Assembly (NCBI GenBank): GCA_937922785.1
Contig: CALAJQ010000015.1
Span: 1 to 64,000, forward strand
Direction of reading: 5' to 3'
Origin: an uncultured Acidimicrobiales bacterium
Lineage (GTDB): Bacteria > Actinomycetota > Acidimicrobiia > Acidimicrobiales > SZUA-35
DNA: 64,000 nucleotides
Shown here: in pieces, positions 1 to 64,000 of the stretch
How the letters are laid out: the number at the start of each line of letters is the position of its first letter
Numbering within the stretch: the stretch's first letter is position 1
The notes under the pieces: model-generated
The model's database searches: none
What the model saw: only the letters and a program-made list of their open reading frames with translations
What the model was told of the DNA's origin: nothing
Made by a program: the position numbers and the translations under genes

Positions 1-687
1 GGCGACCTTTTGTTCGACACTGCCACAATCGCGCAGATAGCTGCCGAGCTTCACGTGCCCGGTGACGCTGTAGCCACCGCCATCGCCGAACACGCTGCCG
101 GTGCAGATCTCGGGGATGCAGGACTTTTGGATCGCCTCATCGGCCCGACTCAGGTCCGAGCCGCCCGACGTACGAATAACAGTTCTGAAGCAACGGCCCG
201 GGCCATGGTGAAATGGCTTGAGACAGCGCACGGGATGAATGCACGGGTCAGAGCTGACGGCGTAGTGGTTGCTTCACCTCGCAAAGACATCATGGCAAAC
301 GTCGCGAACAGCCTGAGAACGGTGCAGGGCCTGGGCGGTTTGGGCAAAGTCAAGAAGATTCAGGTTGCTGCGGTTGACCTCGAGGATAGTGACGGTGCTG
401 CGTGTGTTGTTGCTGATCTGAAAGACAAGAGACGTTCAGCAGTTATTGGCGGAGCTGTCGTAACTACTGGCGCAGCCGCTGTTGTGGGAACCGCCGCCGC
501 AGTTGCCGCCGCCCCGGTTGCCCTGGTGGGGTTGCCTGTTGCTGCCGGAGTTGGAATTCTTGTTAGTCGGGCCGCTCATAGAAGCACTGTGGACCAGGTA
601 ACCGAAGGTCTCGAAGAGATGCTTGACGGCGTCGCCCGAGGCGAGCGGCCACCAAACGTGTTCTCCCGCTTCCGCCGCCGAAAATAA
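1..687 (+). CDS. Unknown protein with helical N-terminus and C-terminal Gly/Ala membrane hairpin, probably 5'-partial
   Basis: I do not recognise a named family. The frame is open to the window edge; the first possible start inside is a TTG at base 10, so the true start may lie upstream. The first 35 or so residues look like a short helix-turn-helix-like segment of the kind found at the front of several actinobacterial membrane proteins. A mixed, soluble-looking middle part follows (residues 45-140). Residues 145-190 are very rich in Ala, Gly and Val and could form one or two membrane helices. The protein ends in a short Arg/Lys-rich tail (FSRFRRRK). No catalytic motif is visible. The next gene is convergent. 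The coding call is firm because of length and amino-acid pattern; the function is open. Confidence 0.7.
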   Translation, partial: GDLLFDTATIAQIAAELHVPGDAVATAIAEHAAGADLGDAGLLDRLIGPTQVRAARRTNNSSEATARAMVKWLETAHGMNARVRADGVVVASPRKDIMANVANSLRTVQGLGGLGKVKKIQVAAVDLEDSDGAACVVADLKDKRRSAVIGGAVVTTGAAAVVGTAAAVAAAPVALVGLPVAAGVGILVSRAAHRSTVDQVTEGLEEMLDGVARGERPPNVFSRFRRRK

Positions 688-756
688 CGGGGACAGGCCT
701 GGCTCACCTTCAACTGGCCGGGGCTGAGTTTCTGCCGGAGCTTTCTTTCCGGCTTT

Positions 757-1209
757 CTAGCCGCCCATTTGTTCCAGCATCGCTTTCATTTGGGCGTGCA
801 CGAGGTTGATTGCTTGCAGCGGGCGGATCATCACTTTGAACTCGGTGATCATGCCCTCGTCATCGCAGGTGATGATGTCTACGCCGTTTACATACTTGCC
901 ATCTATCGAGGTCTCAAACTCCAACATGGCCTGGTTGCCTTGAAGGATCTTTTTGCTGTACCCGAACTTTTGGGCGCCTGAGCTTGTTGATTCTTCCGGT
1001 GCGTCTTCGCCTGGCTCCTCGCCGCCGAGGGTGCCTCCTGCCGCGCCCAGATAAAGCTTGGTGATGTCAATGCCCTTCTGAGGGGTGAAGACGATGGGGG
1101 AGAGGAACACGACATCAGGATGCAGGATTGCATCAAGCCCGCCTTCGAGCTCTCGCTTCAAGTGAAGCTCCCATTTTTCCATGCACGCGAAGATGGGTTC
1201 AGTAGACAT
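757..1209 (-). CDS. NTF2-like / SnoaL-like protein
   Basis: A 150-residue protein with the layout of the NTF2-like superfamily: an N-terminal helix, a segment around residues 22-40 (GLDAILHPDVVFLSPIV) typical of the cone-shaped fold's first strand region, and C-terminal strands with the pattern GKYVNGVDIITCDDEGMITE, which matches the paired strands of SnoaL-type proteins. These proteins bind small hydrophobic ligands or act as isomerases or cyclases; the substrate cannot be told from sequence. Start is ATG. It lies 32 bases downstream of the ureohydrolase gene on the same strand, so the two may be co-transcribed with the VTT gene further upstream. Family assignment is fairly safe, specific role unknown. 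Confidence 0.7.
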   Translation of the reverse strand: MSTEPIFACMEKWELHLKRELEGGLDAILHPDVVFLSPIVFTPQKGIDITKLYLGAAGGTLGGEEPGEDAPEESTSSGAQKFGYSKKILQGNQAMLEFETSIDGKYVNGVDIITCDDEGMITEFKVMIRPLQAINLVHAQMKAMLEQMGG

Positions 1210-1241
1210 TTGGTGGGCTCCAGTTTTAATTTTGAAGGCGA

Positions 1242-2228
1242 TCAGTGTCTGATGCGGTCAGCGATAAGCGACACGATCTCAAACATTACCGCCATGGCTC
1301 GGTAGCTCGTAATTTGGTTCGGCGAATCGACAGTTGGCATCAGACAAACGACGTCACCACCGATGACGTTCTTGCCTCGAACTGACTGCAACAAGTCGAC
1401 TACTTGATCAATCCCGAAGCCCTCAATACCAGCCTCGATGTTGGCGACGCCCGGAGCGACCATTGGGTCCAGGCAGTCAAGGTCAAACGTGATGTAGAGA
1501 GGTCGGTCACCGATTCGCTCGTCGATGATTTGCTTTACCTTCTCCGCCCCCATCTCGTCGTAGTCAGTCTTCTTGATGACTTCATAACCAAGCGCATAGC
1601 TAGGGTCCAGCCACTCCAGAGAGCGAGTGTTGCCTCTAATGCCCACCTGCACCGAGTGTTCTGGGTCGACGTGGCCGTCGGTCACGAGGTAGCTGGCCCA
1701 GTGCGCTGCGCTTTTAATAGCGCCCATGAAGTGGGGAACGTTGTGGAAGGCGTCGGTGTGGGCATCGAAGTGCAGCAGGCATGCTTTCTCGCCTCCGGTT
1801 AGCTTCGAGTCCTTGCCGCCCAGCGCTTGCAAGATTCCACCCGTGATCGAGTGATCGCCGCCGATGGAAACTGGGCGGCAGCCTGCCTTGTCAAGCTCGG
1901 AGTAGTAGTCGGTAATCATCTCAATCGAGCGCTCGTTGTTATTGCCCTCCGACAGCGGAACGTCGCCGAGGTCGTGGATGCGGCAGCTTTCCCACGGGTC
2001 GATTTCGAACTTGTTGTGGACTCTCCGTCCGATAGCTGAGACATTCCGAACTGCCCTGGGTCCGAGATGCTGGTCTCGCTGGGTTGTGCCGTTGCCGGTG
2101 CTGTGAGGAACCCCAACGAGGCCTATGTCGGCGTTGCTAGGGTCAGCATCGTGTGGTGCCCGGAACAGCGTGGGGATGCCGTACCAGTAGATGCCATCCA
2201 TCAATCGGTCTTGGTCGGAACGGCTCAC
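1242..2228 (-). CDS. Ureohydrolase (agmatinase/arginase family)
   Basis: A 328-residue member of the Mn-dependent ureohydrolase family, which splits guanidino compounds into urea and an amine. The metal-binding motifs are all present: GGDHS at residues 123-127, HFDAHTD at 153-159 and DLDCLDP at 249-255. After APG the usual loop TGTPE is replaced by VANIEAGIEG, so substrate preference (agmatine, guanidinobutyrate, another guanidino acid or guanidine itself) cannot be assigned. Start is GTG at 2228, which overlaps the stop of the upstream VTT-family gene by four bases, a sign of translational coupling. Family level is certain, product name is not. Confidence 0.88.
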   Translation of the reverse strand: MSRSDQDRLMDGIYWYGIPTLFRAPHDADPSNADIGLVGVPHSTGNGTTQRDQHLGPRAVRNVSAIGRRVHNKFEIDPWESCRIHDLGDVPLSEGNNNERSIEMITDYYSELDKAGCRPVSIGGDHSITGGILQALGGKDSKLTGGEKACLLHFDAHTDAFHNVPHFMGAIKSAAHWASYLVTDGHVDPEHSVQVGIRGNTRSLEWLDPSYALGYEVIKKTDYDEMGAEKVKQIIDERIGDRPLYITFDLDCLDPMVAPGVANIEAGIEGFGIDQVVDLLQSVRGKNVIGGDVVCLMPTVDSPNQITSYRAMAVMFEIVSLIADRIRH

Positions 2229-2962
2229 TCGGTCTCCTCTGGAGTTATTGGCGCATCAGTTTCGTCAACTGGAGCTTTTTCGTCAACAAGATCTTTCAGC
2301 GTTTGAAGTTCAGAGTCTTCACCTCTAAATTCGCCAAAGATCGTCCAAGCCAGGGCCGCTGCGGAGAATCCAAGCACCCAGATCCTGTGTTCGCCGATCC
2401 AATCTGTAACCGATCCGATCGGGCTTTCGAGAGATTCGCCAACTCGTCGGATCGTGGCCAGTCGAAAGATTGTGCCCAAGACGTTCAGAACAAAGAAGGT
2501 CCTGACTTTCATGCCGGTTGCCCCTGCCAGAGCACAAACGATGTTGTTAGGCGCCAAGAAAACTATGACTGGGCCGATGCGCTGAAACAGCGACTCGCCG
2601 TCATCCATTAGAGGGCCATAAGTCTTTGAGCGACGTTTGACCCACCTCAAAGCCCGCTCACCGAACCAGTAACCCAACAGATAGTTGGCCGGGTCAGACG
2701 CAATCAGGCGCAAGAATCCGACTATGTAGTAGGTGCTTGCGCTTAGCTCGTTTGTGGCCAGTACAAGGTTGCGGTTGCGAGGGCTCAGTAGAATGAGAAG
2801 TAGAGGATTGCGGTCCACGATTTCGGCCAGTAGGAGGTCGCCAGCCCAGCCTGCCACCATCGAAGCAGCGGCAACCGCCGCAACTGCGTAGACGACCGGT
2901 TTGGCCGGTGGCTTCCCCCGCTGAAAAAGACTTCCAATACCCACTGACAATGATTCTGCCAC
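2225..2962 (-). CDS. VTT/DedA-like membrane protein
   Basis: A 245-residue integral membrane protein with the features of the VTT (DedA/SNARE-associated) family. Hydrophobic segments lie at about residues 22-45, 52-75, 78-95, 128-150, 155-170 and 190-210. The region NPLLLILLSPRNRNL followed by a re-entrant-like stretch, and FLAPNNIVCALAGATGM around residue 135, resemble the paired half-helices of lipid-transporting DedA proteins. The C-terminal 35 residues are acidic and probably cytoplasmic. Start GTG. It is the first gene of a coupled pair with the ureohydrolase (GTGA overlap). DedA-type proteins take part in lipid scrambling and envelope homeostasis; why one is coupled to a ureohydrolase is not clear. 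Confidence 0.7.
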   Translation of the reverse strand: MAESLSVGIGSLFQRGKPPAKPVVYAVAAVAAASMVAGWAGDLLLAEIVDRNPLLLILLSPRNRNLVLATNELSASTYYIVGFLRLIASDPANYLLGYWFGERALRWVKRRSKTYGPLMDDGESLFQRIGPVIVFLAPNNIVCALAGATGMKVRTFFVLNVLGTIFRLATIRRVGESLESPIGSVTDWIGEHRIWVLGFSAAALAWTIFGEFRGEDSELQTLKDLVDEKAPVDETDAPITPEETE

Positions 2963-2978
2963 CGGATCACCCCACTAA

Positions 2979-3024
2979 GGGGGTCAAGTCTCAAAAGTAG
3001 TTAGGTCACCGTTTCTGTTGATAA
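2979..3024 (-). repeat. DnaA-box-headed dispersed repeat, copy A
   Basis: On the minus strand this copy reads TTATCAACAG, then about 9 variable bases, GACCTA, and ends in the conserved tail TTTTGAGACTTGACCCCC. It lies between SURF1 and the VTT gene and points away from SURF1. It is the same family as copies at 3861-3906, 37268-37312 and 60415-60459. The bases just past the tail can pair with its C-run (CCCCC-TTAGT-GGGG). Confidence 0.85.
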
Positions 3025-3077
3025 CCAACCGCTCCGTGCCGAACTGGCTGGTGCTGTCGAACTGACCTGGGAAACAG

Positions 3078-3833
3078 TCAAACCCGACTGGGTACGCGGT
3101 CAGAATCGGATTGATTTGATCGCCGGGCTGATTCGAGCGCCTTCTTTCGAAGAATGAGCACATAGAAGACAATTGTGAGCACCGTAAACGTGAACCATTG
3201 CATCGCGTAGGAGAAGTGAGCACCTTCATCTATGGGCGGCAGGGGAACTGGTTCGGGAACTGCGAAGGCTTCCGCGTCGGTGGCTTGCTGCAGCCATAGG
3301 GCGGCCACTTCAACGCCGGCCCGGTCGCCGAGCAACGGCACGTTGAGCCTGGGGACACGGTCACCGACATTGGTGTCAGCGGCACCGAAGTAGCCCTCCT
3401 TCATCCGGGACTCCTGAAGCCAGCCTCTGATCTCCCCATCGGAGGCGGCTTCAGGAGTGTCGTCACGCCCGAGGAAACCTCGGTTGACGAGAATTGCGAC
3501 ACCGTCATCGGTGACAAAGGTGCCAACTTGCCAGTCGCCGGCCCGACCGTTTAGCGACCGGTTGGCAACTCGAACCAACTCTGGGTCAATCCAGCGACCG
3601 GTGTCGCTGATTGGCACATAGGCCAGCTGATCAGGGTCAGCCCCGGCCAGTGCTTCTGCCACAGTCTGGGCAGGAGCATCGGCCCTAGAAGTCACGACTT
3701 CATTGAGTGCCCTCCGTTCGCCCAATCGGTCTAGCTGCCAGAACCCCGCCCAGATGAATACGGCGACAGCCACTCCGACAAAGAGGTGTGAAAGGATCCA
3801 CCTCGTTTTGCCGGCAAAGCTCCAGTCGCGCAC
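3078..3833 (-). CDS. SURF1 family cytochrome oxidase assembly protein
   Basis: A 251-residue SURF1 protein. A membrane helix at about residues 12-30 (LFVGVAVAVFIWAGFWQLDR) contains the family's GFWQLDR motif. The periplasmic domain has the hallmark VNRGFLG at about residue 132, and the C-terminal helix is preceded by FSYAMQWFTF, the family's H/F-x-YAxQW signature. SURF1 helps insert haem a into the aa3-type cytochrome c oxidase, so this gene points to aerobic respiration. Start GTG. No oxidase genes are in the window. The gene is bracketed by two inverted copies of the DnaA-box-headed repeat. Confidence 0.9.
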   Translation of the reverse strand: MRDWSFAGKTRWILSHLFVGVAVAVFIWAGFWQLDRLGERRALNEVVTSRADAPAQTVAEALAGADPDQLAYVPISDTGRWIDPELVRVANRSLNGRAGDWQVGTFVTDDGVAILVNRGFLGRDDTPEAASDGEIRGWLQESRMKEGYFGAADTNVGDRVPRLNVPLLGDRAGVEVAALWLQQATDAEAFAVPEPVPLPPIDEGAHFSYAMQWFTFTVLTIVFYVLILRKKALESARRSNQSDSDRVPSRV

Positions 3834-3860
3834 GAGGTGAACGGTATCTAAAAGGGCGAC

Positions 3861-3906
3861 TTATCCACAGATCGGGCGACCTAGACAGTTTTGAGACTTG
3901 ACCCCC
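3861..3906 (+). repeat. DnaA-box-headed dispersed repeat, copy B
   Basis: Begins with the DnaA-box sequence TTATCCACAG, then variable bases, GACCTA, and the conserved tail TTTTGAGACTTGACCCCC. It lies between the SURF1 start and the stop of the vWA lipoprotein gene, 27 bases upstream of the SURF1 start codon. With copy A it forms an inverted pair around SURF1. Confidence 0.88.
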
Positions 3907-3914
3907 GATCACAA

Positions 3915-5594
3915 TCATCGGAGCTGTTCCGCTATACGGATTAGTTCTGCGAGCTCGGCGATGTCGCCTGAGCGTGATTGCAGCGCTTCGGCCTCGATGG
4001 CTATTTGGCTTAGCTCGATGTCAGCGGCGAAAGGGCTTTCCCGCATGACTTCTGCAAATGTTGCAACAACCACGGCAAGCCGGAAGTCATCTGAAGTCTG
4101 AGACCACCGGTCGCTGATCATCGATGCGTCTACTGTTAGTGAACCCTCTATGACTTCGTCGGTCTCTGGGTCTTGCCAGCGCATCATTGTCTTGCCCAAA
4201 ACGTCGCTGCCTTGAACTCCTGGCTGCAGTTCCAGCTCATAGAGCGCTGTGGCCTGGTGTCCGGATCCAAGTTCGCCTGCATCAACTTCGTCATTGCGAA
4301 AGTCATCATCGAGGACCGCACGGTTTTCATAACCGATTAGTCGGTAGCGAGCCACAGTGTCAGGATCAAACTCGACTTGGATCTTGCCGTCGATGGCAAC
4401 GGTCAACAGGATCGAAACCAGATCGTCGGTGAAGATTTTCTCGGCCTCTTCAACTGTGTTTGCGTATGCGTAAAAGCCGTCACCACGATCGGCCAGGGTT
4501 TCCATGACCGCGTCGCTGGTGTTGCCCATTCCGACACCGAGTGTGACTAATTGGATGCCACGGTCAGCATCGTCCCGAATCATTCGAGCCAGCCCGTCCG
4601 GATCGCTAATTCCGACGTTCGCAACACCATCAGAAGCCAAGATGACTCGATTGATGCCGTCGCGGTTGAAGGTGTCATCGGCTAGGCCATATGCCAGCTC
4701 CAAGCCTGCTTCCAAGTTGGTTCCTCCCTCGGTGGGCAGGGAATCGATAGCGGCAAAGATGACTTCGTCGTCTCGAACCGAGGTCGGTTCTAATACGATT
4801 CTTGAACCGTTCGCAAAGGTCACAATTGCCACCGTGTCGCCCCCGTCGAGCTCGTTCACCAGGGTTTTTAACGATTCCTTGACCACTGTCATGCGGTCCG
4901 CTCGGTCCATTGAACCGGAGGTGTCGATCAGGAAAGTCAGTGACGCATCAGGACGCTGGGAATTCCGCACTTCTTCCGCCGACACTCCTAATCGCAAGAT
5001 CACGTTGTCGGTGTTGAAAGGGGATGGTCCGGCGTCAGCCACAACGGTCAGGCCATCGCGAGGCGCTCGGTAGTCATAGTCGAACGAATTGACATACTCC
5101 TCAACTCGAACCGATTCCCGTGGCGGCATGTCGCCGTTGTTCAGCCACGTCCTGGCGATCGAGTAGCTGCCAGTATCGACATCAAGTGCAAATGTCGACA
5201 GAGGATCACGGTCGGTAGACACAAAGTCCCTGATGCCGTAGTCGCGGAAGAAGTTGTCTTCGGTCTCGTCAATTTCGGGCTCTTCGGGTTCATCAAAGAG
5301 TCCGCCGTCAACCGCAGGTGAAGCAGGAATCGACTCAGCAGAGTCATCCCGTTCGAACAAGCCGGAATCCTCGCCGCTTTCTTGTTCCATGGCTTCGTCT
5401 TCGCCGCCTTCGATAACAAACTCCGAAGTGTCCTCCATGGCTTCGGTAGTTTCCGCACCGTCATCTCTCGCCTGAGCAGTCGTCGAGGCAAAGTCCGATT
5501 CTGCGTCGTCGCTGCTGTTTCCGCACGCCGCCGCACCAAGGGAAAGGGCCAGGAGAATTGCAACCGCTGATCTCGCTCTTTTTTGTTGGTTCAT
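3915..5594 (-). CDS. von Willebrand factor A-domain lipoprotein (YfbK-like)
   Basis: I place the start at ATG 5594 because it gives a clean lipoprotein signal, MNQQKRARSAVAILLALS followed by LGAAAC, with Cys as the lipidated residue; a longer frame upstream adds no signal. The mature protein begins with a long acidic, low-complexity linker, then a vWA N-terminal domain (FALDVDTGSYSIARTWL), then the vWA domain with a complete MIDAS motif DTSGS (in LTFLIDTSGSMDRADRM), then a C-terminal domain like DUF3520 of E. coli YfbK. This family sits on the outer face of the membrane and binds metal-dependent protein partners; its biological role is poorly known. The upstream gene is divergent, with a 106-base shared promoter region. 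Confidence 0.87.
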   Translation of the reverse strand: MNQQKRARSAVAILLALSLGAAACGNSSDDAESDFASTTAQARDDGAETTEAMEDTSEFVIEGGEDEAMEQESGEDSGLFERDDSAESIPASPAVDGGLFDEPEEPEIDETEDNFFRDYGIRDFVSTDRDPLSTFALDVDTGSYSIARTWLNNGDMPPRESVRVEEYVNSFDYDYRAPRDGLTVVADAGPSPFNTDNVILRLGVSAEEVRNSQRPDASLTFLIDTSGSMDRADRMTVVKESLKTLVNELDGGDTVAIVTFANGSRIVLEPTSVRDDEVIFAAIDSLPTEGGTNLEAGLELAYGLADDTFNRDGINRVILASDGVANVGISDPDGLARMIRDDADRGIQLVTLGVGMGNTSDAVMETLADRGDGFYAYANTVEEAEKIFTDDLVSILLTVAIDGKIQVEFDPDTVARYRLIGYENRAVLDDDFRNDEVDAGELGSGHQATALYELELQPGVQGSDVLGKTMMRWQDPETDEVIEGSLTVDASMISDRWSQTSDDFRLAVVVATFAEVMRESPFAADIELSQIAIEAEALQSRSGDIAELAELIRIAEQLR

Positions 5595-5632
5595 GCATGT
5601 GTGGCGTATGGGTATGAATACCTGGTTCCCGC

Positions 5633-5703
5633 TGTCACATGTTTGTAACGAAGCAAAATTGGTGCAAGCCAAAGTGCGCCACGTTGGTAACGTGTGTCAC
5701 ATG
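5633..5703. promoter_or_regulatory. Divergent promoter region with repeated TGTCACATG
   Basis: The intergenic region between the vWA lipoprotein and the regulator-like gene holds two direct copies of TGTCACATG (5633-5641 and 5695-5703, the second overlapping the regulator's ATG) and two GTAACG motifs (5645-5650 and 5687-5692). The arrangement could be an operator of the adjacent regulator-like protein. This is inference from repetition only. Confidence 0.35.
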
Positions 5704-6330
5704 CAGTCCTCAGACATCACTCTGCTCGCTCTCCACGGTTTGAGACTTAAAGGTTTTACCGAGACAGATACGGTTTCAGACCTCTACGGTATTGACTCAG
5801 ATGCCACTGATGCAGCGCTTAAAGGCGCCTTGGAGGCCGAACATGTAGTGAGGCGGGACGGTCGCCGTTCGGGGTGGAGCCTGAGTAAGGATGGCCGGAC
5901 CGAGAACGAGCGTTTGCTAGCAACCCAACTTGATGAAGCCGGGCACCGGGACGCTGTCCAGTCTGCCTATGAGCAATTCCTAGGTTTGAACTCCAAGATG
6001 CTGGCCACCTGCACGCGCTGGCAGGTGAAAGACGCCGAAGGTCAAGTTCTCAACGACCACACCGATCCGGCCTATGACGAGTCCGTCATGGCTGACCTCA
6101 GAGAGCTTGATGACCGAGTGCAACCAATCGCTAACGAACTGGCTTCGCTCTTTGATCGATTCTCTATCTATGTGCCTCGGTTCGATCACGCGATGGAACA
6201 GCTAAAGGCTGGTGAGCTTGAGTGGTTCACCCGCCCGGTCATGGAGAGCTATCACACGGTGTGGTTTGAGTTACATGAAGACCTTCTCGCCACTCTCGGA
6301 ATTGACCGGGCCAGCGAGCAAGCCCACTAG
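5701..6330 (+). CDS. Winged-helix regulator-like protein
   Basis: A 209-residue protein; I use ATG 5701 because the residues encoded upstream in the same frame do not look like protein and cover the promoter region. The N-terminal 70 residues (ITLLALHGLRLKGFTETDTV, then a variable helix and EAEHVVRRDGRRSGWSLSKDG) resemble a winged-helix DNA-binding domain that ends in a beta hairpin. The rest is helical and acidic, with no recognised ligand-binding fold. Similar actinobacterial proteins are often labelled transcriptional regulators. It is divergent from the vWA lipoprotein and followed 40 bases later by dapA, with which it may share a transcript. Regulation function is an inference. Confidence 0.68.
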   Translation: MQSSDITLLALHGLRLKGFTETDTVSDLYGIDSDATDAALKGALEAEHVVRRDGRRSGWSLSKDGRTENERLLATQLDEAGHRDAVQSAYEQFLGLNSKMLATCTRWQVKDAEGQVLNDHTDPAYDESVMADLRELDDRVQPIANELASLFDRFSIYVPRFDHAMEQLKAGELEWFTRPVMESYHTVWFELHEDLLATLGIDRASEQAH

Positions 6331-6370
6331 AGAATCACCAGAGAAATCCTAGAGAAACAGAGAACACACG

Positions 6371-7258
6371 ATGCCCACATTCGGACCAGTACTAACTGCC
6401 ATGGTCACGCCCTTCGATGAAGATGGGGCCCTTAACCTCGACAAGGCACAGAAGCTTGCTAAGTACCTGGTCGCGAACGGTAACGACGGCGTTGTTGTGG
6501 CGGGAACCACTGGCGAGTCTGCAACCCTCACACACGACGAACAGGTCGAGTTGATTACCGCTGTCCGCGAAGCAATACCGAACCACGATTTAATCGCGGG
6601 CGCTGGTTCCAATGACACCAGGGCTGCGATCGAGTTGACAAAGCGAGCTACCGCCGCTGGTGCTGACGCAATTCTCACGGTCACCCCCTACTACAACAGG
6701 CCTTCGCAAGCGGGCCTCGAAGCTCACTTCGCCGAGTGCGCAGCAGCGACTGACCTACCTGTGATTGTCTATGACATCCCGGTTCGCTCAGGGCGCAAAA
6801 TCGACACCGACGTGTTGGTGCGTTTGATGGGAATTGAAAACATCATTGGAGTGAAGGACGCAGCGGGCGATGTTTCAGAAACTGCCAGCTTCTTGGCCCA
6901 GGCGCCTGCTGGCACCGAGGTCTACTCGGGCGAGGACAAGTTGACTTTGCCGCTGTTGGCAGTTGGTGCGGTGGGAATTATCGGAGTCGGAACCCACTGG
7001 GCCGGAATTGAGACGGCCGAGATGATTGCCGCATACACAAAGGGTGACGTCGAAGTGGCTCGTCAGATCAACGCTCGACTAATTCAGTCTTGGGACTATG
7101 AAACCGGCTTGGAAGCTCCCAACCCAGTACCGTCAAAGGTGATGATGAACTTGCTAGGCGTCGAGGTCGGCCAATGCCGACCTCCTATGGGACCCATCCC
7201 AGCTGGACTCGAAGACGACGCTCGAGCGGTACTCGCCGGTCTAGACAGGAAACTCTAA
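6371..7258 (+). CDS. dapA: 4-hydroxy-tetrahydrodipicolinate synthase
   Basis: Condenses pyruvate with aspartate semialdehyde, the first committed step to diaminopimelate and lysine. The 295-residue length is normal. The TTGE motif (residues 46-49), the catalytic Tyr134 (in VIVYDIP) and the Schiff-base Lys162 (GVKDA) are all present. The stop codon is followed directly by the ATG of the RNase J gene with no gap, an arrangement that is conserved in actinobacteria. Other DAP-pathway genes (dapC, dapD, dapE, dapF) lie elsewhere in the window. Start ATG. Confidence 0.96.
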   Translation: MPTFGPVLTAMVTPFDEDGALNLDKAQKLAKYLVANGNDGVVVAGTTGESATLTHDEQVELITAVREAIPNHDLIAGAGSNDTRAAIELTKRATAAGADAILTVTPYYNRPSQAGLEAHFAECAAATDLPVIVYDIPVRSGRKIDTDVLVRLMGIENIIGVKDAAGDVSETASFLAQAPAGTEVYSGEDKLTLPLLAVGAVGIIGVGTHWAGIETAEMIAAYTKGDVEVARQINARLIQSWDYETGLEAPNPVPSKVMMNLLGVEVGQCRPPMGPIPAGLEDDARAVLAGLDRKL

Positions 7259-8935
7259 ATGGCATCACCGGTACGGGTTGTATTTCTCGGCGGTCTAGGC
7301 GAAATCGGCCGAAACTGCGCTGCAATTGAAGTTGACGGCAAGATCATGCTTATCGACTGTGGGATTATGTTTCCCGACGATGACATGGCCGGGGTAGACC
7401 TAGTTCTTCCCGACTTCACCTACCTCAGGGAGAACGCTCACCGGATCGAGGGTGTTGTTGCCACTCACGGTCACGAGGATCACATCGGCGCAATTGCTCA
7501 CCTTCTCGACATTGCCGACATGAAGATCATCGGTTCTGCCCTTACGTTGGGTCTGGCCCGGAACCGAATTGAAGAACGCGGCAACATGGGTAAGGCAACC
7601 TTTGTTGAGGTGGCCGACAACGAGCGCGTCAAGATCGGCCCTTTCGATCTTGAGTTCTTCCCGGTCACCCACTCAGTGCCGAACGGTTTCGCCACTGCCT
7701 TCCATACGCCTCAAGGCGTCATCCTGCACAGCGGTGACTTCAAGCTCGACATGACACCGGTTGATGGTCGACTTACTGATCTTGCCGCAATCGGTCACAT
7801 GGCTAAGGACGATGGTGTTCGCCTTTTCTTGTGTGATTCCACCAACGCAAACCAGCAAGGATTCTCCGCATCGGAGACTTCGATCGGTCAAAGCATCCAC
7901 GACTTGTTCCGGGCTAGGGCTGGCCGGCGCATTATCGTCGCTTGTTTCGCAAGTCACATTCACCGTGTGCAACAGATCGCCGATGCCGCAATCGAGAATG
8001 GTCGCACCGTGGCAACGCTGGGTCGTTCGATGAACAAAAACGTCGCACTTGCCCGCAAGATGGGCTTGCTTTCGATCCCTGACGACAAGCTGCTTGCCAT
8101 CGAAGAGGTTGGTGACATTCCCGACGGGGAACTATGCATCATCTCAACCGGGTCCCAAGGCGAACCTATGAGCGCACTGGCCCGAATGGCCACTGGTGAC
8201 AACAAGTGGCTCCAGGTTCGAGATGGCGACACCATCATCTTGTCCTCCCACCCGATTCCCGGAAACGAATCGAGTGTTTCTCGCGTTATTGATGGCCTCC
8301 TTCGGAAGGGAGTGGAGATTATTGACTCCACAACTCATGAGGTCCACGCCACCGGGCACGCAATGAGTGAAGAGCTAAAGGTTCTGCACTCGATTGTGCA
8401 GCCTGAGTGGTTCATTCCAGTTCACGGTGAGTTCCGCCACATGTCTGGTCACGCTCACCTTGCCAGCCAGATGGGCCTCGCCGCCGATCACATCATGCTC
8501 TGCCAAGATGGCGACTCGGTGATCTTGAATGACAAAGGCCTAAAGCGTGGAGAGTCGGTGCCTTCTGACTACATCTATGTAAACGGCACTGTTGGTGATC
8601 TGGACGAAAGCGTGCTTGTTGACCGTCGCGTGCTTGGCACTCACGGATTCGTTTCGGCCGTTGCATCACTTGCAATTGAGGGTCCCAACGCAGTCTTGAT
8701 GCGTGAGCCTGAGATCATTTCCAAAGGCTGGGTCGAAGGCGATGAAGGCGATCAACTGCGCAAAGAGGCAATGCACACCGTTCGTGATGCACTCGAAAAC
8801 GCACTGTCTGATGGTGTCCGTACTCGACCCAAGCTGGAAAAGGTCATCCGTCGCTCTTTGGGGCGCTTTGTGGCCCATCGCACTCGCTTAAGGCCAGTGA
8901 TTGTGCCAGTAGTGCTGGGTGCCCACGAAGAGTAG
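7259..8935 (+). CDS. rnj: Ribonuclease J
   Basis: A 558-residue metallo-beta-lactamase/beta-CASP nuclease that matures and decays RNA with both endonuclease and 5'-3' exonuclease activity. The zinc motif HGHEDH is at residues 70-75, the HSGDFKLD motif follows at about 160, and the beta-CASP end motif appears as EVHATGHA at about 360. The C-terminal domain matches the family. Its ATG directly abuts the dapA stop, so translation is likely coupled. The family and function are certain. Confidence 0.96.
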   Translation: MASPVRVVFLGGLGEIGRNCAAIEVDGKIMLIDCGIMFPDDDMAGVDLVLPDFTYLRENAHRIEGVVATHGHEDHIGAIAHLLDIADMKIIGSALTLGLARNRIEERGNMGKATFVEVADNERVKIGPFDLEFFPVTHSVPNGFATAFHTPQGVILHSGDFKLDMTPVDGRLTDLAAIGHMAKDDGVRLFLCDSTNANQQGFSASETSIGQSIHDLFRARAGRRIIVACFASHIHRVQQIADAAIENGRTVATLGRSMNKNVALARKMGLLSIPDDKLLAIEEVGDIPDGELCIISTGSQGEPMSALARMATGDNKWLQVRDGDTIILSSHPIPGNESSVSRVIDGLLRKGVEIIDSTTHEVHATGHAMSEELKVLHSIVQPEWFIPVHGEFRHMSGHAHLASQMGLAADHIMLCQDGDSVILNDKGLKRGESVPSDYIYVNGTVGDLDESVLVDRRVLGTHGFVSAVASLAIEGPNAVLMREPEIISKGWVEGDEGDQLRKEAMHTVRDALENALSDGVRTRPKLEKVIRRSLGRFVAHRTRLRPVIVPVVLGAHEE

Positions 8936-8993
8936 TTTTTCTGCCGGTAGTGTCCCCAACGCCGACGCCAGACGCCACTAGTTTGGGGAAACT

Positions 8994-11900
8994 GTGGCTA
9001 CTAAGAAAAAGAAGCGGTCGTCATCGGCGGCAAAGAAGCGGAACACCCAAGAGGCCTACCAAAACGACCGCGAGGTCCAGGGTCTACTCCTAATCGCCCT
9101 CGCCATCTTCTTGGCGTTGGCGCTGTACACCTCTGCAACTGGGCTTGTTGGCGAAGGTCTAGCCAAGCTGACCGGCGCGGTCATTGGCCGGGTGCGATAC
9201 GTTTTCCCGCTGGTCTTGGCGGCAATGGGTTGGCACCGGCTGCGCACAACTGGCGAAGACACCACTCGTTTTGTTGAAGTTCCTCGTGGCGAATGGGCTG
9301 CATGGATCCTGGCCACGATGGCGATCTTCTCGGTTCTGGACCTCAGCGGCGGCAAGCCATACTGGAGCTCTCCCGCGGCTGATTTGGCCAAGGCTGGAGG
9401 CTGGATTGGGGTTGCTATTGGCGGAACCATGGAGCGCTACTTCGGAAACCCGGGTCAGATAATTCTCACCATCACAATGGCCTTGATTGCGCTGGTCTTG
9501 CTGACCGGGCTGTCAGCTGGATCTGCTGCAGATGCTATAGCCGAGCGTTTCGGCATCGTTCGTGAATGGCTTTCTGAGACCATCGGAGCCATCGACCTTT
9601 CAGCCATAGGTCTGGGAGGGCGTGATCGTGAGTACGAAGAAGAGGGCTATGAGCTGGAGGAAGAAGTAGTTACCTCCAAAACCAAGAAGACCAAGGGCAA
9701 GAAGAAGCCTGCACCGGCCGGCGACCTTGGTATGGACATCGAGCCCGGCGAAGACGACGCCGCCTACATCGATCTTCGGGCCGATGAAGATGAACCAAAG
9801 AAAAAGAAGTCCAAGCGCAAGGCCGCGTCGGATGAAGTAGACGACGAGGCTGAATACGCCGAGGCCGAGCCAGAACGGCCCGAGCCGATCAGCGCCGAAG
9901 AAGCTTTGTCTGCGTTTAAACAGGACGCGCCCACGCCGTTCATCGACATTCCTTCGATTACCAGCGCTGAACAGCTAACGCTTACGCCGCCCGAACCGGC
10001 GCGGGGAGAGTGGGTTCTGCCGTCGCTAGAAAAGCTCGAACGGTCAGAAGGTCAAGATGTTGATCGGGCCACGGTTGAAGCGACTGGCCGTCAGCTGGAA
10101 CACGCCCTTGCCGAGCACGGGGTAGAGACCCGGCTGATCGGCGTAGTGGTCGGTCCCACCGTCAGCCGTTTCGAACTTGAACTGGGTCCAGGCGTGAAGG
10201 TGCAAAGGGTGACCAGCCTCCACAAAGACATTGCTTACGCAATGGCCACTCCCGACGTCAGAATTTTGGCCCCGATCCCTGGAAAAATGGCCATCGGTGT
10301 CGAGGTTCCTAACGTTCGCCGTCAGATCATCACCGTTGGTGATCTGCTGACATCTGAAGAGGCCATTACGGCTACTCATCCTCTTGATGTGACCCTGGGC
10401 CGTGACATCACTGGCAAAACCATCATGGCCAACCTGGCGGCAATGCCCCACCTTCTGGTGGCTGGCCAGACTGGTTCCGGCAAGTCCAGCTGTATCAACT
10501 CGATGCTTGCATCGTTGTTGACTCGCTCGACTCCAGATGATGTTCGACTGATTTTGGTTGATCCCAAGCGTGTCGAGCTGACCCAATATGAGGGTCTTCC
10601 GCATCTGCTCACCGAAGTGGTTACCGATCCCAAGAAGGCAGCAAATGCTCTTGCTTGGGGCGTACGTGAAATGGAACGTCGTTATGACCTGTTGTCAGAG
10701 GTCGGCGTGCGTGACATCGACGGCTACAACAGCGCTGTTGACGGTGGCTCCCTTGCGCCCCAGGTAGCGTCCGATGGCCAGCTGAACGACTATCCAAGGT
10801 TGAGCTACATCGTCATCATTCTTGACGAGCTGGCCGACCTAATGATGGTTGCTGCGAGGGACGTTGAAGAGTCAATCTGTCGTATCGCGCAAAAGGCCCG
10901 GGCGGTTGGCATTCATCTGGTGATCGCCACTCAGCGACCCTCAACCAACGTCATCACCGGTTTGATCAAGGCCAACGTGCCGGCCCGTTTGGCCTTTGCT
11001 GTTTCCAGCCTTACTGACTCACGAGTCATCCTGGATCAGCCTGGTGCCGAGCGCTTGGTTGGCCGAGGCGACGGTTTGATCAACGATGGAACCACTTCAA
11101 CGCCCACCCGCTTTCAGGGTGCGTGGGTGACCGAGTCTGAGGTCAACAACATCGTCAACCATTGGATCGAACAGGCTCCAGAAGTTGTGTTCGACTCTCG
11201 AGTTCAGGGCGACGAAGGCGCCACCGGGGCTGCCGGCATGATTCCGGGTGGGACCTCGGGCGACTCTGAAGACGACGACCTGATGCTTCAAGCAATGGAA
11301 CTGATCGTTCGCTCCCAGCTGGGGTCAACGTCAATGCTGCAACGAAAGCTGCGAGTAGGGTTCGCCCGTGCTGGTCGCCTGATGGACCTTCTGGAAGAAC
11401 GTGGCGTAGTAGGGCCCTCGCATGGCTCCAAGGCCCGCGAGGTCATGATGACTTCGGACGACCTGGACAACGGTCGTTGGCCTGCAGCTATGGCGCCCCA
11501 GGCGCAAGCGCCAGCTCCAGCGCCCGAACAAATCGTTCAGCCAGTTCCCAAGCCGCTGGCCAAGCCGTCGACGTCTCCTATAGATGACATCGACAAGCCT
11601 AAGAAGAAGCCACCGCTGCTTTCGACCATGGGTGTTGCTCCAACCGCCGACGCAGGCCCGAGCGCATCGGCCCTAGCTGACGCAGAGCTCGCCCGCGAAC
11701 GGGCCGCGGCCCGTGCGGCCGAAGAAGCAGAAGCAGCCCAAGAGGCAGAAGAAGCAGCCGAAGAGCTTGATCTGACCGAGCCGATCGACATCGTCGACGT
11801 CGCCGAGGACGCCGACGTCGACGAGGACGCCGAGTACGAAGATGAAGAAGAGGTCGAAGGTGAGTACGACGACGACGAAGAGGCCGAATATGAAGAGGTC

Positions 11901-12119
11901 GACGACGAGGACCCTGAAGAAGATCTAGAAGAAGATCTAGAAACCGATCTCGAAGAAGAGGCTGAGTATGACGAAGATCTCGACCTCACCGACGACGACG
12001 TTGACCTTGTTGAAGAGGCAGGAATTGGCGAAGAAGACGCCGATGACGACGAAGAGTTCGACCTCGAAGACTTCGACCCAGCCTTGGCCCCGCCTGATGG
12101 CTACGGCAACGCTGACTAA
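8994..12119 (+). CDS. ftsK: DNA translocase FtsK with long acidic C-terminal tail
   Basis: A 1041-residue septal DNA pump for chromosome segregation. Start GTG. A Lys-rich start is followed by about four membrane helices (residues 30-190), a charged linker with alternating Lys and Glu/Asp blocks (to about 300), the alpha/beta motor with Walker A GQTGSGKSS near residue 495 and a DELADLMM Walker B, and the winged-helix gamma domain at about 761-825. Unlike the usual end of the protein at gamma, there is then a Pro/Ala linker and a tail from about 924 to 1041 that is more than half Asp and Glu, with internal short repeats (EDLEEDLETDLEEE). The tail is in frame and ends normally. Confidence 0.95.
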   Translation: MATKKKKRSSSAAKKRNTQEAYQNDREVQGLLLIALAIFLALALYTSATGLVGEGLAKLTGAVIGRVRYVFPLVLAAMGWHRLRTTGEDTTRFVEVPRGEWAAWILATMAIFSVLDLSGGKPYWSSPAADLAKAGGWIGVAIGGTMERYFGNPGQIILTITMALIALVLLTGLSAGSAADAIAERFGIVREWLSETIGAIDLSAIGLGGRDREYEEEGYELEEEVVTSKTKKTKGKKKPAPAGDLGMDIEPGEDDAAYIDLRADEDEPKKKKSKRKAASDEVDDEAEYAEAEPERPEPISAEEALSAFKQDAPTPFIDIPSITSAEQLTLTPPEPARGEWVLPSLEKLERSEGQDVDRATVEATGRQLEHALAEHGVETRLIGVVVGPTVSRFELELGPGVKVQRVTSLHKDIAYAMATPDVRILAPIPGKMAIGVEVPNVRRQIITVGDLLTSEEAITATHPLDVTLGRDITGKTIMANLAAMPHLLVAGQTGSGKSSCINSMLASLLTRSTPDDVRLILVDPKRVELTQYEGLPHLLTEVVTDPKKAANALAWGVREMERRYDLLSEVGVRDIDGYNSAVDGGSLAPQVASDGQLNDYPRLSYIVIILDELADLMMVAARDVEESICRIAQKARAVGIHLVIATQRPSTNVITGLIKANVPARLAFAVSSLTDSRVILDQPGAERLVGRGDGLINDGTTSTPTRFQGAWVTESEVNNIVNHWIEQAPEVVFDSRVQGDEGATGAAGMIPGGTSGDSEDDDLMLQAMELIVRSQLGSTSMLQRKLRVGFARAGRLMDLLEERGVVGPSHGSKAREVMMTSDDLDNGRWPAAMAPQAQAPAPAPEQIVQPVPKPLAKPSTSPIDDIDKPKKKPPLLSTMGVAPTADAGPSASALADAELARERAAARAAEEAEAAQEAEEAAEELDLTEPIDIVDVAEDADVDEDAEYEDEEEVEGEYDDDEEAEYEEVDDEDPEEDLEEDLETDLEEEAEYDEDLDLTDDDVDLVEEAGIGEEDADDDEEFDLEDFDPALAPPDGYGNAD

Positions 12120-12154
12120 GTCTTCCTCAGGTAAAACGCGACTATCCTGTCCCG

Positions 12155-13093
12155 GTGTCTAGCACCCTGATCGCAGTCATTGAGATAGCGATTGGCTTCT
12201 ACCTGTTAACCAGGGCCGCTGATGAGTTTGTAGAGGGGGCGGCCAACGTTGCTCATGGTCTCAAGATCTCTCCGATCGTCATTGGCGCGGTCATCGTCGG
12301 GTTCGGTACCAGTGCTCCCGAATTGTTGGTCTCGGGCCTGGCTGCCTTTAACGGCGATCTCGATCTCGGCGTCGGCAACGTGGTGGGATCCAACGTTGCG
12401 AACCTGACCCTTGTTCTAGGAGCTGCGGCCTTAGTAGTGCCAATTTCGGTCGGCCGGAGCGTGCTGAACAGGGAGGCTCCGCTTTCGCTGGCTGCGGTTG
12501 CTCTGTTTGGATTCTTTACTATCGGTGGGCTTAACCGCACCGAGGGCCTGATTCTGGTTGTCGCTCTAGCGCTGGCACTCGGCTGGATAATTTCCTCAGG
12601 CCAAGTGGCAGAGGAAGACGTAATCGCAATTGACGAGGGAACCACCGTTTCCAGAGAGCTACTTCGAACCCTGATCGGCCTGGTCGGCACAGTGATTGGC
12701 GCCCAACTTCTGGTTTGGGGCGCCAGCACAATTGCTGAAGACGCCGGTCTTTCAGGTGGCTTCGTTGGGTTCACCTTGGTGGCAATCGGTACGTCACTGC
12801 CAGAGCTGGTGACCGCGGTTACCGCAGCCAGGAAGGGTGAGACAGAGCTGATCCTGGGAAACCTGCTGGGTTCCAACATCTTTAACAGCCTTGCAGTGGG
12901 CTCGGCTATAGCGCTACTTGGCCCTGGTCTCATCGAAGATGATGCGCTGTCCAGAATTGGTATTCCAGTAATGGCGGCAGTAGCAACCATTGCGTTTGTC
13001 TTTATGGTCACCCGGCGACGTATCCACAAGTTTGAGGCGTTGATCCTGTTAGGAATTTGGCTAGTGACAATCGTTGTGATGGCTACCTCATGA
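12155..13093 (+). CDS. Calcium/sodium antiporter, CaCA family (YrbG-like)
   Basis: A 312-residue cation exchanger of the inner membrane with about ten helices. It shows both inverted alpha repeats with their ion-binding motifs: GFGTSAPEL at residues 50-57 followed by GNVVGSNVAN, and AIGTSLPEL near 210 followed by GNLLGSNIFN. These Glu and Ser/Asn residues bind calcium or sodium in the family. Start GTG at 12155; no better start nearby. Its stop overlaps the ATG of the CopC-like gene (ATGA), suggesting coupling. Confidence 0.9.
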   Translation: MSSTLIAVIEIAIGFYLLTRAADEFVEGAANVAHGLKISPIVIGAVIVGFGTSAPELLVSGLAAFNGDLDLGVGNVVGSNVANLTLVLGAAALVVPISVGRSVLNREAPLSLAAVALFGFFTIGGLNRTEGLILVVALALALGWIISSGQVAEEDVIAIDEGTTVSRELLRTLIGLVGTVIGAQLLVWGASTIAEDAGLSGGFVGFTLVAIGTSLPELVTAVTAARKGETELILGNLLGSNIFNSLAVGSAIALLGPGLIEDDALSRIGIPVMAAVATIAFVFMVTRRRIHKFEALILLGIWLVTIVVMATS

Positions 13094-13629
13094 TCATTCC
13101 AAGATTCAAAGCTCTACTCCTAGCGTGGGCGGCCGTTGTGGCATTAGTGGCTGGATCGGCCACGGTCGCGTTGGCCCACGCCGAAGTGCTTGGTTCTTCC
13201 CCGGCTTCGGGTTCAACCGTTGGCGGCGACATCGAACGAATCGACATTGTGTTTGGTGATCTTGTTGCTAATGCTGTTGTCACGGTGACTGGTCCTGACG
13301 GGGTGGTTGAAGGAGAGATGGTTCAAGCTGAAGGACAAGTAGTTGCGTTCGGTTTAGACGGCAAGATCAAGACCGAGGGCCAATACAAAGTTGAATTCGA
13401 GTTTGATTCGATCAACGATGCCGATTTCGTAGAGCTTGAGTTTGCCTTCGAATACGAAGACGGCGCGCCTGAACCTCTTCCCGTTGTTGCCGGGGCGGGG
13501 CAATCAGACTCGACTGCCAGCAACATCGCTGTTGGTCTCTTGGCCGCTTCTACAGTGGGCCTAGCGGGGCTGTTGGTCTGGCGATACCGCAAGCTTGGGG
13601 CAATGAGAGCCCAGGCCGAATCTCCCTAG
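13090..13629 (+). CDS. CopC-domain exported protein with C-terminal anchor
   Basis: A 179-residue protein; ATG 13090 is chosen because it overlaps the exchanger's stop and starts a clean signal peptide (hydrophobic segment then VALAHAE). The mature protein begins with His, as in copper-resistance protein CopC (AHAEVLGSSPASGSTV), followed by strands of the CopC beta-sandwich (IDIVFGDLV, VVTVTGPDG). The end of the domain departs from CopC: a short acidic stretch (EFAFEYEDGAPEP), a linker and one membrane helix with a positively charged tail (WRYRKLGAMRAQ). Such YcnJ/CopC-like proteins act in copper handling at the cell surface, but only the N-terminal His of the metal sites is clear here. Confidence 0.75.
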   Translation: MIIPRFKALLLAWAAVVALVAGSATVALAHAEVLGSSPASGSTVGGDIERIDIVFGDLVANAVVTVTGPDGVVEGEMVQAEGQVVAFGLDGKIKTEGQYKVEFEFDSINDADFVELEFAFEYEDGAPEPLPVVAGAGQSDSTASNIAVGLLAASTVGLAGLLVWRYRKLGAMRAQAESP

Positions 13630-13655
13630 CTGAACCACGGTAACCTTCACGAGCC

Positions 13656-14912
13656 GTGACTTCTTCGACTACATCTAACCAAGGATCCTCTTACTGGGTC
13701 GAGACTTTGGGCTGCCCCAAGAATCAGGTCGATTCAGACAAGTTGGTTGGGACGCTAGTTGCAGATGGAATGGTCGCTGCTACATCAGCCGAGGAGGCTG
13801 ACCTAGTAGTTGTGAATACCTGTGCCTTTGTTGACGAAGCTCGCAAAGAGAGCATCGACACAATTTTGACCTTGGGGGAGAACAGGCGAGAAGGTTCTGA
13901 GCTGGTTGTCACCGGCTGCTTAGCCGAGCGTTACGGAGACGATCTGGCAGAGGCACTACCCGAAGCCGATCACGTTGCCCCCTTTGGTGTTCCGGTGACG
14001 TTAAGCGCAACACGGTCAAGCAACTCTTTTGACCTCCTCAACCTCCCTCGCCCCAAGGCCACAGCCCCTTGGGCCTATGTGAAAGTGGCAGAAGGGTGCG
14101 ACCGGGCCTGTGGATTCTGCGCAATCCCTACGTTCAGAGGCAAGCAGCGCAGCCGATCGGTGGCCGACATTCTGGGCGAAGTGGAACAGCTTGAAGCCAA
14201 AGAGATCGTCCTTGTAGCCCAGGACTTGGCGTCGTTTGGGCGAGACCAAGGTCAGGGCGAGCGCCAGATCGTGCCGCTGATAAAGAGCGTTGCCGAACTA
14301 ACTGACTGGGTTCGCCTCCTTTATCTGTACCCGTCGGATCTAACCGACGAACTCATCGACACGATTTGTTCCACCGAAGTTCCCTACTTCGACCTGTCGC
14401 TGCAGCATGTAAGTCCGCCGCTCATGAGACGTATGCGGCGATGGGGTAACGGCGAGCTGTTCGAGGAACGAATCAAGGCAATCCGCCAGCGAGAGCCTGA
14501 TGCAGCGTTCCGATCAAACTTTATTGTCGGCTACCCAGGTGAAACCGAAGCAGATCACGATGCTCTTATTCGCTTTGTTGAAAATGCCCAGCTGGACTGG
14601 TGTGGTTTCTTCTCTTACTCGGTTGAAGAAGGCACCTACGCTGCGGATTTGGACGGAGCGGTTGCCGAATCGCTGATGAACGAGCGACTTGGCGAACTGC
14701 GAGAAATGCAAGACTCAATCACAGCCTCACGCCGAGACCTTCTGGTCGGTTCGTCAACCAAGGTCTTGGTCGACGAACCGGGCATCGCTCGGTCAGCCCG
14801 AGAGGCACCAGAGATTGACGGCATTGTTGAGGTCCCAACCGATCTTGAGGTTGGAGAATTCCTCAACGTCACGATCACTGCCTCAAACGGTCCCGATTTG
14901 GAAGCCAGCTAG
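13656..14912 (+). CDS. rimO: Ribosomal protein S12 methylthiotransferase
   Basis: A radical-SAM enzyme that adds a methylthio group to an aspartate of ribosomal protein S12. The 418-residue protein has the N-terminal iron-sulfur domain with three Cys (ETLGCPKNQVDSDKL, NTCAFVDEA, VTGCLAER), the radical-SAM CxxxCxxC motif (EGCDRACGFCAIPTFRGKQ) and a C-terminal TRAM-like domain that is a little short. The GCPKNQVDSD signature separates RimO from MiaB, which is also in the window at 24423. Start GTG. pgsA follows after three bases. Confidence 0.93.
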   Translation: MTSSTTSNQGSSYWVETLGCPKNQVDSDKLVGTLVADGMVAATSAEEADLVVVNTCAFVDEARKESIDTILTLGENRREGSELVVTGCLAERYGDDLAEALPEADHVAPFGVPVTLSATRSSNSFDLLNLPRPKATAPWAYVKVAEGCDRACGFCAIPTFRGKQRSRSVADILGEVEQLEAKEIVLVAQDLASFGRDQGQGERQIVPLIKSVAELTDWVRLLYLYPSDLTDELIDTICSTEVPYFDLSLQHVSPPLMRRMRRWGNGELFEERIKAIRQREPDAAFRSNFIVGYPGETEADHDALIRFVENAQLDWCGFFSYSVEEGTYAADLDGAVAESLMNERLGELREMQDSITASRRDLLVGSSTKVLVDEPGIARSAREAPEIDGIVEVPTDLEVGEFLNVTITASNGPDLEAS

Positions 14913-14915
14913 TTA

Positions 14916-15506
14916 ATGAACTCCAGCGACGGCACTGCCAAGATGGATCTGATCGGTAGCGACCGTTGGGCGTTGGGCGCCAACGCCCTCACGATCATCC
15001 GGTTCATCTCAGCACCCATCTTCGCCTGGATGATTCTCAGTGATAACCCTTCCTGGATCTCCTTTGCCTTTGGTTGGTTCCTAGGCGCTACCGATTGGTT
15101 TGATGGCCGCTTGGCTCGGCGGGCAACTCCAACCAAGTTTGGCGCCTTCTTTGACCCGCTGGCTGACAAACTGGTTGTGCTGTTGTCGGGATTTGCGCTG
15201 GTCTCTGTTGGAGTCTTCCACTGGCTTCCGATGACACTGATTCTTATTCGCGAGGTCGGAATCCAGCTTTACCGCACCTACTGGAGCCGGCGCGGGTTGT
15301 CGATTCCCGCCCGACCTTCGGCCAAGTACAAGGTGTTTGTTCAAGGGCTTGCAATAGTGGCCGGAGTGTTCCCGTTGTTGGAGAACAACTTCTGGGTGGC
15401 AGAAGTCATTTTGTGGATAGCGGTTGCATTTACCCTGGTCAGTGGGGCTCAGTACGTCGTCGACGGCCGGGGAGCTATGAGCACCACCGGCGAGCGTGAG
15501 TCCTAG
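14916..15506 (+). CDS. pgsA: CDP-alcohol phosphatidyltransferase, PgsA-like
   Basis: A 196-residue membrane enzyme of phospholipid synthesis, most likely phosphatidylglycerophosphate synthase. The CDP-alcohol phosphatidyltransferase motif is intact: DWFDGRLARR, seven residues on GAFFDPLADK, which supplies the four Asp that bind metal and CDP. Several membrane helices follow. It begins three bases after rimO, an association common in actinobacteria next to recA and cinA. The exact head-group acceptor (glycerol-3-phosphate or another alcohol) is inferred from family context. Confidence 0.88.
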   Translation: MNSSDGTAKMDLIGSDRWALGANALTIIRFISAPIFAWMILSDNPSWISFAFGWFLGATDWFDGRLARRATPTKFGAFFDPLADKLVVLLSGFALVSVGVFHWLPMTLILIREVGIQLYRTYWSRRGLSIPARPSAKYKVFVQGLAIVAGVFPLLENNFWVAEVILWIAVAFTLVSGAQYVVDGRGAMSTTGERES

Positions 15507-15554
15507 ACACTTGCCATAAGCCACAGCAGTGTTGTGTGCGTTTAGGATCATTTG

Positions 15555-17558
15555 GTGATCAGATCTAACTCAAAACGTTTTGCCCTCGCTCTTGTTGGGC
15601 TGGCCCTAGTGGCGGCGGCTTGCACCAGCACCAGCAGCGACAGCGACGGTGCGAACGAGACAACAACTTCCACCGTTGTCGAGACCACTGCTGTCCTTGA
15701 CACGACAACAACCGAAGCTCCGGTTGAGACCGGATTCGAGGAAACCGAATGTCAGCTAAACATCGATCCTGAGATCGAGGTGACTTGCGGAAATCTTGAG
15801 GTGCCAGCCAACTGGGACACCGGGGAAGGCTCATTTAGCCTCGAAATCGCCGTCCTGCGCTCAACCAGCGACAGCCCAGCCGAACCAGTTTTCTATCTGG
15901 AGGGCGGCCCAGGCGGGCACGCTCTTGAGACGCTTGAGTTCACGATCGAGGACCTCTTCAGGCCCTTGACTGCCCGGGGCGATGTTGTCGTGTTTGACCA
16001 AAGAGGTGCCGGCCAGTCAGGCCCTGCAGCGTCTTGTCCAGAGCTTGATGAGCTGGAAGACAGCGAAGCTGGGACCCCGGACAAGTTGGCTGCTGAAGAT
16101 GCCGCTCTTGCTGCATTGGACGCACTCACAGAATGTGGCGAGAGGCTCCGGGGCGAGGGTGTGGCCATCGATGATCTGAATACAACAAACAATGCCCGAG
16201 ACGTCGACGCCATTCGTCAGGCCTTGGAGTATGACCGGATCAACCTGCTAGGCATTTCCTACGGCACACGGCTTGGGCTTGAGGTCATGCGTTTGTTCCC
16301 TGAAACCCTTCGGTCTGTTGTTCTTGACTCGGTATTTCCACATCCAGTCGATGCTGCGGCCGAACAAACTCAGGCCTTTGCTGACAGCTTCGACGCCGTG
16401 GTTGCAGCATGTGCTGCCGAGCCCGAGTGTGCCGCCCAAGGTGACCTTGGAGCCCGCGTCGAAGCGGCAGTGGCGAAGCTGGAAGAGACACCGATGGAGG
16501 TGGACATCGTGAACTTCCAGGATGGATCTACCTCAACCGTTTTCATAGACGGTGACGCCTTGGTGGGCATCATCAACGCTTCGCTGTATGGGCCAGCAAG
16601 CTTCACTGACTTCCCCGAGCTGATGACTGGCATAGAAACTGATGACCCGACTGCACTTTCGTTGTTTGCCTCGGTCATCGAAGCTAACGGTGACTTCCTC
16701 ACAGCAGGCATGTTCTTAGCAGTGGCGTGTGCGGATGAGTTTGCCTTCTCAGATCCAGCAACCGTTCTTGAGGCCCTTCCAGAGGATCGATTCGGACTCG
16801 TTCCGCCTGAGTTAGCGGCCAACGCTCAGTTCGACCAATGCAACGCCTTCTCCGGAGTTCAGTCAGATCCTGTTGCTGATGAGCCCGTCAATTCTGATGT
16901 TCAGACATTGATTCTCGCCGGCCAGTTCGATCCGGCGACGCCGGTGGCTTGGGCCCAAGTTGCTGCTCAAACCTTGCCTAACAGTCAGTTGATTATTTTC
17001 CCCGGTGAATCACACGGCATTGCGCCCACCAAGTGCGGCCTAGAGGTCGTGGAGGCTTTCTTTGCCGAACCCGATGTTCCCGTGGACCCTGGTTGTGCGG
17101 AAGATTCAATGCCGGTGTTTGTGGCGGCTGCTTCGACTCCGATTACCGACTTCGAGACACTTGATGTGGACATCGGCGGCATCCCGGCATCGGTAGTTGT
17201 GCCAGCCGATTGGACTCACTCAGGAGATGGTTTCGTTTCTGACGCTCGCCGCGGTCAGAGCTTGCTGGATTCTGCCGAGCTCCTGCAGTTCGCCGGAGAC
17301 CCAGCAGTGGTCACCAGCATCGACACAACCCTTGAGAGCCAGTTTGGTGGAGCGTTTGCTAGTGCTGGCGAACGCGAGATCGGGGGCAACACCTGGGAAG
17401 TCAGTGCATTCGCCGTTGGAGACCTAAGTGTTACATCGCTCAAGACCGAACGTGACAGCAGCACAATCGTGCTTTACCTGTTCTCCACTCCAACCGAGCA
17501 CGAATCATTAGTGGAAACCGTTCTGACCGAAGCCGCTGCAGGTTTCACTCTGAGCTAA
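15555..17558 (+). CDS. TAP-like alpha/beta hydrolase lipoprotein
   Basis: A lipoprotein of about 667 residues. I take GTG 15555 as start (AGGA lies seven bases upstream; a TTG one codon earlier is also possible). A signal segment ends in LVAAACTS, with Cys as lipid anchor, followed by a Thr-rich linker. The alpha/beta hydrolase domain has the oxyanion region YLEGGPGG, the nucleophile elbow GISYGTR near residue 232, and a TAP-like C-terminal part with the acid and His in LILAGQFDPATPV and GESHGIAP. An extra 150-residue domain follows. Homologues are exported tripeptidyl aminopeptidases or esterases. A perfect-looking palindromic repeat lies just downstream. Confidence 0.86.
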   Translation: MIRSNSKRFALALVGLALVAAACTSTSSDSDGANETTTSTVVETTAVLDTTTTEAPVETGFEETECQLNIDPEIEVTCGNLEVPANWDTGEGSFSLEIAVLRSTSDSPAEPVFYLEGGPGGHALETLEFTIEDLFRPLTARGDVVVFDQRGAGQSGPAASCPELDELEDSEAGTPDKLAAEDAALAALDALTECGERLRGEGVAIDDLNTTNNARDVDAIRQALEYDRINLLGISYGTRLGLEVMRLFPETLRSVVLDSVFPHPVDAAAEQTQAFADSFDAVVAACAAEPECAAQGDLGARVEAAVAKLEETPMEVDIVNFQDGSTSTVFIDGDALVGIINASLYGPASFTDFPELMTGIETDDPTALSLFASVIEANGDFLTAGMFLAVACADEFAFSDPATVLEALPEDRFGLVPPELAANAQFDQCNAFSGVQSDPVADEPVNSDVQTLILAGQFDPATPVAWAQVAAQTLPNSQLIIFPGESHGIAPTKCGLEVVEAFFAEPDVPVDPGCAEDSMPVFVAAASTPITDFETLDVDIGGIPASVVVPADWTHSGDGFVSDARRGQSLLDSAELLQFAGDPAVVTSIDTTLESQFGGAFASAGEREIGGNTWEVSAFAVGDLSVTSLKTERDSSTIVLYLFSTPTEHESLVETVLTEAAAGFTLS

Positions 17559-17617
17559 GCGGTCTGGGTTAGGTTTAGCGATTGGCCCGACAGTGGCCTG
17601 GCTTTCACCCTTTTTCC

Positions 17618-17667
17618 GGTTCTGGCTGTGCCCGGGCCCGTATACGGGCTCAGGCACAGCCAGAACC
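17618..17667 (+). repeat. Palindromic repeat P1 (REP-like)
   Basis: A 50-base inverted repeat with two 25-base arms that agree at about 23 positions; it begins GGTTCTGGCTGTGCC and ends GGCACAGCCAGAACC, with the core CCCGTATACGGG. It lies between the hydrolase lipoprotein and cinA. Other members of the family are at 48404, 49505, 49554 (partial), 56096 and 56168. There is no T-run, so it is not a standard terminator. Confidence 0.93.
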
Positions 17668-17702
17668 ATTTGGTTTAGCCCCTCTGCCAATAGGTTGGCA
17701 GT

Positions 17703-18959
17703 ATGAACATCGAAGTTGTCGCCGTTGGAACTGAGCTGTTGCTAGGTCAGATAGTTGATACGAACTCATCCTGGATTGGGGAACAGCTGGCCGCAGCCGG
17801 CCTTAACTCATACTTTCAAACCAAAGTTGGCGACAACCCGGCCCGAATTCGAGAAGTGCTTGAGCTCGCCTTAAGCCGCAGTGACGCTGTCATCTGCTGT
17901 GGGGGATTGGGGCCAACCCAGGACGATCTGACTCGCGACGTAATCGCCGAAGTGATGGGAGTCGAACTTGTTACCGACGACGCATTGGTGGCCAAGATTG
18001 CGAACATGTTCTCCAGCCGCGGCCGGCGAATGCCTGAAAACAATCTGCGGCAAGCGCAGGTGCCTAAGGGTGCTCGGGCCATGGACATCCAGCCCGGCAC
18101 TGCTCCGGGCTTGATCTGCCCAATCGATGTTACCGACGGCGACGGTACAAAGACCAGCAAGGTTATTTATGCCGTACCCGGCGTTCCTTATGAGATGAAG
18201 AAGATGGTCGAAGGCGTCATCATCGAAGATCTAATTGCACGGTCGGGCGAAGTGGCGGTTATCCGCAGCCGGGTACTTCGAACTTGGGGGATGAGTGAGA
18301 GTGGTCTTGCCGAAATCCTGGCCGACCGGATCGTTGAACTAGACAACATTGGCAATCCCACCCTGGCGTTTCTAGCCTCGGGGGTTGAGGGGCTGAAGGT
18401 TCGCATTACCGCCAAAGCTGCCGACGACGCAGCAGCACAGGAAATCCTGGACGCCGAAGAGGCGCAGTTGTTGCCAATAATCGGCGAGTGGGTGTTCGGT
18501 CGTGATGAGCAGAATATGGAAGCGGTCGTAATCGCTAAATGCGCCGAGCTCGGATTCACGTTGGCGGTAGCGGAGTCGGTAACCGGTGGCTATTTGTCAG
18601 GTCGCTTGTGTGCGGTGCCAGGAGCTAGCGCAGTCTTTAAGGGCGCTGTCGTTGCTTATGACCCGGCCGTCAAGCACAACATCCTTGGGGTGCCTGAGGG
18701 CCCTGTGGTTTCTGAAGAGACTGCGGTAGCCATGGCCCAAGGCGTGCGTGAAGCGCTGGGGGCCGACATCGGCATAGCCACGACGGGAGTTGCGGGCCCT
18801 GAGGAGTTAGAAGGCAATCCAGTTGGCACGGTCTGCCTGGCAGTAGCGGCGGCCGACGGAGCGATAGCGACCACTGTTCAAATGCCTGGCGATCGAGAAC
18901 GGATTCGTCAGTTCTCAACCATTGCCGTTTTGAACATGTTCCGGAAAACTCTCCTGTAG
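17703..18959 (+). CDS. cinA: CinA family protein (MoCF domain plus NMN amidohydrolase domain)
   Basis: A 418-residue two-domain protein. The N-terminal MoCF-like domain (residues 1-170; VGTELLLGQIVDTNSSWIG, GGLGPTQDDLTRDV) has ADP-ribose pyrophosphatase activity in characterised homologues. The C-terminal CinA/PncC domain (ESVTGGYLSGRL, then KGAVVAYDPAVKHNILGV and TTGVAGPE) deamidates nicotinamide mononucleotide in NAD recycling. cinA just before recA is a common bacterial gene order and is seen here apart from a small lipoprotein gene on the other strand. Its 3' end overlaps that gene by 45 bases. Confidence 0.93.
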   Translation: MNIEVVAVGTELLLGQIVDTNSSWIGEQLAAAGLNSYFQTKVGDNPARIREVLELALSRSDAVICCGGLGPTQDDLTRDVIAEVMGVELVTDDALVAKIANMFSSRGRRMPENNLRQAQVPKGARAMDIQPGTAPGLICPIDVTDGDGTKTSKVIYAVPGVPYEMKKMVEGVIIEDLIARSGEVAVIRSRVLRTWGMSESGLAEILADRIVELDNIGNPTLAFLASGVEGLKVRITAKAADDAAAQEILDAEEAQLLPIIGEWVFGRDEQNMEAVVIAKCAELGFTLAVAESVTGGYLSGRLCAVPGASAVFKGAVVAYDPAVKHNILGVPEGPVVSEETAVAMAQGVREALGADIGIATTGVAGPEELEGNPVGTVCLAVAAADGAIATTVQMPGDRERIRQFSTIAVLNMFRKTLL

Positions 18960-19283
18960 AACCGCCGAATAGATGCTGGCTCGCTCGGGGCAGCGCTGTG
19001 AAAAGACCCAGTCAAGGTAGTTGAGGCGATCCGGATCTACCTGGGTTAGCGCTTTGGACAGGACTGACCCATCTAGCGCACACATCAGGTCTGCGGTCTC
19101 AACCAAGGCGGCAGCCTCAGCAGCAGACAGTCGGGTCCCCTCAACTTCGGACAAGACGTCTTCCATAGTTCGGGGTTCAACGTCTTCGCCGCAGCCCGCT
19201 AGCGCAATGGTTAGCGCCAAAGCACCAGCTAAAAGGGCCTTTGGGGGGCTCAGACGTAAGATCACAGAAGAAATTGTAGCCAT
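18915..19283 (-). CDS. Small lipoprotein of unknown function
   Basis: A 122-residue protein with a clear lipoprotein signal: a hydrophobic helix ending in LTIALAGCGED, where Cys would be lipidated. The mature part is short, acidic and helical with two further Cys (MCALDG and SQRCPE) that could form a disulfide. I do not recognise a family. Its 3' end overlaps cinA convergently by 45 bases. A consensus LexA box (19294-19307) lies only 11 bases upstream of its start codon, so it may be damage-inducible or be affected by RecA's control region. The lipobox makes the coding call reasonable. Confidence 0.65.
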   Translation of the reverse strand: MATISSVILRLSPPKALLAGALALTIALAGCGEDVEPRTMEDVLSEVEGTRLSAAEAAALVETADLMCALDGSVLSKALTQVDPDRLNYLDWVFSQRCPERASIYSAVLQESFPEHVQNGNG

Positions 19284-19293
19284 AAGGTTGATT

Positions 19294-19307
19294 CGAACAG
19301 GTGTTCG
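19294..19307. promoter_or_regulatory. LexA (SOS) box between lipoprotein gene and recA
   Basis: The sequence CGAACAGGTGTTCG fits the actinobacterial/Gram-positive SOS box GAAC-N4-GTTC exactly. It lies 143 bases upstream of the recA start and 11 bases upstream of the divergent lipoprotein start. The same core (GAACAGGTGTTC) occurs again upstream of lexA at 41490-41501. Confidence 0.85.
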
Positions 19308-19449
19308 GAATTACGCTGTTGTAGTACCGCCCCGGCAGCCCGATCAGTTGCTCCTGCTATGGCGTGTTCCTCTCACCAAACCGATGCTGTCATAGGCCTT
19401 CTTTAGGGTGACTAATACCTAAACAAATCCAAATTCAGGAGAAACAAAA

Positions 19450-20577
19450 GTGGCTAAGGCTAAGGCTAAAGACTCAGCTAAGGAAAAAGCTAAGCAGGCG
19501 AAGCAGAAGGACAACGCACTCGGAATGGCCCTAGGTCAAATCGAGAAGCAGTTCGGTGCTGGATCAGTAATGAAGATGGGCGAGAAAGGCTCGCTCGATA
19601 TTGGAGTCGTACCAACTGGTGCCCTTGCATTAGATATCGCTCTGGGAATCGGTGGACTCCCTAAGGGCCGCATCGTGGAAATCTACGGACCAGAGTCATC
19701 TGGTAAGTCCACTCTCGCCATGCACGTAGTGGCCGAAGCCCAACGAAACGGCGGCACCTGCGCCTACATCGACGCCGAGCACGCCATGGACCCTGTCTAT
19801 GCCCGGGCCATCGGAGTTGACGTAGACGAGCTGCTCATTTCCCAACCAGACACTGGTGAACAAGCGCTGGAGATTTGCGACATTCTTGTTCGCTCCGGTT
19901 CGGTATCGGTCGTCGTGATTGACTCGGTGGCTGCACTCACACCGCGGGCTGAAATCGAAGGCGAGATGGGGCAAAGCCACGTCGGTCTTCAGGCCCGGCT
20001 TATGTCTCAAGCTTTGCGCAAGATCACTGGCAATCTGAACAAGACAGACACCATCTGTATCTTCATCAACCAGTTGCGAGAGAAGATCGGTGTCATGTTT
20101 GGCTCGCCAGAAACAACACCTGGTGGTCGTGCCCTGAAGTTCTACTCCTCTGTCCGTCTAGACATTCGGCGTATCGAGACGCTCAAGGACTCTGGCGAAG
20201 CAGTTGCCAACCGGACTCGCGTCAAGGTTGTAAAGAACAAGGTCGCTCCGCCGTTCCGTCAGGCTGAGTTCGACATTGCTTATGGCCAAGGCATTAGCCG
20301 TGAAGGGTCACTGGTTGATATTGCGGTTGAGCAAGACATCGTCAATAAGAGTGGTGCTTGGTACACCTATGAAGGTGAACAGATAGGTCAAGGACGAGAG
20401 AAGGTGAAAATTTTCCTCAGAGAGAATCCGGACCTAACGATGGAGATCCAACACAGAGTCCTTAAAGCGGTGGGTCTTCTTGAGGAAGACGAAGACCCCG
20501 ATGCTGTAGATCTGGTTGACGGTGCTGGACTCGACGATGGCGGCGTCGACTTTGACGCACCAATCAGTCTGGACTAG
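19450..20577 (+). CDS. recA: Recombinase A
   Basis: A 375-residue RecA: homologous strand exchange and co-protease for LexA. Walker [10 protein letters not shown] is at residues 80-88, and [20 protein letters not shown] holds the L2 region. The first 20 residues form an unusual Lys/Ala repeat ([17 protein letters not shown]), built from repeated GCTAAG-like codons, before the normal RecA start. Start GTG at 19450, with a good ribosome site CAGGAG about eight bases upstream. The C-terminus is acidic as usual. An SOS box lies upstream at 19294-19307. Confidence 0.97.
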
Positions 20578-20621
20578 CTGAGTAAGCACTGGGCCTGATA
20601 GGGCAGCAGGCTTCTGGCTCC

Positions 20622-21137
20622 TTAGGAGTCTGCCGCTTCAGAATCAGAGTCCGAATCGAGCGTTAGGTGGTCCAAGTTGGACAAGCGGCGGGGAAACCCG
20701 CCCTTGGCCACTGGGCCCCAGCGCTCGATTCCTATCCTTATTAGGCACTTGCCTTGGCGGCGCATTGCTGCCCGGTACTCATCCCAGTCAGGATGTTCCC
20801 CAACGACGGCCATGTAGTAGTCAACCAGGCCTTGTTCGGCCTCGGGTAGGTCAATGATTTCGGCCTGGCCATCAATCTGAACCCAGTTGCCGCCGAAATA
20901 GTCACTCAGCACACAAATACTTACGTCGGGGTTGCGGCGCAGATTGTGAACCTTGTCTCGCTCGGGATAGGTGGCCACCATCAGATAGCCGTCTTGGGTG
21001 ATTCCACCGGTGACGGGAGAGATCTGGGGGCGACCGTCTGACCTGGTTGTTGACAGAATCCAGTTGCTCCGTTCGGAAACAAACGCTAACAAATCTGGAA
21101 ACTCGACAACTTCTTCTAGGGCTATGTTCAGTGCCAT
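20622..21137 (-). CDS. PPOX-class flavin/F420-binding oxidoreductase
   Basis: A 171-residue split-barrel protein of the pyridoxamine-phosphate-oxidase-like superfamily. The core pattern is there: WILSTTRSDGRPQISPVTGG, YLMVATYPERDKVHNLRRNPDVSICVLSD and WVQIDGQAEII. Many actinobacterial members use coenzyme F420, and the K-x-x-NLRRNP pattern supports that, but FMN binding cannot be excluded. Substrate unknown. It is divergent from gnd with only 27 bases between the start codons. Confidence 0.85.
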   Translation of the reverse strand: MALNIALEEVVEFPDLLAFVSERSNWILSTTRSDGRPQISPVTGGITQDGYLMVATYPERDKVHNLRRNPDVSICVLSDYFGGNWVQIDGQAEIIDLPEAEQGLVDYYMAVVGEHPDWDEYRAAMRRQGKCLIRIGIERWGPVAKGGFPRRLSNLDHLTLDSDSDSEAADS

Positions 21138-21164
21138 CCCTCCAACCTAGGCCACACTGGGGGA

Positions 21165-22187
21165 ATGCAACTTGGAATGATTGGTCTTGGGCGCATGGGC
21201 GCCAACATGGTTCGACGAATGTCTGCGGCGGGAATCGATTGTGTAGCACACGATCGAAACGCCGAAACAGTGACAGCGCTACAGGAAGAAGGTGTTGCCT
21301 CGGGCGCTGATTCGGTTGAGAACCTGGTGTCTCAACTGTCTGCACCGCGCACAGTTTGGGTGATGGTCCCGGCTGCTTATGCTGGGGCCGTTGTCCGTGA
21401 TGTAGCCCAATACCTGGAACCCGGTGACGTTGTCATCGATGGTGGCAACACCCACTACCCCTTAGATATAGAGCGGGCTCAAGTGTTAGGCGAGTCGAAC
21501 ATCGACTACATCGATGTCGGCACCAGCGGAGGAGTGTTTGGCCTTGAACGCGGTTACTGCCTGATGATTGGTGGACCTACTGCCCAAGTTGAACGGCTTG
21601 ACCCAATCTTTAGGGCTCTGGCCCCTGGCGTACCAAGCGCAGAGAGAACCCGAGGTCGAACCGCACAACCTGCCCAAGAAGAGTTTGGCTACCTGCACTG
21701 TGGCCCGGCTGGCGCAGGCCACTTTGTGAAGATGGTCCACAACGGAATCGAATACGCCATGATGCAGGCCTATGCAGAAGGATTCGGTCTGTTGTCGCGG
21801 GCCAATGTTGGCGCAGAAGAAACCGAAATCGACGCCGAAACTACGCCAATGGACCGACCTGAACTGTTCTCTTATGACTTTGATCTGGGTGCCATTAGCG
21901 AGGTGTGGCGTAGAGGTTCAGTGATTGGGTCTTGGCTGTTAGACCTCACTGCGGCCGCAATGCATGACGATCCCCATTTGGACGCGTTCGAAGGCCACGT
22001 ATCAGATTCGGGCGAAGGTCGTTGGACGGTACTTGCCGCTGTTGGCGCCGGTGCTCCAGTTCCAACCATTGCCGATGCTTTGTTCAGTCGGTTCGCTTCG
22101 AGAGGGAATGCTGAGGTCGGCAACAAGGTTCTAAGCGCCATGCGCTCAGAATTTGGTGGCCACAAAGAGAAGAAATCCGAGAAGTGA
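21165..22187 (+). CDS. gnd: 6-phosphogluconate dehydrogenase, short form
   Basis: Oxidatively decarboxylates 6-phosphogluconate to ribulose-5-phosphate. The 340-residue length is the short, GntZ/YqeC-like type. The Rossmann motif GLGRMGANM starts at residue 7, followed by [23 protein letters not shown] and the active-site [20 protein letters not shown] with the catalytic Lys and Asn. The gene overlaps zwf (GTGA) and stands with zwf and pgl, so all three oxidative pentose-phosphate enzymes are together. Short-form enzymes often prefer NAD; this cannot be decided here. Confidence 0.94.
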
Positions 22188-23599
22188 CAAAAGCAGCCTC
22201 AAACAAGACAGTTGGCGTCATGAACGCCAAGGGCGACAGCCCAGAGCTTGGGGACGCACTGGTGCTGTTTGGCATCACCGGAGACCTTGCGAAGAAGAAG
22301 CTGTTCAACTCTCTTTACCAGCTTGAGGTCGAAGGCAAACTCGGAATCCCCGTGATCGGTGTTGCGTCTTCGGATCTTTCTACCGATGAAATCCGGGCCC
22401 GTGCTCGTGAATCGGTAGAAGCCTCCAACATGGACATTGACGAAGAGGTTTGGGAACGTTTTTGCGCCCAGATTGACTACGTCAGCGGCGACTATCGGGA
22501 AGCATCAACCTTCGAGCGGGTCGCAGCAAAGGTCGGTGACAAAAAGAACCCGGTCTGCTACCTCGCCATCCCGCCGTTCCTTTTCACAACGGTCACTGAC
22601 GGTTTGGGCAAGACAGGGCTCAATCGTGGCCGGGTGGTCTTGGAGAAGCCGTTTGGCCGAGATCTGGAAAGCTCCCGTGAGCTCGACGTGGCAGTTAAGG
22701 CGCAGTATCCCGAGAATCGGATCTACCGAATTGATCATTTCCTAGGCAAAGAGCCGGTACTAAATATCCTGGTCTTCCGGTTCGCCAACTCGATCCTCGA
22801 ACCACTTTGGAATCGTCACTTCATTAAGTCGGTGACCATCACCATGACTGAAGACTTCGGTCTCGAGGGTCGGGGCAAGTTCTATGACGAAGTTGGTGCA
22901 CTGCGGGACGTTGTTCAGAATCACCTTCTCCAAATTTTGGCGCTGCTAGCCATGGAACCGCCCGTGTCAGATGAAGCTGACTCGATGAACGACGAAGTCG
23001 TCAAGGTTCTGAAGTCCATGAAGCCGTTCGACCCCGCTAAGGCCTATCGAGGCCAGTATGAGGGCTACTTAGACGAGGCCGGGGTGGCTCAAGATTCAGA
23101 TACTGAGACCTACATCAGCCTCGAGGCCGAGATCGACTCGTGGCGTTGGGCGGGGGTGCCGTTCATAATTCGAGCCGGGAAGGCTCTTTCGGAGACTCTG
23201 ACCGAAGCCGTTGTCGAGTTCCAAGCGCCACCAAGACCACTGTTCACCGATGATGAGTGTGCGCCTGCCCCCAACAGACTTCGGTTTGTGATGAAACCAA
23301 ACGACATCATCGAGCTGGAAATGGAAGCGAAACGGCCCGGCGACTCACTTGTTAGTGAGCGAGTAAGTCTGTTGGTGGACCACCACGCCATGGAAGATGG
23401 CCCATCGCCCTATCACCGCCTGTTGGGCGATGCTATTGAAGGAGACCGGCGGTTGTTTGCTCGCGGTGACCAAGTCGACGTGGCGTGGCAGATCGTCCAG
23501 CCCGTTTTGGATAACCCGGTGCCGGTGATTTCATACCCCTACGGAAGTGGTTGTCCCGATGTTGATCCAAGCCGCGAAAACGACTGCTCGAGCGCCTAA
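22184..23599 (+). CDS. zwf: Glucose-6-phosphate 1-dehydrogenase
   Basis: First enzyme of the oxidative pentose-phosphate pathway, giving NADPH and 6-phosphogluconolactone. The 471-residue protein has the nucleotide site [11 protein letters not shown] near residue 28 and the catalytic RIDHFLGKE near residue 183, with the EKPFGRDL motif before it. Start GTG at 22184 overlaps the gnd stop by four bases; an ATG 36 bases later would also keep the whole domain. Operon with gnd and probably pgl. Confidence 0.95.
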
Positions 23600-23719
23600 G
23601 CTGGCAGCGGGGACGCTGTGGTACTCACAGCGCCATAGGTGTAGGCAATAAAAGTGGCAGCAAAGTGTGGAAATAGACGTGTGCTTGACGTCACCCGTAG
23701 AATTGGGACACGACTCTAA

Positions 23720-24418
23720 GTGATTGCCGAGCACCCAATTATTCGACGAACGGGACATCACATCGAGATAGCTGAACCTGCCGACTTGGCTGACCGGGCT
23801 GCCGATGTATTTGCAACCGCCATCAAGGCTTCAGTGGAACAGCGCGGCCGGTGTTTGGTTGGAATCAGTGGTGGCTCGACGCCTATCGCATTCTTTAACG
23901 CCCTAGCTGCACGCAACTTGCCGTGGTCCAAGGTCACGTTGATTCAAGTGGATGAGCGCATTGCCCCTGATGGTTCGCCTAAACGAAACATCACTGAGCA
24001 GCGCAAAGCGTTTGGTCCACTCAGCGATCTCAATTGGCTTACCCTGCCCGTTCACGATGCTGATGATCTTGGCTACTTTGTTGCTGAGCTAGTGCGCTTG
24101 GGCGGCCAGCCGCCTGTGCTGGACATAGTTCATCTTGGTCTTGGCTCTGATGGCCACACGGCATCTCTTGTCCCTGGCGATCCACTTGTCAACGAACGGT
24201 TCGCTTACGTCGGACGGACAATCCCATATCAGGGCACCGAAAGACTTACCCTCACTCGGGCGGTCCTGGAACGAGCACGCCTCTTGGTCTATCTGGTTGA
24301 GGGCTCAGACAAGTCTGATGCGCTGCGTCGTCTTAACAACGCGGATCACACAATCCCCGCCGGATTGATCGAACCCCGACAATCAGTGATCATCACAACG
24401 CCGGAGACTCTACGCTGA
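23720..24418 (+). CDS. pgl: 6-phosphogluconolactonase
   Basis: Hydrolyses 6-phosphogluconolactone between the Zwf and Gnd steps. The 232-residue protein has the NagB/DevB-like fold: VGISGGSTPIAFFNALA near residue 50, VDERIAPDGSPKRNI, and the signature HLGLGSDGHTASLVPG near residue 138. Start GTG at 23720. A 120-base gap separates it from zwf, while miaB starts only four bases after it, so pgl and miaB are probably co-transcribed. Confidence 0.92.
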   Translation: MIAEHPIIRRTGHHIEIAEPADLADRAADVFATAIKASVEQRGRCLVGISGGSTPIAFFNALAARNLPWSKVTLIQVDERIAPDGSPKRNITEQRKAFGPLSDLNWLTLPVHDADDLGYFVAELVRLGGQPPVLDIVHLGLGSDGHTASLVPGDPLVNERFAYVGRTIPYQGTERLTLTRAVLERARLLVYLVEGSDKSDALRRLNNADHTIPAGLIEPRQSVIITTPETLR

Positions 24419-24422
24419 AGGC

Positions 24423-25835
24423 GTGAGCAAGAGCTACCACCTGCGCACCTTCGGCTGCCAGATGAACGAACACGATTCTGAACGCATCGCTGGCCTTCTG
24501 GAGGCTGAGGGCTACGTCGAGTCCAATAGTGCTGAGTCAGCTGACGTTGTGGTGTTGAACACCTGCTGCATTCGTGAGAATGCTGACAACAAGCTTTATG
24601 GCACGTTAGGCAACCTGAAGAGCATAAAGGAGCGCTCTAACCCAGACATGCAGATTGTTGTTGGCGGCTGCCTCGCCCAGAAAGACAAAGAGCTCATCCA
24701 GCAAAAAGCCGGCCACGTTGATGTTGTATTTGGCACACACAACGTGCACCGAGCCGCTGAGCTAATTCAAACCGCTCGTGACTCTGGCCCGATCACCGAG
24801 ATCTGGGACGAGGCAGACGCCGATGACTCTGAAGCATTTGCTTCGGCTCTGCCTGCCCGACGAGAGACCGACTATGCAGGCTGGTTGACCATTCAGGTTG
24901 GCTGTGACAACTCGTGTGCCTTTTGCATCGTGCCTTCGGTTCGAGGAGTCGAGATCTCTCGCCCGCCCGAAGACATTGTGGCCGAGGCCGAACGTCTGGC
25001 CCGAGACGGCGTTACTGAAATCACCTTGTTAGGGCAGAACGTAAACAGCTATGGGCGAGACATCTCCCTTGCCGCCCGCCGGGCTGGATCTGATGTTCGA
25101 ATCAGGCCAATGTTTGCTGACCTGTTGCGCTCGGTCGGCTCTATCGAAGGCATCCGGCGGGTGCGCTACACAAGTCCTCACCCCAAAGACATGACCCTCG
25201 ACGTGTACGAAGCCATGGCCGAAACCGACTCGGTTGTGCCGCACTTACATTTCCCGCTGCAGTCCGGCAGTGACTCAATTTTGGCTGCGATGCACCGGGG
25301 TTACACCGGCGAACGCTTCCTCTCAAAGCTTGCCTTGGCGCGTGAAACCATCCCCGATGTTGCAATTACTACAGACATCATCGTCGGATTTCCCGGCGAG
25401 ACCGACGACGATTTCGAACAGACGATGGCGGTGGCAGCGGCGGCGGAATTCGACAACGCCTACACATTCATATTCTCGCCACGACCTGGTACCGAAGCCG
25501 CCGAATTCACAGACCGATTTGTTGACCAAGACGTAGCGGTTGAGCGCTACGAAAGGCTGCGCACTGTCATTCAGCGTTCAGCACTGGCAAAGAACGTGGC
25601 TCGAGTTGGTCGTGTGGAAGAGGTCGTAGTGGAGGGCCCATCAAAGAAGAACCCCGCTGAAATGTCGGGCCGCACTCGTCACAACAAGATTGTTCACTTC
25701 GAGTCAGCGCTTCTAAAGCCTGGCACCTACGTCAATGTCTTGATCAACGACGCGACGGCTCAATGGCTGAGGGGGGATCTTGTTGAAATCGCCCATCGGG
25801 CAAGTCACCGAACCCGCCTCCCGTTGGCAAACTAG
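24423..25835 (+). CDS. miaB: tRNA-2-methylthio-N6-isopentenyladenosine synthase
   Basis: A radical-SAM methylthiotransferase acting on isopentenylated A37 of tRNAs that read UNN codons, after MiaA. The 470-residue protein has the UPF0004 domain cysteines (TFGCQMNEHDSERI, LNTCCIRENADNKLYG, VGGCLAQKD), the radical-SAM motif CDNSCAFCIVPSVRG and a C-terminal TRAM domain. The GCQMNEHDSE signature separates it from RimO. Start GTG. miaA is 6 kb downstream on the same strand. A methyltransferase gene follows two bases after the stop. Confidence 0.95.
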   Translation: MSKSYHLRTFGCQMNEHDSERIAGLLEAEGYVESNSAESADVVVLNTCCIRENADNKLYGTLGNLKSIKERSNPDMQIVVGGCLAQKDKELIQQKAGHVDVVFGTHNVHRAAELIQTARDSGPITEIWDEADADDSEAFASALPARRETDYAGWLTIQVGCDNSCAFCIVPSVRGVEISRPPEDIVAEAERLARDGVTEITLLGQNVNSYGRDISLAARRAGSDVRIRPMFADLLRSVGSIEGIRRVRYTSPHPKDMTLDVYEAMAETDSVVPHLHFPLQSGSDSILAAMHRGYTGERFLSKLALARETIPDVAITTDIIVGFPGETDDDFEQTMAVAAAAEFDNAYTFIFSPRPGTEAAEFTDRFVDQDVAVERYERLRTVIQRSALAKNVARVGRVEEVVVEGPSKKNPAEMSGRTRHNKIVHFESALLKPGTYVNVLINDATAQWLRGDLVEIAHRASHRTRLPLAN

Positions 25836-25837
25836 CT

Positions 25838-26680
25838 ATGGCAGTCGAACACTCTGAGGATCGGCCCGACCCTGACTCTGGTCCCGCCCCCGACACCTAC
25901 ACTCACGGCCACGCACCAAGCGTGCTCCGCTCCCACACGTGGCGCACTATCGAGAACTCCGCCGCCTACCTGGCCCCTCATCTTGATGCGGGACACAAAC
26001 TGCTTGATGTTGGTTGTGGCCCGGGCACTATCACTGCCGACTTCGCTCGACGAGTAAGCGAAGTAGTGGCCTTAGATTTGGCCGACGATGTTGTGGCCAA
26101 AGCGGCAGCGCATATGGAGGCAGAAGGGTTATCCAACGTTCAAGTTCGGGTTGGTGACACCTACGCGCTGGAGTTCGAGGACAACGTATTTGATGTTGTT
26201 CACGCTCACCAAGTTCTCCAACATGTGACTCGCCCCGTTGACGCCTTGGCTGAGATGATGCGTGTGGCAAAGCCCGGCGGTCTTGTTGCGGTTCGTGACG
26301 CCGACTATTCGGCCATGTTCTGGGCACCAGCTAGTGACGCACTGGACCGATGGATCGACATGTACCTCGCGGTTGCTCGGCATAACGATGCCGAACCTGA
26401 CGCTGGCCGTTGGCTTAAGTCTTGGGCGTTGGAAGCGGGCGCAGCCGAAGTGGCTGTGTCTTCTGATACGTGGACCTTCACCAATGACGAGGATCGCATG
26501 TGGTGGGGCGAGCTTTGGGCTGACCGAGTGTTGGAGTCAGCGCTAGGCACCCAAGCGATCGAGTACGGCATCGCTACTCAAGCCGAGCTGGAAGATATCT
26601 CAACGGCTTGGCGAACATGGATCGGCGCCCCTGGCGCCTTCTTTGCCGTCCCCAACGTAGAACTACTTATTACCGTGTAA
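25838..26680 (+). CDS. Class I SAM-dependent methyltransferase
   Basis: A 280-residue methyltransferase. Motif I is LLDVGCGPGTITADFA at about residues 50-65, followed by VALDLADDVVAKA (acidic end of strand 2) and FDVVHAHQVLQHVTRPVDAL (motif II/III) typical of UbiE/Methyltransf_11 enzymes. The N-terminal YTHGHAPSVLRSHTWRT is a pattern common to small-molecule methyltransferases of this type. Substrate unknown. It begins two bases after miaB, so it is in that operon. It is convergent with the LysR gene. Confidence 0.88.
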   Translation: MAVEHSEDRPDPDSGPAPDTYTHGHAPSVLRSHTWRTIENSAAYLAPHLDAGHKLLDVGCGPGTITADFARRVSEVVALDLADDVVAKAAAHMEAEGLSNVQVRVGDTYALEFEDNVFDVVHAHQVLQHVTRPVDALAEMMRVAKPGGLVAVRDADYSAMFWAPASDALDRWIDMYLAVARHNDAEPDAGRWLKSWALEAGAAEVAVSSDTWTFTNDEDRMWWGELWADRVLESALGTQAIEYGIATQAELEDISTAWRTWIGAPGAFFAVPNVELLITV

Positions 26681-26721
26681 TTCCGGCTGCCCGAACTCGA
26701 GGTTCTGGGCTAGCCCTTGCC

Positions 26722-27597
26722 TTAGTTGGTGGGTTCTGATAGCCGAGACTTTAGGGCCTCGACTGTTGGGTCGGCGATGGCGTCTGAGCGCAGTGCCAGA
26801 ACGAGTTGGCGGGTTAACAATGGCTGCTTGCGAACTCGCTTGAGGGCAGTCCGGTTTTCGGCTTGGGCTTCAGGAAGCACAGTCCACCCCATACCTAATC
26901 GGACCATTTCGCACAGAACCTCCGGCTGATGGGATTCAGCAACAAAATTGGTTGGAGCGCCAACTTCGCTAAGCGCAGTCTCGATCAACTGCCTCGTGTG
27001 TGAACCGTGGGGGAACGAAACCCAAGGACCCCAGTCGGCCGGGCCCCGATATTTGGCGTCGGGTGGGGCATACACAGCCAAGTCTTCTGTCAGCAGGGGA
27101 GTCATTTTCATGTCGCTTGGTTTTGTAGCCGGGGCAACAACCACTGCAAGATCCAGCTCTGCGGCCCTGAGCTGATCAATCAGTTGCCTCGACGGACCGA
27201 CCGTCAGGCGAAGCTCTACGTTGGGGCGTTCGCTACGAAATGCTGACATCGCTGTTGGAAAGTGCTTAACGGCGGCGAGGTCAATCATGCCCACTCTGAC
27301 TGTTCCAACCTGGCCCGAGCGAGCCGACTCGGCCCAGCGCCCAAGGTCATAAGTTTGGCTGAGAACCCTGTCTGCGTAGGCCACAACTTCTTGCGCATGT
27401 GGAGCAAGGGTTCGGCGCCGACCTTGACGGTCAAACAACGGTACGCCAATACGCCGCTCAAGCTCGGCGAGGCCTTGACTTAGAGCCGATGGCGACACAC
27501 CCAGCTTCCCTGCTGCCGCAGCCCAAGTAGGGGCGCGGTGAACCGCTACAAGATATTCAAGTTGTTGGGTCGTGATCTGGAGCAACTGCTCTCGCAT
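26722..27597 (-). CDS. LysR-family transcriptional regulator
   Basis: A 291-residue LysR protein. The N-terminal winged helix is clear (LEYLVAVHRAPTWAAAAGKL, SPSALSQGLAELERRIGVPLF), and the ligand-binding domain follows from about residue 95 (TVRVGMIDLAAVKHFPTAM, LRAAELDLAVVVAP). It is divergent from the inositol-3-phosphate synthase gene with only 62 bases between starts, so it may regulate that gene and itself. A short inverted repeat in the gap is a candidate operator. The ligand is unknown. Confidence 0.92.
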   Translation of the reverse strand: MREQLLQITTQQLEYLVAVHRAPTWAAAAGKLGVSPSALSQGLAELERRIGVPLFDRQGRRRTLAPHAQEVVAYADRVLSQTYDLGRWAESARSGQVGTVRVGMIDLAAVKHFPTAMSAFRSERPNVELRLTVGPSRQLIDQLRAAELDLAVVVAPATKPSDMKMTPLLTEDLAVYAPPDAKYRGPADWGPWVSFPHGSHTRQLIETALSEVGAPTNFVAESHQPEVLCEMVRLGMGWTVLPEAQAENRTALKRVRKQPLLTRQLVLALRSDAIADPTVEALKSRLSEPTN

Positions 27598-27604
27598 GAT
27601 TGTT

Positions 27605-27619
27605 AAGTATGTCTTACTT
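27605..27619. promoter_or_regulatory. Candidate LysR operator
   Basis: The gap between the divergent LysR and inositol-3-phosphate synthase genes holds AAGTATGTCTTACTT, a perfect 5-base inverted repeat with a 5-base spacer, which fits the T-N11-A type of LysR site. It starts eight bases beyond the LysR start codon. Prediction only. Confidence 0.4.
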
Positions 27620-27659
27620 GGGCAGCAAAATCCCCCGAAGATGCTTAATATCTGGAGAT

Positions 27660-28967
27660 ATGGCTAACTCTCGTGAAATCCCACCTGCAAAAGGCAAGCT
27701 TGGCGTCCTAACTCCAGGACTCGGCGCAGTTGCGTCAACCTTCATCGCCGGCGTCATCGCGGCCCGAACCGGACTGGCCGAACCGATCGGATCCGTTTCC
27801 CAAATGGCCCACATTCGTCTTGGCAAAAAGGAGGAAGGCCGCAACCCGTTGATTCGCGAATTCGTACCCCTTGCGACAATGGACGACTTGGTATTCGGCG
27901 GCTGGGATCCCATCACCCCCAACGTTTACGAAGCAGCCCGCTATGCCGGCGTACTTAAAGAGTCTGACCTCTCTTCGATCGCAGGCGAGCTCGAGAGCAT
28001 CGTTGCGATGGACGCGGTCTTTGACCAGCGATGGGTAAAGCGACTTGAAGGCCACCGGGTTAAGGACCTCACATCTAAGTGGGATCAGGCTCTGGCGCTG
28101 ATCGATGACATCACGAAGTTTGGTGTTGACAACGAATGTGACCGCATGGTCATGGTTTGGTGTGGCTCAACTGAGGCTTACCAAGAAGCTTCTGAAGTTC
28201 ATGAGACCCTCGAAGCATTCGAAGAAGGCCTTAAGAACAGTGACGACAACATCTCGCCTTCGCAGATCTATGCCTACGCCGCCATCTCAGCTGGTGTGCC
28301 TTTTGCCAACGGGGCCCCAAACCTTTCTGTCGATCTTGCGTGTATGCAAGAACTCGCTGCCAAGCGAAAAGTTGTGATTGCAGGCAAGGATTTCAAGACC
28401 GGTCAGACGCTGATGAAGACCTTGATCGCTCCAGGTTTGAAGGCTCGAATGCTTGGCCTCCGTGGCTGGTACTCAACCAACATCTTGGGTAACCGTGACG
28501 GCGAGGTGCTGGACGATCCAGAGAACTTCAAGACAAAAGAACACTCGAAACTGGGAGTACTCGACACCATTCTCCAGCCTGAGGTCTACCCGGACCTGTA
28601 CGGCAACATCGATCACGTTGTGCGTATCAACTACTACCCGCCACGTGGCGACAACAAAGAGGGTTGGGATGCGATCGACATCTTCGGATGGCTGGGATAT
28701 GAGATGCAGATCAAGGTCGATTTCCTATGTCGTGACTCGATCTTGGCTGCTCCGATCGTTCTCGACCTTGCCCTCTTCATGGATCTGGCCCAACGCGCGG
28801 GAGAATCTGGCGTGCAGGAATGGCTGAGCTTCTACTTCAAGGCTCCACAGTCTGAAATTGAAGATGTAAATCCCGAGCACGACCTGTTTATCCAGCAAAC
28901 CAAGCTAAAGAACACACTTCGTGAGTGGATGGGTGAACCAGCGGTAACTCACAGCGAAGCTGGCTAA
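27660..28967 (+). CDS. ino1: Inositol-3-phosphate synthase
   Basis: Converts glucose-6-phosphate to 1L-myo-inositol-3-phosphate, the first step to inositol lipids and, in actinobacteria, possibly mycothiol. ATG 27660 is chosen for its GGAG five bases upstream and because the protein then begins like the family; an upstream ATG would overlap the promoter region. The 435-residue protein has the NAD site LGVLTPGLGAVASTF, the VWCGSTEAY region and the long C-terminal part (GWYSTNILGNRDGEVL, NYYPPRGDNKEGWDAIDI, FLCRDSILAAPIVLDL) typical of the enzyme. A 20-base duplication spans its stop codon. Confidence 0.9.
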   Translation: MANSREIPPAKGKLGVLTPGLGAVASTFIAGVIAARTGLAEPIGSVSQMAHIRLGKKEEGRNPLIREFVPLATMDDLVFGGWDPITPNVYEAARYAGVLKESDLSSIAGELESIVAMDAVFDQRWVKRLEGHRVKDLTSKWDQALALIDDITKFGVDNECDRMVMVWCGSTEAYQEASEVHETLEAFEEGLKNSDDNISPSQIYAYAAISAGVPFANGAPNLSVDLACMQELAAKRKVVIAGKDFKTGQTLMKTLIAPGLKARMLGLRGWYSTNILGNRDGEVLDDPENFKTKEHSKLGVLDTILQPEVYPDLYGNIDHVVRINYYPPRGDNKEGWDAIDIFGWLGYEMQIKVDFLCRDSILAAPIVLDLALFMDLAQRAGESGVQEWLSFYFKAPQSEIEDVNPEHDLFIQQTKLKNTLREWMGEPAVTHSEAG

Positions 28968-28989
28968 AGCACAGCGAAGCTGGCTAAAT
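28950..28989 (+). repeat. 20-base tandem duplication across the ino1 stop codon
   Basis: Two adjacent copies of CACAGCGAAGCTGGCTAAA plus one base (28950-28969 and 28970-28989) differ only in the last position. The first contains the codons for the last residues and the TAA stop; the second lies in the non-coding region just after. It looks like a recent slip duplication and does not alter the protein. Confidence 0.9.
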
Positions 28990-29092
28990 CTCAGTCTCAA
29001 TTGGCCGCTCAATTTGAGCGATTCGAACTTGAGACGTAGGTTCATTAAATCAGTAGCTTCATGAAGCAAGTCCAAAACAGCGGAGTTAGGGC

Positions 29093-29818
29093 ATGACCTC
29101 AAGAACGTGGTTGCTAGTGCCGAGCTATTTGCTCGGGCCAGCGGTCTGGTCTGACGTTGCTGACGTGTTGACCGGGCTAAAGCAGTTCCCAATTGTTCCT
29201 GCACCTGCTCCTACCTGTGCAGTCGACACCGACCACATCGGGCCGTGGTTAAAAACGGTTCTTGGAGCGATGCCTGAAACCGTCGATCGACCTGTGGTTG
29301 TGGCCGGTTTTGGCGCCGTGTGCCCGCGAATGCATTTAGTTGCCGACCAACTCATTTCGCTGGGGTTCGAGGTTGAGGCTGTAATTCTGGTTAATGGGCG
29401 GTTTCCCGCAGATGGCCTAACACCAGTTGAGGCGGACCCGACAACGGGTGAGATGTTGGACGGGCTCGAAAGACCCGATGGATACTTGCCGCCGTGGCAC
29501 CGCTGGTGGGGGTCGCTGGTGGAGTCGATGCTTCCCGATGTGGAGCTTCGCGAGAAGATATTTTCCGAGGCCCGGCCCGTACCACGAAGTCTTTTTGCAC
29601 AACCAATACCGGCGCCACAACTTCCGGATCAGGTAGGCCTTGCGTACCTCCAGACAGGCGACTACTACGCAGCTTGTGCACAGGAGGCTCGCGATGAAGG
29701 TTGGGTTGTAAACCGGATTGATGGGGAACATCTTCAAATCGCGGTTGATCCTGTGCTCGTTGGCTGCATGATGATGACCATGGCAGCCCAGGCACGCGAC
29801 GCAGCAACCCAGCAATAG
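29093..29818 (+). CDS. Alpha/beta-hydrolase-like protein lacking the nucleophile
   Basis: A 241-residue protein with an alpha/beta-hydrolase layout: an N-terminal strand and oxyanion-like loop (LLVPSYLLGPAVWSDVADVL), a central elbow VVVAGFGAVCPRM and a late strand GLAYLQTGDYYAACAQEA followed by the conserved-looking GEHLQIAVDP, where hydrolases carry the catalytic His (here G-E-H). At the elbow, where G-x-S-x-G is expected, there is G72-F73-G74-A75, so the catalytic Ser is Gly. It is probably a non-enzymatic or moonlighting member. An APH-like gene with lost catalytic residues follows 17 bases later. Confidence 0.7.
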   Translation: MTSRTWLLVPSYLLGPAVWSDVADVLTGLKQFPIVPAPAPTCAVDTDHIGPWLKTVLGAMPETVDRPVVVAGFGAVCPRMHLVADQLISLGFEVEAVILVNGRFPADGLTPVEADPTTGEMLDGLERPDGYLPPWHRWWGSLVESMLPDVELREKIFSEARPVPRSLFAQPIPAPQLPDQVGLAYLQTGDYYAACAQEARDEGWVVNRIDGEHLQIAVDPVLVGCMMMTMAAQARDAATQQ

Positions 29819-29835
29819 CTGATTCAATTAACACC

Positions 29836-30417
29836 ATGTTGGCAACCGATCCCGCACGCGCCCTTGAATGGCTTCATTCTGAACTAGGTCTAACTGGTGA
29901 AGGCCATCGGGCGAACCGCCCTGACCTTCACGGCGACCTGCCCCGCCTTGCGGTCATTGTTGGTGAAGGACTGGCCGCACTTCATGCTCTGGATCCAGCA
30001 GAGGCTCCACTTCAGTCCGGCTGGAACCTGATTTCTCAAACCATTAATGACCGACTGGAACAAGGCCTGATCGATAGCACCAAGCTTGGTCGACCTTATG
30101 ACGGCTATCGGGCCGATCGTTTGGTGAAGTTTTGGAGAGAGGGTCGGCCCGCTCAGGACGAACTGGTCGTGTGTTGCGGAAACCCTGTTCTTTCTAACCT
30201 GCTCCTGGCCGATTCAAAGATGACGGGTTTTGTGTCGGCCGACCACGCTTTCATCGCGGATCGGCATCTCGACCTTGCAATCGTCCAACAATCGATCCAC
30301 ATCGAGTTGGGGTCTGAAGCGGTCTTTGCTTTTTATTCCGGTTATGGCCGCGACGCCAACATCGTCAGCCTCGATCACTATGTGCTGGCCAGCCGATTGC
30401 TTGGAATCATCGAATGA
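29836..30417 (+). CDS. Aminoglycoside-phosphotransferase-like C-lobe with lost catalytic residues
   Basis: A 193-residue protein that aligns with the C-terminal lobe of APH(3')-type kinases but has no N-lobe (these enzymes are near 265 residues). The helical start LAALHALDP matches the APH linker. The catalytic loop HGDxxxxN appears as CGNPVLSN at residues 114-121, so His becomes Cys and the catalytic Asp becomes Asn, and the metal Asp of FIDCGR appears as Ser134 in FVSADH. The following ADRHLDLAIV and YGRDANIVSLDHYVLASRLL fit the family end. It is therefore a likely pseudokinase. It overlaps miaA by four bases and has intact reading, so it is not simple decay. Confidence 0.7.
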   Translation: MLATDPARALEWLHSELGLTGEGHRANRPDLHGDLPRLAVIVGEGLAALHALDPAEAPLQSGWNLISQTINDRLEQGLIDSTKLGRPYDGYRADRLVKFWREGRPAQDELVVCCGNPVLSNLLLADSKMTGFVSADHAFIADRHLDLAIVQQSIHIELGSEAVFAFYSGYGRDANIVSLDHYVLASRLLGIIE

Positions 30418-31349
30418 CAGATACGCCTCAAGCCTCAGATCGATACAGCGGTGGCCGCAGACCGCTGGTAATAGTCGGCCCAACGGCATGCGGCAAGTCA
30501 TCGCTTGCACTGGAGTTGGCTCAGCGAACTCCGGGGGCCGAGATCGTTAGCGCCGACGCTAAGGCGGTCTATGCGCAAATGGACATAGGAACTGCAAAGG
30601 TGACTGCTCAAGACAGAGCGCTGGTTCCTCACCACCTTCTCGACATGGTTGAGCCCACCCAGGAGTACACCGTCACGCTGTTTGCCGAAGACGTCAAAGG
30701 CGTCATGGCTGATCTCGAGACTAGAAATGCCCCGGCAATCCTGGTTGGAGGAACCGGCCTCTATATGCAGGCGGTGGTTGACGGGTTCACAATTCCGCCA
30801 GCTTTTCCCGAGATTAAAGCCGAACTTGAGGCGAACACCGAGACTGAGAAAATGTGGCAGCAACTTAACGGATTGGACCCTGAAGCAGCTGCCAAGATCG
30901 AAAAGAACAACCATCGAAGAATCGTTCGAGCCCTCGAAGTATGTCTGGGCACTGGTCGTAAGTTCTCCTCATACGGGCCCGGCGTCGATGCCTATCCGCC
31001 CACCGACTTCTGCCTTGTCGGTCTGGACATTGACCGCGGCGTCATGGACAAGAGAATTGACGCTCGTTACGACGCTCAGATGGAAGCAGGCTTTCTGGAC
31101 GAGGTGGCATCACTGCCGAAAGACTTAAGTAGGACTGCGGCCCAAGCGTTGGGTTATCGCGAACTGCTGGATCATCTTGCCGGCAACTCGACTTTGGAAG
31201 AAGCAGTTGAGGTAGCGAAGGCCAGAACAAAGAAGTTTGCCCGGCGTCAGCAGCGCTGGTTTCGGCGTGATCGGAGAATTCAGTGGTTCTCCGCAGTTGC
31301 GCCCGATTTAGTTGATCAGGTGGAAACTTGGTGGGCAGAACGGGTTTGA
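30414..31349 (+). CDS. miaA: tRNA dimethylallyltransferase
   Basis: Transfers a dimethylallyl group to A37 of tRNAs that read UNN codons; MiaB (24423-25835) then adds the methylthio group. The 311-residue protein has the P-loop GPTACGKS near residue 22, the DMxIGTAK region (MDIGTAKVT), HHLLDMVEPTQEYTV and GGTGLYMQAVVDG. The usual SADS is SADAK here. Start ATG overlaps the upstream APH-like gene. dapF starts 18 bases after the stop. Confidence 0.94.
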   Translation: MTDTPQASDRYSGGRRPLVIVGPTACGKSSLALELAQRTPGAEIVSADAKAVYAQMDIGTAKVTAQDRALVPHHLLDMVEPTQEYTVTLFAEDVKGVMADLETRNAPAILVGGTGLYMQAVVDGFTIPPAFPEIKAELEANTETEKMWQQLNGLDPEAAAKIEKNNHRRIVRALEVCLGTGRKFSSYGPGVDAYPPTDFCLVGLDIDRGVMDKRIDARYDAQMEAGFLDEVASLPKDLSRTAAQALGYRELLDHLAGNSTLEEAVEVAKARTKKFARRQQRWFRRDRRIQWFSAVAPDLVDQVETWWAERV

Positions 31350-31367
31350 GCTGCGAGAATAGTTCTC

Positions 31368-32183
31368 TTGCATCTTTCTTTAGCCAAAACCCCTTTAAGT
31401 AAGCATCATGGGTTGGGTAACGACTTCCTAATTGGGATCGATCCGCCCAAGCCCTTCACACCCGATGACGCGCGTAGCGTCTGTGACAGACGCGAAGGCG
31501 TTGGGGCTGATGGGCTCATTCAGCTAAGTCCAATCGGCCTTGGGTGGCAGATGATTCTCCACAACTCCGATGGTTCACGGGCCGAGGTCTCAGGCAACGG
31601 GCTGCGTTGCGTCGGCCAGGCTTTGGCGATGGCCGAAGGGCTGTCGCTAGTAGGTGATGAGTCTCACACGTTTGCAATCATGACCGAGGCCGGCCCACGC
31701 GGGGTCACCGTATATGGTGACAGCGAACCGGGGACTGCCCAAGTGCAGGTGGCAATGGGCAAACCCCAACCGGGTCCCGAAGTTTGGGGCGGATGGGCCG
31801 ATCTGGGAATTGAACCGACGCGCCAGCTGGGCGTCGACATGGGCAACCCTCACCTGGTCGTCGAAGTTGCAAACCCTCGCTCGGTTGACCTAAGTGTTGT
31901 TGGCCCTGCTGTCGAAGCTGACTATCCCGATGGGCTGAACCTTCACTTCGTCACAGCTCACAGTCGTGACGTGCTTGAACTCCAAGTTTGGGAGCGCGGA
32001 GCGGGTATCACCCAGGCCTGCGGTTCCGGAGCCAGCGCCGCAGCCTATGCTGCGAACCAATGGGATCTCGTAGATGAACGTGTTGAAGTTCGCCAACCTG
32101 GTGGGGTGGCGATCGTGACCTTGGATGAAACCGGGGCCGCTCTCAAGGGGCCAGCCACCTACATCTGCACGGTCATAGCTTGA
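31368..32183 (+). CDS. dapF: Diaminopimelate epimerase
   Basis: Interconverts LL- and meso-diaminopimelate. The 271-residue protein has both catalytic Cys: C81 in SGNGLRC and the second near residue 218 in GAGITQACGSGAS. HHGLGNDF near the start is the family's opening motif. I accept TTG 31368 as start because no ATG or GTG lies suitably close and the protein then begins like other DapF. Its stop overlaps the TTG of hflX. It stands with dapC downstream in one operon. Confidence 0.93.
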   Translation: MHLSLAKTPLSKHHGLGNDFLIGIDPPKPFTPDDARSVCDRREGVGADGLIQLSPIGLGWQMILHNSDGSRAEVSGNGLRCVGQALAMAEGLSLVGDESHTFAIMTEAGPRGVTVYGDSEPGTAQVQVAMGKPQPGPEVWGGWADLGIEPTRQLGVDMGNPHLVVEVANPRSVDLSVVGPAVEADYPDGLNLHFVTAHSRDVLELQVWERGAGITQACGSGASAAAYAANQWDLVDERVEVRQPGGVAIVTLDETGAALKGPATYICTVIA

Positions 32184-33562
32184 GTAGCGAGAACGAAACC
32201 CCAGTGGACGATGACGATTGGGGCACCGGCGGCAAACCAGGCGACATTGAAACCCACCGCGGTGCCTTTGGTGAGTTTGGTGGCGAGATCACCAGCGGCT
32301 TCCTTGACCGTGCATTTCGCGAGAAAATCGTGGTCGTTGGTCTGGCCGTAGATGGCCAAACGCTTGACGAAACGCATACATCGCTTGATGAGCTTGAACT
32401 TCTTGTCGACACAGCCGGCGCAGATGTCGAAGATCGAATTGTGCAACGCCGAGACTCACCTCACCCTGCGACCTATGTAGGCAAAGGCAAGGTTGAAGAG
32501 ATTCTGGAAGCTTGCCTGATGGTCGACGCCGACACAGTTGTGTTCGACGTAGAGCTGTCACCAGCCCAGCAATTCAACCTGGAACGAATTCTCAAGCGAA
32601 CAGCGCTCGACCGGACCGGCGTCATCCTGGACATCTTCGCTCAGCATGCAACTTCGGCCGAAGGCAAGGCCCAGGTGGAGCTAGCCCAGCTTCGGTACCG
32701 GTTGCCTCGTCTCAGAGGCAAGAAGGCATTCTCCCAGCAGGCCGGTGGTATCGGAACAAGAGGTCCTGGTGAAACACAACTTGAAGTGGACCGGCGCCGA
32801 CTAGTCCGCCGAATCCACAAGCTTGAGCGAGACCTCGCCTCGATCACCGCGCGCCGGATGAACCAGCGCAAGTCTCGGTCTCGGTCTCCTTACAAGATCG
32901 TCAGCATCGTCGGGTATACAAACGCTGGCAAGTCCACGTTGCTCCAACAACTGACCGGCGCCGAAGTCTTGGTGGCCGACAAGCTGTTTGCCACTTTGGA
33001 TCCGACCACACGCAAAACCGCACTTCCTGGTGGCGAGCAGATCCTTCTTACTGACACCGTGGGATTTGTGCAGCGGCTACCTCACCAACTGGTGGAAGCA
33101 TTCAAGAGCACCTTGGAAGTAGTCGCCGGCGCTGACCTTCTTGTGCATGTTGTGGACGGATCCGGCCCAGACCCTCACGCACATATTGATGCCGTCCGGT
33201 CAGTGTTGTCAGAGATTGAAGCAAACAAGGTTCCAGAACTGATCGTCTACAACAAGGCCGATCTCAGCGAAGATGTGATGCGCTTGGTCGACAAGAACCC
33301 TGGTTCGGTTGGGATCAGCGCCCATACCGGTGACGGCATCGACGAGCTCAAGCGGGCGATTGCAAACCGTCTTCGCGAGATGTCGACCGTCTATGAATTG
33401 TTTGTGCCTTGGGCTCGCGGGGACGCTCTTGCTGCGATTCACCGAGAGGGTGAAGTTCTCGTTGAAGTCACCCAGGATGATGGTATGAGGATTCAGGCAC
33501 GACTCGAGCAGGCTTCGGCTCAGCGACTCAACGAATTTGTAGTGGAGGAGATAACGCCATGA
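32180..33562 (+). CDS. hflX: GTPase HflX
   Basis: A 460-residue ribosome-associated GTPase that splits stalled ribosomes. Start TTG at 32180 overlaps the dapF stop by four bases. The N-terminal HflX domain (VVFDVELSPAQQFNLERIL, GPGETQLEVDRR) leads to the G domain: P-loop GYTNAGKST near residue 250, DTVGFVQRLPHQLVEAFKST (G3) and VYNKADL (G4). Its stop overlaps the ATG of dapC (ATGA). miaA-dapF-hflX is a common actinobacterial neighbourhood. Confidence 0.95.
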   Translation: MSSENETPVDDDDWGTGGKPGDIETHRGAFGEFGGEITSGFLDRAFREKIVVVGLAVDGQTLDETHTSLDELELLVDTAGADVEDRIVQRRDSPHPATYVGKGKVEEILEACLMVDADTVVFDVELSPAQQFNLERILKRTALDRTGVILDIFAQHATSAEGKAQVELAQLRYRLPRLRGKKAFSQQAGGIGTRGPGETQLEVDRRRLVRRIHKLERDLASITARRMNQRKSRSRSPYKIVSIVGYTNAGKSTLLQQLTGAEVLVADKLFATLDPTTRKTALPGGEQILLTDTVGFVQRLPHQLVEAFKSTLEVVAGADLLVHVVDGSGPDPHAHIDAVRSVLSEIEANKVPELIVYNKADLSEDVMRLVDKNPGSVGISAHTGDGIDELKRAIANRLREMSTVYELFVPWARGDALAAIHREGEVLVEVTQDDGMRIQARLEQASAQRLNEFVVEEITP

Positions 33563-34686
33563 CGCTAAACGCACCTACTTCAACACCGGGCGCCTTTGAC
33601 CCGCCACCACACCCTTATGACCGGCTGAACAAGTTCAAGCCTGTTTGTGAGGCCCATGATGGCGGAATTGTGAACTTGTCGGTCGGCTCGCCATCGGACC
33701 CGCCTCCAGCTGCAGTGGTAGCTGCACTGGGCAACTCTGACACCGAACGTGGTTACCCAGCCTCGAACGGTTCACCCGAATTCCGGGCTGCTGCGGCAGG
33801 CTGGTTGAGTACCTACGACGGTGTCAACATCGGTCCTGATGATGTGCGCGCGACCATTGGTTCAAAGGAGTTTGTTGCTGGGCTGCCCCATTGGTTAAAG
33901 CTGCGGCGACCCGATCTGGACGTCATCCTGTACCCCGAGACCAGCTACCCGAGCTACGCAATGGGTGCAACGCTGGCCGGGTGTCGACCGGTGCCGGTGC
34001 CGATGGACGACAACTGGCGCATGGATCTTTCCAAGATTGACCCAGCCGACGCCAGCCAGGCCTTGTGCATCTGGGTCAACTCGCCCGGCAACCCCGCCGG
34101 CGCAATCGAGGACTTAGACGCAGCAGCTGCTTGGGGTCGAGAGCGGGACATCCCGGTGATCTCAGACGAGTGCTACATCTCATTCACTTGGGACAGTCCC
34201 GGGCGCTCAATTCTCTCCAACGGCACCGACGGACTAATTGCGGTTCACTCGTTGTCAAAACGGTCGAACTTTGCCGGGGCCCGTGCTGGCTTCTACGCAG
34301 GCGACGCCGACCTGTTGCACTATCTGTCTGAAGTTCGGAAGCACTCAGGTTTTATGCCGCCCGGCCCTTCTCAAGCCGCCGCAGTTGTTGCGTTCGGCGA
34401 TGAGGCAGAGGTTCAAGTGCAGAGAGGCCGCTACACCGAGCGCATGCAGTTCATGGTTGAGATTCTGGCTGAGATGGGTATATCGGCTGAGCTGCCAGCA
34501 GGCGGGTTCTACCTATGGGTGCCCGCGCCAGAGGGCGACGCCTGGGCATTCGTCGAACGTCTAGCCAATGATCTAGGCATTTTGGTTGCGCCGGGAGATT
34601 TCTATGGAGACGCAGCGCCTGGGTATGTGCGCATGGCGATGGTCACGTCGATGGAGTCTCTAGAACTAGTTCGCCAGCGCTGTTAG
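33559..34686 (+). CDS. dapC: Succinyldiaminopimelate transaminase (class I/II aminotransferase)
   Basis: A 375-residue PLP-dependent aminotransferase of fold type I. The Asn of NSPGNPAG and the PLP Lys in SLSKRSNFAGARAGFY are present. The short DapC type, the overlap with hflX and the adjacency to dapD and dapE make the N-succinyl-2-amino-6-ketopimelate transamination step the best assignment. Its last four bases overlap those of dapD, which runs the other way. Confidence 0.88.
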   Translation: MTLNAPTSTPGAFDPPPHPYDRLNKFKPVCEAHDGGIVNLSVGSPSDPPPAAVVAALGNSDTERGYPASNGSPEFRAAAAGWLSTYDGVNIGPDDVRATIGSKEFVAGLPHWLKLRRPDLDVILYPETSYPSYAMGATLAGCRPVPVPMDDNWRMDLSKIDPADASQALCIWVNSPGNPAGAIEDLDAAAAWGRERDIPVISDECYISFTWDSPGRSILSNGTDGLIAVHSLSKRSNFAGARAGFYAGDADLLHYLSEVRKHSGFMPPGPSQAAAVVAFGDEAEVQVQRGRYTERMQFMVEILAEMGISAELPAGGFYLWVPAPEGDAWAFVERLANDLGILVAPGDFYGDAAPGYVRMAMVTSMESLELVRQRC

Positions 34687-35576
34687 TTGGCGTGGAGGGC
34701 CTCGTTGATTCCACCCCACCGGGCAGGATCTGACTCTCGAACTTCAACGACTCCGCTGGTTGAGTTGCGGATGAACAATAGTCCGGGCCGACCTGATATG
34801 GCCTTTGCCTTGACTTTCTCGCCGTCGGGCAAAGTCACGATGGTTCCAGCCGTCACGTAAAGGCCAGCTTCGACCGTGCAGCCGTCGCCTAGCGATATGC
34901 CGATGCCAGCGTTTGCTCCTAGCAGGCAGTTTTCGCCGATGAACAGTTTCTCGGTTCCGCCTCCCGAAAGCGTTCCCTGGATAGAAGCTCCGCCGCCAAT
35001 GTCTGAGTTGGCGCCCACAACAACGCCTTGGGAGATTCGACCTTCGACCATCGCTGGGCCAAGAGTTCCGCCGTTGAAGTTGATGAAGCCCTCGTGCATA
35101 ACGGTGGTTCCCTCGGCAAGGTAGGCGCCCATTCGGACACGGTCAGCGTCCGCTATTCGAACTCCAGATGGGATGACGTAGTCAGTCATGCGAGGAAACT
35201 TGTCTAAGCCCGTCACCTGCACGTGCTCGCCCTTTGCCCCCGCAGCCGCCCGGAGGGCGTCGACCTGGTCGGGCGAACAAGGGCCGGCTGTTGTCCACGC
35301 AACGTTGTTCAGGTGGCCGAAGATGCCATCAACGTTGATCTCGTTTGGCTTGACCTCACGCCGGCTGAGCATGTGTAGGCGCAGATATGCGTCAGCGGCG
35401 TCAACCGGGGGACTATCAGGATCGATTGTGGTTGTTACCACTTCACCTTTGATCAGGCCGAGCTGTTCAACTAGGCAAGAGCGAACTGGATCTACTCCTT
35501 CAGTTGGATACCAAGCGTCCAGTCGGGCGCCTGACGCCACGTCGACATAGCTGTGTCCTGTTGCTGTGATGGTCAT
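34683..35576 (-). CDS. dapD: Tetrahydrodipicolinate N-succinyltransferase
   Basis: Succinylates tetrahydrodipicolinate in the succinylase branch of DAP synthesis. ATG 35576 is chosen; the residues encoded before it belong to the promoter shared with dapE. The 297-residue protein is of the actinobacterial DapD type with a left-handed beta-helix (VRMGAYLAEGTTVMHEGFIN, GVVVGANSDIGGGASIQGTL, NCLLGANAGIGISLGDGC). It is convergent with dapC (four-base overlap) and divergent from dapE (63 bases between starts), so three consecutive pathway genes sit together. Confidence 0.92.
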   Translation of the reverse strand: MTITATGHSYVDVASGARLDAWYPTEGVDPVRSCLVEQLGLIKGEVVTTTIDPDSPPVDAADAYLRLHMLSRREVKPNEINVDGIFGHLNNVAWTTAGPCSPDQVDALRAAAGAKGEHVQVTGLDKFPRMTDYVIPSGVRIADADRVRMGAYLAEGTTVMHEGFINFNGGTLGPAMVEGRISQGVVVGANSDIGGGASIQGTLSGGGTEKLFIGENCLLGANAGIGISLGDGCTVEAGLYVTAGTIVTLPDGEKVKAKAISGRPGLLFIRNSTSGVVEVRESDPARWGGINEALHAN

Positions 35577-35639
35577 AGGTCCCATCCTGGCACCCGATTT
35601 CGGCCGCTCCAACCGCTTTTGGCAGCTACCTTTGGTGAG

Positions 35640-36743
35640 GTGAATACCGCAGCTCAAACTGGCGCAAATATTGGAACCGATACCGACCTTCTGGAACTGA
35701 CAGCGTCGCTAGTGGACATGCCGTCGGTCTCGTTCGAAGAGGCGCCATTTGTAGACTGGATCCAAAGCGAGCTTGAGGGCCAAAGTCATCTCGAGGTAAC
35801 CCGAGTTGGAGACAACTTGGTTGCCCGCACCAGTCTCGGTAAGTCACAGAGACTGTTGTTGGCGGGCCATACCGACACAGTTCCGGTCAACAACAACGCT
35901 AAAGCTCGCATCGAAGGTGACATCCTTTGGGGTCTCGGTTCCACCGATATGAAAGGCGGGCTTGCTGTGTTCTTGGAGCTGGCTCGCCGCGTTAGCGACC
36001 CAGTCGTCGACCTGACCTATGTCTTCTACGCCCGGGAAGAGATTTCTCGTGAACACAGCGGCCTTAGCGAACTGATCGAAGCTCGCCGAGACCTTTTGGA
36101 CTGCGACGCCGCCATTTTGGGTGAGCCCACAGTGGCCGCCATCGAGGCCGGATGCCAAGGCACTCTGCGTTTTGAAGTAACGCTGGCCGGCAAGGCCGCC
36201 CACACCGCTAGGCCTTGGATGGGGCGCAATGCCATCCACCGGATGGCATCGGTGTTGGAAACGCTTGAAAGCTATGAGGCTCGTAAGCCCGTACTGGACG
36301 GTTGTGAATATCGGGAGGCAGTTCAAGCGGTCAACATCACCGGCGGCACTGCGGGCAACGTTGTGCCTGCAAGCTCGGTTTTGGCTGTGCATCATCGCTA
36401 CGCACCTGACCGCACCCCCGAAGAAGCCGAGGCGTGGTTTAGGGATCTGCTTGCCCCGTGCCTGGAAGACGGTGACACGATCGAAGTGATCGATGGGTCA
36501 CCAGCGTGTCCACCGTCGCTCAGCCATCCTTTGCTCCGCCGATTGATGACCGAGAACGATCTTGAGATGCGGGCCAAGCTGGGTTGGACCGACGTCGCTC
36601 AATTTGCCGAGATTGGCATCCCGGCCACCAACTTTGGACCCGGTGACCCGACCATTGCTCACACACGCGATGAGCATTGTGAGCGATGGACTTTGGATAG
36701 CGCCTACGCCGCCCTCTACAACCTGGTCACCACCGACGGGTAG
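35640..36743 (+). CDS. dapE: Succinyl-diaminopimelate desuccinylase
   Basis: A 367-residue zinc aminoacylase (M20 family) that removes succinate to give LL-DAP. The start is taken as GTG 35640; an ATG 87 bases upstream would run back over the dapD start. Motifs: GHTDTVPV (first His), LGSTDMKGG (Asp bridging the metals), YAREEISREHSG (catalytic Glu pair) and the late His in IAHTRDEHCERW. The dimerisation domain with AHTARPWMGRNAIH is present. A GNAT gene follows three bases downstream. Confidence 0.92.
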   Translation: MNTAAQTGANIGTDTDLLELTASLVDMPSVSFEEAPFVDWIQSELEGQSHLEVTRVGDNLVARTSLGKSQRLLLAGHTDTVPVNNNAKARIEGDILWGLGSTDMKGGLAVFLELARRVSDPVVDLTYVFYAREEISREHSGLSELIEARRDLLDCDAAILGEPTVAAIEAGCQGTLRFEVTLAGKAAHTARPWMGRNAIHRMASVLETLESYEARKPVLDGCEYREAVQAVNITGGTAGNVVPASSVLAVHHRYAPDRTPEEAEAWFRDLLAPCLEDGDTIEVIDGSPACPPSLSHPLLRRLMTENDLEMRAKLGWTDVAQFAEIGIPATNFGPGDPTIAHTRDEHCERWTLDSAYAALYNLVTTDG

Positions 36744-36746
36744 GCC

Positions 36747-37307
36747 GTGGTTGGGTTCGAGGTTCGACTTGCAACTGAAGCCGACGCGGTCGCTATCGGG
36801 ATCGCTCACAGCGAGGCTTGGCGTGTCGCCTACGTTGACTTGTTCCCTCCAGACTTTCTAGCCAAAGCAGTTGCCGAACGCCTTCGCCGGTGGCCGTTGG
36901 CCTATGCGCGTGGCGCCCAGCCAGCGCACCCAACCTATGTTCCGGTGCTTGATGGCAAAGTAGTTGGCCTGTCCACTATTCGGCCCTCGATGGTCAGCTC
37001 AAAGACAGGTGAGATCTTGGGGTTCTACCTTCATCCCGAGGCGTGGGGAAGCGGAGCTGCTTGGGCCCTCATGCAACACTCGCTTGAATTGCTTTCCGCC
37101 GATGGATTCACCGGCGTTCACCTGTGGACTCATCCTGGCGCTCATCGAGCCCACAGCTTTTACCTCAAGGCCGGATTTGCTCCCACAGGAAAGGCTCGAA
37201 GCGGAGTGATGATCAGCGGGTTCGACCCGGTTCCGACAGTTGAGTTCTTCCGAGCCCTTGGCCCCAGTTATCCACAGAAACCTGAGTTAGCCAACTCTGA
37301 GACTTGA
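36747..37307 (+). CDS. GNAT-family N-acetyltransferase
   Basis: A 186-residue acetyltransferase. GNAT motifs are visible: the N-terminal VRLATEADAVAIGIAHSEAW, the strand and pyrophosphate loop FYLHPEAWGSGAAWALMQHSL in place of the usual Q/RxxGxG/A, and GVHLWTHPGAHRAHSFYLKAGF at the end. Start GTG, three bases after dapE. The last 13 or so codons (SYPQKPELANSET and the stop) are encoded by copy C of the dispersed repeat at 37268-37312, so the natural C-terminus has been replaced or extended by the repeat. Substrate unknown. Confidence 0.86.
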   Translation: MVGFEVRLATEADAVAIGIAHSEAWRVAYVDLFPPDFLAKAVAERLRRWPLAYARGAQPAHPTYVPVLDGKVVGLSTIRPSMVSSKTGEILGFYLHPEAWGSGAAWALMQHSLELLSADGFTGVHLWTHPGAHRAHSFYLKAGFAPTGKARSGVMISGFDPVPTVEFFRALGPSYPQKPELANSET

Positions 37308-37312
37308 CCCCC
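37268..37312 (+). repeat. DnaA-box-headed dispersed repeat, copy C
   Basis: Begins TTATCCACAG and ends GAGACTTGACCCCC; the middle is the most diverged of the four copies. It forms the last codons and stop of the GNAT gene and touches the stop codon of hrpB on the other strand. The C-run pairs with a following GGGG (CCCCC-TAATA-GGGG). Confidence 0.85.
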
Positions 37313-39744
37313 TAATAGGGGTGTTCGGGCCATTTGTGTTTGGGGTAGCGGCCTCGGAGATCGGCTCGGACGGCTGCGTAGGAGCCCCGCCAGAAGCCGG
37401 GCAGGTCACGGGTTGTCTGGGCTGGACGCCGGGCGGGGGAGAGCAGCTCGATTGTTAGCGGCTCTTCGTTCGGGCCGATCGTTGGATGCACGTCCATTCC
37501 AAACAGCCGTTGGATCTGAACCGATAAGACCGGCCGACCAGAGGAGTAGTCGATCGGCGCTGTTCGGCCGCCCGGAATCGCCACCTCAGAAGGAGCGAGT
37601 GAGTCGACCATTCCTTGCATCTGCCACGGCACGATCTCAAGAAGTAGTTGCCGCAGGTTCACTCGCTGAAGCTTTGACAAAGAGGTTGCGTTGGCCCCTC
37701 GGACTGCGCTGTCGAGATAAGGGACCAGAGCGTCGTCTGAGACGTCAGGCCACTCAGCTGGCCGTACTTCGTGAAGCCAAGCCAACCGGAGTCGCAGTTC
37801 GGCTGCGCGTTCGGGCCACCGCAACATTGACGGGTTGCGTTTCACTCCAGCAATAAGAGCTTCCAAAGCCTCCTCTGCGGTCGGGTTTGGGTCGGGCTTG
37901 CGGTGAAGAACGATTGCCCCGATCCGCTGTTGATACTCAGAGACAACGTCGCCAGCTCTGTCGTCCCAGCGCACCACCTTCTCCCATTCGGGGGAGATGA
38001 TTGAGAGCAGCTCGCCGCGCTCGATAGTGGCCGCTCTGCGAATTCGGCCTGACGTCGGCGATCCATCTGCCTCAGCAACCACGATGAATTCCGAGCGGCG
38101 CAACTCGGATTTGTCGCTGACCTCAACTTCTCGACCTGCCGCCAAGAGAAAGTGACCCTCGCGGCCCGGGCGGGCGATCGCAACACGGTCCGGCCAGGCC
38201 AGGGCCAACAGGCCCCCAAGCGATTGAGGTTCGGCCCCCTTCAGGCCGTCGCGAAGTGCGCTGTCAGCGTCGGGGAGCCTCGAAAGCAGCTGCTGGATCC
38301 TGTTTTGTAGTGGCCGAGCCTCGCTTCGCTCATCAAGCTCCATCTCGAGATCAACATTGGTTGCTCTAATATCACTTTCGAGGATTGCGCCTACTTTTGC
38401 GCCCAGCTCTTCCATCCCGTGTCGAGCCGCAGCCAACACCAGAGCAGCAATGCGGGGATGGGTCCGCAACTGAGAGGCTGCGACTCCCATCTGGCTGAGA
38501 GTTCCGTCGGATGTGCAAAGACCAAGTGTTTCAAGAATGCGTCGGCCGGCCAAAAGTCGTTCACGGCCTGGGTGATCGAGTAGCGGAAGGTCAAGACCGT
38601 CGGGGTCCCCCCAACGCAGCAGTTCAAATGCGATCGGCACAGGGTCGCCGTCGAGGATCTCTGGCACTGTTGAATCGTCGAGGAGGGCATCATCGGCTTC
38701 GGACCACAATCGGAAGCACACGCCGGGACTAAGCCGCCCCGCTCGTCCCCGGCGCTGATCAGCAGCAAACCTTGTGGCGTGAACCGTTTCAAGCCGGCCC
38801 AAACCGGTGTCAGGGTGATAGATCGCCCGGCGAAGGAGGCCTCCGTCGACAACTGCCTCAATGCCGGGGATAGTCACTGATGTTTCGGCCACCGCTGTTG
38901 CCACGATCACGCGTTGTCGGGAACGCTCGGGACTAAGAACCTTGGCGTGAGTCTCGCTGTTGGACCCGCCGTGCAGCCCAATCACTTCCAAGCGATCTGC
39001 GATTGGCAACCTGGAAATCGCGGTTCCGACCCTGGTGATTTCGCCTCGCCCGGGAACAAACACCAAGATGTCGCCGAGAACCTCCCGAACTGCCTGGTCG
39101 ACGGTGTTTGTAACTGCCGAGACCCACTTTCTGGGTGGCGGGCGCGACAGATAGTAGGTACGCACGGGGAACACTTGGCCTGGGATCTCAAAGACCTCAG
39201 CATCACCCAGAAGCCTCGCAACGGGTTTGGCATCCATCGTGGCTGACATCACCACTAGGCGAAGATCTGGCCGCAGTGTTCCGCGAGCTTCAATTGCCAT
39301 CGCCAAACCCAAATCGCTATGCAGGTTCCGTTCGTGAAACTCGTCAAAAATGATCGCTCCGACGCCCGACAAATCAGGGTCGCTGTGTAGGCGTTGAGTC
39401 AAGATTGCTTCGGTCATAACTTCGATCCGGGTGCGCGGCGAGGCCTTTCGCTCACCTCTGACGGTCATTCCGACTGTTCGTCCCAAGGGCTCGCCTAGCA
39501 GCGCTGCCATGCGTGTTGCGGTGGCCTTTGCGGCCAATCTGCGAGGTTCCAGTACCAAAGTTGTTCCGGCCACCGCCTTGGCAACAGCAAGTGGCACCAA
39601 AGTCGATTTACCCGCTCCTGGAGCAGCAGTTAGCACCACCGAGCCCCGAGCTACGGCGGCGCCGATGGAGTCCAAATATGGGTCTATTGGTAGGAGATCT
39701 CGTTCAGGTGCCGACGTAATTGTCCGATCGAATAAAAGCGTCAA
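37312..39744 (-). CDS. hrpB: ATP-dependent helicase HrpB
   Basis: An 810-residue DEAH-box helicase of the HrpB type. Walker A is APGAGKSTLVPL near residue 42, the DEFH box is in IFDEFHERNLHSDLGLAMA, and motif III is VMSATMDAKP. The C-terminal helicase, HA2-like and HrpB-specific domains (LPGFWRGSYAAVRADLRGRY, ending PKHKWPEHPY) are complete; this end signature is typical of the family. Start TTG at 39744. The role in RNA metabolism is not well known even in E. coli. It is convergent with the GNAT gene. Confidence 0.93.
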   Translation of the reverse strand: MTLLFDRTITSAPERDLLPIDPYLDSIGAAVARGSVVLTAAPGAGKSTLVPLAVAKAVAGTTLVLEPRRLAAKATATRMAALLGEPLGRTVGMTVRGERKASPRTRIEVMTEAILTQRLHSDPDLSGVGAIIFDEFHERNLHSDLGLAMAIEARGTLRPDLRLVVMSATMDAKPVARLLGDAEVFEIPGQVFPVRTYYLSRPPPRKWVSAVTNTVDQAVREVLGDILVFVPGRGEITRVGTAISRLPIADRLEVIGLHGGSNSETHAKVLSPERSRQRVIVATAVAETSVTIPGIEAVVDGGLLRRAIYHPDTGLGRLETVHATRFAADQRRGRAGRLSPGVCFRLWSEADDALLDDSTVPEILDGDPVPIAFELLRWGDPDGLDLPLLDHPGRERLLAGRRILETLGLCTSDGTLSQMGVAASQLRTHPRIAALVLAAARHGMEELGAKVGAILESDIRATNVDLEMELDERSEARPLQNRIQQLLSRLPDADSALRDGLKGAEPQSLGGLLALAWPDRVAIARPGREGHFLLAAGREVEVSDKSELRRSEFIVVAEADGSPTSGRIRRAATIERGELLSIISPEWEKVVRWDDRAGDVVSEYQQRIGAIVLHRKPDPNPTAEEALEALIAGVKRNPSMLRWPERAAELRLRLAWLHEVRPAEWPDVSDDALVPYLDSAVRGANATSLSKLQRVNLRQLLLEIVPWQMQGMVDSLAPSEVAIPGGRTAPIDYSSGRPVLSVQIQRLFGMDVHPTIGPNEEPLTIELLSPARRPAQTTRDLPGFWRGSYAAVRADLRGRYPKHKWPEHPY

Positions 39745-39845
39745 GGTTCAATGACTTAGTGACCTATTTCGTCCAGGTATGGCGTCGGTCACAGCATTGG
39801 TTCTAAAGTAAAGCCTATAGACCGGCATCACAGAGGTTCGCACTT

Positions 39846-40667
39846 ATGAAGACACATATTTCACCAACCGCCCTGGCACGAGACACTCGGTTCAACCGCC
39901 AGACTTCTGAGGATCGATTTACCGATCCGCGAAGCACCATGGAAGTCGGTCACGTCGATCCAATGGCAGAAGATGTGGGCGATCGGGCGCGCCGTCGAAT
40001 GCACGGAATTTTCGTGGGTGAAATCCAGGCCCTAGAGGGTGCGGGGCGCACGGCGTTCGACTTCCCGGCCGGTGATGATTACGCCAATGGTGAAATCCCG
40101 TATGAGCTCAAGCTAGACATGGCCCGTCAGTGCTGGGACGAAGCCCGCCACTGTGAGATCTCGATCAAACTCGCCGAGCACATGGGTGGCGAGCTAGGGG
40201 AGTATGTGGAGAACACAATGTTGTTCGAAGCTGCCTGCCACAACGACCCAGTGTTCCGACTAGCCGGCGTTAACCGGGCGCTTGAAGGACTCGCCATCGA
40301 CGTGTTCACCCAGATGCGTGACTTCGGTCGCGAGACCGGTGACCCGGTAATGGTCTACTGCGAAGACTTCATGCTTGCCGACGAAGTTACCCACGTGAAA
40401 ATGGGTTCCAAGTGGCTGCGGGCTGTGACTGAGAACGATCCTGAGCGACGCAAGTCTGCCCTTGAATTCCAGCGTGTGGTTGATGGCTTGTTCAACTTCA
40501 GAGGTCAGCGCGGCGAAGAGTACGAGTCACCAATTCGCCTTGCCCGCCAGTTCCGCAAGATGGCTGGATTCACTGACGGCGAAGTTGATGTAATTGCCGA
40601 AGCCGCAGCCAAAGAGCGAGCAGCGATAGAAGCCGAACAAATGGCTGCTTCTATCCTGGCTGAGTAA
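39846..40667 (+). CDS. DUF455-like ferritin-like protein
   Basis: A 273-residue helical protein with a di-iron-type pattern: Glu in FVGEIQALEGAGR, then MARQCWDEARHCEISIKL (E-x-x-H), a later Glu in NRALEGLAIDVFTQ and LADEVTHVKMGSKWL (E-x-x-H). This fits the ferritin-like superfamily, DUF455 or a close relative. Such proteins may be oxygenases or iron-binding; the substrate is unknown. Start ATG with GAGG about nine bases upstream. It is followed by a strong bidirectional terminator. Confidence 0.8.
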   Translation: MKTHISPTALARDTRFNRQTSEDRFTDPRSTMEVGHVDPMAEDVGDRARRRMHGIFVGEIQALEGAGRTAFDFPAGDDYANGEIPYELKLDMARQCWDEARHCEISIKLAEHMGGELGEYVENTMLFEAACHNDPVFRLAGVNRALEGLAIDVFTQMRDFGRETGDPVMVYCEDFMLADEVTHVKMGSKWLRAVTENDPERRKSALEFQRVVDGLFNFRGQRGEEYESPIRLARQFRKMAGFTDGEVDVIAEAAAKERAAIEAEQMAASILAE

Positions 40668-40722
40668 CCAATTCTTTAGCCGATCAAATCGGCAGAGGGG
40701 AAATGTCGGAGGGGACCGACCT

Positions 40723-40754
40723 AAAAGGCCCGAGCCATTGGCTCGGGCCTTTTG
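40723..40754. terminator. Bidirectional intrinsic terminator
   Basis: AAAAGGCCCGAGCC, a 4-base loop ATTG and GCTCGGGCCTTTT form a long GC-rich hairpin with A-run on one side and T-run on the other. It lies between the convergent DUF455-like gene and lexA and can end transcription from both. Confidence 0.92.
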
Positions 40755-40783
40755 CGTTGTTCAGATCTTTAACCGTCTTGTCT

Positions 40784-41428
40784 TCAACGGAGGTCTCGCA
40801 TAACCGTGACAACGCGGCCAAAGATCTCAACTTCGTCTGGCTCATAGACCAAAGGCTCAAGTGCTGCGTTTGAAGGCAGTAGGACAACCTTGCGATTCGC
40901 AGTGTCGAGGCTGTAGGTCTTTACCGTTGCTTCTTCACCTGGAATGCCAGCAACCACGATGTCGCCCTCAGAAGCAGTGTCGGTAACCTCGGCGACGACG
41001 TAGTCGCCGTTCAGTATTCCCGCCTCGATCATCGACTCGCCCCGAACTTTCAGCATGAAGAGGTCGCCCTCGCCAGCAAAGTCTGCCGGAACCGGGATTG
41101 TCTCTTCGATGTCTTCGCTTGCAAGCACGTCTGTACCGGCCGCCACCGAGCCAACTAGCGGTACATGGCGAACTGGGCGTCTTTCCACCTCGGAGGACTC
41201 TGTGTTGGCGTCCCAGCTGACCTGTATGGCCCTGGGCTTTGATGGATCCTTCTTGAGATAGCCCCGCTTCTGCAGCGTATTGAGTTGGGAGTGAATGGTC
41301 GACGGCGACGCAACCCCCAGCGCTTTTGCGATCTCACGAACTGACGGTGGGTAGCCGTTTTCACGGACCTCAGCGTCGATGAACTTGAGGATGGATCTCT
41401 GACGTTCGGTGAGCGGTCGGGGAGACAT
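40784..41428 (-). CDS. lexA: LexA repressor
   Basis: SOS repressor of 214 residues. The N-terminal winged helix (PPSVREIAKALGVASPSTIH) binds the boxes upstream. The self-cleavage site is A97-G98 in GSVAAGTD, with the catalytic pair S132 (GESMIE) and K170 (ATVKTY). Start ATG. The region upstream carries four SOS boxes, shared with the divergent LysM gene. recA is also in this window. Confidence 0.96.
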   Translation of the reverse strand: MSPRPLTERQRSILKFIDAEVRENGYPPSVREIAKALGVASPSTIHSQLNTLQKRGYLKKDPSKPRAIQVSWDANTESSEVERRPVRHVPLVGSVAAGTDVLASEDIEETIPVPADFAGEGDLFMLKVRGESMIEAGILNGDYVVAEVTDTASEGDIVVAGIPGEEATVKTYSLDTANRKVVLLPSNAALEPLVYEPDEVEIFGRVVTVMRDLR

Positions 41429-41443
41429 AAAGAAAGATTACAC

Positions 41444-41526
41444 GTACAAGTGTTCGATCGTACGCATGTTCGAAAAACTCCTTGACCCAGAACAGGTGTT
41501 CGATCTAGGTTATCGAACACCCGTTC
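41444..41526. promoter_or_regulatory. Four LexA boxes in the lexA / LysM divergent promoter
   Basis: Two perfect GAAC-N4-GTTC boxes (41490-41501, core GAACAGGTGTTC; 41515-41526, core GAACACCCGTTC) and two near-matches with GTAC in place of GAAC (41444-41455 and 41460-41471). The first pair of near-matches is next to lexA and the perfect pair next to the LysM gene, which suggests separate control of the two directions. Confidence 0.88.
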
Positions 41527-41584
41527 GACAGTGGTTGGTTAGCCACACAGAGTGACTGTCATAGGTCGTAAGGAAACTGGTTTC

Positions 41585-42205
41585 ATGGTTGCACTACTCA
41601 AAGAAGATTCACTACCCAAACGGCGAACCGAGCCGATGCCATCTTTGGCACCTCGGCTACGGCTTGTACCAACTGATCAATCGCCTTTGCGACTCGACCT
41701 GGAGACTCCTGCAGATATCTCTCAGCTGTTTGATCAGCGTCGTGACACAACTGCTGGCAGAACGTCAAAGCAAAAGGGCCTCATTGTCGAAAGGCCCATT
41801 GTCGAAAGGCCCATTGTCGAGAGGCGTGTTGTCGAGGCGCCCGTAGCTGATTTGACCGAGGAGGCTCTTGACGCTGAGTACCGGCCAGTCATAAGCCCAG
41901 CCTTTGCGATTGTCACAGCACTGTTGATTCTGGCTCTACTGAGCTTCGTCCGCATATCCCAAGGGGCTCCCCCCGCGTCTTCTTGGGATTCACTGGCGCC
42001 GACCCCCGCTGTAGCAACAGCTCCGGGGGTCGGCGAAACCGTTCGCATAGTTGATGTGGGTGACACTCTTTGGGCGATCGCTGCCGAAATTGCTCCCGAC
42101 GTTGACCGACGCATTGCTGTGGACAGCCTTGCAAAGCGCAACGGAGGCTCTGGTCTTCAGGTGGGCCAAAGATTGGTAATTCCTGTTGAATTGGCAACCT
42201 CATGA
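41585..42205 (+). CDS. LysM-domain SOS protein, probable cell-division suppressor
   Basis: A membrane protein of about 206 residues. I prefer ATG 41585 (AAGGAA lies about nine bases upstream) to the GTG 33 bases earlier. It has a cytoplasmic N-terminal part, one membrane helix (SPAFAIVTALLILALLSFV) and an external LysM domain (VRIVDVGDTLWAIAAEI to GQRLVIPVE). The arrangement lexA, divergent LysM gene, then nrdR matches mycobacterial lexA/Rv2719c/nrdR, where the LysM protein is damage-induced and blocks division. Codons for IVERPIVERPIVERRVVE come from tandem 15-base repeats (about 41783-41840). Confidence 0.82.
   Translation: MVALLKEDSLPKRRTEPMPSLAPRLRLVPTDQSPLRLDLETPADISQLFDQRRDTTAGRTSKQKGLIVERPIVERPIVERRVVEAPVADLTEEALDAEYRPVISPAFAIVTALLILALLSFVRISQGAPPASSWDSLAPTPAVATAPGVGETVRIVDVGDTLWAIAAEIAPDVDRRIAVDSLAKRNGGSGLQVGQRLVIPVELATS
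41783..41840 (+). repeat. In-frame 15-base tandem repeats in the LysM gene
   Basis: ATTGTCGAAAGGCCC is repeated two to three times with a fourth, diverged copy (TTGTCGAGG). The 15-base unit keeps the frame and gives the peptide repeat IVERP in the cytoplasmic part of the protein. Copy number could vary between strains. Confidence 0.85.
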
Positions 42206-42264
42206 GTGGCTCACATCACACTCGCTATTGCGTCGGCAGCCGTGGCGTCGGCTACGGTTGGAGC

Positions 42265-42756
42265 ATGCGTTGTCATGTGTGTGAAGCCACCGATACCAGG
42301 GTGGTTGACTCGCGTGGAGCTGAGTCTGGTGAGGCCATTCGCAGGCGTCGAGAGTGTGCAACGTGCGGTAGCCGTTTCACTACCTTTGAACGAGTCGAAG
42401 ACGCTCCGCTGGTAGTGATAAAGCGTGACGGCAAGCGAACGCCTTTCAGTACAGACAAGCTGGTTCGAGGTATGGCCTCAGCTGCAACTGGGCGTCCGAT
42501 CGAATCTGAGACCTTTGCCGAAATTGCCTCATCTATTGAAGAACAAGTGAAGGCAAGTGGCGGGCAGGTGACGTCAGATTTTATTGGATTGGCTGTCCTT
42601 GATCACCTCAGACGGCTGGATGAGGTCGCGGCGCTACGGTTTGCCAGCGTTTATAAGGACTTCAACTCAGTCTCTGATTTCGAGCAAGAACTCACCCTGA
42701 TCAAGCACGAGACGGCTCCTGACTCTGCTAGCGAAGTAGAGATATCCCTTAACTAA
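42265..42756 (+). CDS. nrdR: Transcriptional repressor NrdR
   Basis: A 163-residue regulator of ribonucleotide reductase genes. ATG 42265 gives the family's start MRCHVC; the frame upstream is not protein-like. The zinc ribbon has C3, C6, C31 and C34 (CHVC ... CATCGSRF), followed by the ATP-cone domain (VIKRDGKRTPFSTDKLVRGM). NrdR senses ATP/dATP and binds NrdR boxes; a candidate box overlaps the nrdJ promoter 3 kb downstream. It is downstream of the LysM gene and may be partly SOS-co-transcribed. Confidence 0.95.
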   Translation: MRCHVCEATDTRVVDSRGAESGEAIRRRRECATCGSRFTTFERVEDAPLVVIKRDGKRTPFSTDKLVRGMASAATGRPIESETFAEIASSIEEQVKASGGQVTSDFIGLAVLDHLRRLDEVAALRFASVYKDFNSVSDFEQELTLIKHETAPDSASEVEISLN

Positions 42757-42780
42757 TTCAGTTCCTTTTTGGTGCTTTAG

Positions 42781-42795
42781 GCCCCCATTGGGGGC
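42781..42795. terminator. Short GC hairpin after nrdR
   Basis: GCCCCCATTGGGGGC forms a 6-bp GC stem with a 3-base loop, 25 bases after the nrdR stop and 34 bases before the transglycosylase start. There is only a weak T-run, so it may be a weak terminator or attenuator. Confidence 0.55.
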
Positions 42796-42828
42796 TTGAT
42801 CAGGGGCTAAAACGGCCGATAGGTCTAG

Positions 42829-44193
42829 GTGGGCGCGGGCTCTAAGTTCTTCGGCTCAACAACGACTTGTTCGCTGTTGATTATTTCTCTGGCTGTGGCC
42901 GGAGTAATTCCAGCTGCCGCCCAAGAAAGCCCAGCACCCGATGTTGAGCCGGAGCGGTTGACGCTCTCGGAGATATTTCCAGAGCCAGAGCTGTTATCTG
43001 AAGACGTCATTGCCGCAGTGAACATTGATCCCTATCGCCTAGGTATTGATGGGTTGATTGAGGCTCGGGTTAGTCACCGAGTTGCTAGGGACGAGATGGC
43101 CGATGCCATGTTCAGGTTCTCACAGAGTTCGGAGGCAATCGCTATTGGGTTGGTCGTCGAGGCCGAGACCACCGAAGCCTTCGAAGCTGCCACTGGTTCA
43201 GCGGTTGCGGCAGAGCAGAATCTCAAGGAGTTCGCGATCGGAGCCTTTTCGGGGTCAGAGCTACGCGATCTAGAGGGCGAGATGCTCTCTGGAAAGTTGA
43301 ATCCCCAAGCGACCTTACAAAACCACGCTGAAGATCGCGTGTTGCTCACCAAAGGTCTCGCTGACGCAGAGCTGGTCGTGGCTCAAGCTCTTCTAGCGGC
43401 TGCTCAGAACGAGTTGAAACTTCAGCGCAAAGCTCAGAGCATCGCCGAGACCGACCTCACAGAGGCTCAGGAAAAGTTTGCCCTAGCGGCCTCACAGATC
43501 GAAGAGCTCTCCGCAGCGGCAGAAATTCGACTAGCAACCACCAAGGATCCAAAACTTGGGTTCACTGTCGTGGCTCTCGACGCCTACTACAACGCTGAAC
43601 TGTTCATGGCCGAGGCCGATCCAAACTGCGGAGTCCAATGGTGGCAGCTCGCAGGCATCGGACGGGTCGAAAGCATCCACGGGACCCACGGCACTTCCAA
43701 GCTCAAGAGCAACGGCGTGACTACGCGTCGCATTCTCGGACCGCCTTTGGACGGGGAAGAGTTTCTTGCAATCCCCGATACCGATGGCGGCAAGCTTGAC
43801 GGTGACATTGTGTGGGACCGCGCAGTTGGTCCAATGCAGTTCATACCGGGCAGCTGGAGGATCTTCTCCGGTGACGGAGACGGCGATGGGGTCGAGAACC
43901 CCCACAACATGTACGACGCAACGGTCGCTGCCGCTAACCACCTCTGCAACTCGGTTCGGAACATCACCTTTGGCGGCAGGTTCCGCCGTGCGCTGCTGGA
44001 TTACAACCGATCCGGGGAATATGGGGCGACCGTCCAGCGCTTTGCTGTCGGGTACGCCACCGACGTTGATCTAGTCGCTCCGACGGACCCAACGACCGAA
44101 CAGAAGCCCTTCTGCGTGCCAAAGCCGAACGAGATCCAGTCGATCCCCCTCAGTGGCTGTGGGGCCATGAGCGGGCCGGCTAGAGGAGCCTGA
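42829..44193 (+). CDS. Exported lytic transglycosylase with coiled-coil domain
   Basis: A 454-residue exported protein: signal segment SLLIISLAVAGVIPAAAQE, then a long alpha-helical, probably coiled-coil region (residues 50-240), then a soluble lytic transglycosylase domain. The catalytic Glu is in GIGRVESIHGTHG, followed by the MltB-like motif VGPMQFIPGSWRIFSGDGDGDG and the NHLCN and DYNRSGEYG repeats, so it belongs to the SLT_2 type that cleaves peptidoglycan to 1,6-anhydro products. Start GTG. Its 3' end overlaps the next gene, on the other strand, by 123 bases. Confidence 0.87.
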   Translation: MGAGSKFFGSTTTCSLLIISLAVAGVIPAAAQESPAPDVEPERLTLSEIFPEPELLSEDVIAAVNIDPYRLGIDGLIEARVSHRVARDEMADAMFRFSQSSEAIAIGLVVEAETTEAFEAATGSAVAAEQNLKEFAIGAFSGSELRDLEGEMLSGKLNPQATLQNHAEDRVLLTKGLADAELVVAQALLAAAQNELKLQRKAQSIAETDLTEAQEKFALAASQIEELSAAAEIRLATTKDPKLGFTVVALDAYYNAELFMAEADPNCGVQWWQLAGIGRVESIHGTHGTSKLKSNGVTTRRILGPPLDGEEFLAIPDTDGGKLDGDIVWDRAVGPMQFIPGSWRIFSGDGDGDGVENPHNMYDATVAAANHLCNSVRNITFGGRFRRALLDYNRSGEYGATVQRFAVGYATDVDLVAPTDPTTEQKPFCVPKPNEIQSIPLSGCGAMSGPARGA

Positions 44194-44874
44194 GGCCATC
44201 ACTGGAGACAACGTCATGTTCCACTCATCGACCAGTCCGTCGGAGATGAACTGGCCGTTGAGACTTGGTCCTCCCTCGACAAGGCAGCGCTTGTTTCCCT
44301 CGCTAGCAAACAGTTCGAGCATCTCGGCTAGATCAACTCTGTCATTGTCTTGAACGACTATTCGCATCTTTGGCTGTAGGGCGCGTACCCGCTCTGGATC
44401 GGCTTTGGTTCCAGTGACTAGCACGGGTTCATAGGTGGGGTCATCAAACAGGCGAGAGTCGGTCTCAAGCGAAGCGCTCCCGCTGACCACCACAATCGTC
44501 GGCCTTGGAGTTTGGCCTCTAGCGATTCGTTCGGCTTGAACCGCTTCAGAAGTCTGTGGTGCTCGATAGTTCTCGGCCCTAACAGTTTGGGCGCCGGCAA
44601 CGATCAGATCTGCTTGTGCTCGCAATGCGCTAAAGACCTGTTGGTCGGCGGGTCCACCCAGACCGCCTGACACTCCCTCCAGCGCAGTGGCGCCATCAAG
44701 GCTTGAAACCATGTTCACATAGACCCACGGCCTCCTGGGTCCTGGGATGCGCTGCTCGGCTTTGATCTCGAGTGCTGGGTTGATTAGTTGTGGAGAACCC
44801 TCGCTTGGGGTTTGGAGGAGGTTGAAGATTTGGGTATCGGTCACGCCTAGGCCTATCTGGGTTTGTCTGGTCAC
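44071..44874 (-). CDS. RibD C-terminal-domain reductase
   Basis: A 267-residue protein of the RibD_C/dihydrofolate-reductase fold, the type that reduces the pyrimidine intermediate of riboflavin synthesis. Family marks: WVYVNMVSSLDGATA near residue 50, LIVAGAQTVRAENY near 90, PTIVVVSGSASLETDSRLF and the signature CLVEGGPSLNGQFISDGLVDEWNMT split over the C-terminal third. It is not fused to a deaminase domain, so it may be a stand-alone pyrimidine reductase. Start GTG at 44874. Its last 41 codons overlap the 3' end of the transglycosylase gene. Confidence 0.83.
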   Translation of the reverse strand: MTRQTQIGLGVTDTQIFNLLQTPSEGSPQLINPALEIKAEQRIPGPRRPWVYVNMVSSLDGATALEGVSGGLGGPADQQVFSALRAQADLIVAGAQTVRAENYRAPQTSEAVQAERIARGQTPRPTIVVVSGSASLETDSRLFDDPTYEPVLVTGTKADPERVRALQPKMRIVVQDNDRVDLAEMLELFASEGNKRCLVEGGPSLNGQFISDGLVDEWNMTLSPVMASGSSSRPAHGPTATEGDRLDLVRLWHAEGLLFGRWVRRSD

Positions 44875-45247
44875 TGAGTGTTGGCTTTGTCACCGTCGGT
44901 GAATTTGAGCAGTTGATCTGTGGATGTTGCCGTGGATAGCTGTGGGTATAGCTGGGGATTTCGCGGTCTTGGCTGGGGATTTGCCGCAGAAGTCACTGTG
45001 GTTCTGTACGGTATCCATTGTCGTTTCCGGTGTGGTTGGCAGACCATTGGAGGAGCGGGGTTCAGGTAAAACGGGTGCTGTAGAAGGCTTGTCGTTTCGC
45101 AAGTTGCGACTCGTCTGGTTGCGCGTATTTGCCGATCCTCTGGGGCGTTTGTCTTACCTAATGAAGCTGCCAACTGCACCGGTCCTTACGTCGCATAGCT
45201 CGTAGGGAGGTTTGCCCTCTCATTACAAGAATTGTTACAAATTGGTG

Positions 45248-45277
45248 TTGACATCGATGGAATTACAGTGTTGTAAT
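45248..45277 (+). promoter_or_regulatory. Predicted nrdJ promoter overlapped by an NrdR-like palindrome
   Basis: TTGACA (45248-45253) and TGTAAT (45272-45277) with an 18-base spacer form a good vegetative promoter. The 16-base inverted repeat ATTACAGTGTTGTAAT (45262-45277) covers the -10 element, the size and position expected of an NrdR box. The implied leader is about 290 bases. Confidence 0.6.
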
Positions 45278-45283
45278 ACGAAC

Positions 45284-45296
45284 CCACATCTTGTGG
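45284..45296. promoter_or_regulatory. Second NrdR-like palindrome
   Basis: CCACATCTTGTGG is a perfect 5-base inverted repeat with a 3-base centre. Its centre is about 20-21 bases (two helical turns) from the centre of the palindrome over the -10. NrdR usually binds paired boxes on one face of the helix, so the two may form one operator. A third, weaker element (ACTACATGTTGTACAT) is at 45315-45330. Confidence 0.5.
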
Positions 45297-45343
45297 ACCA
45301 ATCCTCTCAACACCACTACATGTTGTACATAGAGGAAGAAATG

Positions 45344-45375
45344 TTGCCCTTGCGGGGTTTAACCCGTAAGGGCAA
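45344..45375 (+). promoter_or_regulatory. Strong hairpin in the nrdJ leader
   Basis: TTGCCCTTGCGGG and CCCGTAAGGGCAA pair over 13 positions (one G-U) around a short loop. No T-run follows on the + strand, so it is more likely a stabilising or regulatory leader structure than a terminator. Confidence 0.6.
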
Positions 45376-45465
45376 TTGCATGTAATAACCGGTTTAAAGC
45401 AGCACTTTTGCCTATCTAAATCGTGAAATTGTCACACAGCAGAAGGTGGCAATTTCGAGCCAAAA

Positions 45466-45509
45466 AAGCAAGCAAGCAAGCCCAAACAAGCAAGCAAAGC
45501 AAGCAAGCA
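45466..45509 (+). repeat. AAGC low-complexity tract in the nrdJ leader
   Basis: About eleven near-tandem AAGC/AAAGC units in the untranslated leader. An apparent minus-strand frame of about 100 codons through this tract (Leu/Ala/Cys/Phe-rich) is an artefact of it. Confidence 0.8.
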
Positions 45510-45526
45510 CAAACAATCCAAATCCC

Positions 45527-45544
45527 CCTCGGCCCGCCCCGAGG
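45527..45544 (+). promoter_or_regulatory. Hairpin just upstream of the nrdJ ribosome site
   Basis: CCTCGG-CCCGCC-CCGAGG is a perfect 6-bp stem ending 15 bases before the AGGAG ribosome site. It could affect translation initiation. Confidence 0.5.
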
Positions 45545-45570
45545 TAGTAACCCGTAATTAGGAGTAATTT

Positions 45571-48396
45571 ATGGCCCTCGCACCATCCCAGACCGGAATC
45601 GGCATCCGCCGCTACTACACCACCCCCGGTCAACATCCATATGACACGATCCAATGGGAAAAGCGAGACGCCAGAATCTCTAACTGGAAGACCGGCGAAG
45701 TTGCCTTTGAGCAACTCGATGTTGAAGTTCCAAGCACGTTCTCAGTAAATGCCACCAACATTTTGGCCCAGAAGTACTTCCGTGGCACTCAAGGCACCGA
45801 AGAGCGCGAGACCTCACTCAAGCAGGTTGCTGACCGAGTAGTTGACACCATCACAACTTGGGGCATCGAAGGCGGCTACTTCGTAAACGGCGAAGAAGCA
45901 GAAGTCTTTAACCACGAACTCAAGTACCTGATCATTCACCAAAAGGGTGCGTTCAACTCACCTGTCTGGTTCAACATCGGCGTGAAGGGTGTACCTCAGC
46001 AGGGATCAGCTTGTTTCATCCTCAAAGTCGAAGACAAGATGGACGCCATCTTGAACTGGTACGTCGAAGAGGGCGTGATCTTCAAGGGCGGCTCAGGCGC
46101 TGGTGTGAACCTCAGCGCAATCCGTTCAAGCCATGAACACCTCAAGGGTGGTGGCACAGCTTCTGGCCCCGTTAGCTTCATGCGCGGCGCCGACTCATCC
46201 GCGGGAACCATTAAGAGTGGTGGCAAGACACGTCGGGCAGCCAAGATGGTAATGCTCGACATTGACCACCCAGACATTGAAGAGTTCATCTGGTGTAAGT
46301 CAGTAGAAGAGCGCAAGGCCCGTGCTCTTGCCGCTGCTGGCTTTGATATGGACCTCGATGGCAAAGACAGCTACAGCATCCAGTACCAGAATGCCAATAA
46401 CTCGATTCGGGTAACCGATGAGTTCATGCAGGCTGTTGTTGACGATGCCGATTGGGACCTCATTGCCCGTACTGACGGCTCCGTCGTACGGACAGTGAAG
46501 GCCCGAAGCCTCATGCGTCAGTTCGCTCAGAGCACTTGGGAGTGTGCTGATCCGGGCATGCAGTACGACTCAACAATCAACCGCTGGCACACATCCTCCA
46601 ACACCGGCAAGATCAACGGATCAAACCCGTGCTCTGAATACATGCACTTGGACAACTCAGCTTGCAACCTTGCCAGCCTTAACCTGTTGACCTACCTCAA
46701 GGACGACGACACATTCGATGTCGACGGTTTCACCGCTTCAATCGAGGCGTTCTTCACCGCACAGGAAATCATTGTCGGCCGGGCCGACTACCCAACCAAG
46801 TCAATCGGTGAGAACTCGCTGAAGTTCCGTCAGCTCGGTCTTGGTTATGCCAACATCGGCGCATTGTTGATGAACCTGGGCATGGCCTATGACTCAGATG
46901 AGGGCCGTGCATACGCAGCATCAATCACCTCACTAATGACCGGTCACGCCTACTACACCTCGGCCAAAACCTCGGCCCGTATGGGTCCACACGCTGGCTA
47001 TGAAGAGAACCGTGAGCCAATGCTTCGTGTTCTTGGACAGCACCAGGCTGCGGTTGCCGATATCGACCCGAACCTGGCTCCAAGCGACATCCTCGGGGCC
47101 GCCCAGCAAGCCTGGGACTCAACTGTTGCGCTTGCTCCTGAAGTAGGCGTTCGTAACGCACAGGCAACTGTGTTGGCCCCAACTGGAACAATCGGCCTTC
47201 TCATGGATTGTGATACCACTGGTATCGAGCCCGATCTTGGCCTTTGCAAGATGAAGAAGCTTGTGGGCGGCGGCACGATGTCAATCGTGAACCAGTCAGT
47301 ACCACGGGCGCTGCGTCGTCTTGGTTACACCGATGCCCAGGTTGAAGCTATCGAGTCCTACATCGATGAGAACAAGTCGATTCTCGGCGCTCCAGCCATG
47401 GACCCGGCCCATTACCCAGTGTTTGCTTGCTCCATGGGCGACAACCCAATTCACTACTTGGGTCACGTAAAGATGATGGCGGCGGTTCAACCGTTCATCT
47501 CAGGTGCAATTTCCAAGACCGTAAACATGCCTGAAGAGGTTTCGGTTGAAGATGTTGAGCAGCTCCACATTGACGCATGGAAGATGGGCGTCAAGGCAAT
47601 CGCGATCTATCGGGACAACTGCAAGGTTGCCCAGCCTCTGTCCATGGAAAAGAAGGCTGGCGCCGACGACGACACCAGCGAAGATGGTGCATCGGCAACG
47701 GCTGCAACCGAAGTAATCACCGAGATTGTTGAGAAGGTTGTTTACAAGCCAGTACGTGAGCGTCTGCCACGCAGCCGTCGTAGCCGAACTTTTGAGTTCC
47801 GGGTTGCTGACTGCAAGGGTTTCGTAACCGTAGGCGAGTACGACGATGGCCGACCTGGTGAGATGTTTGTTCGTGTCTCAAAGCAGGGTTCAACAATGGC
47901 GGGCATCATGGATGCCTTCGCTATCTCGCTGAGCCACGGCTTGCAATACGGCGTGCCATTGCGCAACTTCGTTGAGACATTCACCGGAATGCGCTTCGAA
48001 CCAGCCGGCATGACCGACGATCCAGACATCCGAATCGCTAACTCGATCATGGACTATCTGTTCCGCAAGCTTGCCGTCCTCTATCTGCCCTACAACGAGC
48101 GGGCCGAGCTTGGCATCTTCACTACCAACGAGCGCACTCAGCAGACTTTGCCCGGCGTTGAAGAGACCATCACAACAACCCAAGGAGCTGACCTACCGTC
48201 TGACCCTCCAACGGTTGACTCAGCTTCAGAGCTGGCAGACAAGATGGCGGCCGAAGCCCAAAAGGCTCAGCCGATAGCGAAGGCTCCAGTTGAGGATCCT
48301 CACGCCCCAATCTGCATGCAGTGCGGCGTGAAGATGCAGCGAGCCGGCTCATGCCATGCATGCCCAGACTGTGGAAACACCAGCGGCTGCAGCTAA
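45571..48396 (+). CDS. nrdJ: Vitamin B12-dependent ribonucleotide reductase (class II)
   Basis: A 941-residue enzyme that makes deoxyribonucleotides using adenosylcobalamin, so it works with or without oxygen. The active-site region NPCSEYMHLDNSACNLASLN lies near residue 352, with the thiyl-radical loop later, and the C-terminus has a Cys-rich zinc-like ending (CMQCGVKM ... CHACPDCGNTSGC) used in re-reduction. Start ATG with AGGAG about seven bases upstream. Codon choice is more uniform than in neighbours, as in a highly expressed gene. Its leader has NrdR-type palindromes. A palindromic repeat starts seven bases after the stop. Confidence 0.95.
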   Translation: MALAPSQTGIGIRRYYTTPGQHPYDTIQWEKRDARISNWKTGEVAFEQLDVEVPSTFSVNATNILAQKYFRGTQGTEERETSLKQVADRVVDTITTWGIEGGYFVNGEEAEVFNHELKYLIIHQKGAFNSPVWFNIGVKGVPQQGSACFILKVEDKMDAILNWYVEEGVIFKGGSGAGVNLSAIRSSHEHLKGGGTASGPVSFMRGADSSAGTIKSGGKTRRAAKMVMLDIDHPDIEEFIWCKSVEERKARALAAAGFDMDLDGKDSYSIQYQNANNSIRVTDEFMQAVVDDADWDLIARTDGSVVRTVKARSLMRQFAQSTWECADPGMQYDSTINRWHTSSNTGKINGSNPCSEYMHLDNSACNLASLNLLTYLKDDDTFDVDGFTASIEAFFTAQEIIVGRADYPTKSIGENSLKFRQLGLGYANIGALLMNLGMAYDSDEGRAYAASITSLMTGHAYYTSAKTSARMGPHAGYEENREPMLRVLGQHQAAVADIDPNLAPSDILGAAQQAWDSTVALAPEVGVRNAQATVLAPTGTIGLLMDCDTTGIEPDLGLCKMKKLVGGGTMSIVNQSVPRALRRLGYTDAQVEAIESYIDENKSILGAPAMDPAHYPVFACSMGDNPIHYLGHVKMMAAVQPFISGAISKTVNMPEEVSVEDVEQLHIDAWKMGVKAIAIYRDNCKVAQPLSMEKKAGADDDTSEDGASATAATEVITEIVEKVVYKPVRERLPRSRRSRTFEFRVADCKGFVTVGEYDDGRPGEMFVRVSKQGSTMAGIMDAFAISLSHGLQYGVPLRNFVETFTGMRFEPAGMTDDPDIRIANSIMDYLFRKLAVLYLPYNERAELGIFTTNERTQQTLPGVEETITTTQGADLPSDPPTVDSASELADKMAAEAQKAQPIAKAPVEDPHAPICMQCGVKMQRAGSCHACPDCGNTSGCS

Positions 48397-48403
48397 AAAA
48401 CCC

Positions 48404-48451
48404 GTTCTGGCGGCGCCCAGTACCGTATGCGGGCCTGGGCGCAGCCAGAAC
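48404..48451 (+). repeat. Palindromic repeat P2
   Basis: A 48-base imperfect inverted repeat starting GTTCTGGCGGCGCCC and ending GGCGCAGCCAGAAC, with the core CCGTATGCGGG. It lies between nrdJ and the DUF559-type gene, 89 bases upstream of that gene's start. Confidence 0.9.
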
Positions 48452-48540
48452 ACCGAAGACTGAGCTTGAGCTCAGTCAGAACAGCCCAGCATGGCCGCTC
48501 TGAGAGGGTGACTGTCACAGAGCGTCGTCATGCTGGAGCT

Positions 48541-49500
48541 ATGAAGAAGAACATTGACTATCAGATAATTGAACTTGCCGGCCCAAGGCTGGGGGCTGTC
48601 AGTAGAAAATCGTTGACCGATGCAGGGGTTTCCGGCACATCGATATCAAGGCGGTTGGAGGCTGGATTGCTGACGTCGCCCTTCCGGGGAGTCTACGTAG
48701 TGAACGCACTCAGGTGCGCAGACACTATCTTGCACGCCAGCGGCCTGGCTTATCCCGAAGGAGCGGTGTGTCGCTTCTCGGCCGCGTCGTCGCACGGCTT
48801 TGATTGCTATTCGCCCAACAAGCCTCAGTTCGTAACCGCAAAGGGCAGCGGGGCTAAGTCGCCAGATGTGCGCTTTCATGAGACTCGCAGCTTGCCGTCG
48901 GATGATGTGGTGGTTGCAAACGGTCTGCGAATCACATCACCAGCTCGGACCTTGTGTGACATTTCTGGCTCGGTCCCAATTGGGCGCTTGCGCCATTTCA
49001 CTGAAACTCAGCTGACTCGATCGAACCCCGGTGCTGAGGAGCTTGTGGCTTGTGTCCAAAGTCGGAGACGTCGTGGTGTGGCAGGTGTCGGGCACCTGGC
49101 TGAGATCCTCGCGTTCATGTTGGATGATCAGCCCGTGCCGGATTCGGTTCTGGAGATGCGACTATTCGACGGCTTGGTCTCGGTTGGGCTCACAAATTTG
49201 ATTCGCCAATTCCGGCCCAGCTGGTACGACGGCATTCGTGGTGTGGTCGATATTGCAGATCCAATCGGCAAAACCATCATCGAGGCTGATGGGCGCCAAT
49301 TCCGTCAGGTAACCCAAGCTCACAACAACGACCGGCAGCGTGACCGAAAGGCTGCCGCAAACGGATATTTGGTCTTGCGGATCGGCTACCAGGAGCTAGT
49401 TAGTCGCCGCGATTCTGTCCTGTCTGAGATCCGTGATGTGGTCATCCGTCGGCGAGCGGCAGCTACTGGTTCGATTTTGGCGGAGTCAGAGCCCGCATGA
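48541..49500 (+). CDS. AbiEi-like / DUF559 endonuclease-like protein
   Basis: A 319-residue protein; ATG 48541 is chosen because the frame upstream runs into the palindromic repeat. The N-terminal winged helix (VSRKSLTDAGVSGTSISRRL, then FRGVYVV) is like that of AbiEi-type antitoxins. The C-terminal domain has the Vsr-like PD-(D/E)xK pattern of DUF559: D in VVDIADPIG, then IIEADGRQF, then RQRDRKAAANGYLVLRIGYQEL. Such fusions are scattered in actinobacteria, often alone; nuclease activity is expected but unproven. No toxin partner is adjacent. The gene is bracketed by palindromic repeats P2 and P3. Confidence 0.8.
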   Translation: MKKNIDYQIIELAGPRLGAVSRKSLTDAGVSGTSISRRLEAGLLTSPFRGVYVVNALRCADTILHASGLAYPEGAVCRFSAASSHGFDCYSPNKPQFVTAKGSGAKSPDVRFHETRSLPSDDVVVANGLRITSPARTLCDISGSVPIGRLRHFTETQLTRSNPGAEELVACVQSRRRRGVAGVGHLAEILAFMLDDQPVPDSVLEMRLFDGLVSVGLTNLIRQFRPSWYDGIRGVVDIADPIGKTIIEADGRQFRQVTQAHNNDRQRDRKAAANGYLVLRIGYQELVSRRDSVLSEIRDVVIRRRAAATGSILAESEPA

Positions 49501-49504
49501 TCTG

Positions 49505-49553
49505 CTTCTGGCGGCGCCCAGAACCGTATGCGGTCCTGGGGACAGCCAGAACC
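49505..49553 (+). repeat. Palindromic repeat P3
   Basis: Starts CTTCTGGCGGCGCCCAG and ends GGGGACAGCCAGAACC, with the core CCGTATGCGG. It begins four bases after the stop of the DUF559-type gene. Confidence 0.88.
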
Positions 49554-49583
49554 TAGGATGCGGGCCTGGGTGCAGCCAGAACC
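49554..49583 (+). repeat. Partial palindromic repeat P4
   Basis: A right half-copy (GGATGCGGGCCTGGG ... CAGCCAGAACC) directly following P3, as if by partial tandem duplication. Confidence 0.75.
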
Positions 49584-49605
49584 TAGAAGACGAGGTCGGG
49601 TTTTG

Positions 49606-50628
49606 TTAGAGGCTGTTTGGAGCCGCTGGTGTCGTGGTTGGGGTGCGCCACGTAGTCGACGTAGTTGTCGGCTGAGTCGACTCAGTTGTGACTTCGCCGC
49701 CTGTTGTGGCCGTTTCTTCAGATGAGGCAATCGTGGTGCTGTCTTCGGAAGGCTCAGTTGTTGGCGCAGTAGTGTCGGGCGTGGAGGTTGGCGGAGCCGT
49801 AGTTGGCGTGGAGTTGTCAGCCGTTGTTGGTGGGCCGCAGTCAGGTGAGTCGGTGTCACACGGGCTAGCTGGGCAGTCAGCGTCGACGTCTGGGTCACAT
49901 ACTGGCGGCTCGGTCGTTGTTGTGGGCTCGCAAGGCTCAGTAGTTGTTGTAGAGCCTTCTACGTCAGGACAATCAGGCTTTGTAGTGGGCGGCGCAGTAG
50001 TTGTGGGCTCGCACGGAACAGTCGTTGACCCAGGCTGGGTGCTATCTACGCCACACGGCTCTGTAGTTGGCGTGGTCGGCTCGGGGGTGGTCGGCTCGGG
50101 CGAAGTAGTGGGCGGGCTAGTCGGAGGCTCAGTCGGTGGAGGTTCAGTCGTGGGCGGAACGGTTGTGGGTTCTTCGGTTGGAGAGTCCGGACCTGGCCAG
50201 GTTGGTGGGCTGGTGTCAGTATCGGGCTCAGTATCAGGAACGGTGGTGCTTGGAGGCGGCTCAGTTGTTGGAGGAGGCACGCGAGGGATTGTGTTGCCGG
50301 GACCGAGCGTTGGTTCGGGGTCGGTAGAAGTCGGGGCCCAGACTGTGGTGGTCGGGGCCTCAGTTGTTGTGGGCAGGTTGTCAGTAGTGGAGACCAGCGA
50401 AGTGGTCGTAGTTGTTGTTGAAGTGGTCGTTGTTGACGAACTCGTAGTTGAAGTCTCAGCAGCAAGGGAGCTGGAAGCTGCAGCGGCCTCGATGAGATCG
50501 CTTCTGACGCCCCAAGCACCGTATGTAATTGGACCTGCAATCAAGCCAGCTGACACGGTCGACAGCGCGACAGCGAGCAAGAGCCGAGGCGACCGAAGTG
50601 CCTCAAGGAAGCGTTCTGAATTGTTCAT
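49606..50628 (-). CDS. Thr/Pro-rich anchored surface protein
   Basis: A protein of about 340 residues that starts at ATG 50628 with a signal-anchor (RSPRLLLAVALSTVSAGLIA) and continues almost entirely in Thr, Pro, Ser and Glu, with stretches such as SSSTTTTSTTTTTT and PPTTEPPPTEPPTSPPTT, and a few scattered Cys (CGVDS, CEPTT, CDPDVDADC, CDTDSPDC). This is a mucin-like, probably O-glycosylated external stalk; no enzymatic domain is seen. A long frame also exists on the opposite strand (Ser/Val/Gly-rich), but the signal sequence supports the minus strand. A degenerate palindromic copy may lie in the signal region near 50501-50540. Confidence 0.72.
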   Translation of the reverse strand: MNNSERFLEALRSPRLLLAVALSTVSAGLIAGPITYGAWGVRSDLIEAAAASSSLAAETSTTSSSTTTTSTTTTTTSLVSTTDNLPTTTEAPTTTVWAPTSTDPEPTLGPGNTIPRVPPPTTEPPPSTTVPDTEPDTDTSPPTWPGPDSPTEEPTTVPPTTEPPPTEPPTSPPTTSPEPTTPEPTTPTTEPCGVDSTQPGSTTVPCEPTTTAPPTTKPDCPDVEGSTTTTEPCEPTTTTEPPVCDPDVDADCPASPCDTDSPDCGPPTTADNSTPTTAPPTSTPDTTAPTTEPSEDSTTIASSEETATTGGEVTTESTQPTTTSTTWRTPTTTPAAPNSL

Positions 50629-50823
50629 GTAGCGGGGCGGCACCTATGTGAACGGAAGACTTACAAGATAAAAAACTAGACCTACAGCGGTGTTTTAGCC
50701 GCCTAATCGGCACTTGTCGTCCCGTTCGGGTGGATTCACCTAGCTCGCGCACATAGGTAAATATTCGCTCATCCGCCAATGGAACGAACGCCCAAGCTAA
50801 ATCCGGTGCACAATTGAGGCTGC

Positions 50824-51414
50824 ATGAGCTCCAAAAACGGCCAAGAATCGGCTTCAGAAGCCAAAAATGCGCTCCGGGCCCGGGCGGTCAAGCGCCGGAA
50901 GACCACAGTCGGCGATTCCGCAGCAGTTTGTAGGTATTTGGAACCATTCCTTGTTTCCAACCTGAACCAGGGGAGTGGCGTTGTGGTGGTCTATGACGCA
51001 CTAAAGGGCGAGATCGATCTCGGCTCGTTATGGGATCCTAAGAAGCGTCAAAGCGAACCCGCAATTTCCTACGCCATTACCCGCACGCCCGAGACCGATA
51101 TGGACCTCACAGTCCACTTGGTGTCGGCCGAGCTAGAGCTTCACCGCTGGGGTTACCGCCAACCAGTAGCAGGCACCCACGAAGTCGATCTAAGCGAGAT
51201 AGCTGCGGTGCTAGTTCCCGCTCTTGCCTTTGACTTGAGCGGCGGTCGAATCGGTTGGGGAGCCGGCTACTACGATCGTTTGCTCGCTCGGATCAGACCC
51301 GACGCGCTAAAGATCGGCATTAGCGACGGCTTCATTGTGGACAAGGTGCCAACCGATGCCCACGATGTTGCCATGACTCACATCGCGACACCCAGTGGTG
51401 TGATTAGCGTTTAG
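50824..51414 (+). CDS. 5-formyltetrahydrofolate cyclo-ligase
   Basis: A 196-residue folate enzyme that turns 5-formyl-THF into 5,10-methenyl-THF using ATP. The family signature near the end is GGRIGWGAGYYDRLLARI (canonical GRGGGYYDR), and VLVPALAFDLSG precedes it. The N-terminal KNALRARAVKRRK is the usual basic start. Start ATG. It converges on the peroxiredoxin gene with an overlap of 11 bases. Confidence 0.9.
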   Translation: MSSKNGQESASEAKNALRARAVKRRKTTVGDSAAVCRYLEPFLVSNLNQGSGVVVVYDALKGEIDLGSLWDPKKRQSEPAISYAITRTPETDMDLTVHLVSAELELHRWGYRQPVAGTHEVDLSEIAAVLVPALAFDLSGGRIGWGAGYYDRLLARIRPDALKIGISDGFIVDKVPTDAHDVAMTHIATPSGVISV

Positions 51415-51865
51415 CGGCGTCCAAGTCGGCGATGACCTCGACTGCATGACCAGCTGGGTCAGTCACTTCGTAGGCCTTTGTGATGACACCTTCGGGATCG
51501 ATCAGGTATGAAATGCGCTGCGGGTAGTCGGCGTAGGGGTCGTCGCCAGAGCGAACAACTTCATACGCTGCGCCAATCTCACGTGACTCGTCTGACAGGA
51601 GATCAAACGGAAAGTCCTGGGATGACTTGAAGGTTGAGTTGTCCGCAGGGCTATCAAAGGATGCACCCAAGATGGTGCAGCCGAGTTCAACAAACATCTG
51701 GGCCTGATCACGCAGGCCGCCTCCTTGAAGCGTTCAACCTGGCGTGCTTGCTTTGGGATACCACCAAAACAGGACCCAACCGCCTTGAAGGTCTGACAGC
51801 GTTACATCGACACCGTCTGAATTCGGCGCGGTGAAATCTGGAGCGGTAGTACCAACTTCGAGCAT
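51404..51865 (-). CDS. Selenocysteine-containing peroxiredoxin (in-frame TGA at the peroxidatic position)
   Basis: Reading from ATG 51865 on the minus strand gives a continuous frame of 153 residues with one in-frame TGA (51734-51736, codon 44). The part before it (MLEVGTTAPDFTAPNSDG ... WYPKASTPG) and after it (TLQGGGLRD ... LGCTILGASFDSPADN) is an AhpC/TSA-type, BCP-like peroxiredoxin. The TGA is exactly where the peroxidatic Cys of TPGCT is expected. A perfect stem-loop, GGCCTG-CGTGAT-CAGGCC, begins 16 bases after the TGA. This is best read as a selenoprotein that reduces peroxides; a Gly replaces the second Cys of the BCP CxxxxC pair. A Cys remains at LGC. A simple nonsense mutation is the alternative. 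Confidence 0.82.
51701..51718 (-). promoter_or_regulatory. Candidate bacterial SECIS stem-loop
   Basis: GGCCTG-CGTGAT-CAGGCC on the minus strand: a perfect 6-bp stem with a 6-base loop, whose apical loop lies 22-27 bases after the TGA of the peroxiredoxin gene. Bacterial SECIS hairpins lie just downstream of the UGA inside the coding sequence, so both position and shape fit. Confidence 0.7.
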
Positions 51866-51906
51866 GGTGCTCACGGTACTGCGCGTTTTTGAGCGACACT
51901 AAAGCG

Positions 51907-52563
51907 ATGAAGTTTTATGAAGGCAAGAGTCGGCTGGTTTCAACCTCGGTTGTGGCGGCCAGCATGGCGCTAGCCGCCGCCGGGTGCAGCAGCGGAAGTG
52001 TTGAAGTGGCAACTACCGAAGTGGCGATAACCGAGGGTCTGGGCACCACAGAACAACCTGTCTACCGACCGGTTGAGGTCAGCGGCGACCCACTTGTGCA
52101 GCCCGCTTTGGATGGCGGTGCCGATCCTGCAGCTGGCGCTGTGGCCCCCGACCTTACCGGCGTCGGGCTTAATGGGCTGCCGGTGGAGATTAAGAACGAC
52201 GGCAGGCCCAAAGCCGTAGTGTTTGTGGCCCACTGGTGTCCCCATTGTCAGGCCGAAGTTCCGATTATCTCCGAACTTCTGGCCCAGGGCGAAAAGCCAG
52301 AAGGTATGGATCTCTACGTGGTTTCGACCGCCGTGTTCAGCGACAGGGAGAACTTCCCACCATCGGACTGGCTCAACTCCGCAGGGCTAGACGTGCCTCT
52401 TATGGCCGACTCAGCTGAGTTCGATGCCCTTATCGCTTTTGGCGGCGGAGGCTTCCCGTTTACGGTCTACCTCGACGGTGAAAACAGGGTGCTTAAGCGA
52501 ACTCAAGGAACTGCTAGCGCCGAGACGATCAAAGCCCTCTGGTTGGAGACTGCGGCCTCTTGA
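51907..52563 (+). CDS. Thioredoxin-like (TlpA-type) lipoprotein
   Basis: A 218-residue external thioredoxin-fold protein. ATG 51907 gives a lipoprotein signal (STSVVAASMALAAAGC with Cys lipidated). The redox site is VVFVAHWCPHCQAEVPI, a standard CPHC, and the cis-Pro is in GGFPFTVYLDG. Such proteins reduce partner disulfides outside the membrane. It is divergent from the selenocysteine-type peroxiredoxin with 41 bases between starts, so the pair may share regulation, although they act on different sides of the membrane. Confidence 0.88.
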   Translation: MKFYEGKSRLVSTSVVAASMALAAAGCSSGSVEVATTEVAITEGLGTTEQPVYRPVEVSGDPLVQPALDGGADPAAGAVAPDLTGVGLNGLPVEIKNDGRPKAVVFVAHWCPHCQAEVPIISELLAQGEKPEGMDLYVVSTAVFSDRENFPPSDWLNSAGLDVPLMADSAEFDALIAFGGGGFPFTVYLDGENRVLKRTQGTASAETIKALWLETAAS

Positions 52564-52591
52564 GTCATAGTTGAGTATGAGAGAGTTGAGT

Positions 52592-52828
52592 ATGAGCGAA
52601 TCCACAGGCGGTACTGACACACTGATCGACCGAGATCTGGCACCGGCCGATCCGGGCGACCATGATCGCTTCTCTCACTACGTGAAGAAGGACGAGGTCA
52701 TGCCCAGTGCCATCAACGGAACTCCTGTGAGGGCCTTGTGTGGGAAAATCTGGGTTCCGAACCGCGATCCGGAGAAGTTTCCGATGTGCCCGGAGTGCAA
52801 AGAGATCTACGACGCCTTGATGGCTTAG
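52592..52828 (+). CDS. DUF3039 family small protein
   Basis: A small protein of about 78 residues (start uncertain: ATG 52592, ATG 52577 or TTG 52571; the 5' end holds two copies of TTGAGTATGAG 15 bases apart). It has the DUF3039 pattern: HYVKKDEVMPSAINGTPVRA, then Cys in ALCGKIWVPNRDPEKFPMC and CPECKEIYDAL, which likely binds zinc. The family is confined to actinobacteria and has no known function. Confidence 0.83.
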   Translation: MSESTGGTDTLIDRDLAPADPGDHDRFSHYVKKDEVMPSAINGTPVRALCGKIWVPNRDPEKFPMCPECKEIYDALMA

Positions 52829-52855
52829 AGAGTGTCGTTGGCTTAGAGTCTGCTG

Positions 52856-53800
52856 ATGTCCAGCAAACCCAAAATCATTCTCGACTGCGACCCTGGTCTG
52901 GATGATGCAGTGGCAATCGTCGTGGCCGCCGAGCACACCGATCTCATTGGCATAACAACTGTTGGCGGAAACGCCCCATTAATAGATGTCACTAACAACG
53001 CCTTGTTGACATGTCAGGTGTTCGACCTGGAGGTGCCCGTCCATTCTGGCGCGGTAAGGCCCCTTGTTGCCGAGCCTCTACACGCCCCCGAAGTTCACGG
53101 TGAGAAAGGTTTTGACGGACCCAATCTTCCCGAGCTCACGCGGTCGGTCGATAGCGATGACGCCATTGGCTACATCATTGAGTCGGCCCGCTCGATCGAT
53201 GATTTGTGGATCGTGGCCACCGGGCCATTGACCAACCTGGCGATGGCCTTCGAACAAGCCCCAGACATCGTCACCAAAATCAATGGAGTCAGCTGGATGG
53301 GTGGCAGCGCAGCTGAAGGTAACCACACCGCTGCTGCAGAGTTCAACGCGCTGGTTGACCCAGAAGCGGTTGATCAAGTCTTTCGGGCCGGGCTTAACTG
53401 GCTGTTCATGGCCGGGCTTGACCTGACCCATCAGTTTAATACCGACGATGCGCTACAAGCGGCCGTCGAAGCAATTGGTACACCCGGCTCGCAAATGATC
53501 GCTGACCTTATGGCGAACTATCTAAACATGATGGACAACATCATCGGGGTGCGTTCGGGCGGGCTACACGACCCGTGTGCGGTGTTGGCCTTGACTCACC
53601 CGGACCTCATTGAACGGTCTATGCGTCATGTTGTGTGCGAGTTGGACGGAACCCATACGCGGGGAATGACGCTAGTAGACCAACGTGGATACCGCGACGG
53701 TGTCACGCCCAACGTCCACTGGGGTCACACCATTAAGTCTGATGCTGCAAAACAAGTAGTAATCAGCTCCGTTGCTGCCCAGTCCGGGCACCAGCTCTAA
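52856..53800 (+). CDS. Inosine-uridine-type nucleoside hydrolase
   Basis: A 314-residue hydrolase that releases ribose and base from nucleosides. The calcium-binding motif DCDPGLDDAVA is near residue 10, with TTVGGNAPL and GVSWMGGSA following. The C-terminal HDPCAVLAL supplies the late Asp. Its stop is nine bases before a ribokinase gene, so the two form a ribose salvage pair. Base preference cannot be told. Confidence 0.92.
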   Translation: MSSKPKIILDCDPGLDDAVAIVVAAEHTDLIGITTVGGNAPLIDVTNNALLTCQVFDLEVPVHSGAVRPLVAEPLHAPEVHGEKGFDGPNLPELTRSVDSDDAIGYIIESARSIDDLWIVATGPLTNLAMAFEQAPDIVTKINGVSWMGGSAAEGNHTAAAEFNALVDPEAVDQVFRAGLNWLFMAGLDLTHQFNTDDALQAAVEAIGTPGSQMIADLMANYLNMMDNIIGVRSGGLHDPCAVLALTHPDLIERSMRHVVCELDGTHTRGMTLVDQRGYRDGVTPNVHWGHTIKSDAAKQVVISSVAAQSGHQL

Positions 53801-53809
53801 GGCAGCGTT

Positions 53810-54709
53810 ATGGTCGATATTGCTGTAGTCGGCTCAATCAATATGGACATTTCTGTATTGGTGGGGTCCATACCGATTCCCGGCGAAACGGTGTTGGGTG
53901 GAGACGCACGATGGAGCGGCGGCGGTAAAGGCGCCAATCAGGCGGTTGCTGCTTCGCGGCTAGGTCGCAGGGTCGCGATGGTCGGATGTGTCGGTTCAGA
54001 TGCCGCTGGTGAAGATCTCGTGCAGCGGCTGACTAATGACCGAATCGACGTGTCACAAGTTCGGGTTCTGGATGGGGTCGCCAGTGGCTTGGCCCTCATT
54101 GCTGTGGATCAAACGACGGGGGAAAACTCGATTGTTGTAAGTCCCGGGGCGAATGCAAAGGTCGCCCCAGAGGGGGTCGGCCAAGCCGAGGCGGTGACGA
54201 GCGCCAAAGTGGTGCTCTTGCAGCTCGAGATTCCTATCGAGACTGTGGCGGCAGCGGCGGCTGCTGCTACCGGCACTGTGATTTTGAACCCGGCGCCAGC
54301 TCACCCGGCCGCAAGCCAGCTTCTGGCCGAAGTGGACGTCGTGATCCCGAACGAGCACGAGCTTGCGACCTTGGCAGGAACTGCTCCCCTTCATGAGGAG
54401 TCCGCTCTTTTGGAAGCAGCATTGGGATTAGCTGGCGACGCAGATGTTGTTGTGACAATGGGATCCAAGGGTGCGCTAGTTGTTCCGCGTCGAACCACGG
54501 GTGAACCTGTATTTGTTGCTGCTCATAGCGTTGAAGCGATTGACACCACCGCCGCCGGTGACTCCTTCTGCGGTGCCGTCGCCGACGCCCTTGCCCGCCA
54601 GCAAACACTCACTGCCGCTGTTGAGTGGGCGGTCAAAGTTGCGGCCCTGACAGTGCAAAGCCCGGGGGCTCAAGACTCGCTGCCGTACCTCACAGACCTC
54701 ACAGACTGA
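53810..54709 (+). CDS. rbsK: Ribokinase
   Basis: A 299-residue PfkB-family sugar kinase. The N-terminal GSINMDISVLVGSIP, the GGGKGANQAVAASRLG motif and the catalytic DTTAAGDSFCGAVADAL near residue 245 identify ribokinase. It phosphorylates ribose, which the nucleoside hydrolase just upstream would release. Start ATG. It converges on galE. Confidence 0.92.
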   Translation: MVDIAVVGSINMDISVLVGSIPIPGETVLGGDARWSGGGKGANQAVAASRLGRRVAMVGCVGSDAAGEDLVQRLTNDRIDVSQVRVLDGVASGLALIAVDQTTGENSIVVSPGANAKVAPEGVGQAEAVTSAKVVLLQLEIPIETVAAAAAAATGTVILNPAPAHPAASQLLAEVDVVIPNEHELATLAGTAPLHEESALLEAALGLAGDADVVVTMGSKGALVVPRRTTGEPVFVAAHSVEAIDTTAAGDSFCGAVADALARQQTLTAAVEWAVKVAALTVQSPGAQDSLPYLTDLTD

Positions 54710-54724
54710 GGCTGGCTGCCTACC

Positions 54725-55735
54725 TCAGTCGTAGCCGTTTGGGTGTCTCGATTGCCAGCGCCACGAGTCGGTCAACATCGTCTCCAGATTACGGTCCGCT
54801 CTCCAGTCCAGCTCCGCATGGGCCCTGGAAGGGTCGGCCAGCGAGGTGGCAATGTCTCCCGCTCGCCGATCTGCTATCTCATAGTTGATTTTGACTCCGC
54901 TAACAGCAGCCGTTGTCGCAATCACATCGAGAACAGAAGCGCCGTTTCCAGTTCCTAGGTTAATGGCTCTGCAGCCTGCGATCAGGTTGTCTAAAGCAGC
55001 GAGGTGGCCAGCGGCAAGGTCGACGACGTGGATGTAATCGCGAACACCGGTGCCATCGGCGGTGTCGTAGTTGTTGCCAAACACATTTACTTTCTCGCGG
55101 CGCCCCACAGCAACTTGCATTACAAACGGCACGAGGTTGTTTGGAATCCCTAGCGGGTCCTCGCCCATGTCGCCACTTTCGTGGGCACCAACCGGATTGA
55201 AGTAGCGCAACAGCGTGATCTGCCACCGGGAATCGCTTTTAGCTACTTCCCGGCAGATGTCTTCGATCATCAACTTGGTTGCGCCGTATGGATTGGTGGT
55301 GCGTAGTGGAGCGTCCTCGGGGATTGGCAGAGTTTCAGGATCGCCATAGACGGTCGCTGAAGACGAGAACACCAGATCCCATACGCCGGCAGCAGCCATG
55401 GCAGCCATCAGATTTAATGTCGACATTAGGTTGGTGCGGTAATAGCGGACCGGCTCTTCTACCGATTCGCCGACCGCTTTCAAGCCAGCGAAGTGGATCA
55501 CCGAAGTGATCGGAAACTTTGTAAATACCTCATCAAGAGAGCCAGCCTCGGTGAGATCAGCTTCGACAAACACAACTGATTTTCCGGAGAGCCGCTCAAC
55601 CGTTTCGAGACTTTTCTTGCTGGAGTTAGACAGATTGTCCACAACAACCACGTCGTCGCCTCGCTCTAGGAGTGCGAGAACAGTGTGGCTACCGATATAG
55701 CCGGCGCCTCCAGTGACAAGAATTGTCTGAGTCAT
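54725..55735 (-). CDS. galE: UDP-glucose 4-epimerase
   Basis: A 336-residue short-chain dehydrogenase fold epimerase that interconverts UDP-glucose and UDP-galactose. The NAD motif GGAGYIGSHT is at residue 8, followed by VVVDNLSNSS, the catalytic Ser region FSSSATVYGDP and the Tyr-Lys pair YGATKLMIED. The product feeds galactose into envelope polysaccharides. Start ATG. Confidence 0.93.
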   Translation of the reverse strand: MTQTILVTGGAGYIGSHTVLALLERGDDVVVVDNLSNSSKKSLETVERLSGKSVVFVEADLTEAGSLDEVFTKFPITSVIHFAGLKAVGESVEEPVRYYRTNLMSTLNLMAAMAAAGVWDLVFSSSATVYGDPETLPIPEDAPLRTTNPYGATKLMIEDICREVAKSDSRWQITLLRYFNPVGAHESGDMGEDPLGIPNNLVPFVMQVAVGRREKVNVFGNNYDTADGTGVRDYIHVVDLAAGHLAALDNLIAGCRAINLGTGNGASVLDVIATTAAVSGVKINYEIADRRAGDIATSLADPSRAHAELDWRADRNLETMLTDSWRWQSRHPNGYD

Positions 55736-55796
55736 TGGTTTCCAATCGGTCTGACCGTGCCCGGTTTGAGCGGCGGCGTTGACTAATGTTGCGGAC

Positions 55797-56351
55797 GTGA
55801 CTGCCCCAACCCAAACTAGGCCAGCCGGATGGTTTTATGCTGACGCCGAACCAGAGCCCGACGCCACTGGTTGGGACGGCCGCCTTTGGCCCGAGATATT
55901 GGGTTATGTGGGTCAGCCAGCCGAGCGACGGGTTCCGGCCTTGGTTGAGGACTTGCCTCCCATGTTCGAGGTGGTTGCCCTTCCTGAAAGCACAACCGAG
56001 ACTCCGGCAATCTCAGCGACGCAAACTAGCGAGCAGCCCGAGGAACCGGTTCCGGCTGTGGAGATGGCTGTGGCTGTCGTCGAGCCCGAAGAGTTGGTTC
56101 TGGCTGAGGTGGAGCCCGTATCCGGGCCTGAACACAGCCAGAACGAAGTCGTTGAGGTCGAAGATCTGGTTTTGGCTGTTGTGGAGCCCGTATCCGGGCC
56201 TGAACACAGCCAGAACGAAGTCGTGGAGCCTCGATCTGAAGCTCGGCTGGCAGCCGAGACCCACGCTCAATCTGCAACAATGGGCCACGTATTTGCGGTT
56301 CTCACTCTGGTGCTAGTTCTTGTTGCCGTTACTTTGGGAGTTGTTCTATGA
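55797..56351 (+). CDS. DUF2510-like membrane protein containing in-frame palindromic repeats
   Basis: A protein of about 184 residues (start GTG 55797; TTG 55779 also possible). The N-terminal DUF2510-like motif AGWFYADAEPEPDATGWDG is followed by a disordered acidic region and a C-terminal helix (VFAVLTLVLVLVAVTLGVVL). In the middle, palindromic repeats P6 and P7 are translated, giving two tandem 24-residue units each containing LVLA-x-VEPVSGPEHSQNEV. The gene overlaps the next one by ATGA. Function unknown; the repeats are described separately. Confidence 0.8.
   Translation: MTAPTQTRPAGWFYADAEPEPDATGWDGRLWPEILGYVGQPAERRVPALVEDLPPMFEVVALPESTTETPAISATQTSEQPEEPVPAVEMAVAVVEPEELVLAEVEPVSGPEHSQNEVVEVEDLVLAVVEPVSGPEHSQNEVVEPRSEARLAAETHAQSATMGHVFAVLTLVLVLVAVTLGVVL
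56096..56144 (+). repeat. Palindromic repeat P6, inside a coding region
   Basis: Starts GGTTCTGGCTGAGG and ends AACACAGCCAGAAC, with the core CCCGTATCCGGG. It is read in frame as LVLAEVEPVSGPEHSQN. Its arms agree less well than those of P1, as expected if coding constraint or decay acts on it. Confidence 0.88.
56168..56216 (+). repeat. Palindromic repeat P7, inside a coding region
   Basis: Starts GGTTTTGGCTGTTG and ends AACACAGCCAGAAC, with the same core as P6, exactly 72 bases (24 codons) downstream, and the same frame. It is read as LVLAVVEPVSGPEHSQN. P6 and P7 therefore look like a tandem duplication of repeat plus spacer. Confidence 0.88.
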
Positions 56352-56932
56352 GTCAGACATCAAGCGTCAGTGCGGGCTGGTACCACGCGGAAGGTGATCC
56401 CCTCGGAACTCATCGCTATTGGGATGGTGCGCACTGGCAAGGTGGCCCCCGCTTGGCCCAAAGTGTGGCCCGCAAGCAAGCCGAGTCGCTCGACTTTGGA
56501 GTCCCCGCCGACGCCGGGGCCAGGGTTATCGCCCGACTTGTCGATCTGATCGTTTGGCTGGTCATCAGTGTGTCAGTCCACGCTGCTTTGGGTGAACCCC
56601 TTGTTCGGGGCGGATCTGGCGCCAAGTGGTGGATTGCTGGGGTGATCTCGCTGGTAATCATCGGGACCTACGAAGTTGCATTGCCTCTAGTGCGCGGCGG
56701 AACGCTAGGCAAGCTGGCGATGGGGCTGGGAATAGTCTCGGCCGACGGTTCTCGGTTGGCCCAAGAGACAGCACTAATTCGAGTTGCTCCCGCAATGTTG
56801 GCAGCCATCCCAATCTTTGGTTTCTACCTAGCGGTAATCGTGGCTTTGATATCGATCCCTCTAATGTTTACAGACAAGCGATCTCAAGCTCTTTGGGACA
56901 AGCTGGCCCGAACTCTGGTGGTGAGAACCTGA
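56348..56932 (+). CDS. DUF2510 and RDD-domain membrane protein
   Basis: A 194-residue protein with an N-terminal DUF2510 motif (AGWYHAEGDPLGTHRYWDGA) and an RDD-type membrane domain with Arg/Asp near the first helix (GARVIARLVDLIVWLVISVS), then three further helices. RDD proteins are thought to act in ion transport or as membrane anchors. It overlaps the upstream DUF2510-like gene by ATGA and the next small gene by one base, so three membrane genes form one operon upstream of carD. Confidence 0.88.
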   Translation: MSQTSSVSAGWYHAEGDPLGTHRYWDGAHWQGGPRLAQSVARKQAESLDFGVPADAGARVIARLVDLIVWLVISVSVHAALGEPLVRGGSGAKWWIAGVISLVIIGTYEVALPLVRGGTLGKLAMGLGIVSADGSRLAQETALIRVAPAMLAAIPIFGFYLAVIVALISIPLMFTDKRSQALWDKLARTLVVRT

Positions 56933-57114
56933 TGGCTAGACAGTCAAAAGGGCCAGGGCGGGTACAACCCAAACAAGAAGTAGCTGCGCCGGTTGATGAT
57001 CGGCTGCCGTCAATGCGAAAACGCCGTCCGGTGGTCTTTTGGATGGTCATTCTCGGCGCCGGGGCGATGGTGTTGGCAACCGTTTCCGCCTTCATCGAAC
57101 TAATTCTCACCTAA
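56932..57114 (+). CDS. Small membrane protein of 60 residues
   Basis: Starts at ATG 56932, whose A is the last base of the upstream stop codon (TGATG). The basic N-terminal part (MARQSKGPGRVQPKQ ... RKRRPV) is followed by one hydrophobic helix (FWMVILGAGAMVLATVSAF), so it is probably a single-pass inner-membrane protein with its basic end inside. I do not recognise a family. The tight overlap with the RDD gene and the regular signal make it a likely real gene. Confidence 0.7.
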   Translation: MARQSKGPGRVQPKQEVAAPVDDRLPSMRKRRPVVFWMVILGAGAMVLATVSAFIELILT

Positions 57115-57209
57115 TCGATAGACCGCTCGCCCTACTTAATTCTTAACCGAGTGGGGTTTTTGCCCAGCATCTGCCATCCTGTGGTTTAGATCGATTTTGA
57201 GGACTTAGC

Positions 57210-57692
57210 TTGACGACGTTCAAACCCGGTGACCGTGTTGTTTATCCGCATCATGGCGCAGCGATAATTGAGAAGACCGAAATGGTCACCTTTGATGGGA
57301 AGAAGACTAAGTACTTCGTTCTCAAGACAGCTCACGACGAGCTAACTGTTCGCGTTCCAATCGAAAAGGCAGACGAAGTCGGTATGCGACCCCCGATCAG
57401 CCTTGAAGATGTCGAAGACCTGTTTGTTCTTCTTGCGAAGAAAGACGTTCGAGAGCCAGCTAACTGGAGTCGACGTTTCAAGAACCACCAAGAGAAGCTG
57501 AAGAGCGGTGACGTCTATCAGGTTGCTGAAGTGGTTCGTAACCTTGCTTTACGTGACGCAGCAAAAGGCCTTTCTGCTGGTGAGAAGACCATGTACACAA
57601 AGGCTCGCAAAGTCCTTGTTAGCGAGCTTTCGTTTGCGCTTGACGTAAGCGAAGACGACGCCATGGCTCAGGTAGACGAGAACCTCGCCTAA
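57210..57692 (+). CDS. carD: CarD-like RNA polymerase-binding regulator
   Basis: A 160-residue protein with the CarD/TRCF interaction domain: FKPGDRVVYPHHGAAIIEK at the start, then strands to DELTVRVPIEKADEVGMRP, and a helical C-terminal domain with NWSRRFKNHQEKLKSGDVYQ and the DNA-facing residues near it. CarD stabilises the open promoter complex in actinobacteria. Start TTG at 57210, with GAGGA about seven bases upstream. Its stop overlaps the MBL-fold gene on the opposite strand by four bases. Confidence 0.94.
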   Translation: MTTFKPGDRVVYPHHGAAIIEKTEMVTFDGKKTKYFVLKTAHDELTVRVPIEKADEVGMRPPISLEDVEDLFVLLAKKDVREPANWSRRFKNHQEKLKSGDVYQVAEVVRNLALRDAAKGLSAGEKTMYTKARKVLVSELSFALDVSEDDAMAQVDENLA

Positions 57693-58549
57693 TCGTTGTC
57701 GGGTCGCTCAAACCCGAGCAAATCGAACATCGCATCCGGGACGTTGTTGTCGCCGCGCTTTAGTCGCGCTGCCCGTTCGGTGTTGACGGCATCGAAGTGT
57801 CGGTCGGTCCATTCGTCCCATGGTCCTGCCCCAATTGCGCTCGGGTCTCCGTCCGCGCGGACACAAGCGTCGAGGTAGTCCGCTAGTTCAATTGCGTCGG
57901 CTTTGCCTCCGGGTTTGCCATGTCCTCCAACGATGGTCACACCGTCGTTGGCAATGATCCGCAACGAGCGAGCCCAAGCCTCGGGGTGACCGTCAAAGGC
58001 CAGCGGCGTTACGCCGAAGCTGGCCAGAGCGCCACCGAAGATCACACCGGCCTGCTCGAGTAAGACAATTAGGTTGGCTGGGCCTTCGCCTGGCAGCGGG
58101 ACCGCTTCTGCTGCGCCGGAGATCCAGGCCCGGTGACTGATCGTGTGGGTGATTGGCCGGGTGGTGAACTCATCGTTGTAGGAATCGGCAAAGCCGGGCA
58201 GCAGGGCGCCTAGCGCGGCGAGATTCGCCGGAGCATCCAGTTGAGCCGAGACCGGCTCGGTGCTGTAGTAGGCGGCTGGCCAAAACGCGTTCGAGCCGCC
58301 TGCGAAGGGGATTCGAGACGACGTCAACACGACGCGTTTGATTGGAAGTTCCAGTTGGGCCGTTAGCGCGACGATTTCTTCTTTCGCCTCCTGACCCATG
58401 GTTGGGGTTGGGCCGGTATCGATGATTGTTAGCCCATCAGTGTCGATAACCAGCCCGATTGTGCTGTGGCCGTATCCGGTGGAACTTGGGGCGAAGGCGA
58501 ACACGCCCTGCGATAGCTCATATTGCTGATAGTTCATCGCACCAACCAT
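57689..58549 (-). CDS. MBL-fold protein lacking the zinc motif
   Basis: A 286-residue metallo-beta-lactamase-fold protein (a later ATG at 58537 is possible). The fold is clear: STIGLVIDTDGLTIIDTGP at the start, GGHGKPGG near 215, and AAEAVPLPGEGPANLIVLLEQAGVIFGGAL. But the family's THxHxDHxGG appears as T76-SSRIPFA-GG85, so all four ligand residues (His, His, Asp, His) are lost while the Thr and Gly-Gly remain. It is probably catalytically dead. It converges on carD. Confidence 0.78.
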   Translation of the reverse strand: MVGAMNYQQYELSQGVFAFAPSSTGYGHSTIGLVIDTDGLTIIDTGPTPTMGQEAKEEIVALTAQLELPIKRVVLTSSRIPFAGGSNAFWPAAYYSTEPVSAQLDAPANLAALGALLPGFADSYNDEFTTRPITHTISHRAWISGAAEAVPLPGEGPANLIVLLEQAGVIFGGALASFGVTPLAFDGHPEAWARSLRIIANDGVTIVGGHGKPGGKADAIELADYLDACVRADGDPSAIGAGPWDEWTDRHFDAVNTERAARLKRGDNNVPDAMFDLLGFERPDND

Positions 58550-58638
58550 CGAACCAACCTAGCCCGCAGGGTTCACATCACTGAGGTCATCGCCGGCTCC
58601 GATAGGTGGGCATAGGCCGGGTTGAGTACCCTGTCGGG

Positions 58639-60414
58639 ATGGCTGACTATTCTCCACCGCTCAAAGACATCAAGTTCGTCCTCAACTCAATCGCCGGCAT
58701 CGGCGACCTGGTTGAGACTGACGCCTACAGCCACGTGGATGTGGACACTGTTGAGATGGTTCTCGAGGAGGTCGGCCGATTCATGGCTGAGGTGATTGCC
58801 CCGACCAACCGTGACGGCGACACAATCGGAGCGAAGTGGAATGACGGCGAAGTCAACATGCCTGACTCATTCGGACCGGCCTATGGCCAGTACGTTGAAT
58901 CGGGCTTCAACGCTGTGGCACTGTCTCCAGAGTTTGGCGGCGGAGGCTTCCCGGTTGTAACCGGTATCGCGATCCAAGAGATGTTGACCAGCGCGAACAT
59001 GGGCTTTTCTCTGTGCCCGTTGCTCACTCAAGGAGCAATCGACGCATTCCTACACCACGGCACTGACGAGCAGAAGTCGATGTATCTGCCAAAGATGCTT
59101 ACGGGTGAATGGACCGGAACTATGAACCTAACTGAGCCCCACGCTGGTTCTGACGTTGGAGCGCTGACGACTAAGGCCGAACCGGTTGGCGATGGAAGCT
59201 ACAAGATCTCCGGCACGAAGATTTTCATAACCTTTGGCGAGCACGACATGAGCCAGAACATCATCCACTTGGTGCTCGCTCGAACACCCGGGTCTCCTCC
59301 CGGAACTCGGGGAATCTCGATGTTTGTTGTACCGAAGTTCATGGTGAACGAAGACGGCAGCCTAGGTGACCGAAACGACGTTTCGTGTGTGAGCATCGAG
59401 CACAAGCTCGGAATCCACGGCAGCCCCACCTGTGTGCTTTCGTTCGGCGAAAAAGAGGGCGCAATCGGCTGGCTGGTCGGCAACGAGAACGAGGGCATGC
59501 GGAACATGTTCACCATGATGAACAATGCCCGGCTGTCAGTTGGCCTCGAAGGTCTAAGCATCTCCGAACGGGCCTACCAGGACGCATTGCAATATGCCCA
59601 AGAACGGGTTCAAGGCACAGCAGTGGGGGCAGAGAAGGGGACAAAGAGCCCGATCATCGACCACGCCGATGTGCGCCGAATGCTGATGACCCAACGGGCG
59701 TGGATCGATGCGATGCGGTGCCTGGTGTACGCAAACGCGGCGCACCTGGATCGCTCGATCGCAAGTGCAGATTCAGACGCCAAAACCGCAGCAAAGGAAT
59801 TGGCTGATCTATACATTCCGCTTACGAAGGCGCTCTGTACTGATCTCGGCAACGAAATGACTTCGCTTGCTATTCAGGTGCACGGAGGCATGGGCTTTGT
59901 CGAAGAGACCGGGGTTGCCCAGCACTACCGCGATGCTCGAATCGCCCCGATCTATGAGGGCACCAACGGAATCCAGGCTGCGGACCTCGTTGGTCGCAAG
60001 CTGGCGATGCGATCTGGGGGAGTGGTCATTGACCATCTCGCCGAGATTGATGCTGTGGCAAAGGAAATCTCGACCCTGGATGGATTCGGCAAGTTCAGCG
60101 ACAACCTCACTCAAGCCGTGGACACGACCCGCCGTTCAACGAACTGGTTGCTCTCCAACGCGTCATCTCCAAACGAGGTTCTAGCAGGCTCTGTCCCTTA
60201 CCTGCGCATGCTGGCAACGGTTGTTTGCGGCGGGCTGATGGCTCGTCTCGCCATTGCAGCCGATGGGTCAGCCGATGCAGATCACGGCGCTGCGAAGAAG
60301 GCGTCAGTCAAGTTCTTTGGCGAGCAGATCCTGCCAACAGTCAACTCACTAGAGGGTGCAGTTACTGCTGGCTCAGCAGATCTGTTTGCGCTAACTGCTG
60401 AACAGCTCGCCTAG
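58639..60414 (+). CDS. Acyl-CoA dehydrogenase (long, DmdC-like class)
   Basis: A 591-residue flavin enzyme. ATG 58639 is chosen; upstream residues do not fit. The acyl-CoA dehydrogenase signatures are GTMNLTEPHAGSDVGAL, KIFITFGEHDM, and the C-terminal GGMGFVEETGVAQHYRDARI with IYEGTNGIQAADLVGRKL; the catalytic Glu falls in the EGTNGIQ segment. The length and the N-terminal ADYSPPLKDIKFVLNSI are like the roughly 590-residue class that includes 3-methylmercaptopropionyl-CoA dehydrogenase (DmdC), so DMSP breakdown is a possible role, but other acyl-CoA substrates are equally likely. Copy D of the dispersed repeat starts directly after its stop. Confidence 0.88.
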   Translation: MADYSPPLKDIKFVLNSIAGIGDLVETDAYSHVDVDTVEMVLEEVGRFMAEVIAPTNRDGDTIGAKWNDGEVNMPDSFGPAYGQYVESGFNAVALSPEFGGGGFPVVTGIAIQEMLTSANMGFSLCPLLTQGAIDAFLHHGTDEQKSMYLPKMLTGEWTGTMNLTEPHAGSDVGALTTKAEPVGDGSYKISGTKIFITFGEHDMSQNIIHLVLARTPGSPPGTRGISMFVVPKFMVNEDGSLGDRNDVSCVSIEHKLGIHGSPTCVLSFGEKEGAIGWLVGNENEGMRNMFTMMNNARLSVGLEGLSISERAYQDALQYAQERVQGTAVGAEKGTKSPIIDHADVRRMLMTQRAWIDAMRCLVYANAAHLDRSIASADSDAKTAAKELADLYIPLTKALCTDLGNEMTSLAIQVHGGMGFVEETGVAQHYRDARIAPIYEGTNGIQAADLVGRKLAMRSGGVVIDHLAEIDAVAKEISTLDGFGKFSDNLTQAVDTTRRSTNWLLSNASSPNEVLAGSVPYLRMLATVVCGGLMARLAIAADGSADADHGAAKKASVKFFGEQILPTVNSLEGAVTAGSADLFALTAEQLA

Positions 60415-60459
60415 TTATCCACAGTTTGGGGACCTAGCTACTTTTGAGACTTGACCCCC
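60415..60459 (+). repeat. DnaA-box-headed dispersed repeat, copy D
   Basis: Begins TTATCCACAG right after the TAG stop of the acyl-CoA dehydrogenase and ends TTTTGAGACTTGACCCCC. On the minus strand it encodes the last residues (SSLKSS) and stop of the LLM gene. The C-run pairs with GGGGG shortly after. Confidence 0.88.
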
Positions 60460-61417
60460 GGACGGCGGGGGCGATGTCTGTTAGGTAGGCCTCTACTGCG
60501 GCTTGGTCCATTGGTGCTCGGAACGCAACATTGACCATGTCGGCCCCGGCCTCTTTGTATTCCAGGATCCGCTCGATGGCTTCGTTTGGCGTGCCCGATA
60601 GCAGGCCGCCCGAGACTCGGTCAGCCATGTCTCCCCATTGCTTTTTGAAGCCCGCCATTTGGGCGTCAGCGCTGGCTTGGTCGGCTCCTACATAGAACTG
60701 AAGGTTGATCGACCGCTCGATCTCGTTCGGGTCTCGGTTTTCCACCTCGCACCAGTCGTCCAGAACGCCGCCCAACCGCGAGAACTCATCAGGCGAAATG
60801 TAAGCGGCGTTCCAACCATCGGCATATTTCGCAACAGCTCGCAGAGTGCGCTTCGGACCGACGCCACCAATCCAAATGGGTAAGTGACCGTTGACGGGCC
60901 CGGGCAGACAAGAGGCGTCGGTCACAGAGAAGTACTCACCCTCGAACGTTGTTCGCTTGTTGGTGAGGAGCGACTTGATGATCTGAGTTGCCTCTTCCAT
61001 CGCCGAGAGGCGTTTACCGACACGGGGAAAGTCGATCCCGTATGCGTGCGCTTCGGGCACGTGCCATCCCGCACCCAAACCCAACTCGAACCGGCCATCG
61101 GCAAGATGGTCGATCGTGCAGGCTGCCTTGGCGATTATTCCCGGGAGTCGGTACTGGGTGCAGAACACCAGGCAGCCGATGCGGGCGTTCGTAGTGTCAC
61201 AAGCCAACGCGGCCAAAGTCGCCACGGCCTCAAAGTGATCGATAGTGCCTCCAGCCGGAGGCGCCTCATAGATGTGGTCCCACACCGAGATCCAGTCCAG
61301 GCCCGCATCGTCGCAGCGAGTCCAAAGCGACCGCATTTCATCCATAGCAAGATTTTGTTGACCGATATGGGCGCCTAAAGCAAGTGACATGATTGGAACA
61401 CTAGGTGAGACCGGCAT
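60434..61417 (-). CDS. LLM-class F420-dependent oxidoreductase
   Basis: A 327-residue luciferase-like TIM barrel. Key regions: WISVWDHIYEAPPAGG, ARIGCLVFCTQYRLPGIIAKA, FELGLGAGWHVPEAHAYGIDFP and PIWIGGVGPKRTLRAVAKYADGWNAAYISPDEF; these fit F420-dependent members of actinobacteria, although FMN is possible. Substrate unknown. The stop and about the last eight codons lie in the dispersed repeat copy D, so this C-terminus was formed by the repeat. Start may be residue 1 or a Met nine codons later. Divergent from lgt. Confidence 0.88.
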   Translation of the reverse strand: MPVSPSVPIMSLALGAHIGQQNLAMDEMRSLWTRCDDAGLDWISVWDHIYEAPPAGGTIDHFEAVATLAALACDTTNARIGCLVFCTQYRLPGIIAKAACTIDHLADGRFELGLGAGWHVPEAHAYGIDFPRVGKRLSAMEEATQIIKSLLTNKRTTFEGEYFSVTDASCLPGPVNGHLPIWIGGVGPKRTLRAVAKYADGWNAAYISPDEFSRLGGVLDDWCEVENRDPNEIERSINLQFYVGADQASADAQMAGFKKQWGDMADRVSGGLLSGTPNEAIERILEYKEAGADMVNVAFRAPMDQAAVEAYLTDIAPAVRGSSLKSS

Positions 61418-61446
61418 AAATCGTCGATGCGATAGGTTGCTTGGTT

Positions 61447-62325
61447 ATGGATTCAAGTGTCATCGCTTCGACCGTGGCCTCAATTCCCGCTCCGCCTGGC
61501 GCTGACATCGAGATCGGGCCGCTCACATTACGCGCGTACGGCATGATGATCGCGTTTGGTGCCCTGGCCGCTGTTGAGATCAGTAGGCGGCGTTGGAAGG
61601 CTCGCGGTGGCGATGAAGATCACATTATTGACATTGCTTACCGTGCGATCCCGGCTGGGCTGATTGGTACTCGGATCTATCACGTAATAACTGACTGGAA
61701 GGCGTACTTTCCTGACGACCCATGGGGAGTATTTGAGATCTGGAACGGCGGCCTAGGTATTCCAGGCGGTTTGGTCTTAGGAGTTTGGGTTGGCATCTGG
61801 GCTGCGAAGAAGCGAGGGATCGATGTGCCCAACTTGGCTGATGCCGTTGTGCCTTCGATCCCGATAGCTCAAGCGATTGGCCGCGTCGGCAACTGGTGGA
61901 ACCAGGAGATATTCGGCAAGCCAACAACCGTGCCTTGGGCCCTTGAAGTTGATGAGCGGTTCCGTCCTGCGCGCTTCAAAGAGTTCGAGACCTTCCATCC
62001 GGCCTTCATGTACGAAGCGGTCCTAAACCTGATTCTCGCAGCGTTCCTGATCTGGCTGGACAGCACTAAGAAGCTCAAGAAGGGTCAGATCATGCCGGTC
62101 TGGATCGCAGGGTATGGAATCTTGCGATTCATTTTGGAGTCAATCCGAGACGACTTTGCTTCTTTGATTCTGGGCGTTCGCGTGAACCATTGGGTTAGTG
62201 CGATCGCTGTCATCGGCGGATTCTTGTGGTTTATGTACATCGAGCGGCGCCCCGATAGCGAGCCAAGCGGAGCACCGGGCTCAACAACAGATGATGACCA
62301 CGAGGCCGAACAGGCGACTGCTTAA
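61447..62325 (+). CDS. lgt: Prolipoprotein diacylglyceryl transferase
   Basis: A 292-residue membrane enzyme that attaches diacylglycerol to lipoprotein cysteines, needed for the several lipoproteins in this window. ATG 61447 is used; a TTG two codons earlier is possible. Family marks: LTLRAYGMMIAFGALAAVEI (helix 1 region), GTRIYHVITDWKAY, GGLGIPGGLVLGVWVG, AQAIGRVGNWWNQEIFGKPT (the GRxGNxxNxExxG motif) and HPAFMYEAVLNL. The last four bases overlap murA on the other strand. Confidence 0.94.
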   Translation: MDSSVIASTVASIPAPPGADIEIGPLTLRAYGMMIAFGALAAVEISRRRWKARGGDEDHIIDIAYRAIPAGLIGTRIYHVITDWKAYFPDDPWGVFEIWNGGLGIPGGLVLGVWVGIWAAKKRGIDVPNLADAVVPSIPIAQAIGRVGNWWNQEIFGKPTTVPWALEVDERFRPARFKEFETFHPAFMYEAVLNLILAAFLIWLDSTKKLKKGQIMPVWIAGYGILRFILESIRDDFASLILGVRVNHWVSAIAVIGGFLWFMYIERRPDSEPSGAPGSTTDDDHEAEQATA

Positions 62326-63653
62326 CCAAGCCCTGGCGGAGTTGGAACTAGGGCTGTGCGAATCTCTAAACCAAGTTCTGCGAAGTTCTCTATCGGGTGG
62401 TTATAGCCGCGGTCGAGGTGGTGGGTGCCTGTGATCGTCGTGGTGCCTTCGGCCGCTGCGGCGGCCAGTACGTAGGCAAACCCGCCCCGAATATCGGGAA
62501 CCACCACTTCAGTTCCTGTAAGTGGAGCGCCACCGTTCACTACCACCGAACACGGCGTGGCGGAACCAACAAAACGACTGGCTTGAGTGCCAAGCGCAGT
62601 GTTGTACATCTCGATCTGGGCGCCCATGGTCTTGAGGGCAGGAACGTAAGTGAAGCGGTTCTCATAGACCGTTTCGTACATCACCGACATGCCTTCACAC
62701 TGGGTGAACAGCGCAACCATTGGCGATTGCCAGTCAGTCATAAAGCCGGGATGGGTATCGGTCTCCACCGCAGCTGCGGTTAGAGAGTCGGCCCATGCCG
62801 ACACCGAAGTGTCGGTGATCTCAAACTGTGCACCCATTCCCGAAAGCGTCGAGATTGCAGTCACTAACCGATCCTGGCTGCAGCCATGAACTCGAACTTC
62901 TCCGCCAGTAATTAGGCCCGCAATCAGGTAGCTGAAGGCCTCGATGCGGTCACCCTTAAGGCGATGCGCGGCGCCCGATAGCGAGTCAACACCGTCGATG
63001 ATGTAGCGACGGTTTGGTCGCATCTCAATACGCGCCCCCATGCGTTGGAGGAATAGAGCAAGTTCAATGACTTCGGGTTCAAGCGCTCCGCCATCCAAGA
63101 CAGTACGGCCCTCAGCTAACACGGCGGTCATCAGAATGGTTTCTGTAGCGCCAACTGATGGATAGGGGAGTTCAATATGGGCCCCCTTTAGTCGAGTGGC
63201 CTTCGCCTCTAGGCCTTCTTCAGTGATCGATATGTCTGCGCCCATTTTGCGTAGGGCGTTCACGTGGAAGTCAATCGGACGAGCACCAATGTCGTCTCCG
63301 CCAACAAGTGGCACAAAGGCCTCGCCAACTCGGTGGAGCAGCGGACCGACCATGAGGATTGGGATTCGGTTCATGCCACTGAATCGAATGGGGACCCTTG
63401 AATTGGAAAGCGTGGTCGGGTTTACCGTCACGGTTCCGTTCTCGTTAAGAACTTCGCAACCCAACGATTCCAACATGCTGGTGGTTATTTGAACGTCACC
63501 AACGTCAGGGCAGTTGCTAATCACCGACGGACTCGAGCCCAGCATTGAGGCCACAAGATGTTTCGTAACAGCGTTCTTGGACCCACGAACCGTGACGTCG
63601 CCCTTCAACGGGCCGACGGGGTTAACAATCCAAGCTTCGGTTTGATCAGTCAC
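62322..63653 (-). CDS. murA: UDP-N-acetylglucosamine 1-carboxyvinyltransferase with Cys-to-Asp change
   Basis: First committed enzyme of peptidoglycan synthesis. The 443-residue EPSP-synthase-like protein has RGSKNAVTKHLVASML near residue 23 and the family loop GGDDIGARPIDFH, in which residue 120, Cys in most bacteria (GGCAIG), is Asp. Mycobacterial MurA has the same change and is not blocked by fosfomycin, so this strain is expected to be naturally resistant. The late GGFAYVLAAAAAEGTTTI and HLDRGY are normal. Start GTG. Downstream of a partial gene on the same strand, 105 bases away. Confidence 0.92.
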   Translation of the reverse strand: MTDQTEAWIVNPVGPLKGDVTVRGSKNAVTKHLVASMLGSSPSVISNCPDVGDVQITTSMLESLGCEVLNENGTVTVNPTTLSNSRVPIRFSGMNRIPILMVGPLLHRVGEAFVPLVGGDDIGARPIDFHVNALRKMGADISITEEGLEAKATRLKGAHIELPYPSVGATETILMTAVLAEGRTVLDGGALEPEVIELALFLQRMGARIEMRPNRRYIIDGVDSLSGAAHRLKGDRIEAFSYLIAGLITGGEVRVHGCSQDRLVTAISTLSGMGAQFEITDTSVSAWADSLTAAAVETDTHPGFMTDWQSPMVALFTQCEGMSVMYETVYENRFTYVPALKTMGAQIEMYNTALGTQASRFVGSATPCSVVVNGGAPLTGTEVVVPDIRGGFAYVLAAAAAEGTTTITGTHHLDRGYNHPIENFAELGLEIRTALVPTPPGLG

Positions 63654-63758
63654 CCGGCAAAGCGTAGTTCCCAGGACGCAGCTTGTTTGCCCACCTGGAA
63701 AACGTTCTGACTAACCCTCGAACCGACAAAACTTCTCGGACCGACAAACTGCAGGCGG

Positions 63759-64000
63759 CTAGACCCGAAGACCGTTGGGAGCAAGCAGCTCTTCGAGATA
63801 TCCACCCGAACCCAGCATCGAGCGGATCCGGTTGTAGGGGTGAAGAGGTCCACCTCGTCCGTGAGGAGGTCGAGGATCGACGCTTAGTTCCTGCAAGTCA
63901 TAGCTGAATGCGAACAGCCGGAGTCGGTCATACAGCCGCTCGTGGCTGAATAGTTCTGGCACATCTTCCATAAGCCAACCGACCACGTCGCGGTAGTCTT
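63759..64000 (-). CDS. Partial C-terminal end of an unrecognised protein
   Basis: Open to the window edge and ending at a TAG. The visible 79 residues are DYRDVVGWLMEDVPELFSHERL, split here by reading, then YDRLRLFAFSYDLQELSVDP and PPHGRGGPLHPYNRIRSMLG, ending LEELLAPNGLRV. The composition is protein-like and no other strand is better. I do not recognise the family. It lies upstream of murA on the same strand and may be co-transcribed with it. Confidence 0.55.
   Translation of the reverse strand, partial: DYRDVVGWLMEDVPELFSHERLYDRLRLFAFSYDLQELSVDPRPPHGRGGPLHPYNRIRSMLGSGGYLEELLAPNGLRV

Follow-up and report, generated by a model that had tools for sequence, protein, structure and literature searches.

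A predicted selenocysteine peroxiredoxin behind an in-frame TGA in an uncultured Acidimicrobiales bacterium

The window, i.e., the whole stretch of 64,000 nucleotides analysed here (contig CALAJQ010000015.1 of an uncultured Acidimicrobiales bacterium), carries on its minus strand a frame of 153 residue codons that is closed by a TAA and interrupted just once, by an in-frame TGA as codon 44, within the motif TPG-U-T (U denoting the TGA). This frame, the hairpin that follows the TGA, and the two flanking genes make up the locus:

51404..51865, minus strand: predicted selenocysteine (Sec) peroxiredoxin coding sequence (PrxQ/AhpE-like, 153 residues), ATG at 51865, TAA at 51406-51404
51734..51736, minus strand: in-frame TGA, codon 44, predicted Sec at the peroxidatic position
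51701..51718, minus strand: SECIS hairpin with the 6-bp stem GGCCUG/CAGGCC
51707..51712, minus strand: SECIS apical loop CGUGAU; the loop start CGUGA recurs in 84 of 84 distinct loci
50824..51414, plus strand: convergent 5-formyltetrahydrofolate cyclo-ligase gene, overlapping the last 11 bases of the peroxiredoxin gene and outside the Sec system
51907..52563, plus strand: divergent lipoprotein-like gene with a Redoxin/TlpA-like domain and a CPHC motif (chosen start; the listed ORF begins at TTG 51889)

Both neighbours are found at a minority of 99 related loci (duplicates included, flanks of up to 3 kb, some shorter), namely the TlpA-like gene at 18 and the cyclo-ligase gene at 26, and hence no conserved operon is seen; an operon or functional linkage to the flanking genes was considered and rejected on these counts. 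At 49606-50643 on the minus strand lies an ORF of 345 aa, rich in Thr, Pro, and Ser after an N-terminal hydrophobic stretch, which perhaps encodes a cell-surface protein and is faced by a long ORF on the opposite strand. Scanning the window for frames of at least 120 aa with exactly one TGA and little overlap returned ten others, none of which looked by eye like a gene in two halves.

An earlier note on this DNA had recognised peroxiredoxin on both sides of the TGA and had placed the latter exactly at the peroxidatic Cys, and both statements are borne out. The Pfam domain PF00578 (AhpC-TSA) matches residues 4-130 with 110.4 bits and thus spans the TGA; the nearest solved sequences are BCP/PrxQ proteins, among them 5enu (E 6.4e-24), a BCP whose TPGCT motif has its Cys aligned with codon 44. 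Homologs with either Cys or Sec align at this codon, as the note had proposed to verify. Across the 20 rows of alignment A1, in which the other 19 proteins share 46-66% identity with the window protein, P37, T41, position 44, and R117 are invariant, and an Arg is catalytic in peroxiredoxins. The window protein has R117 along with the motif PxxxTxxU described for Sec peroxiredoxins (PMC13188914).

Under translation table 11, the frame yields a mere 97-aa ORF at 51404-51697, just as the note had foreseen. Seven NCBIfam models were listed for the window peroxiredoxin and none reaches its cut-off: the PrxQ model PRK09437 scores 100 bits against a curated cut-off of 140, and NF040737, the PrxU model that we take to stand for the Sec peroxiredoxin of Eubacterium acidaminophilum, scores 59.6 bits against 270. 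For this reason, the whole branch to which the gene belongs may be at risk of being annotated as fragments. The same short ORF invites the reading that two separate proteins are made, with termination at the TGA, a restart at 51697, and a hairpin that serves the restart and not Sec insertion. An ATG (M57) indeed stands 13 codons past the TGA, and partial termination is normal at a UGA for Sec; a split, however, would cut the peroxiredoxin fold at its active site, and Met at position 57 is shared by none of the other 19 rows of A1 (it is present in locus L017, outside A1), all of which renders this reading very unlikely.

Conservation of the TGA was followed through 61 genomes (the window's own and 60 relatives) by a protein search with Cys in place of Sec, a query that does not bias the choice of loci toward TGA. 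All 61 genomes gave matches, and 44 loci were read at the active-site codon. TGA occupies it in 34 of the 36 closest loci (E 1.4e-38 or better), with one Ser and one Cys codon in the other two; these 34 loci stem from 31 genomes, since G002, G035, and G036 hold two copies each. The remaining eight comprise seven ordinary Cys PrxQ genes and one second Sec gene of the window's own genome (L063, see below). A possible use of UAG for Sec, raised by TAG-containing matches (E ~1e-25 to 1e-28), was discarded, as the two of these matches that were read (L060 and L062) are ordinary Cys PrxQ genes whose TAG falls past the last residues.

A wider contig collection gave no match in a scan with the single protein, and a profile scan with A1 found 281 relatives; the best 80 of these 281 were fetched, so that the enlarged set leans to close relatives and overlaps the 36 loci above, and 79 of the 80 have TGA and one has TGC at the active-site codon. 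Most are assigned to Acidimicrobiia, Acidimicrobiales, Acidimicrobiaceae, Ilumatobacteraceae, or Microthrix, or more loosely to Actinomycetes, Actinobacteria, or Actinomycetota, a few being named 'bacterium' only and one Actinomyces sp. Pooling the 34 TGA loci with the best 80 and removing 30 duplicates left 84 distinct loci, 83 with TGA and one with TGC (the Ser and Cys loci of the first search, L055 and L058, are not included). In twelve loci (L133-L136, L138, L139, L142, L144, L147-L149, and L153), TRG-U or TKG-U replaces the usual TPG-U. A sample of 148 genomes from the class yields ten top matches, in as many genomes and with E values of 6.1e-57 or below, that hold one TGA each, its codon position having been read for the window's own match. 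The next match, at E 1.6e-38, has no stop, and the branch of Sec peroxiredoxins thus appears patchy.

These comparisons bear directly on whether the gene is simply broken, i.e., whether a Cys codon (TGC or TGT) has mutated to TGA or been misread as such. TGA is one base from TGC, one relative does have TGC, and a relative in genome G006 has a degraded active site (EPGS). Against this stand the identical TGA, which recurs across separate genome assemblies at 34 of 36 and at 79 of 80 loci, and the lack of further disruption in all 84 distinct loci, each of which stays open for another 106-119 codons past the active site; the earlier note had named relatives with the same TGA and additional disrupting mutations as grounds for abandoning its reading, and none occurs among them. 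Divergence is moreover of the coding type on both sides of the TGA, with 52% of the differences between the 34 loci falling on third codon positions upstream and 45% downstream, and the hairpin covaries (see below). A pseudogene or sequencing error is accordingly extremely improbable, and the TGA-interrupted frame is most likely the gene of a working antioxidant enzyme in which the stop codon is read as selenocysteine.

The note had further taken the TGA to imply that the organism makes selenocysteine and had suggested a search for selA, selB, selC, and selD, all four of which were found in the window's own genome (G000, 95.7% complete). In bacteria, SelD makes selenophosphate, SelA converts Ser-tRNA-Sec to Sec-tRNA-Sec, and SelB carries the latter to the ribosome. 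The tRNA-Sec gene (selC) lies on contig C45 (66.7 bits) and has the anticodon tca (ARAGORN); selA (384.6 bits, 433 aa) and selB (275.2 bits, 572 aa, matching model positions 2-339 of 581) adjoin on C21 with a 4-base overlap; and selD (368.1 bits) lies on C16 and has a TGA of its own in GAG-U-GCK.

Of the 61 genomes, 47 have a selA match, and 31 of these hold the TGA form; it was found in none of the other 14 (Fisher p 6e-6, kinship ignored). All 31 genomes with the TGA form have selA matches (those of G025 and G035 partial and under the cut-off) and selB over the cut-off, 27 have selD over the cut-off (the exceptions being G013, G022, G024, and G035), and 26 have selC over 60 bits (not G012, G020, G023, G025, and G034); draft assemblies may account for the weak or absent selC in five and selD in four of them. 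The search with RF01852 gave some signal in all 14 control genomes, over the cut-off in five, and near-cut-off matches were excluded from the count owing to this noise. In G014, which holds the Cys form, no selA match was found, and selB, selC, and selD are all under the cut-off.

Going by the open frame alone, the residue could in principle be another amino acid, inserted by general UGA reassignment or by near-cognate readthrough. Yet TGA terminates ordinary ORFs of the window (e.g., 53810-54709, 54725-55735, and 56348-56932), the TGA in question sits at the catalytic chalcogen position, the genome has a tRNA-Sec with the anticodon UCA as well as the sel genes, and none of the 14 genomes lacking a selA match holds the TGA form, so that we consider such decoding scarcely credible. 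Selenocysteine is hence the preferred residue, and the gene at 51865..51404 almost certainly encodes the predicted selenocysteine peroxiredoxin, with UGA at codon 44 read as Sec. More generally, these largely uncultured actinobacteria apparently produce selenocysteine and employ it in defence against peroxides.

Past the TGA, the perfect hairpin that the note had pointed out is present as described, with a 6-bp stem (GGCCTG/CAGGCC) and a 6-nt loop (CGTGAT) at +22 to +27, the loop thus beginning after 21 nt. Published limits for bacterial SECIS elements are a loop of 3-9 nt, a stem of 4-16 bp, a G in the first two loop positions, a distance of 16-37 nt from the UGA, and a minimum free energy of at most -7.5 kcal/mol (PMC13188914). 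The window hairpin lies within all of these, with a G among its first two loop positions and -15.0 kcal/mol for 51 nt, and together with its conserved covariation this sustains the suggestion of a bacterial SECIS. No Rfam family matches within the 64-kb window at gathering scores.

While the window stem has 6 bp, most relatives have 7 bp. Since the loci share descent and are not independent, the following stem statistics are not clean probabilities: 78 of the 84 distinct loci have a stem of at least 6 bp beside the fixed loop start (the other six, as scored, just 3 to 5 bp), as compared to a mean of 9.5 and a maximum of 20 loci in 1000 runs of synonymous resampling (same protein, pooled codon usage), and the total stem length over the 84 loci is 566 observed versus 210.9 (standard deviation 18.7) resampled; among 34 loci, 0 of 5000 column-wise synonymous shuffles attained the stem total of the real sequences when the register was free, and 2 of 5000 attained their pairing when a single register was fixed. 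In a crude fixed-register scan, an offset of -57 pairs nearly as often (0.857 vs 0.878). The Arg codon at +8 is CGT at all 84 loci, compared to 58 of 737 Arg codons elsewhere in these genes.

The 79 loci with stems of at least 5 bp fall into classes with loops of 5 nt (20 loci), 6 nt (29), and 7 nt (30), and each class shows two-sided pair changes, for example, C-G to T-A at the third pair, as well as G-C to A-T or C-G to G-C at the fourth. Pairing is also kept by synonymous codons, Leu TTG going with Gln CAA in four and Leu CTG with Gln CAG in 22 of 34 loci; in the other eight, one side of this Leu/Gln pair has a different residue. The hairpin is absent from both L055 (Ser) and L058 (Cys), and its CGUGA form was not seen in selD or the second peroxiredoxin, the other two Sec genes examined in the window's own genome, so that CGUGA is no general mark of the Sec genes there. 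The three loop lengths around a fixed CGUGA offer natural variants for testing signal recognition by SelB.

In an AlphaFold model of the protein (pLDDT 97.0), residue 44 is located in the first turn of the helix 42-53. Its best solved fold relatives include BcpB of Mycobacterium tuberculosis (Z 26.3) along with BCP/PrxQ proteins and AhpE, a 1-Cys enzyme (Z 24.5), and solved peroxiredoxins among the 50 matches listed score Z 22 to 26. For synthesis, SelB with Sec-tRNA-Sec (anticodon UCA) would be held at the ribosome by the hairpin, whose loop starts 21 nt past the UGA, and the UGA would then be decoded as Sec44 in place of a stop. Sec44, at the start of its helix beside P37, T41, and R117, would attack H2O2 or organic peroxides, as expected from the family, and its cycle may be of the 1-Sec kind, drawing on an outside thiol reductant (low-molecular or thioredoxin-like) as in the 1-Cys AhpE.

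The number and position of Cys residues speak to this last point. PrxQ proteins carry their resolving Cys either five residues past the peroxidatic one (+5) or at +36, in helix alpha-3; the window protein has no Cys at either place, and thus lacks the mark of a 2-Cys PrxQ, and its sole other Cys is C63 (+19). In the 84 distinct loci, Cys occurs at +5 in one, at +36 in three, and at +19 in 36, and 41 have no other Cys at all in the span examined. Given the empty resolving places and these 41 loci, the window enzyme is, as judged from sequence, most likely a 1-Sec peroxiredoxin that would be reduced by an outside thiol. Its own genome holds a thioredoxin reductase (393.4 bits, over the cut-off) and an MshC-like match (434.6 bits, under the curated cut-off of 485.1), hence either reductant route is possible and the choice between them is a guess.

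Relatives with altered active sites give some insight into how the family evolves. The TGC (Cys) form L102 (JASHYA010000312.1) retains the CGTGA hairpin at 7 bp, clusters in the tree with five Sec loci (99/95) inside a larger Sec group, and belongs to a genome with selA at 377.5 bits (the one sel gene searched for there); it probably represents a recent change from Sec to Cys and, having kept the hairpin, is a test case for how Sec is lost. For peroxiredoxins, Table 1 of PMC1794560 gives five changes from Cys to Sec and none from Sec to Cys, and L102 looks like the kind missing from that table. L055 (Ser) and L058 (Cys at the active-site codon; the G014 locus) sit on long branches and were not placed by the tree. 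L055 (G006:C39) has a degraded active site that reads EPGS-R, contains neither Sec nor Cys, and is followed by no hairpin, possibly giving a non-peroxidase derivative; the G006 genome has selA, selB, and selD with TGA and no selC over the cut-off. The second peroxiredoxin of the window's own genome with an active-site TGA (TSG-U-T; L063:989-1420, i.e., G000:C18:121738-122169) is ~30% identical to the first, and the weaker single-TGA matches seen in many relatives may be its orthologs.

A broader reading, tentative and in our view slightly less probable than its contrary, would be that an unnamed lineage of 1-Sec peroxiredoxins, spread widely but in patches, exists in the Acidimicrobiia, with a SECIS subclass of its own and at least one Sec-to-Cys change in which selA and the hairpin were kept. 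The subclass would be defined by the invariant loop start CGUGA and a stem sliding by one base (loops of 5, 6, and 7 nt), and the sliding would follow amino-acid changes past the active site in a co-evolution of RNA and protein.

A literature search over titles and the starts of abstracts, with most subscription journals outside its reach, found no study of selenoproteins in Acidimicrobiia. SelA and SelB are reported to occur together in most bins of sponge symbionts (PMC5649159). Compared to known systems, the window protein has the fold and length of PrxQ/BCP (PRK09437) and of the 1-Cys AhpE of M. tuberculosis in common, and BCP aligns in P-x-x-x-T-x-x-(C/U); it differs from them in its Sec in place of Cys and in the missing Cys at +5 and +36. 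With PrxU (NF040737) it shares the peroxiredoxin domain and a weak profile match of 59.6 bits, which is far below the cut-off of 270 bits of that model, itself longer at 233 positions. A Sec peroxiredoxin of E. acidaminophilum from 2001 is cited in PMC13188914. Sec peroxiredoxins are indeed known from bacteria and marine metagenomes, as the earlier note stated: the Sargasso Sea set is reported to hold 43 TxxU genes of COG1225, the second most abundant known selenoprotein family there (PMC1088965), the GOS set 253 sequences (PMC2398784), and a later survey 91 in 78 organisms (PMC5029168), so that the kind as such is already known. Going by the published description of the TxxU family (COG1225/PF00578, PMC1088965), the AhpC/TSA domain, T-x-x-U, the in-frame UGA, and widespread Cys homologs are common to that family and the window gene. 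The window gene belongs to an unnamed branch of these long-known TxxU Sec peroxiredoxins, and one that is easily missed by annotation.
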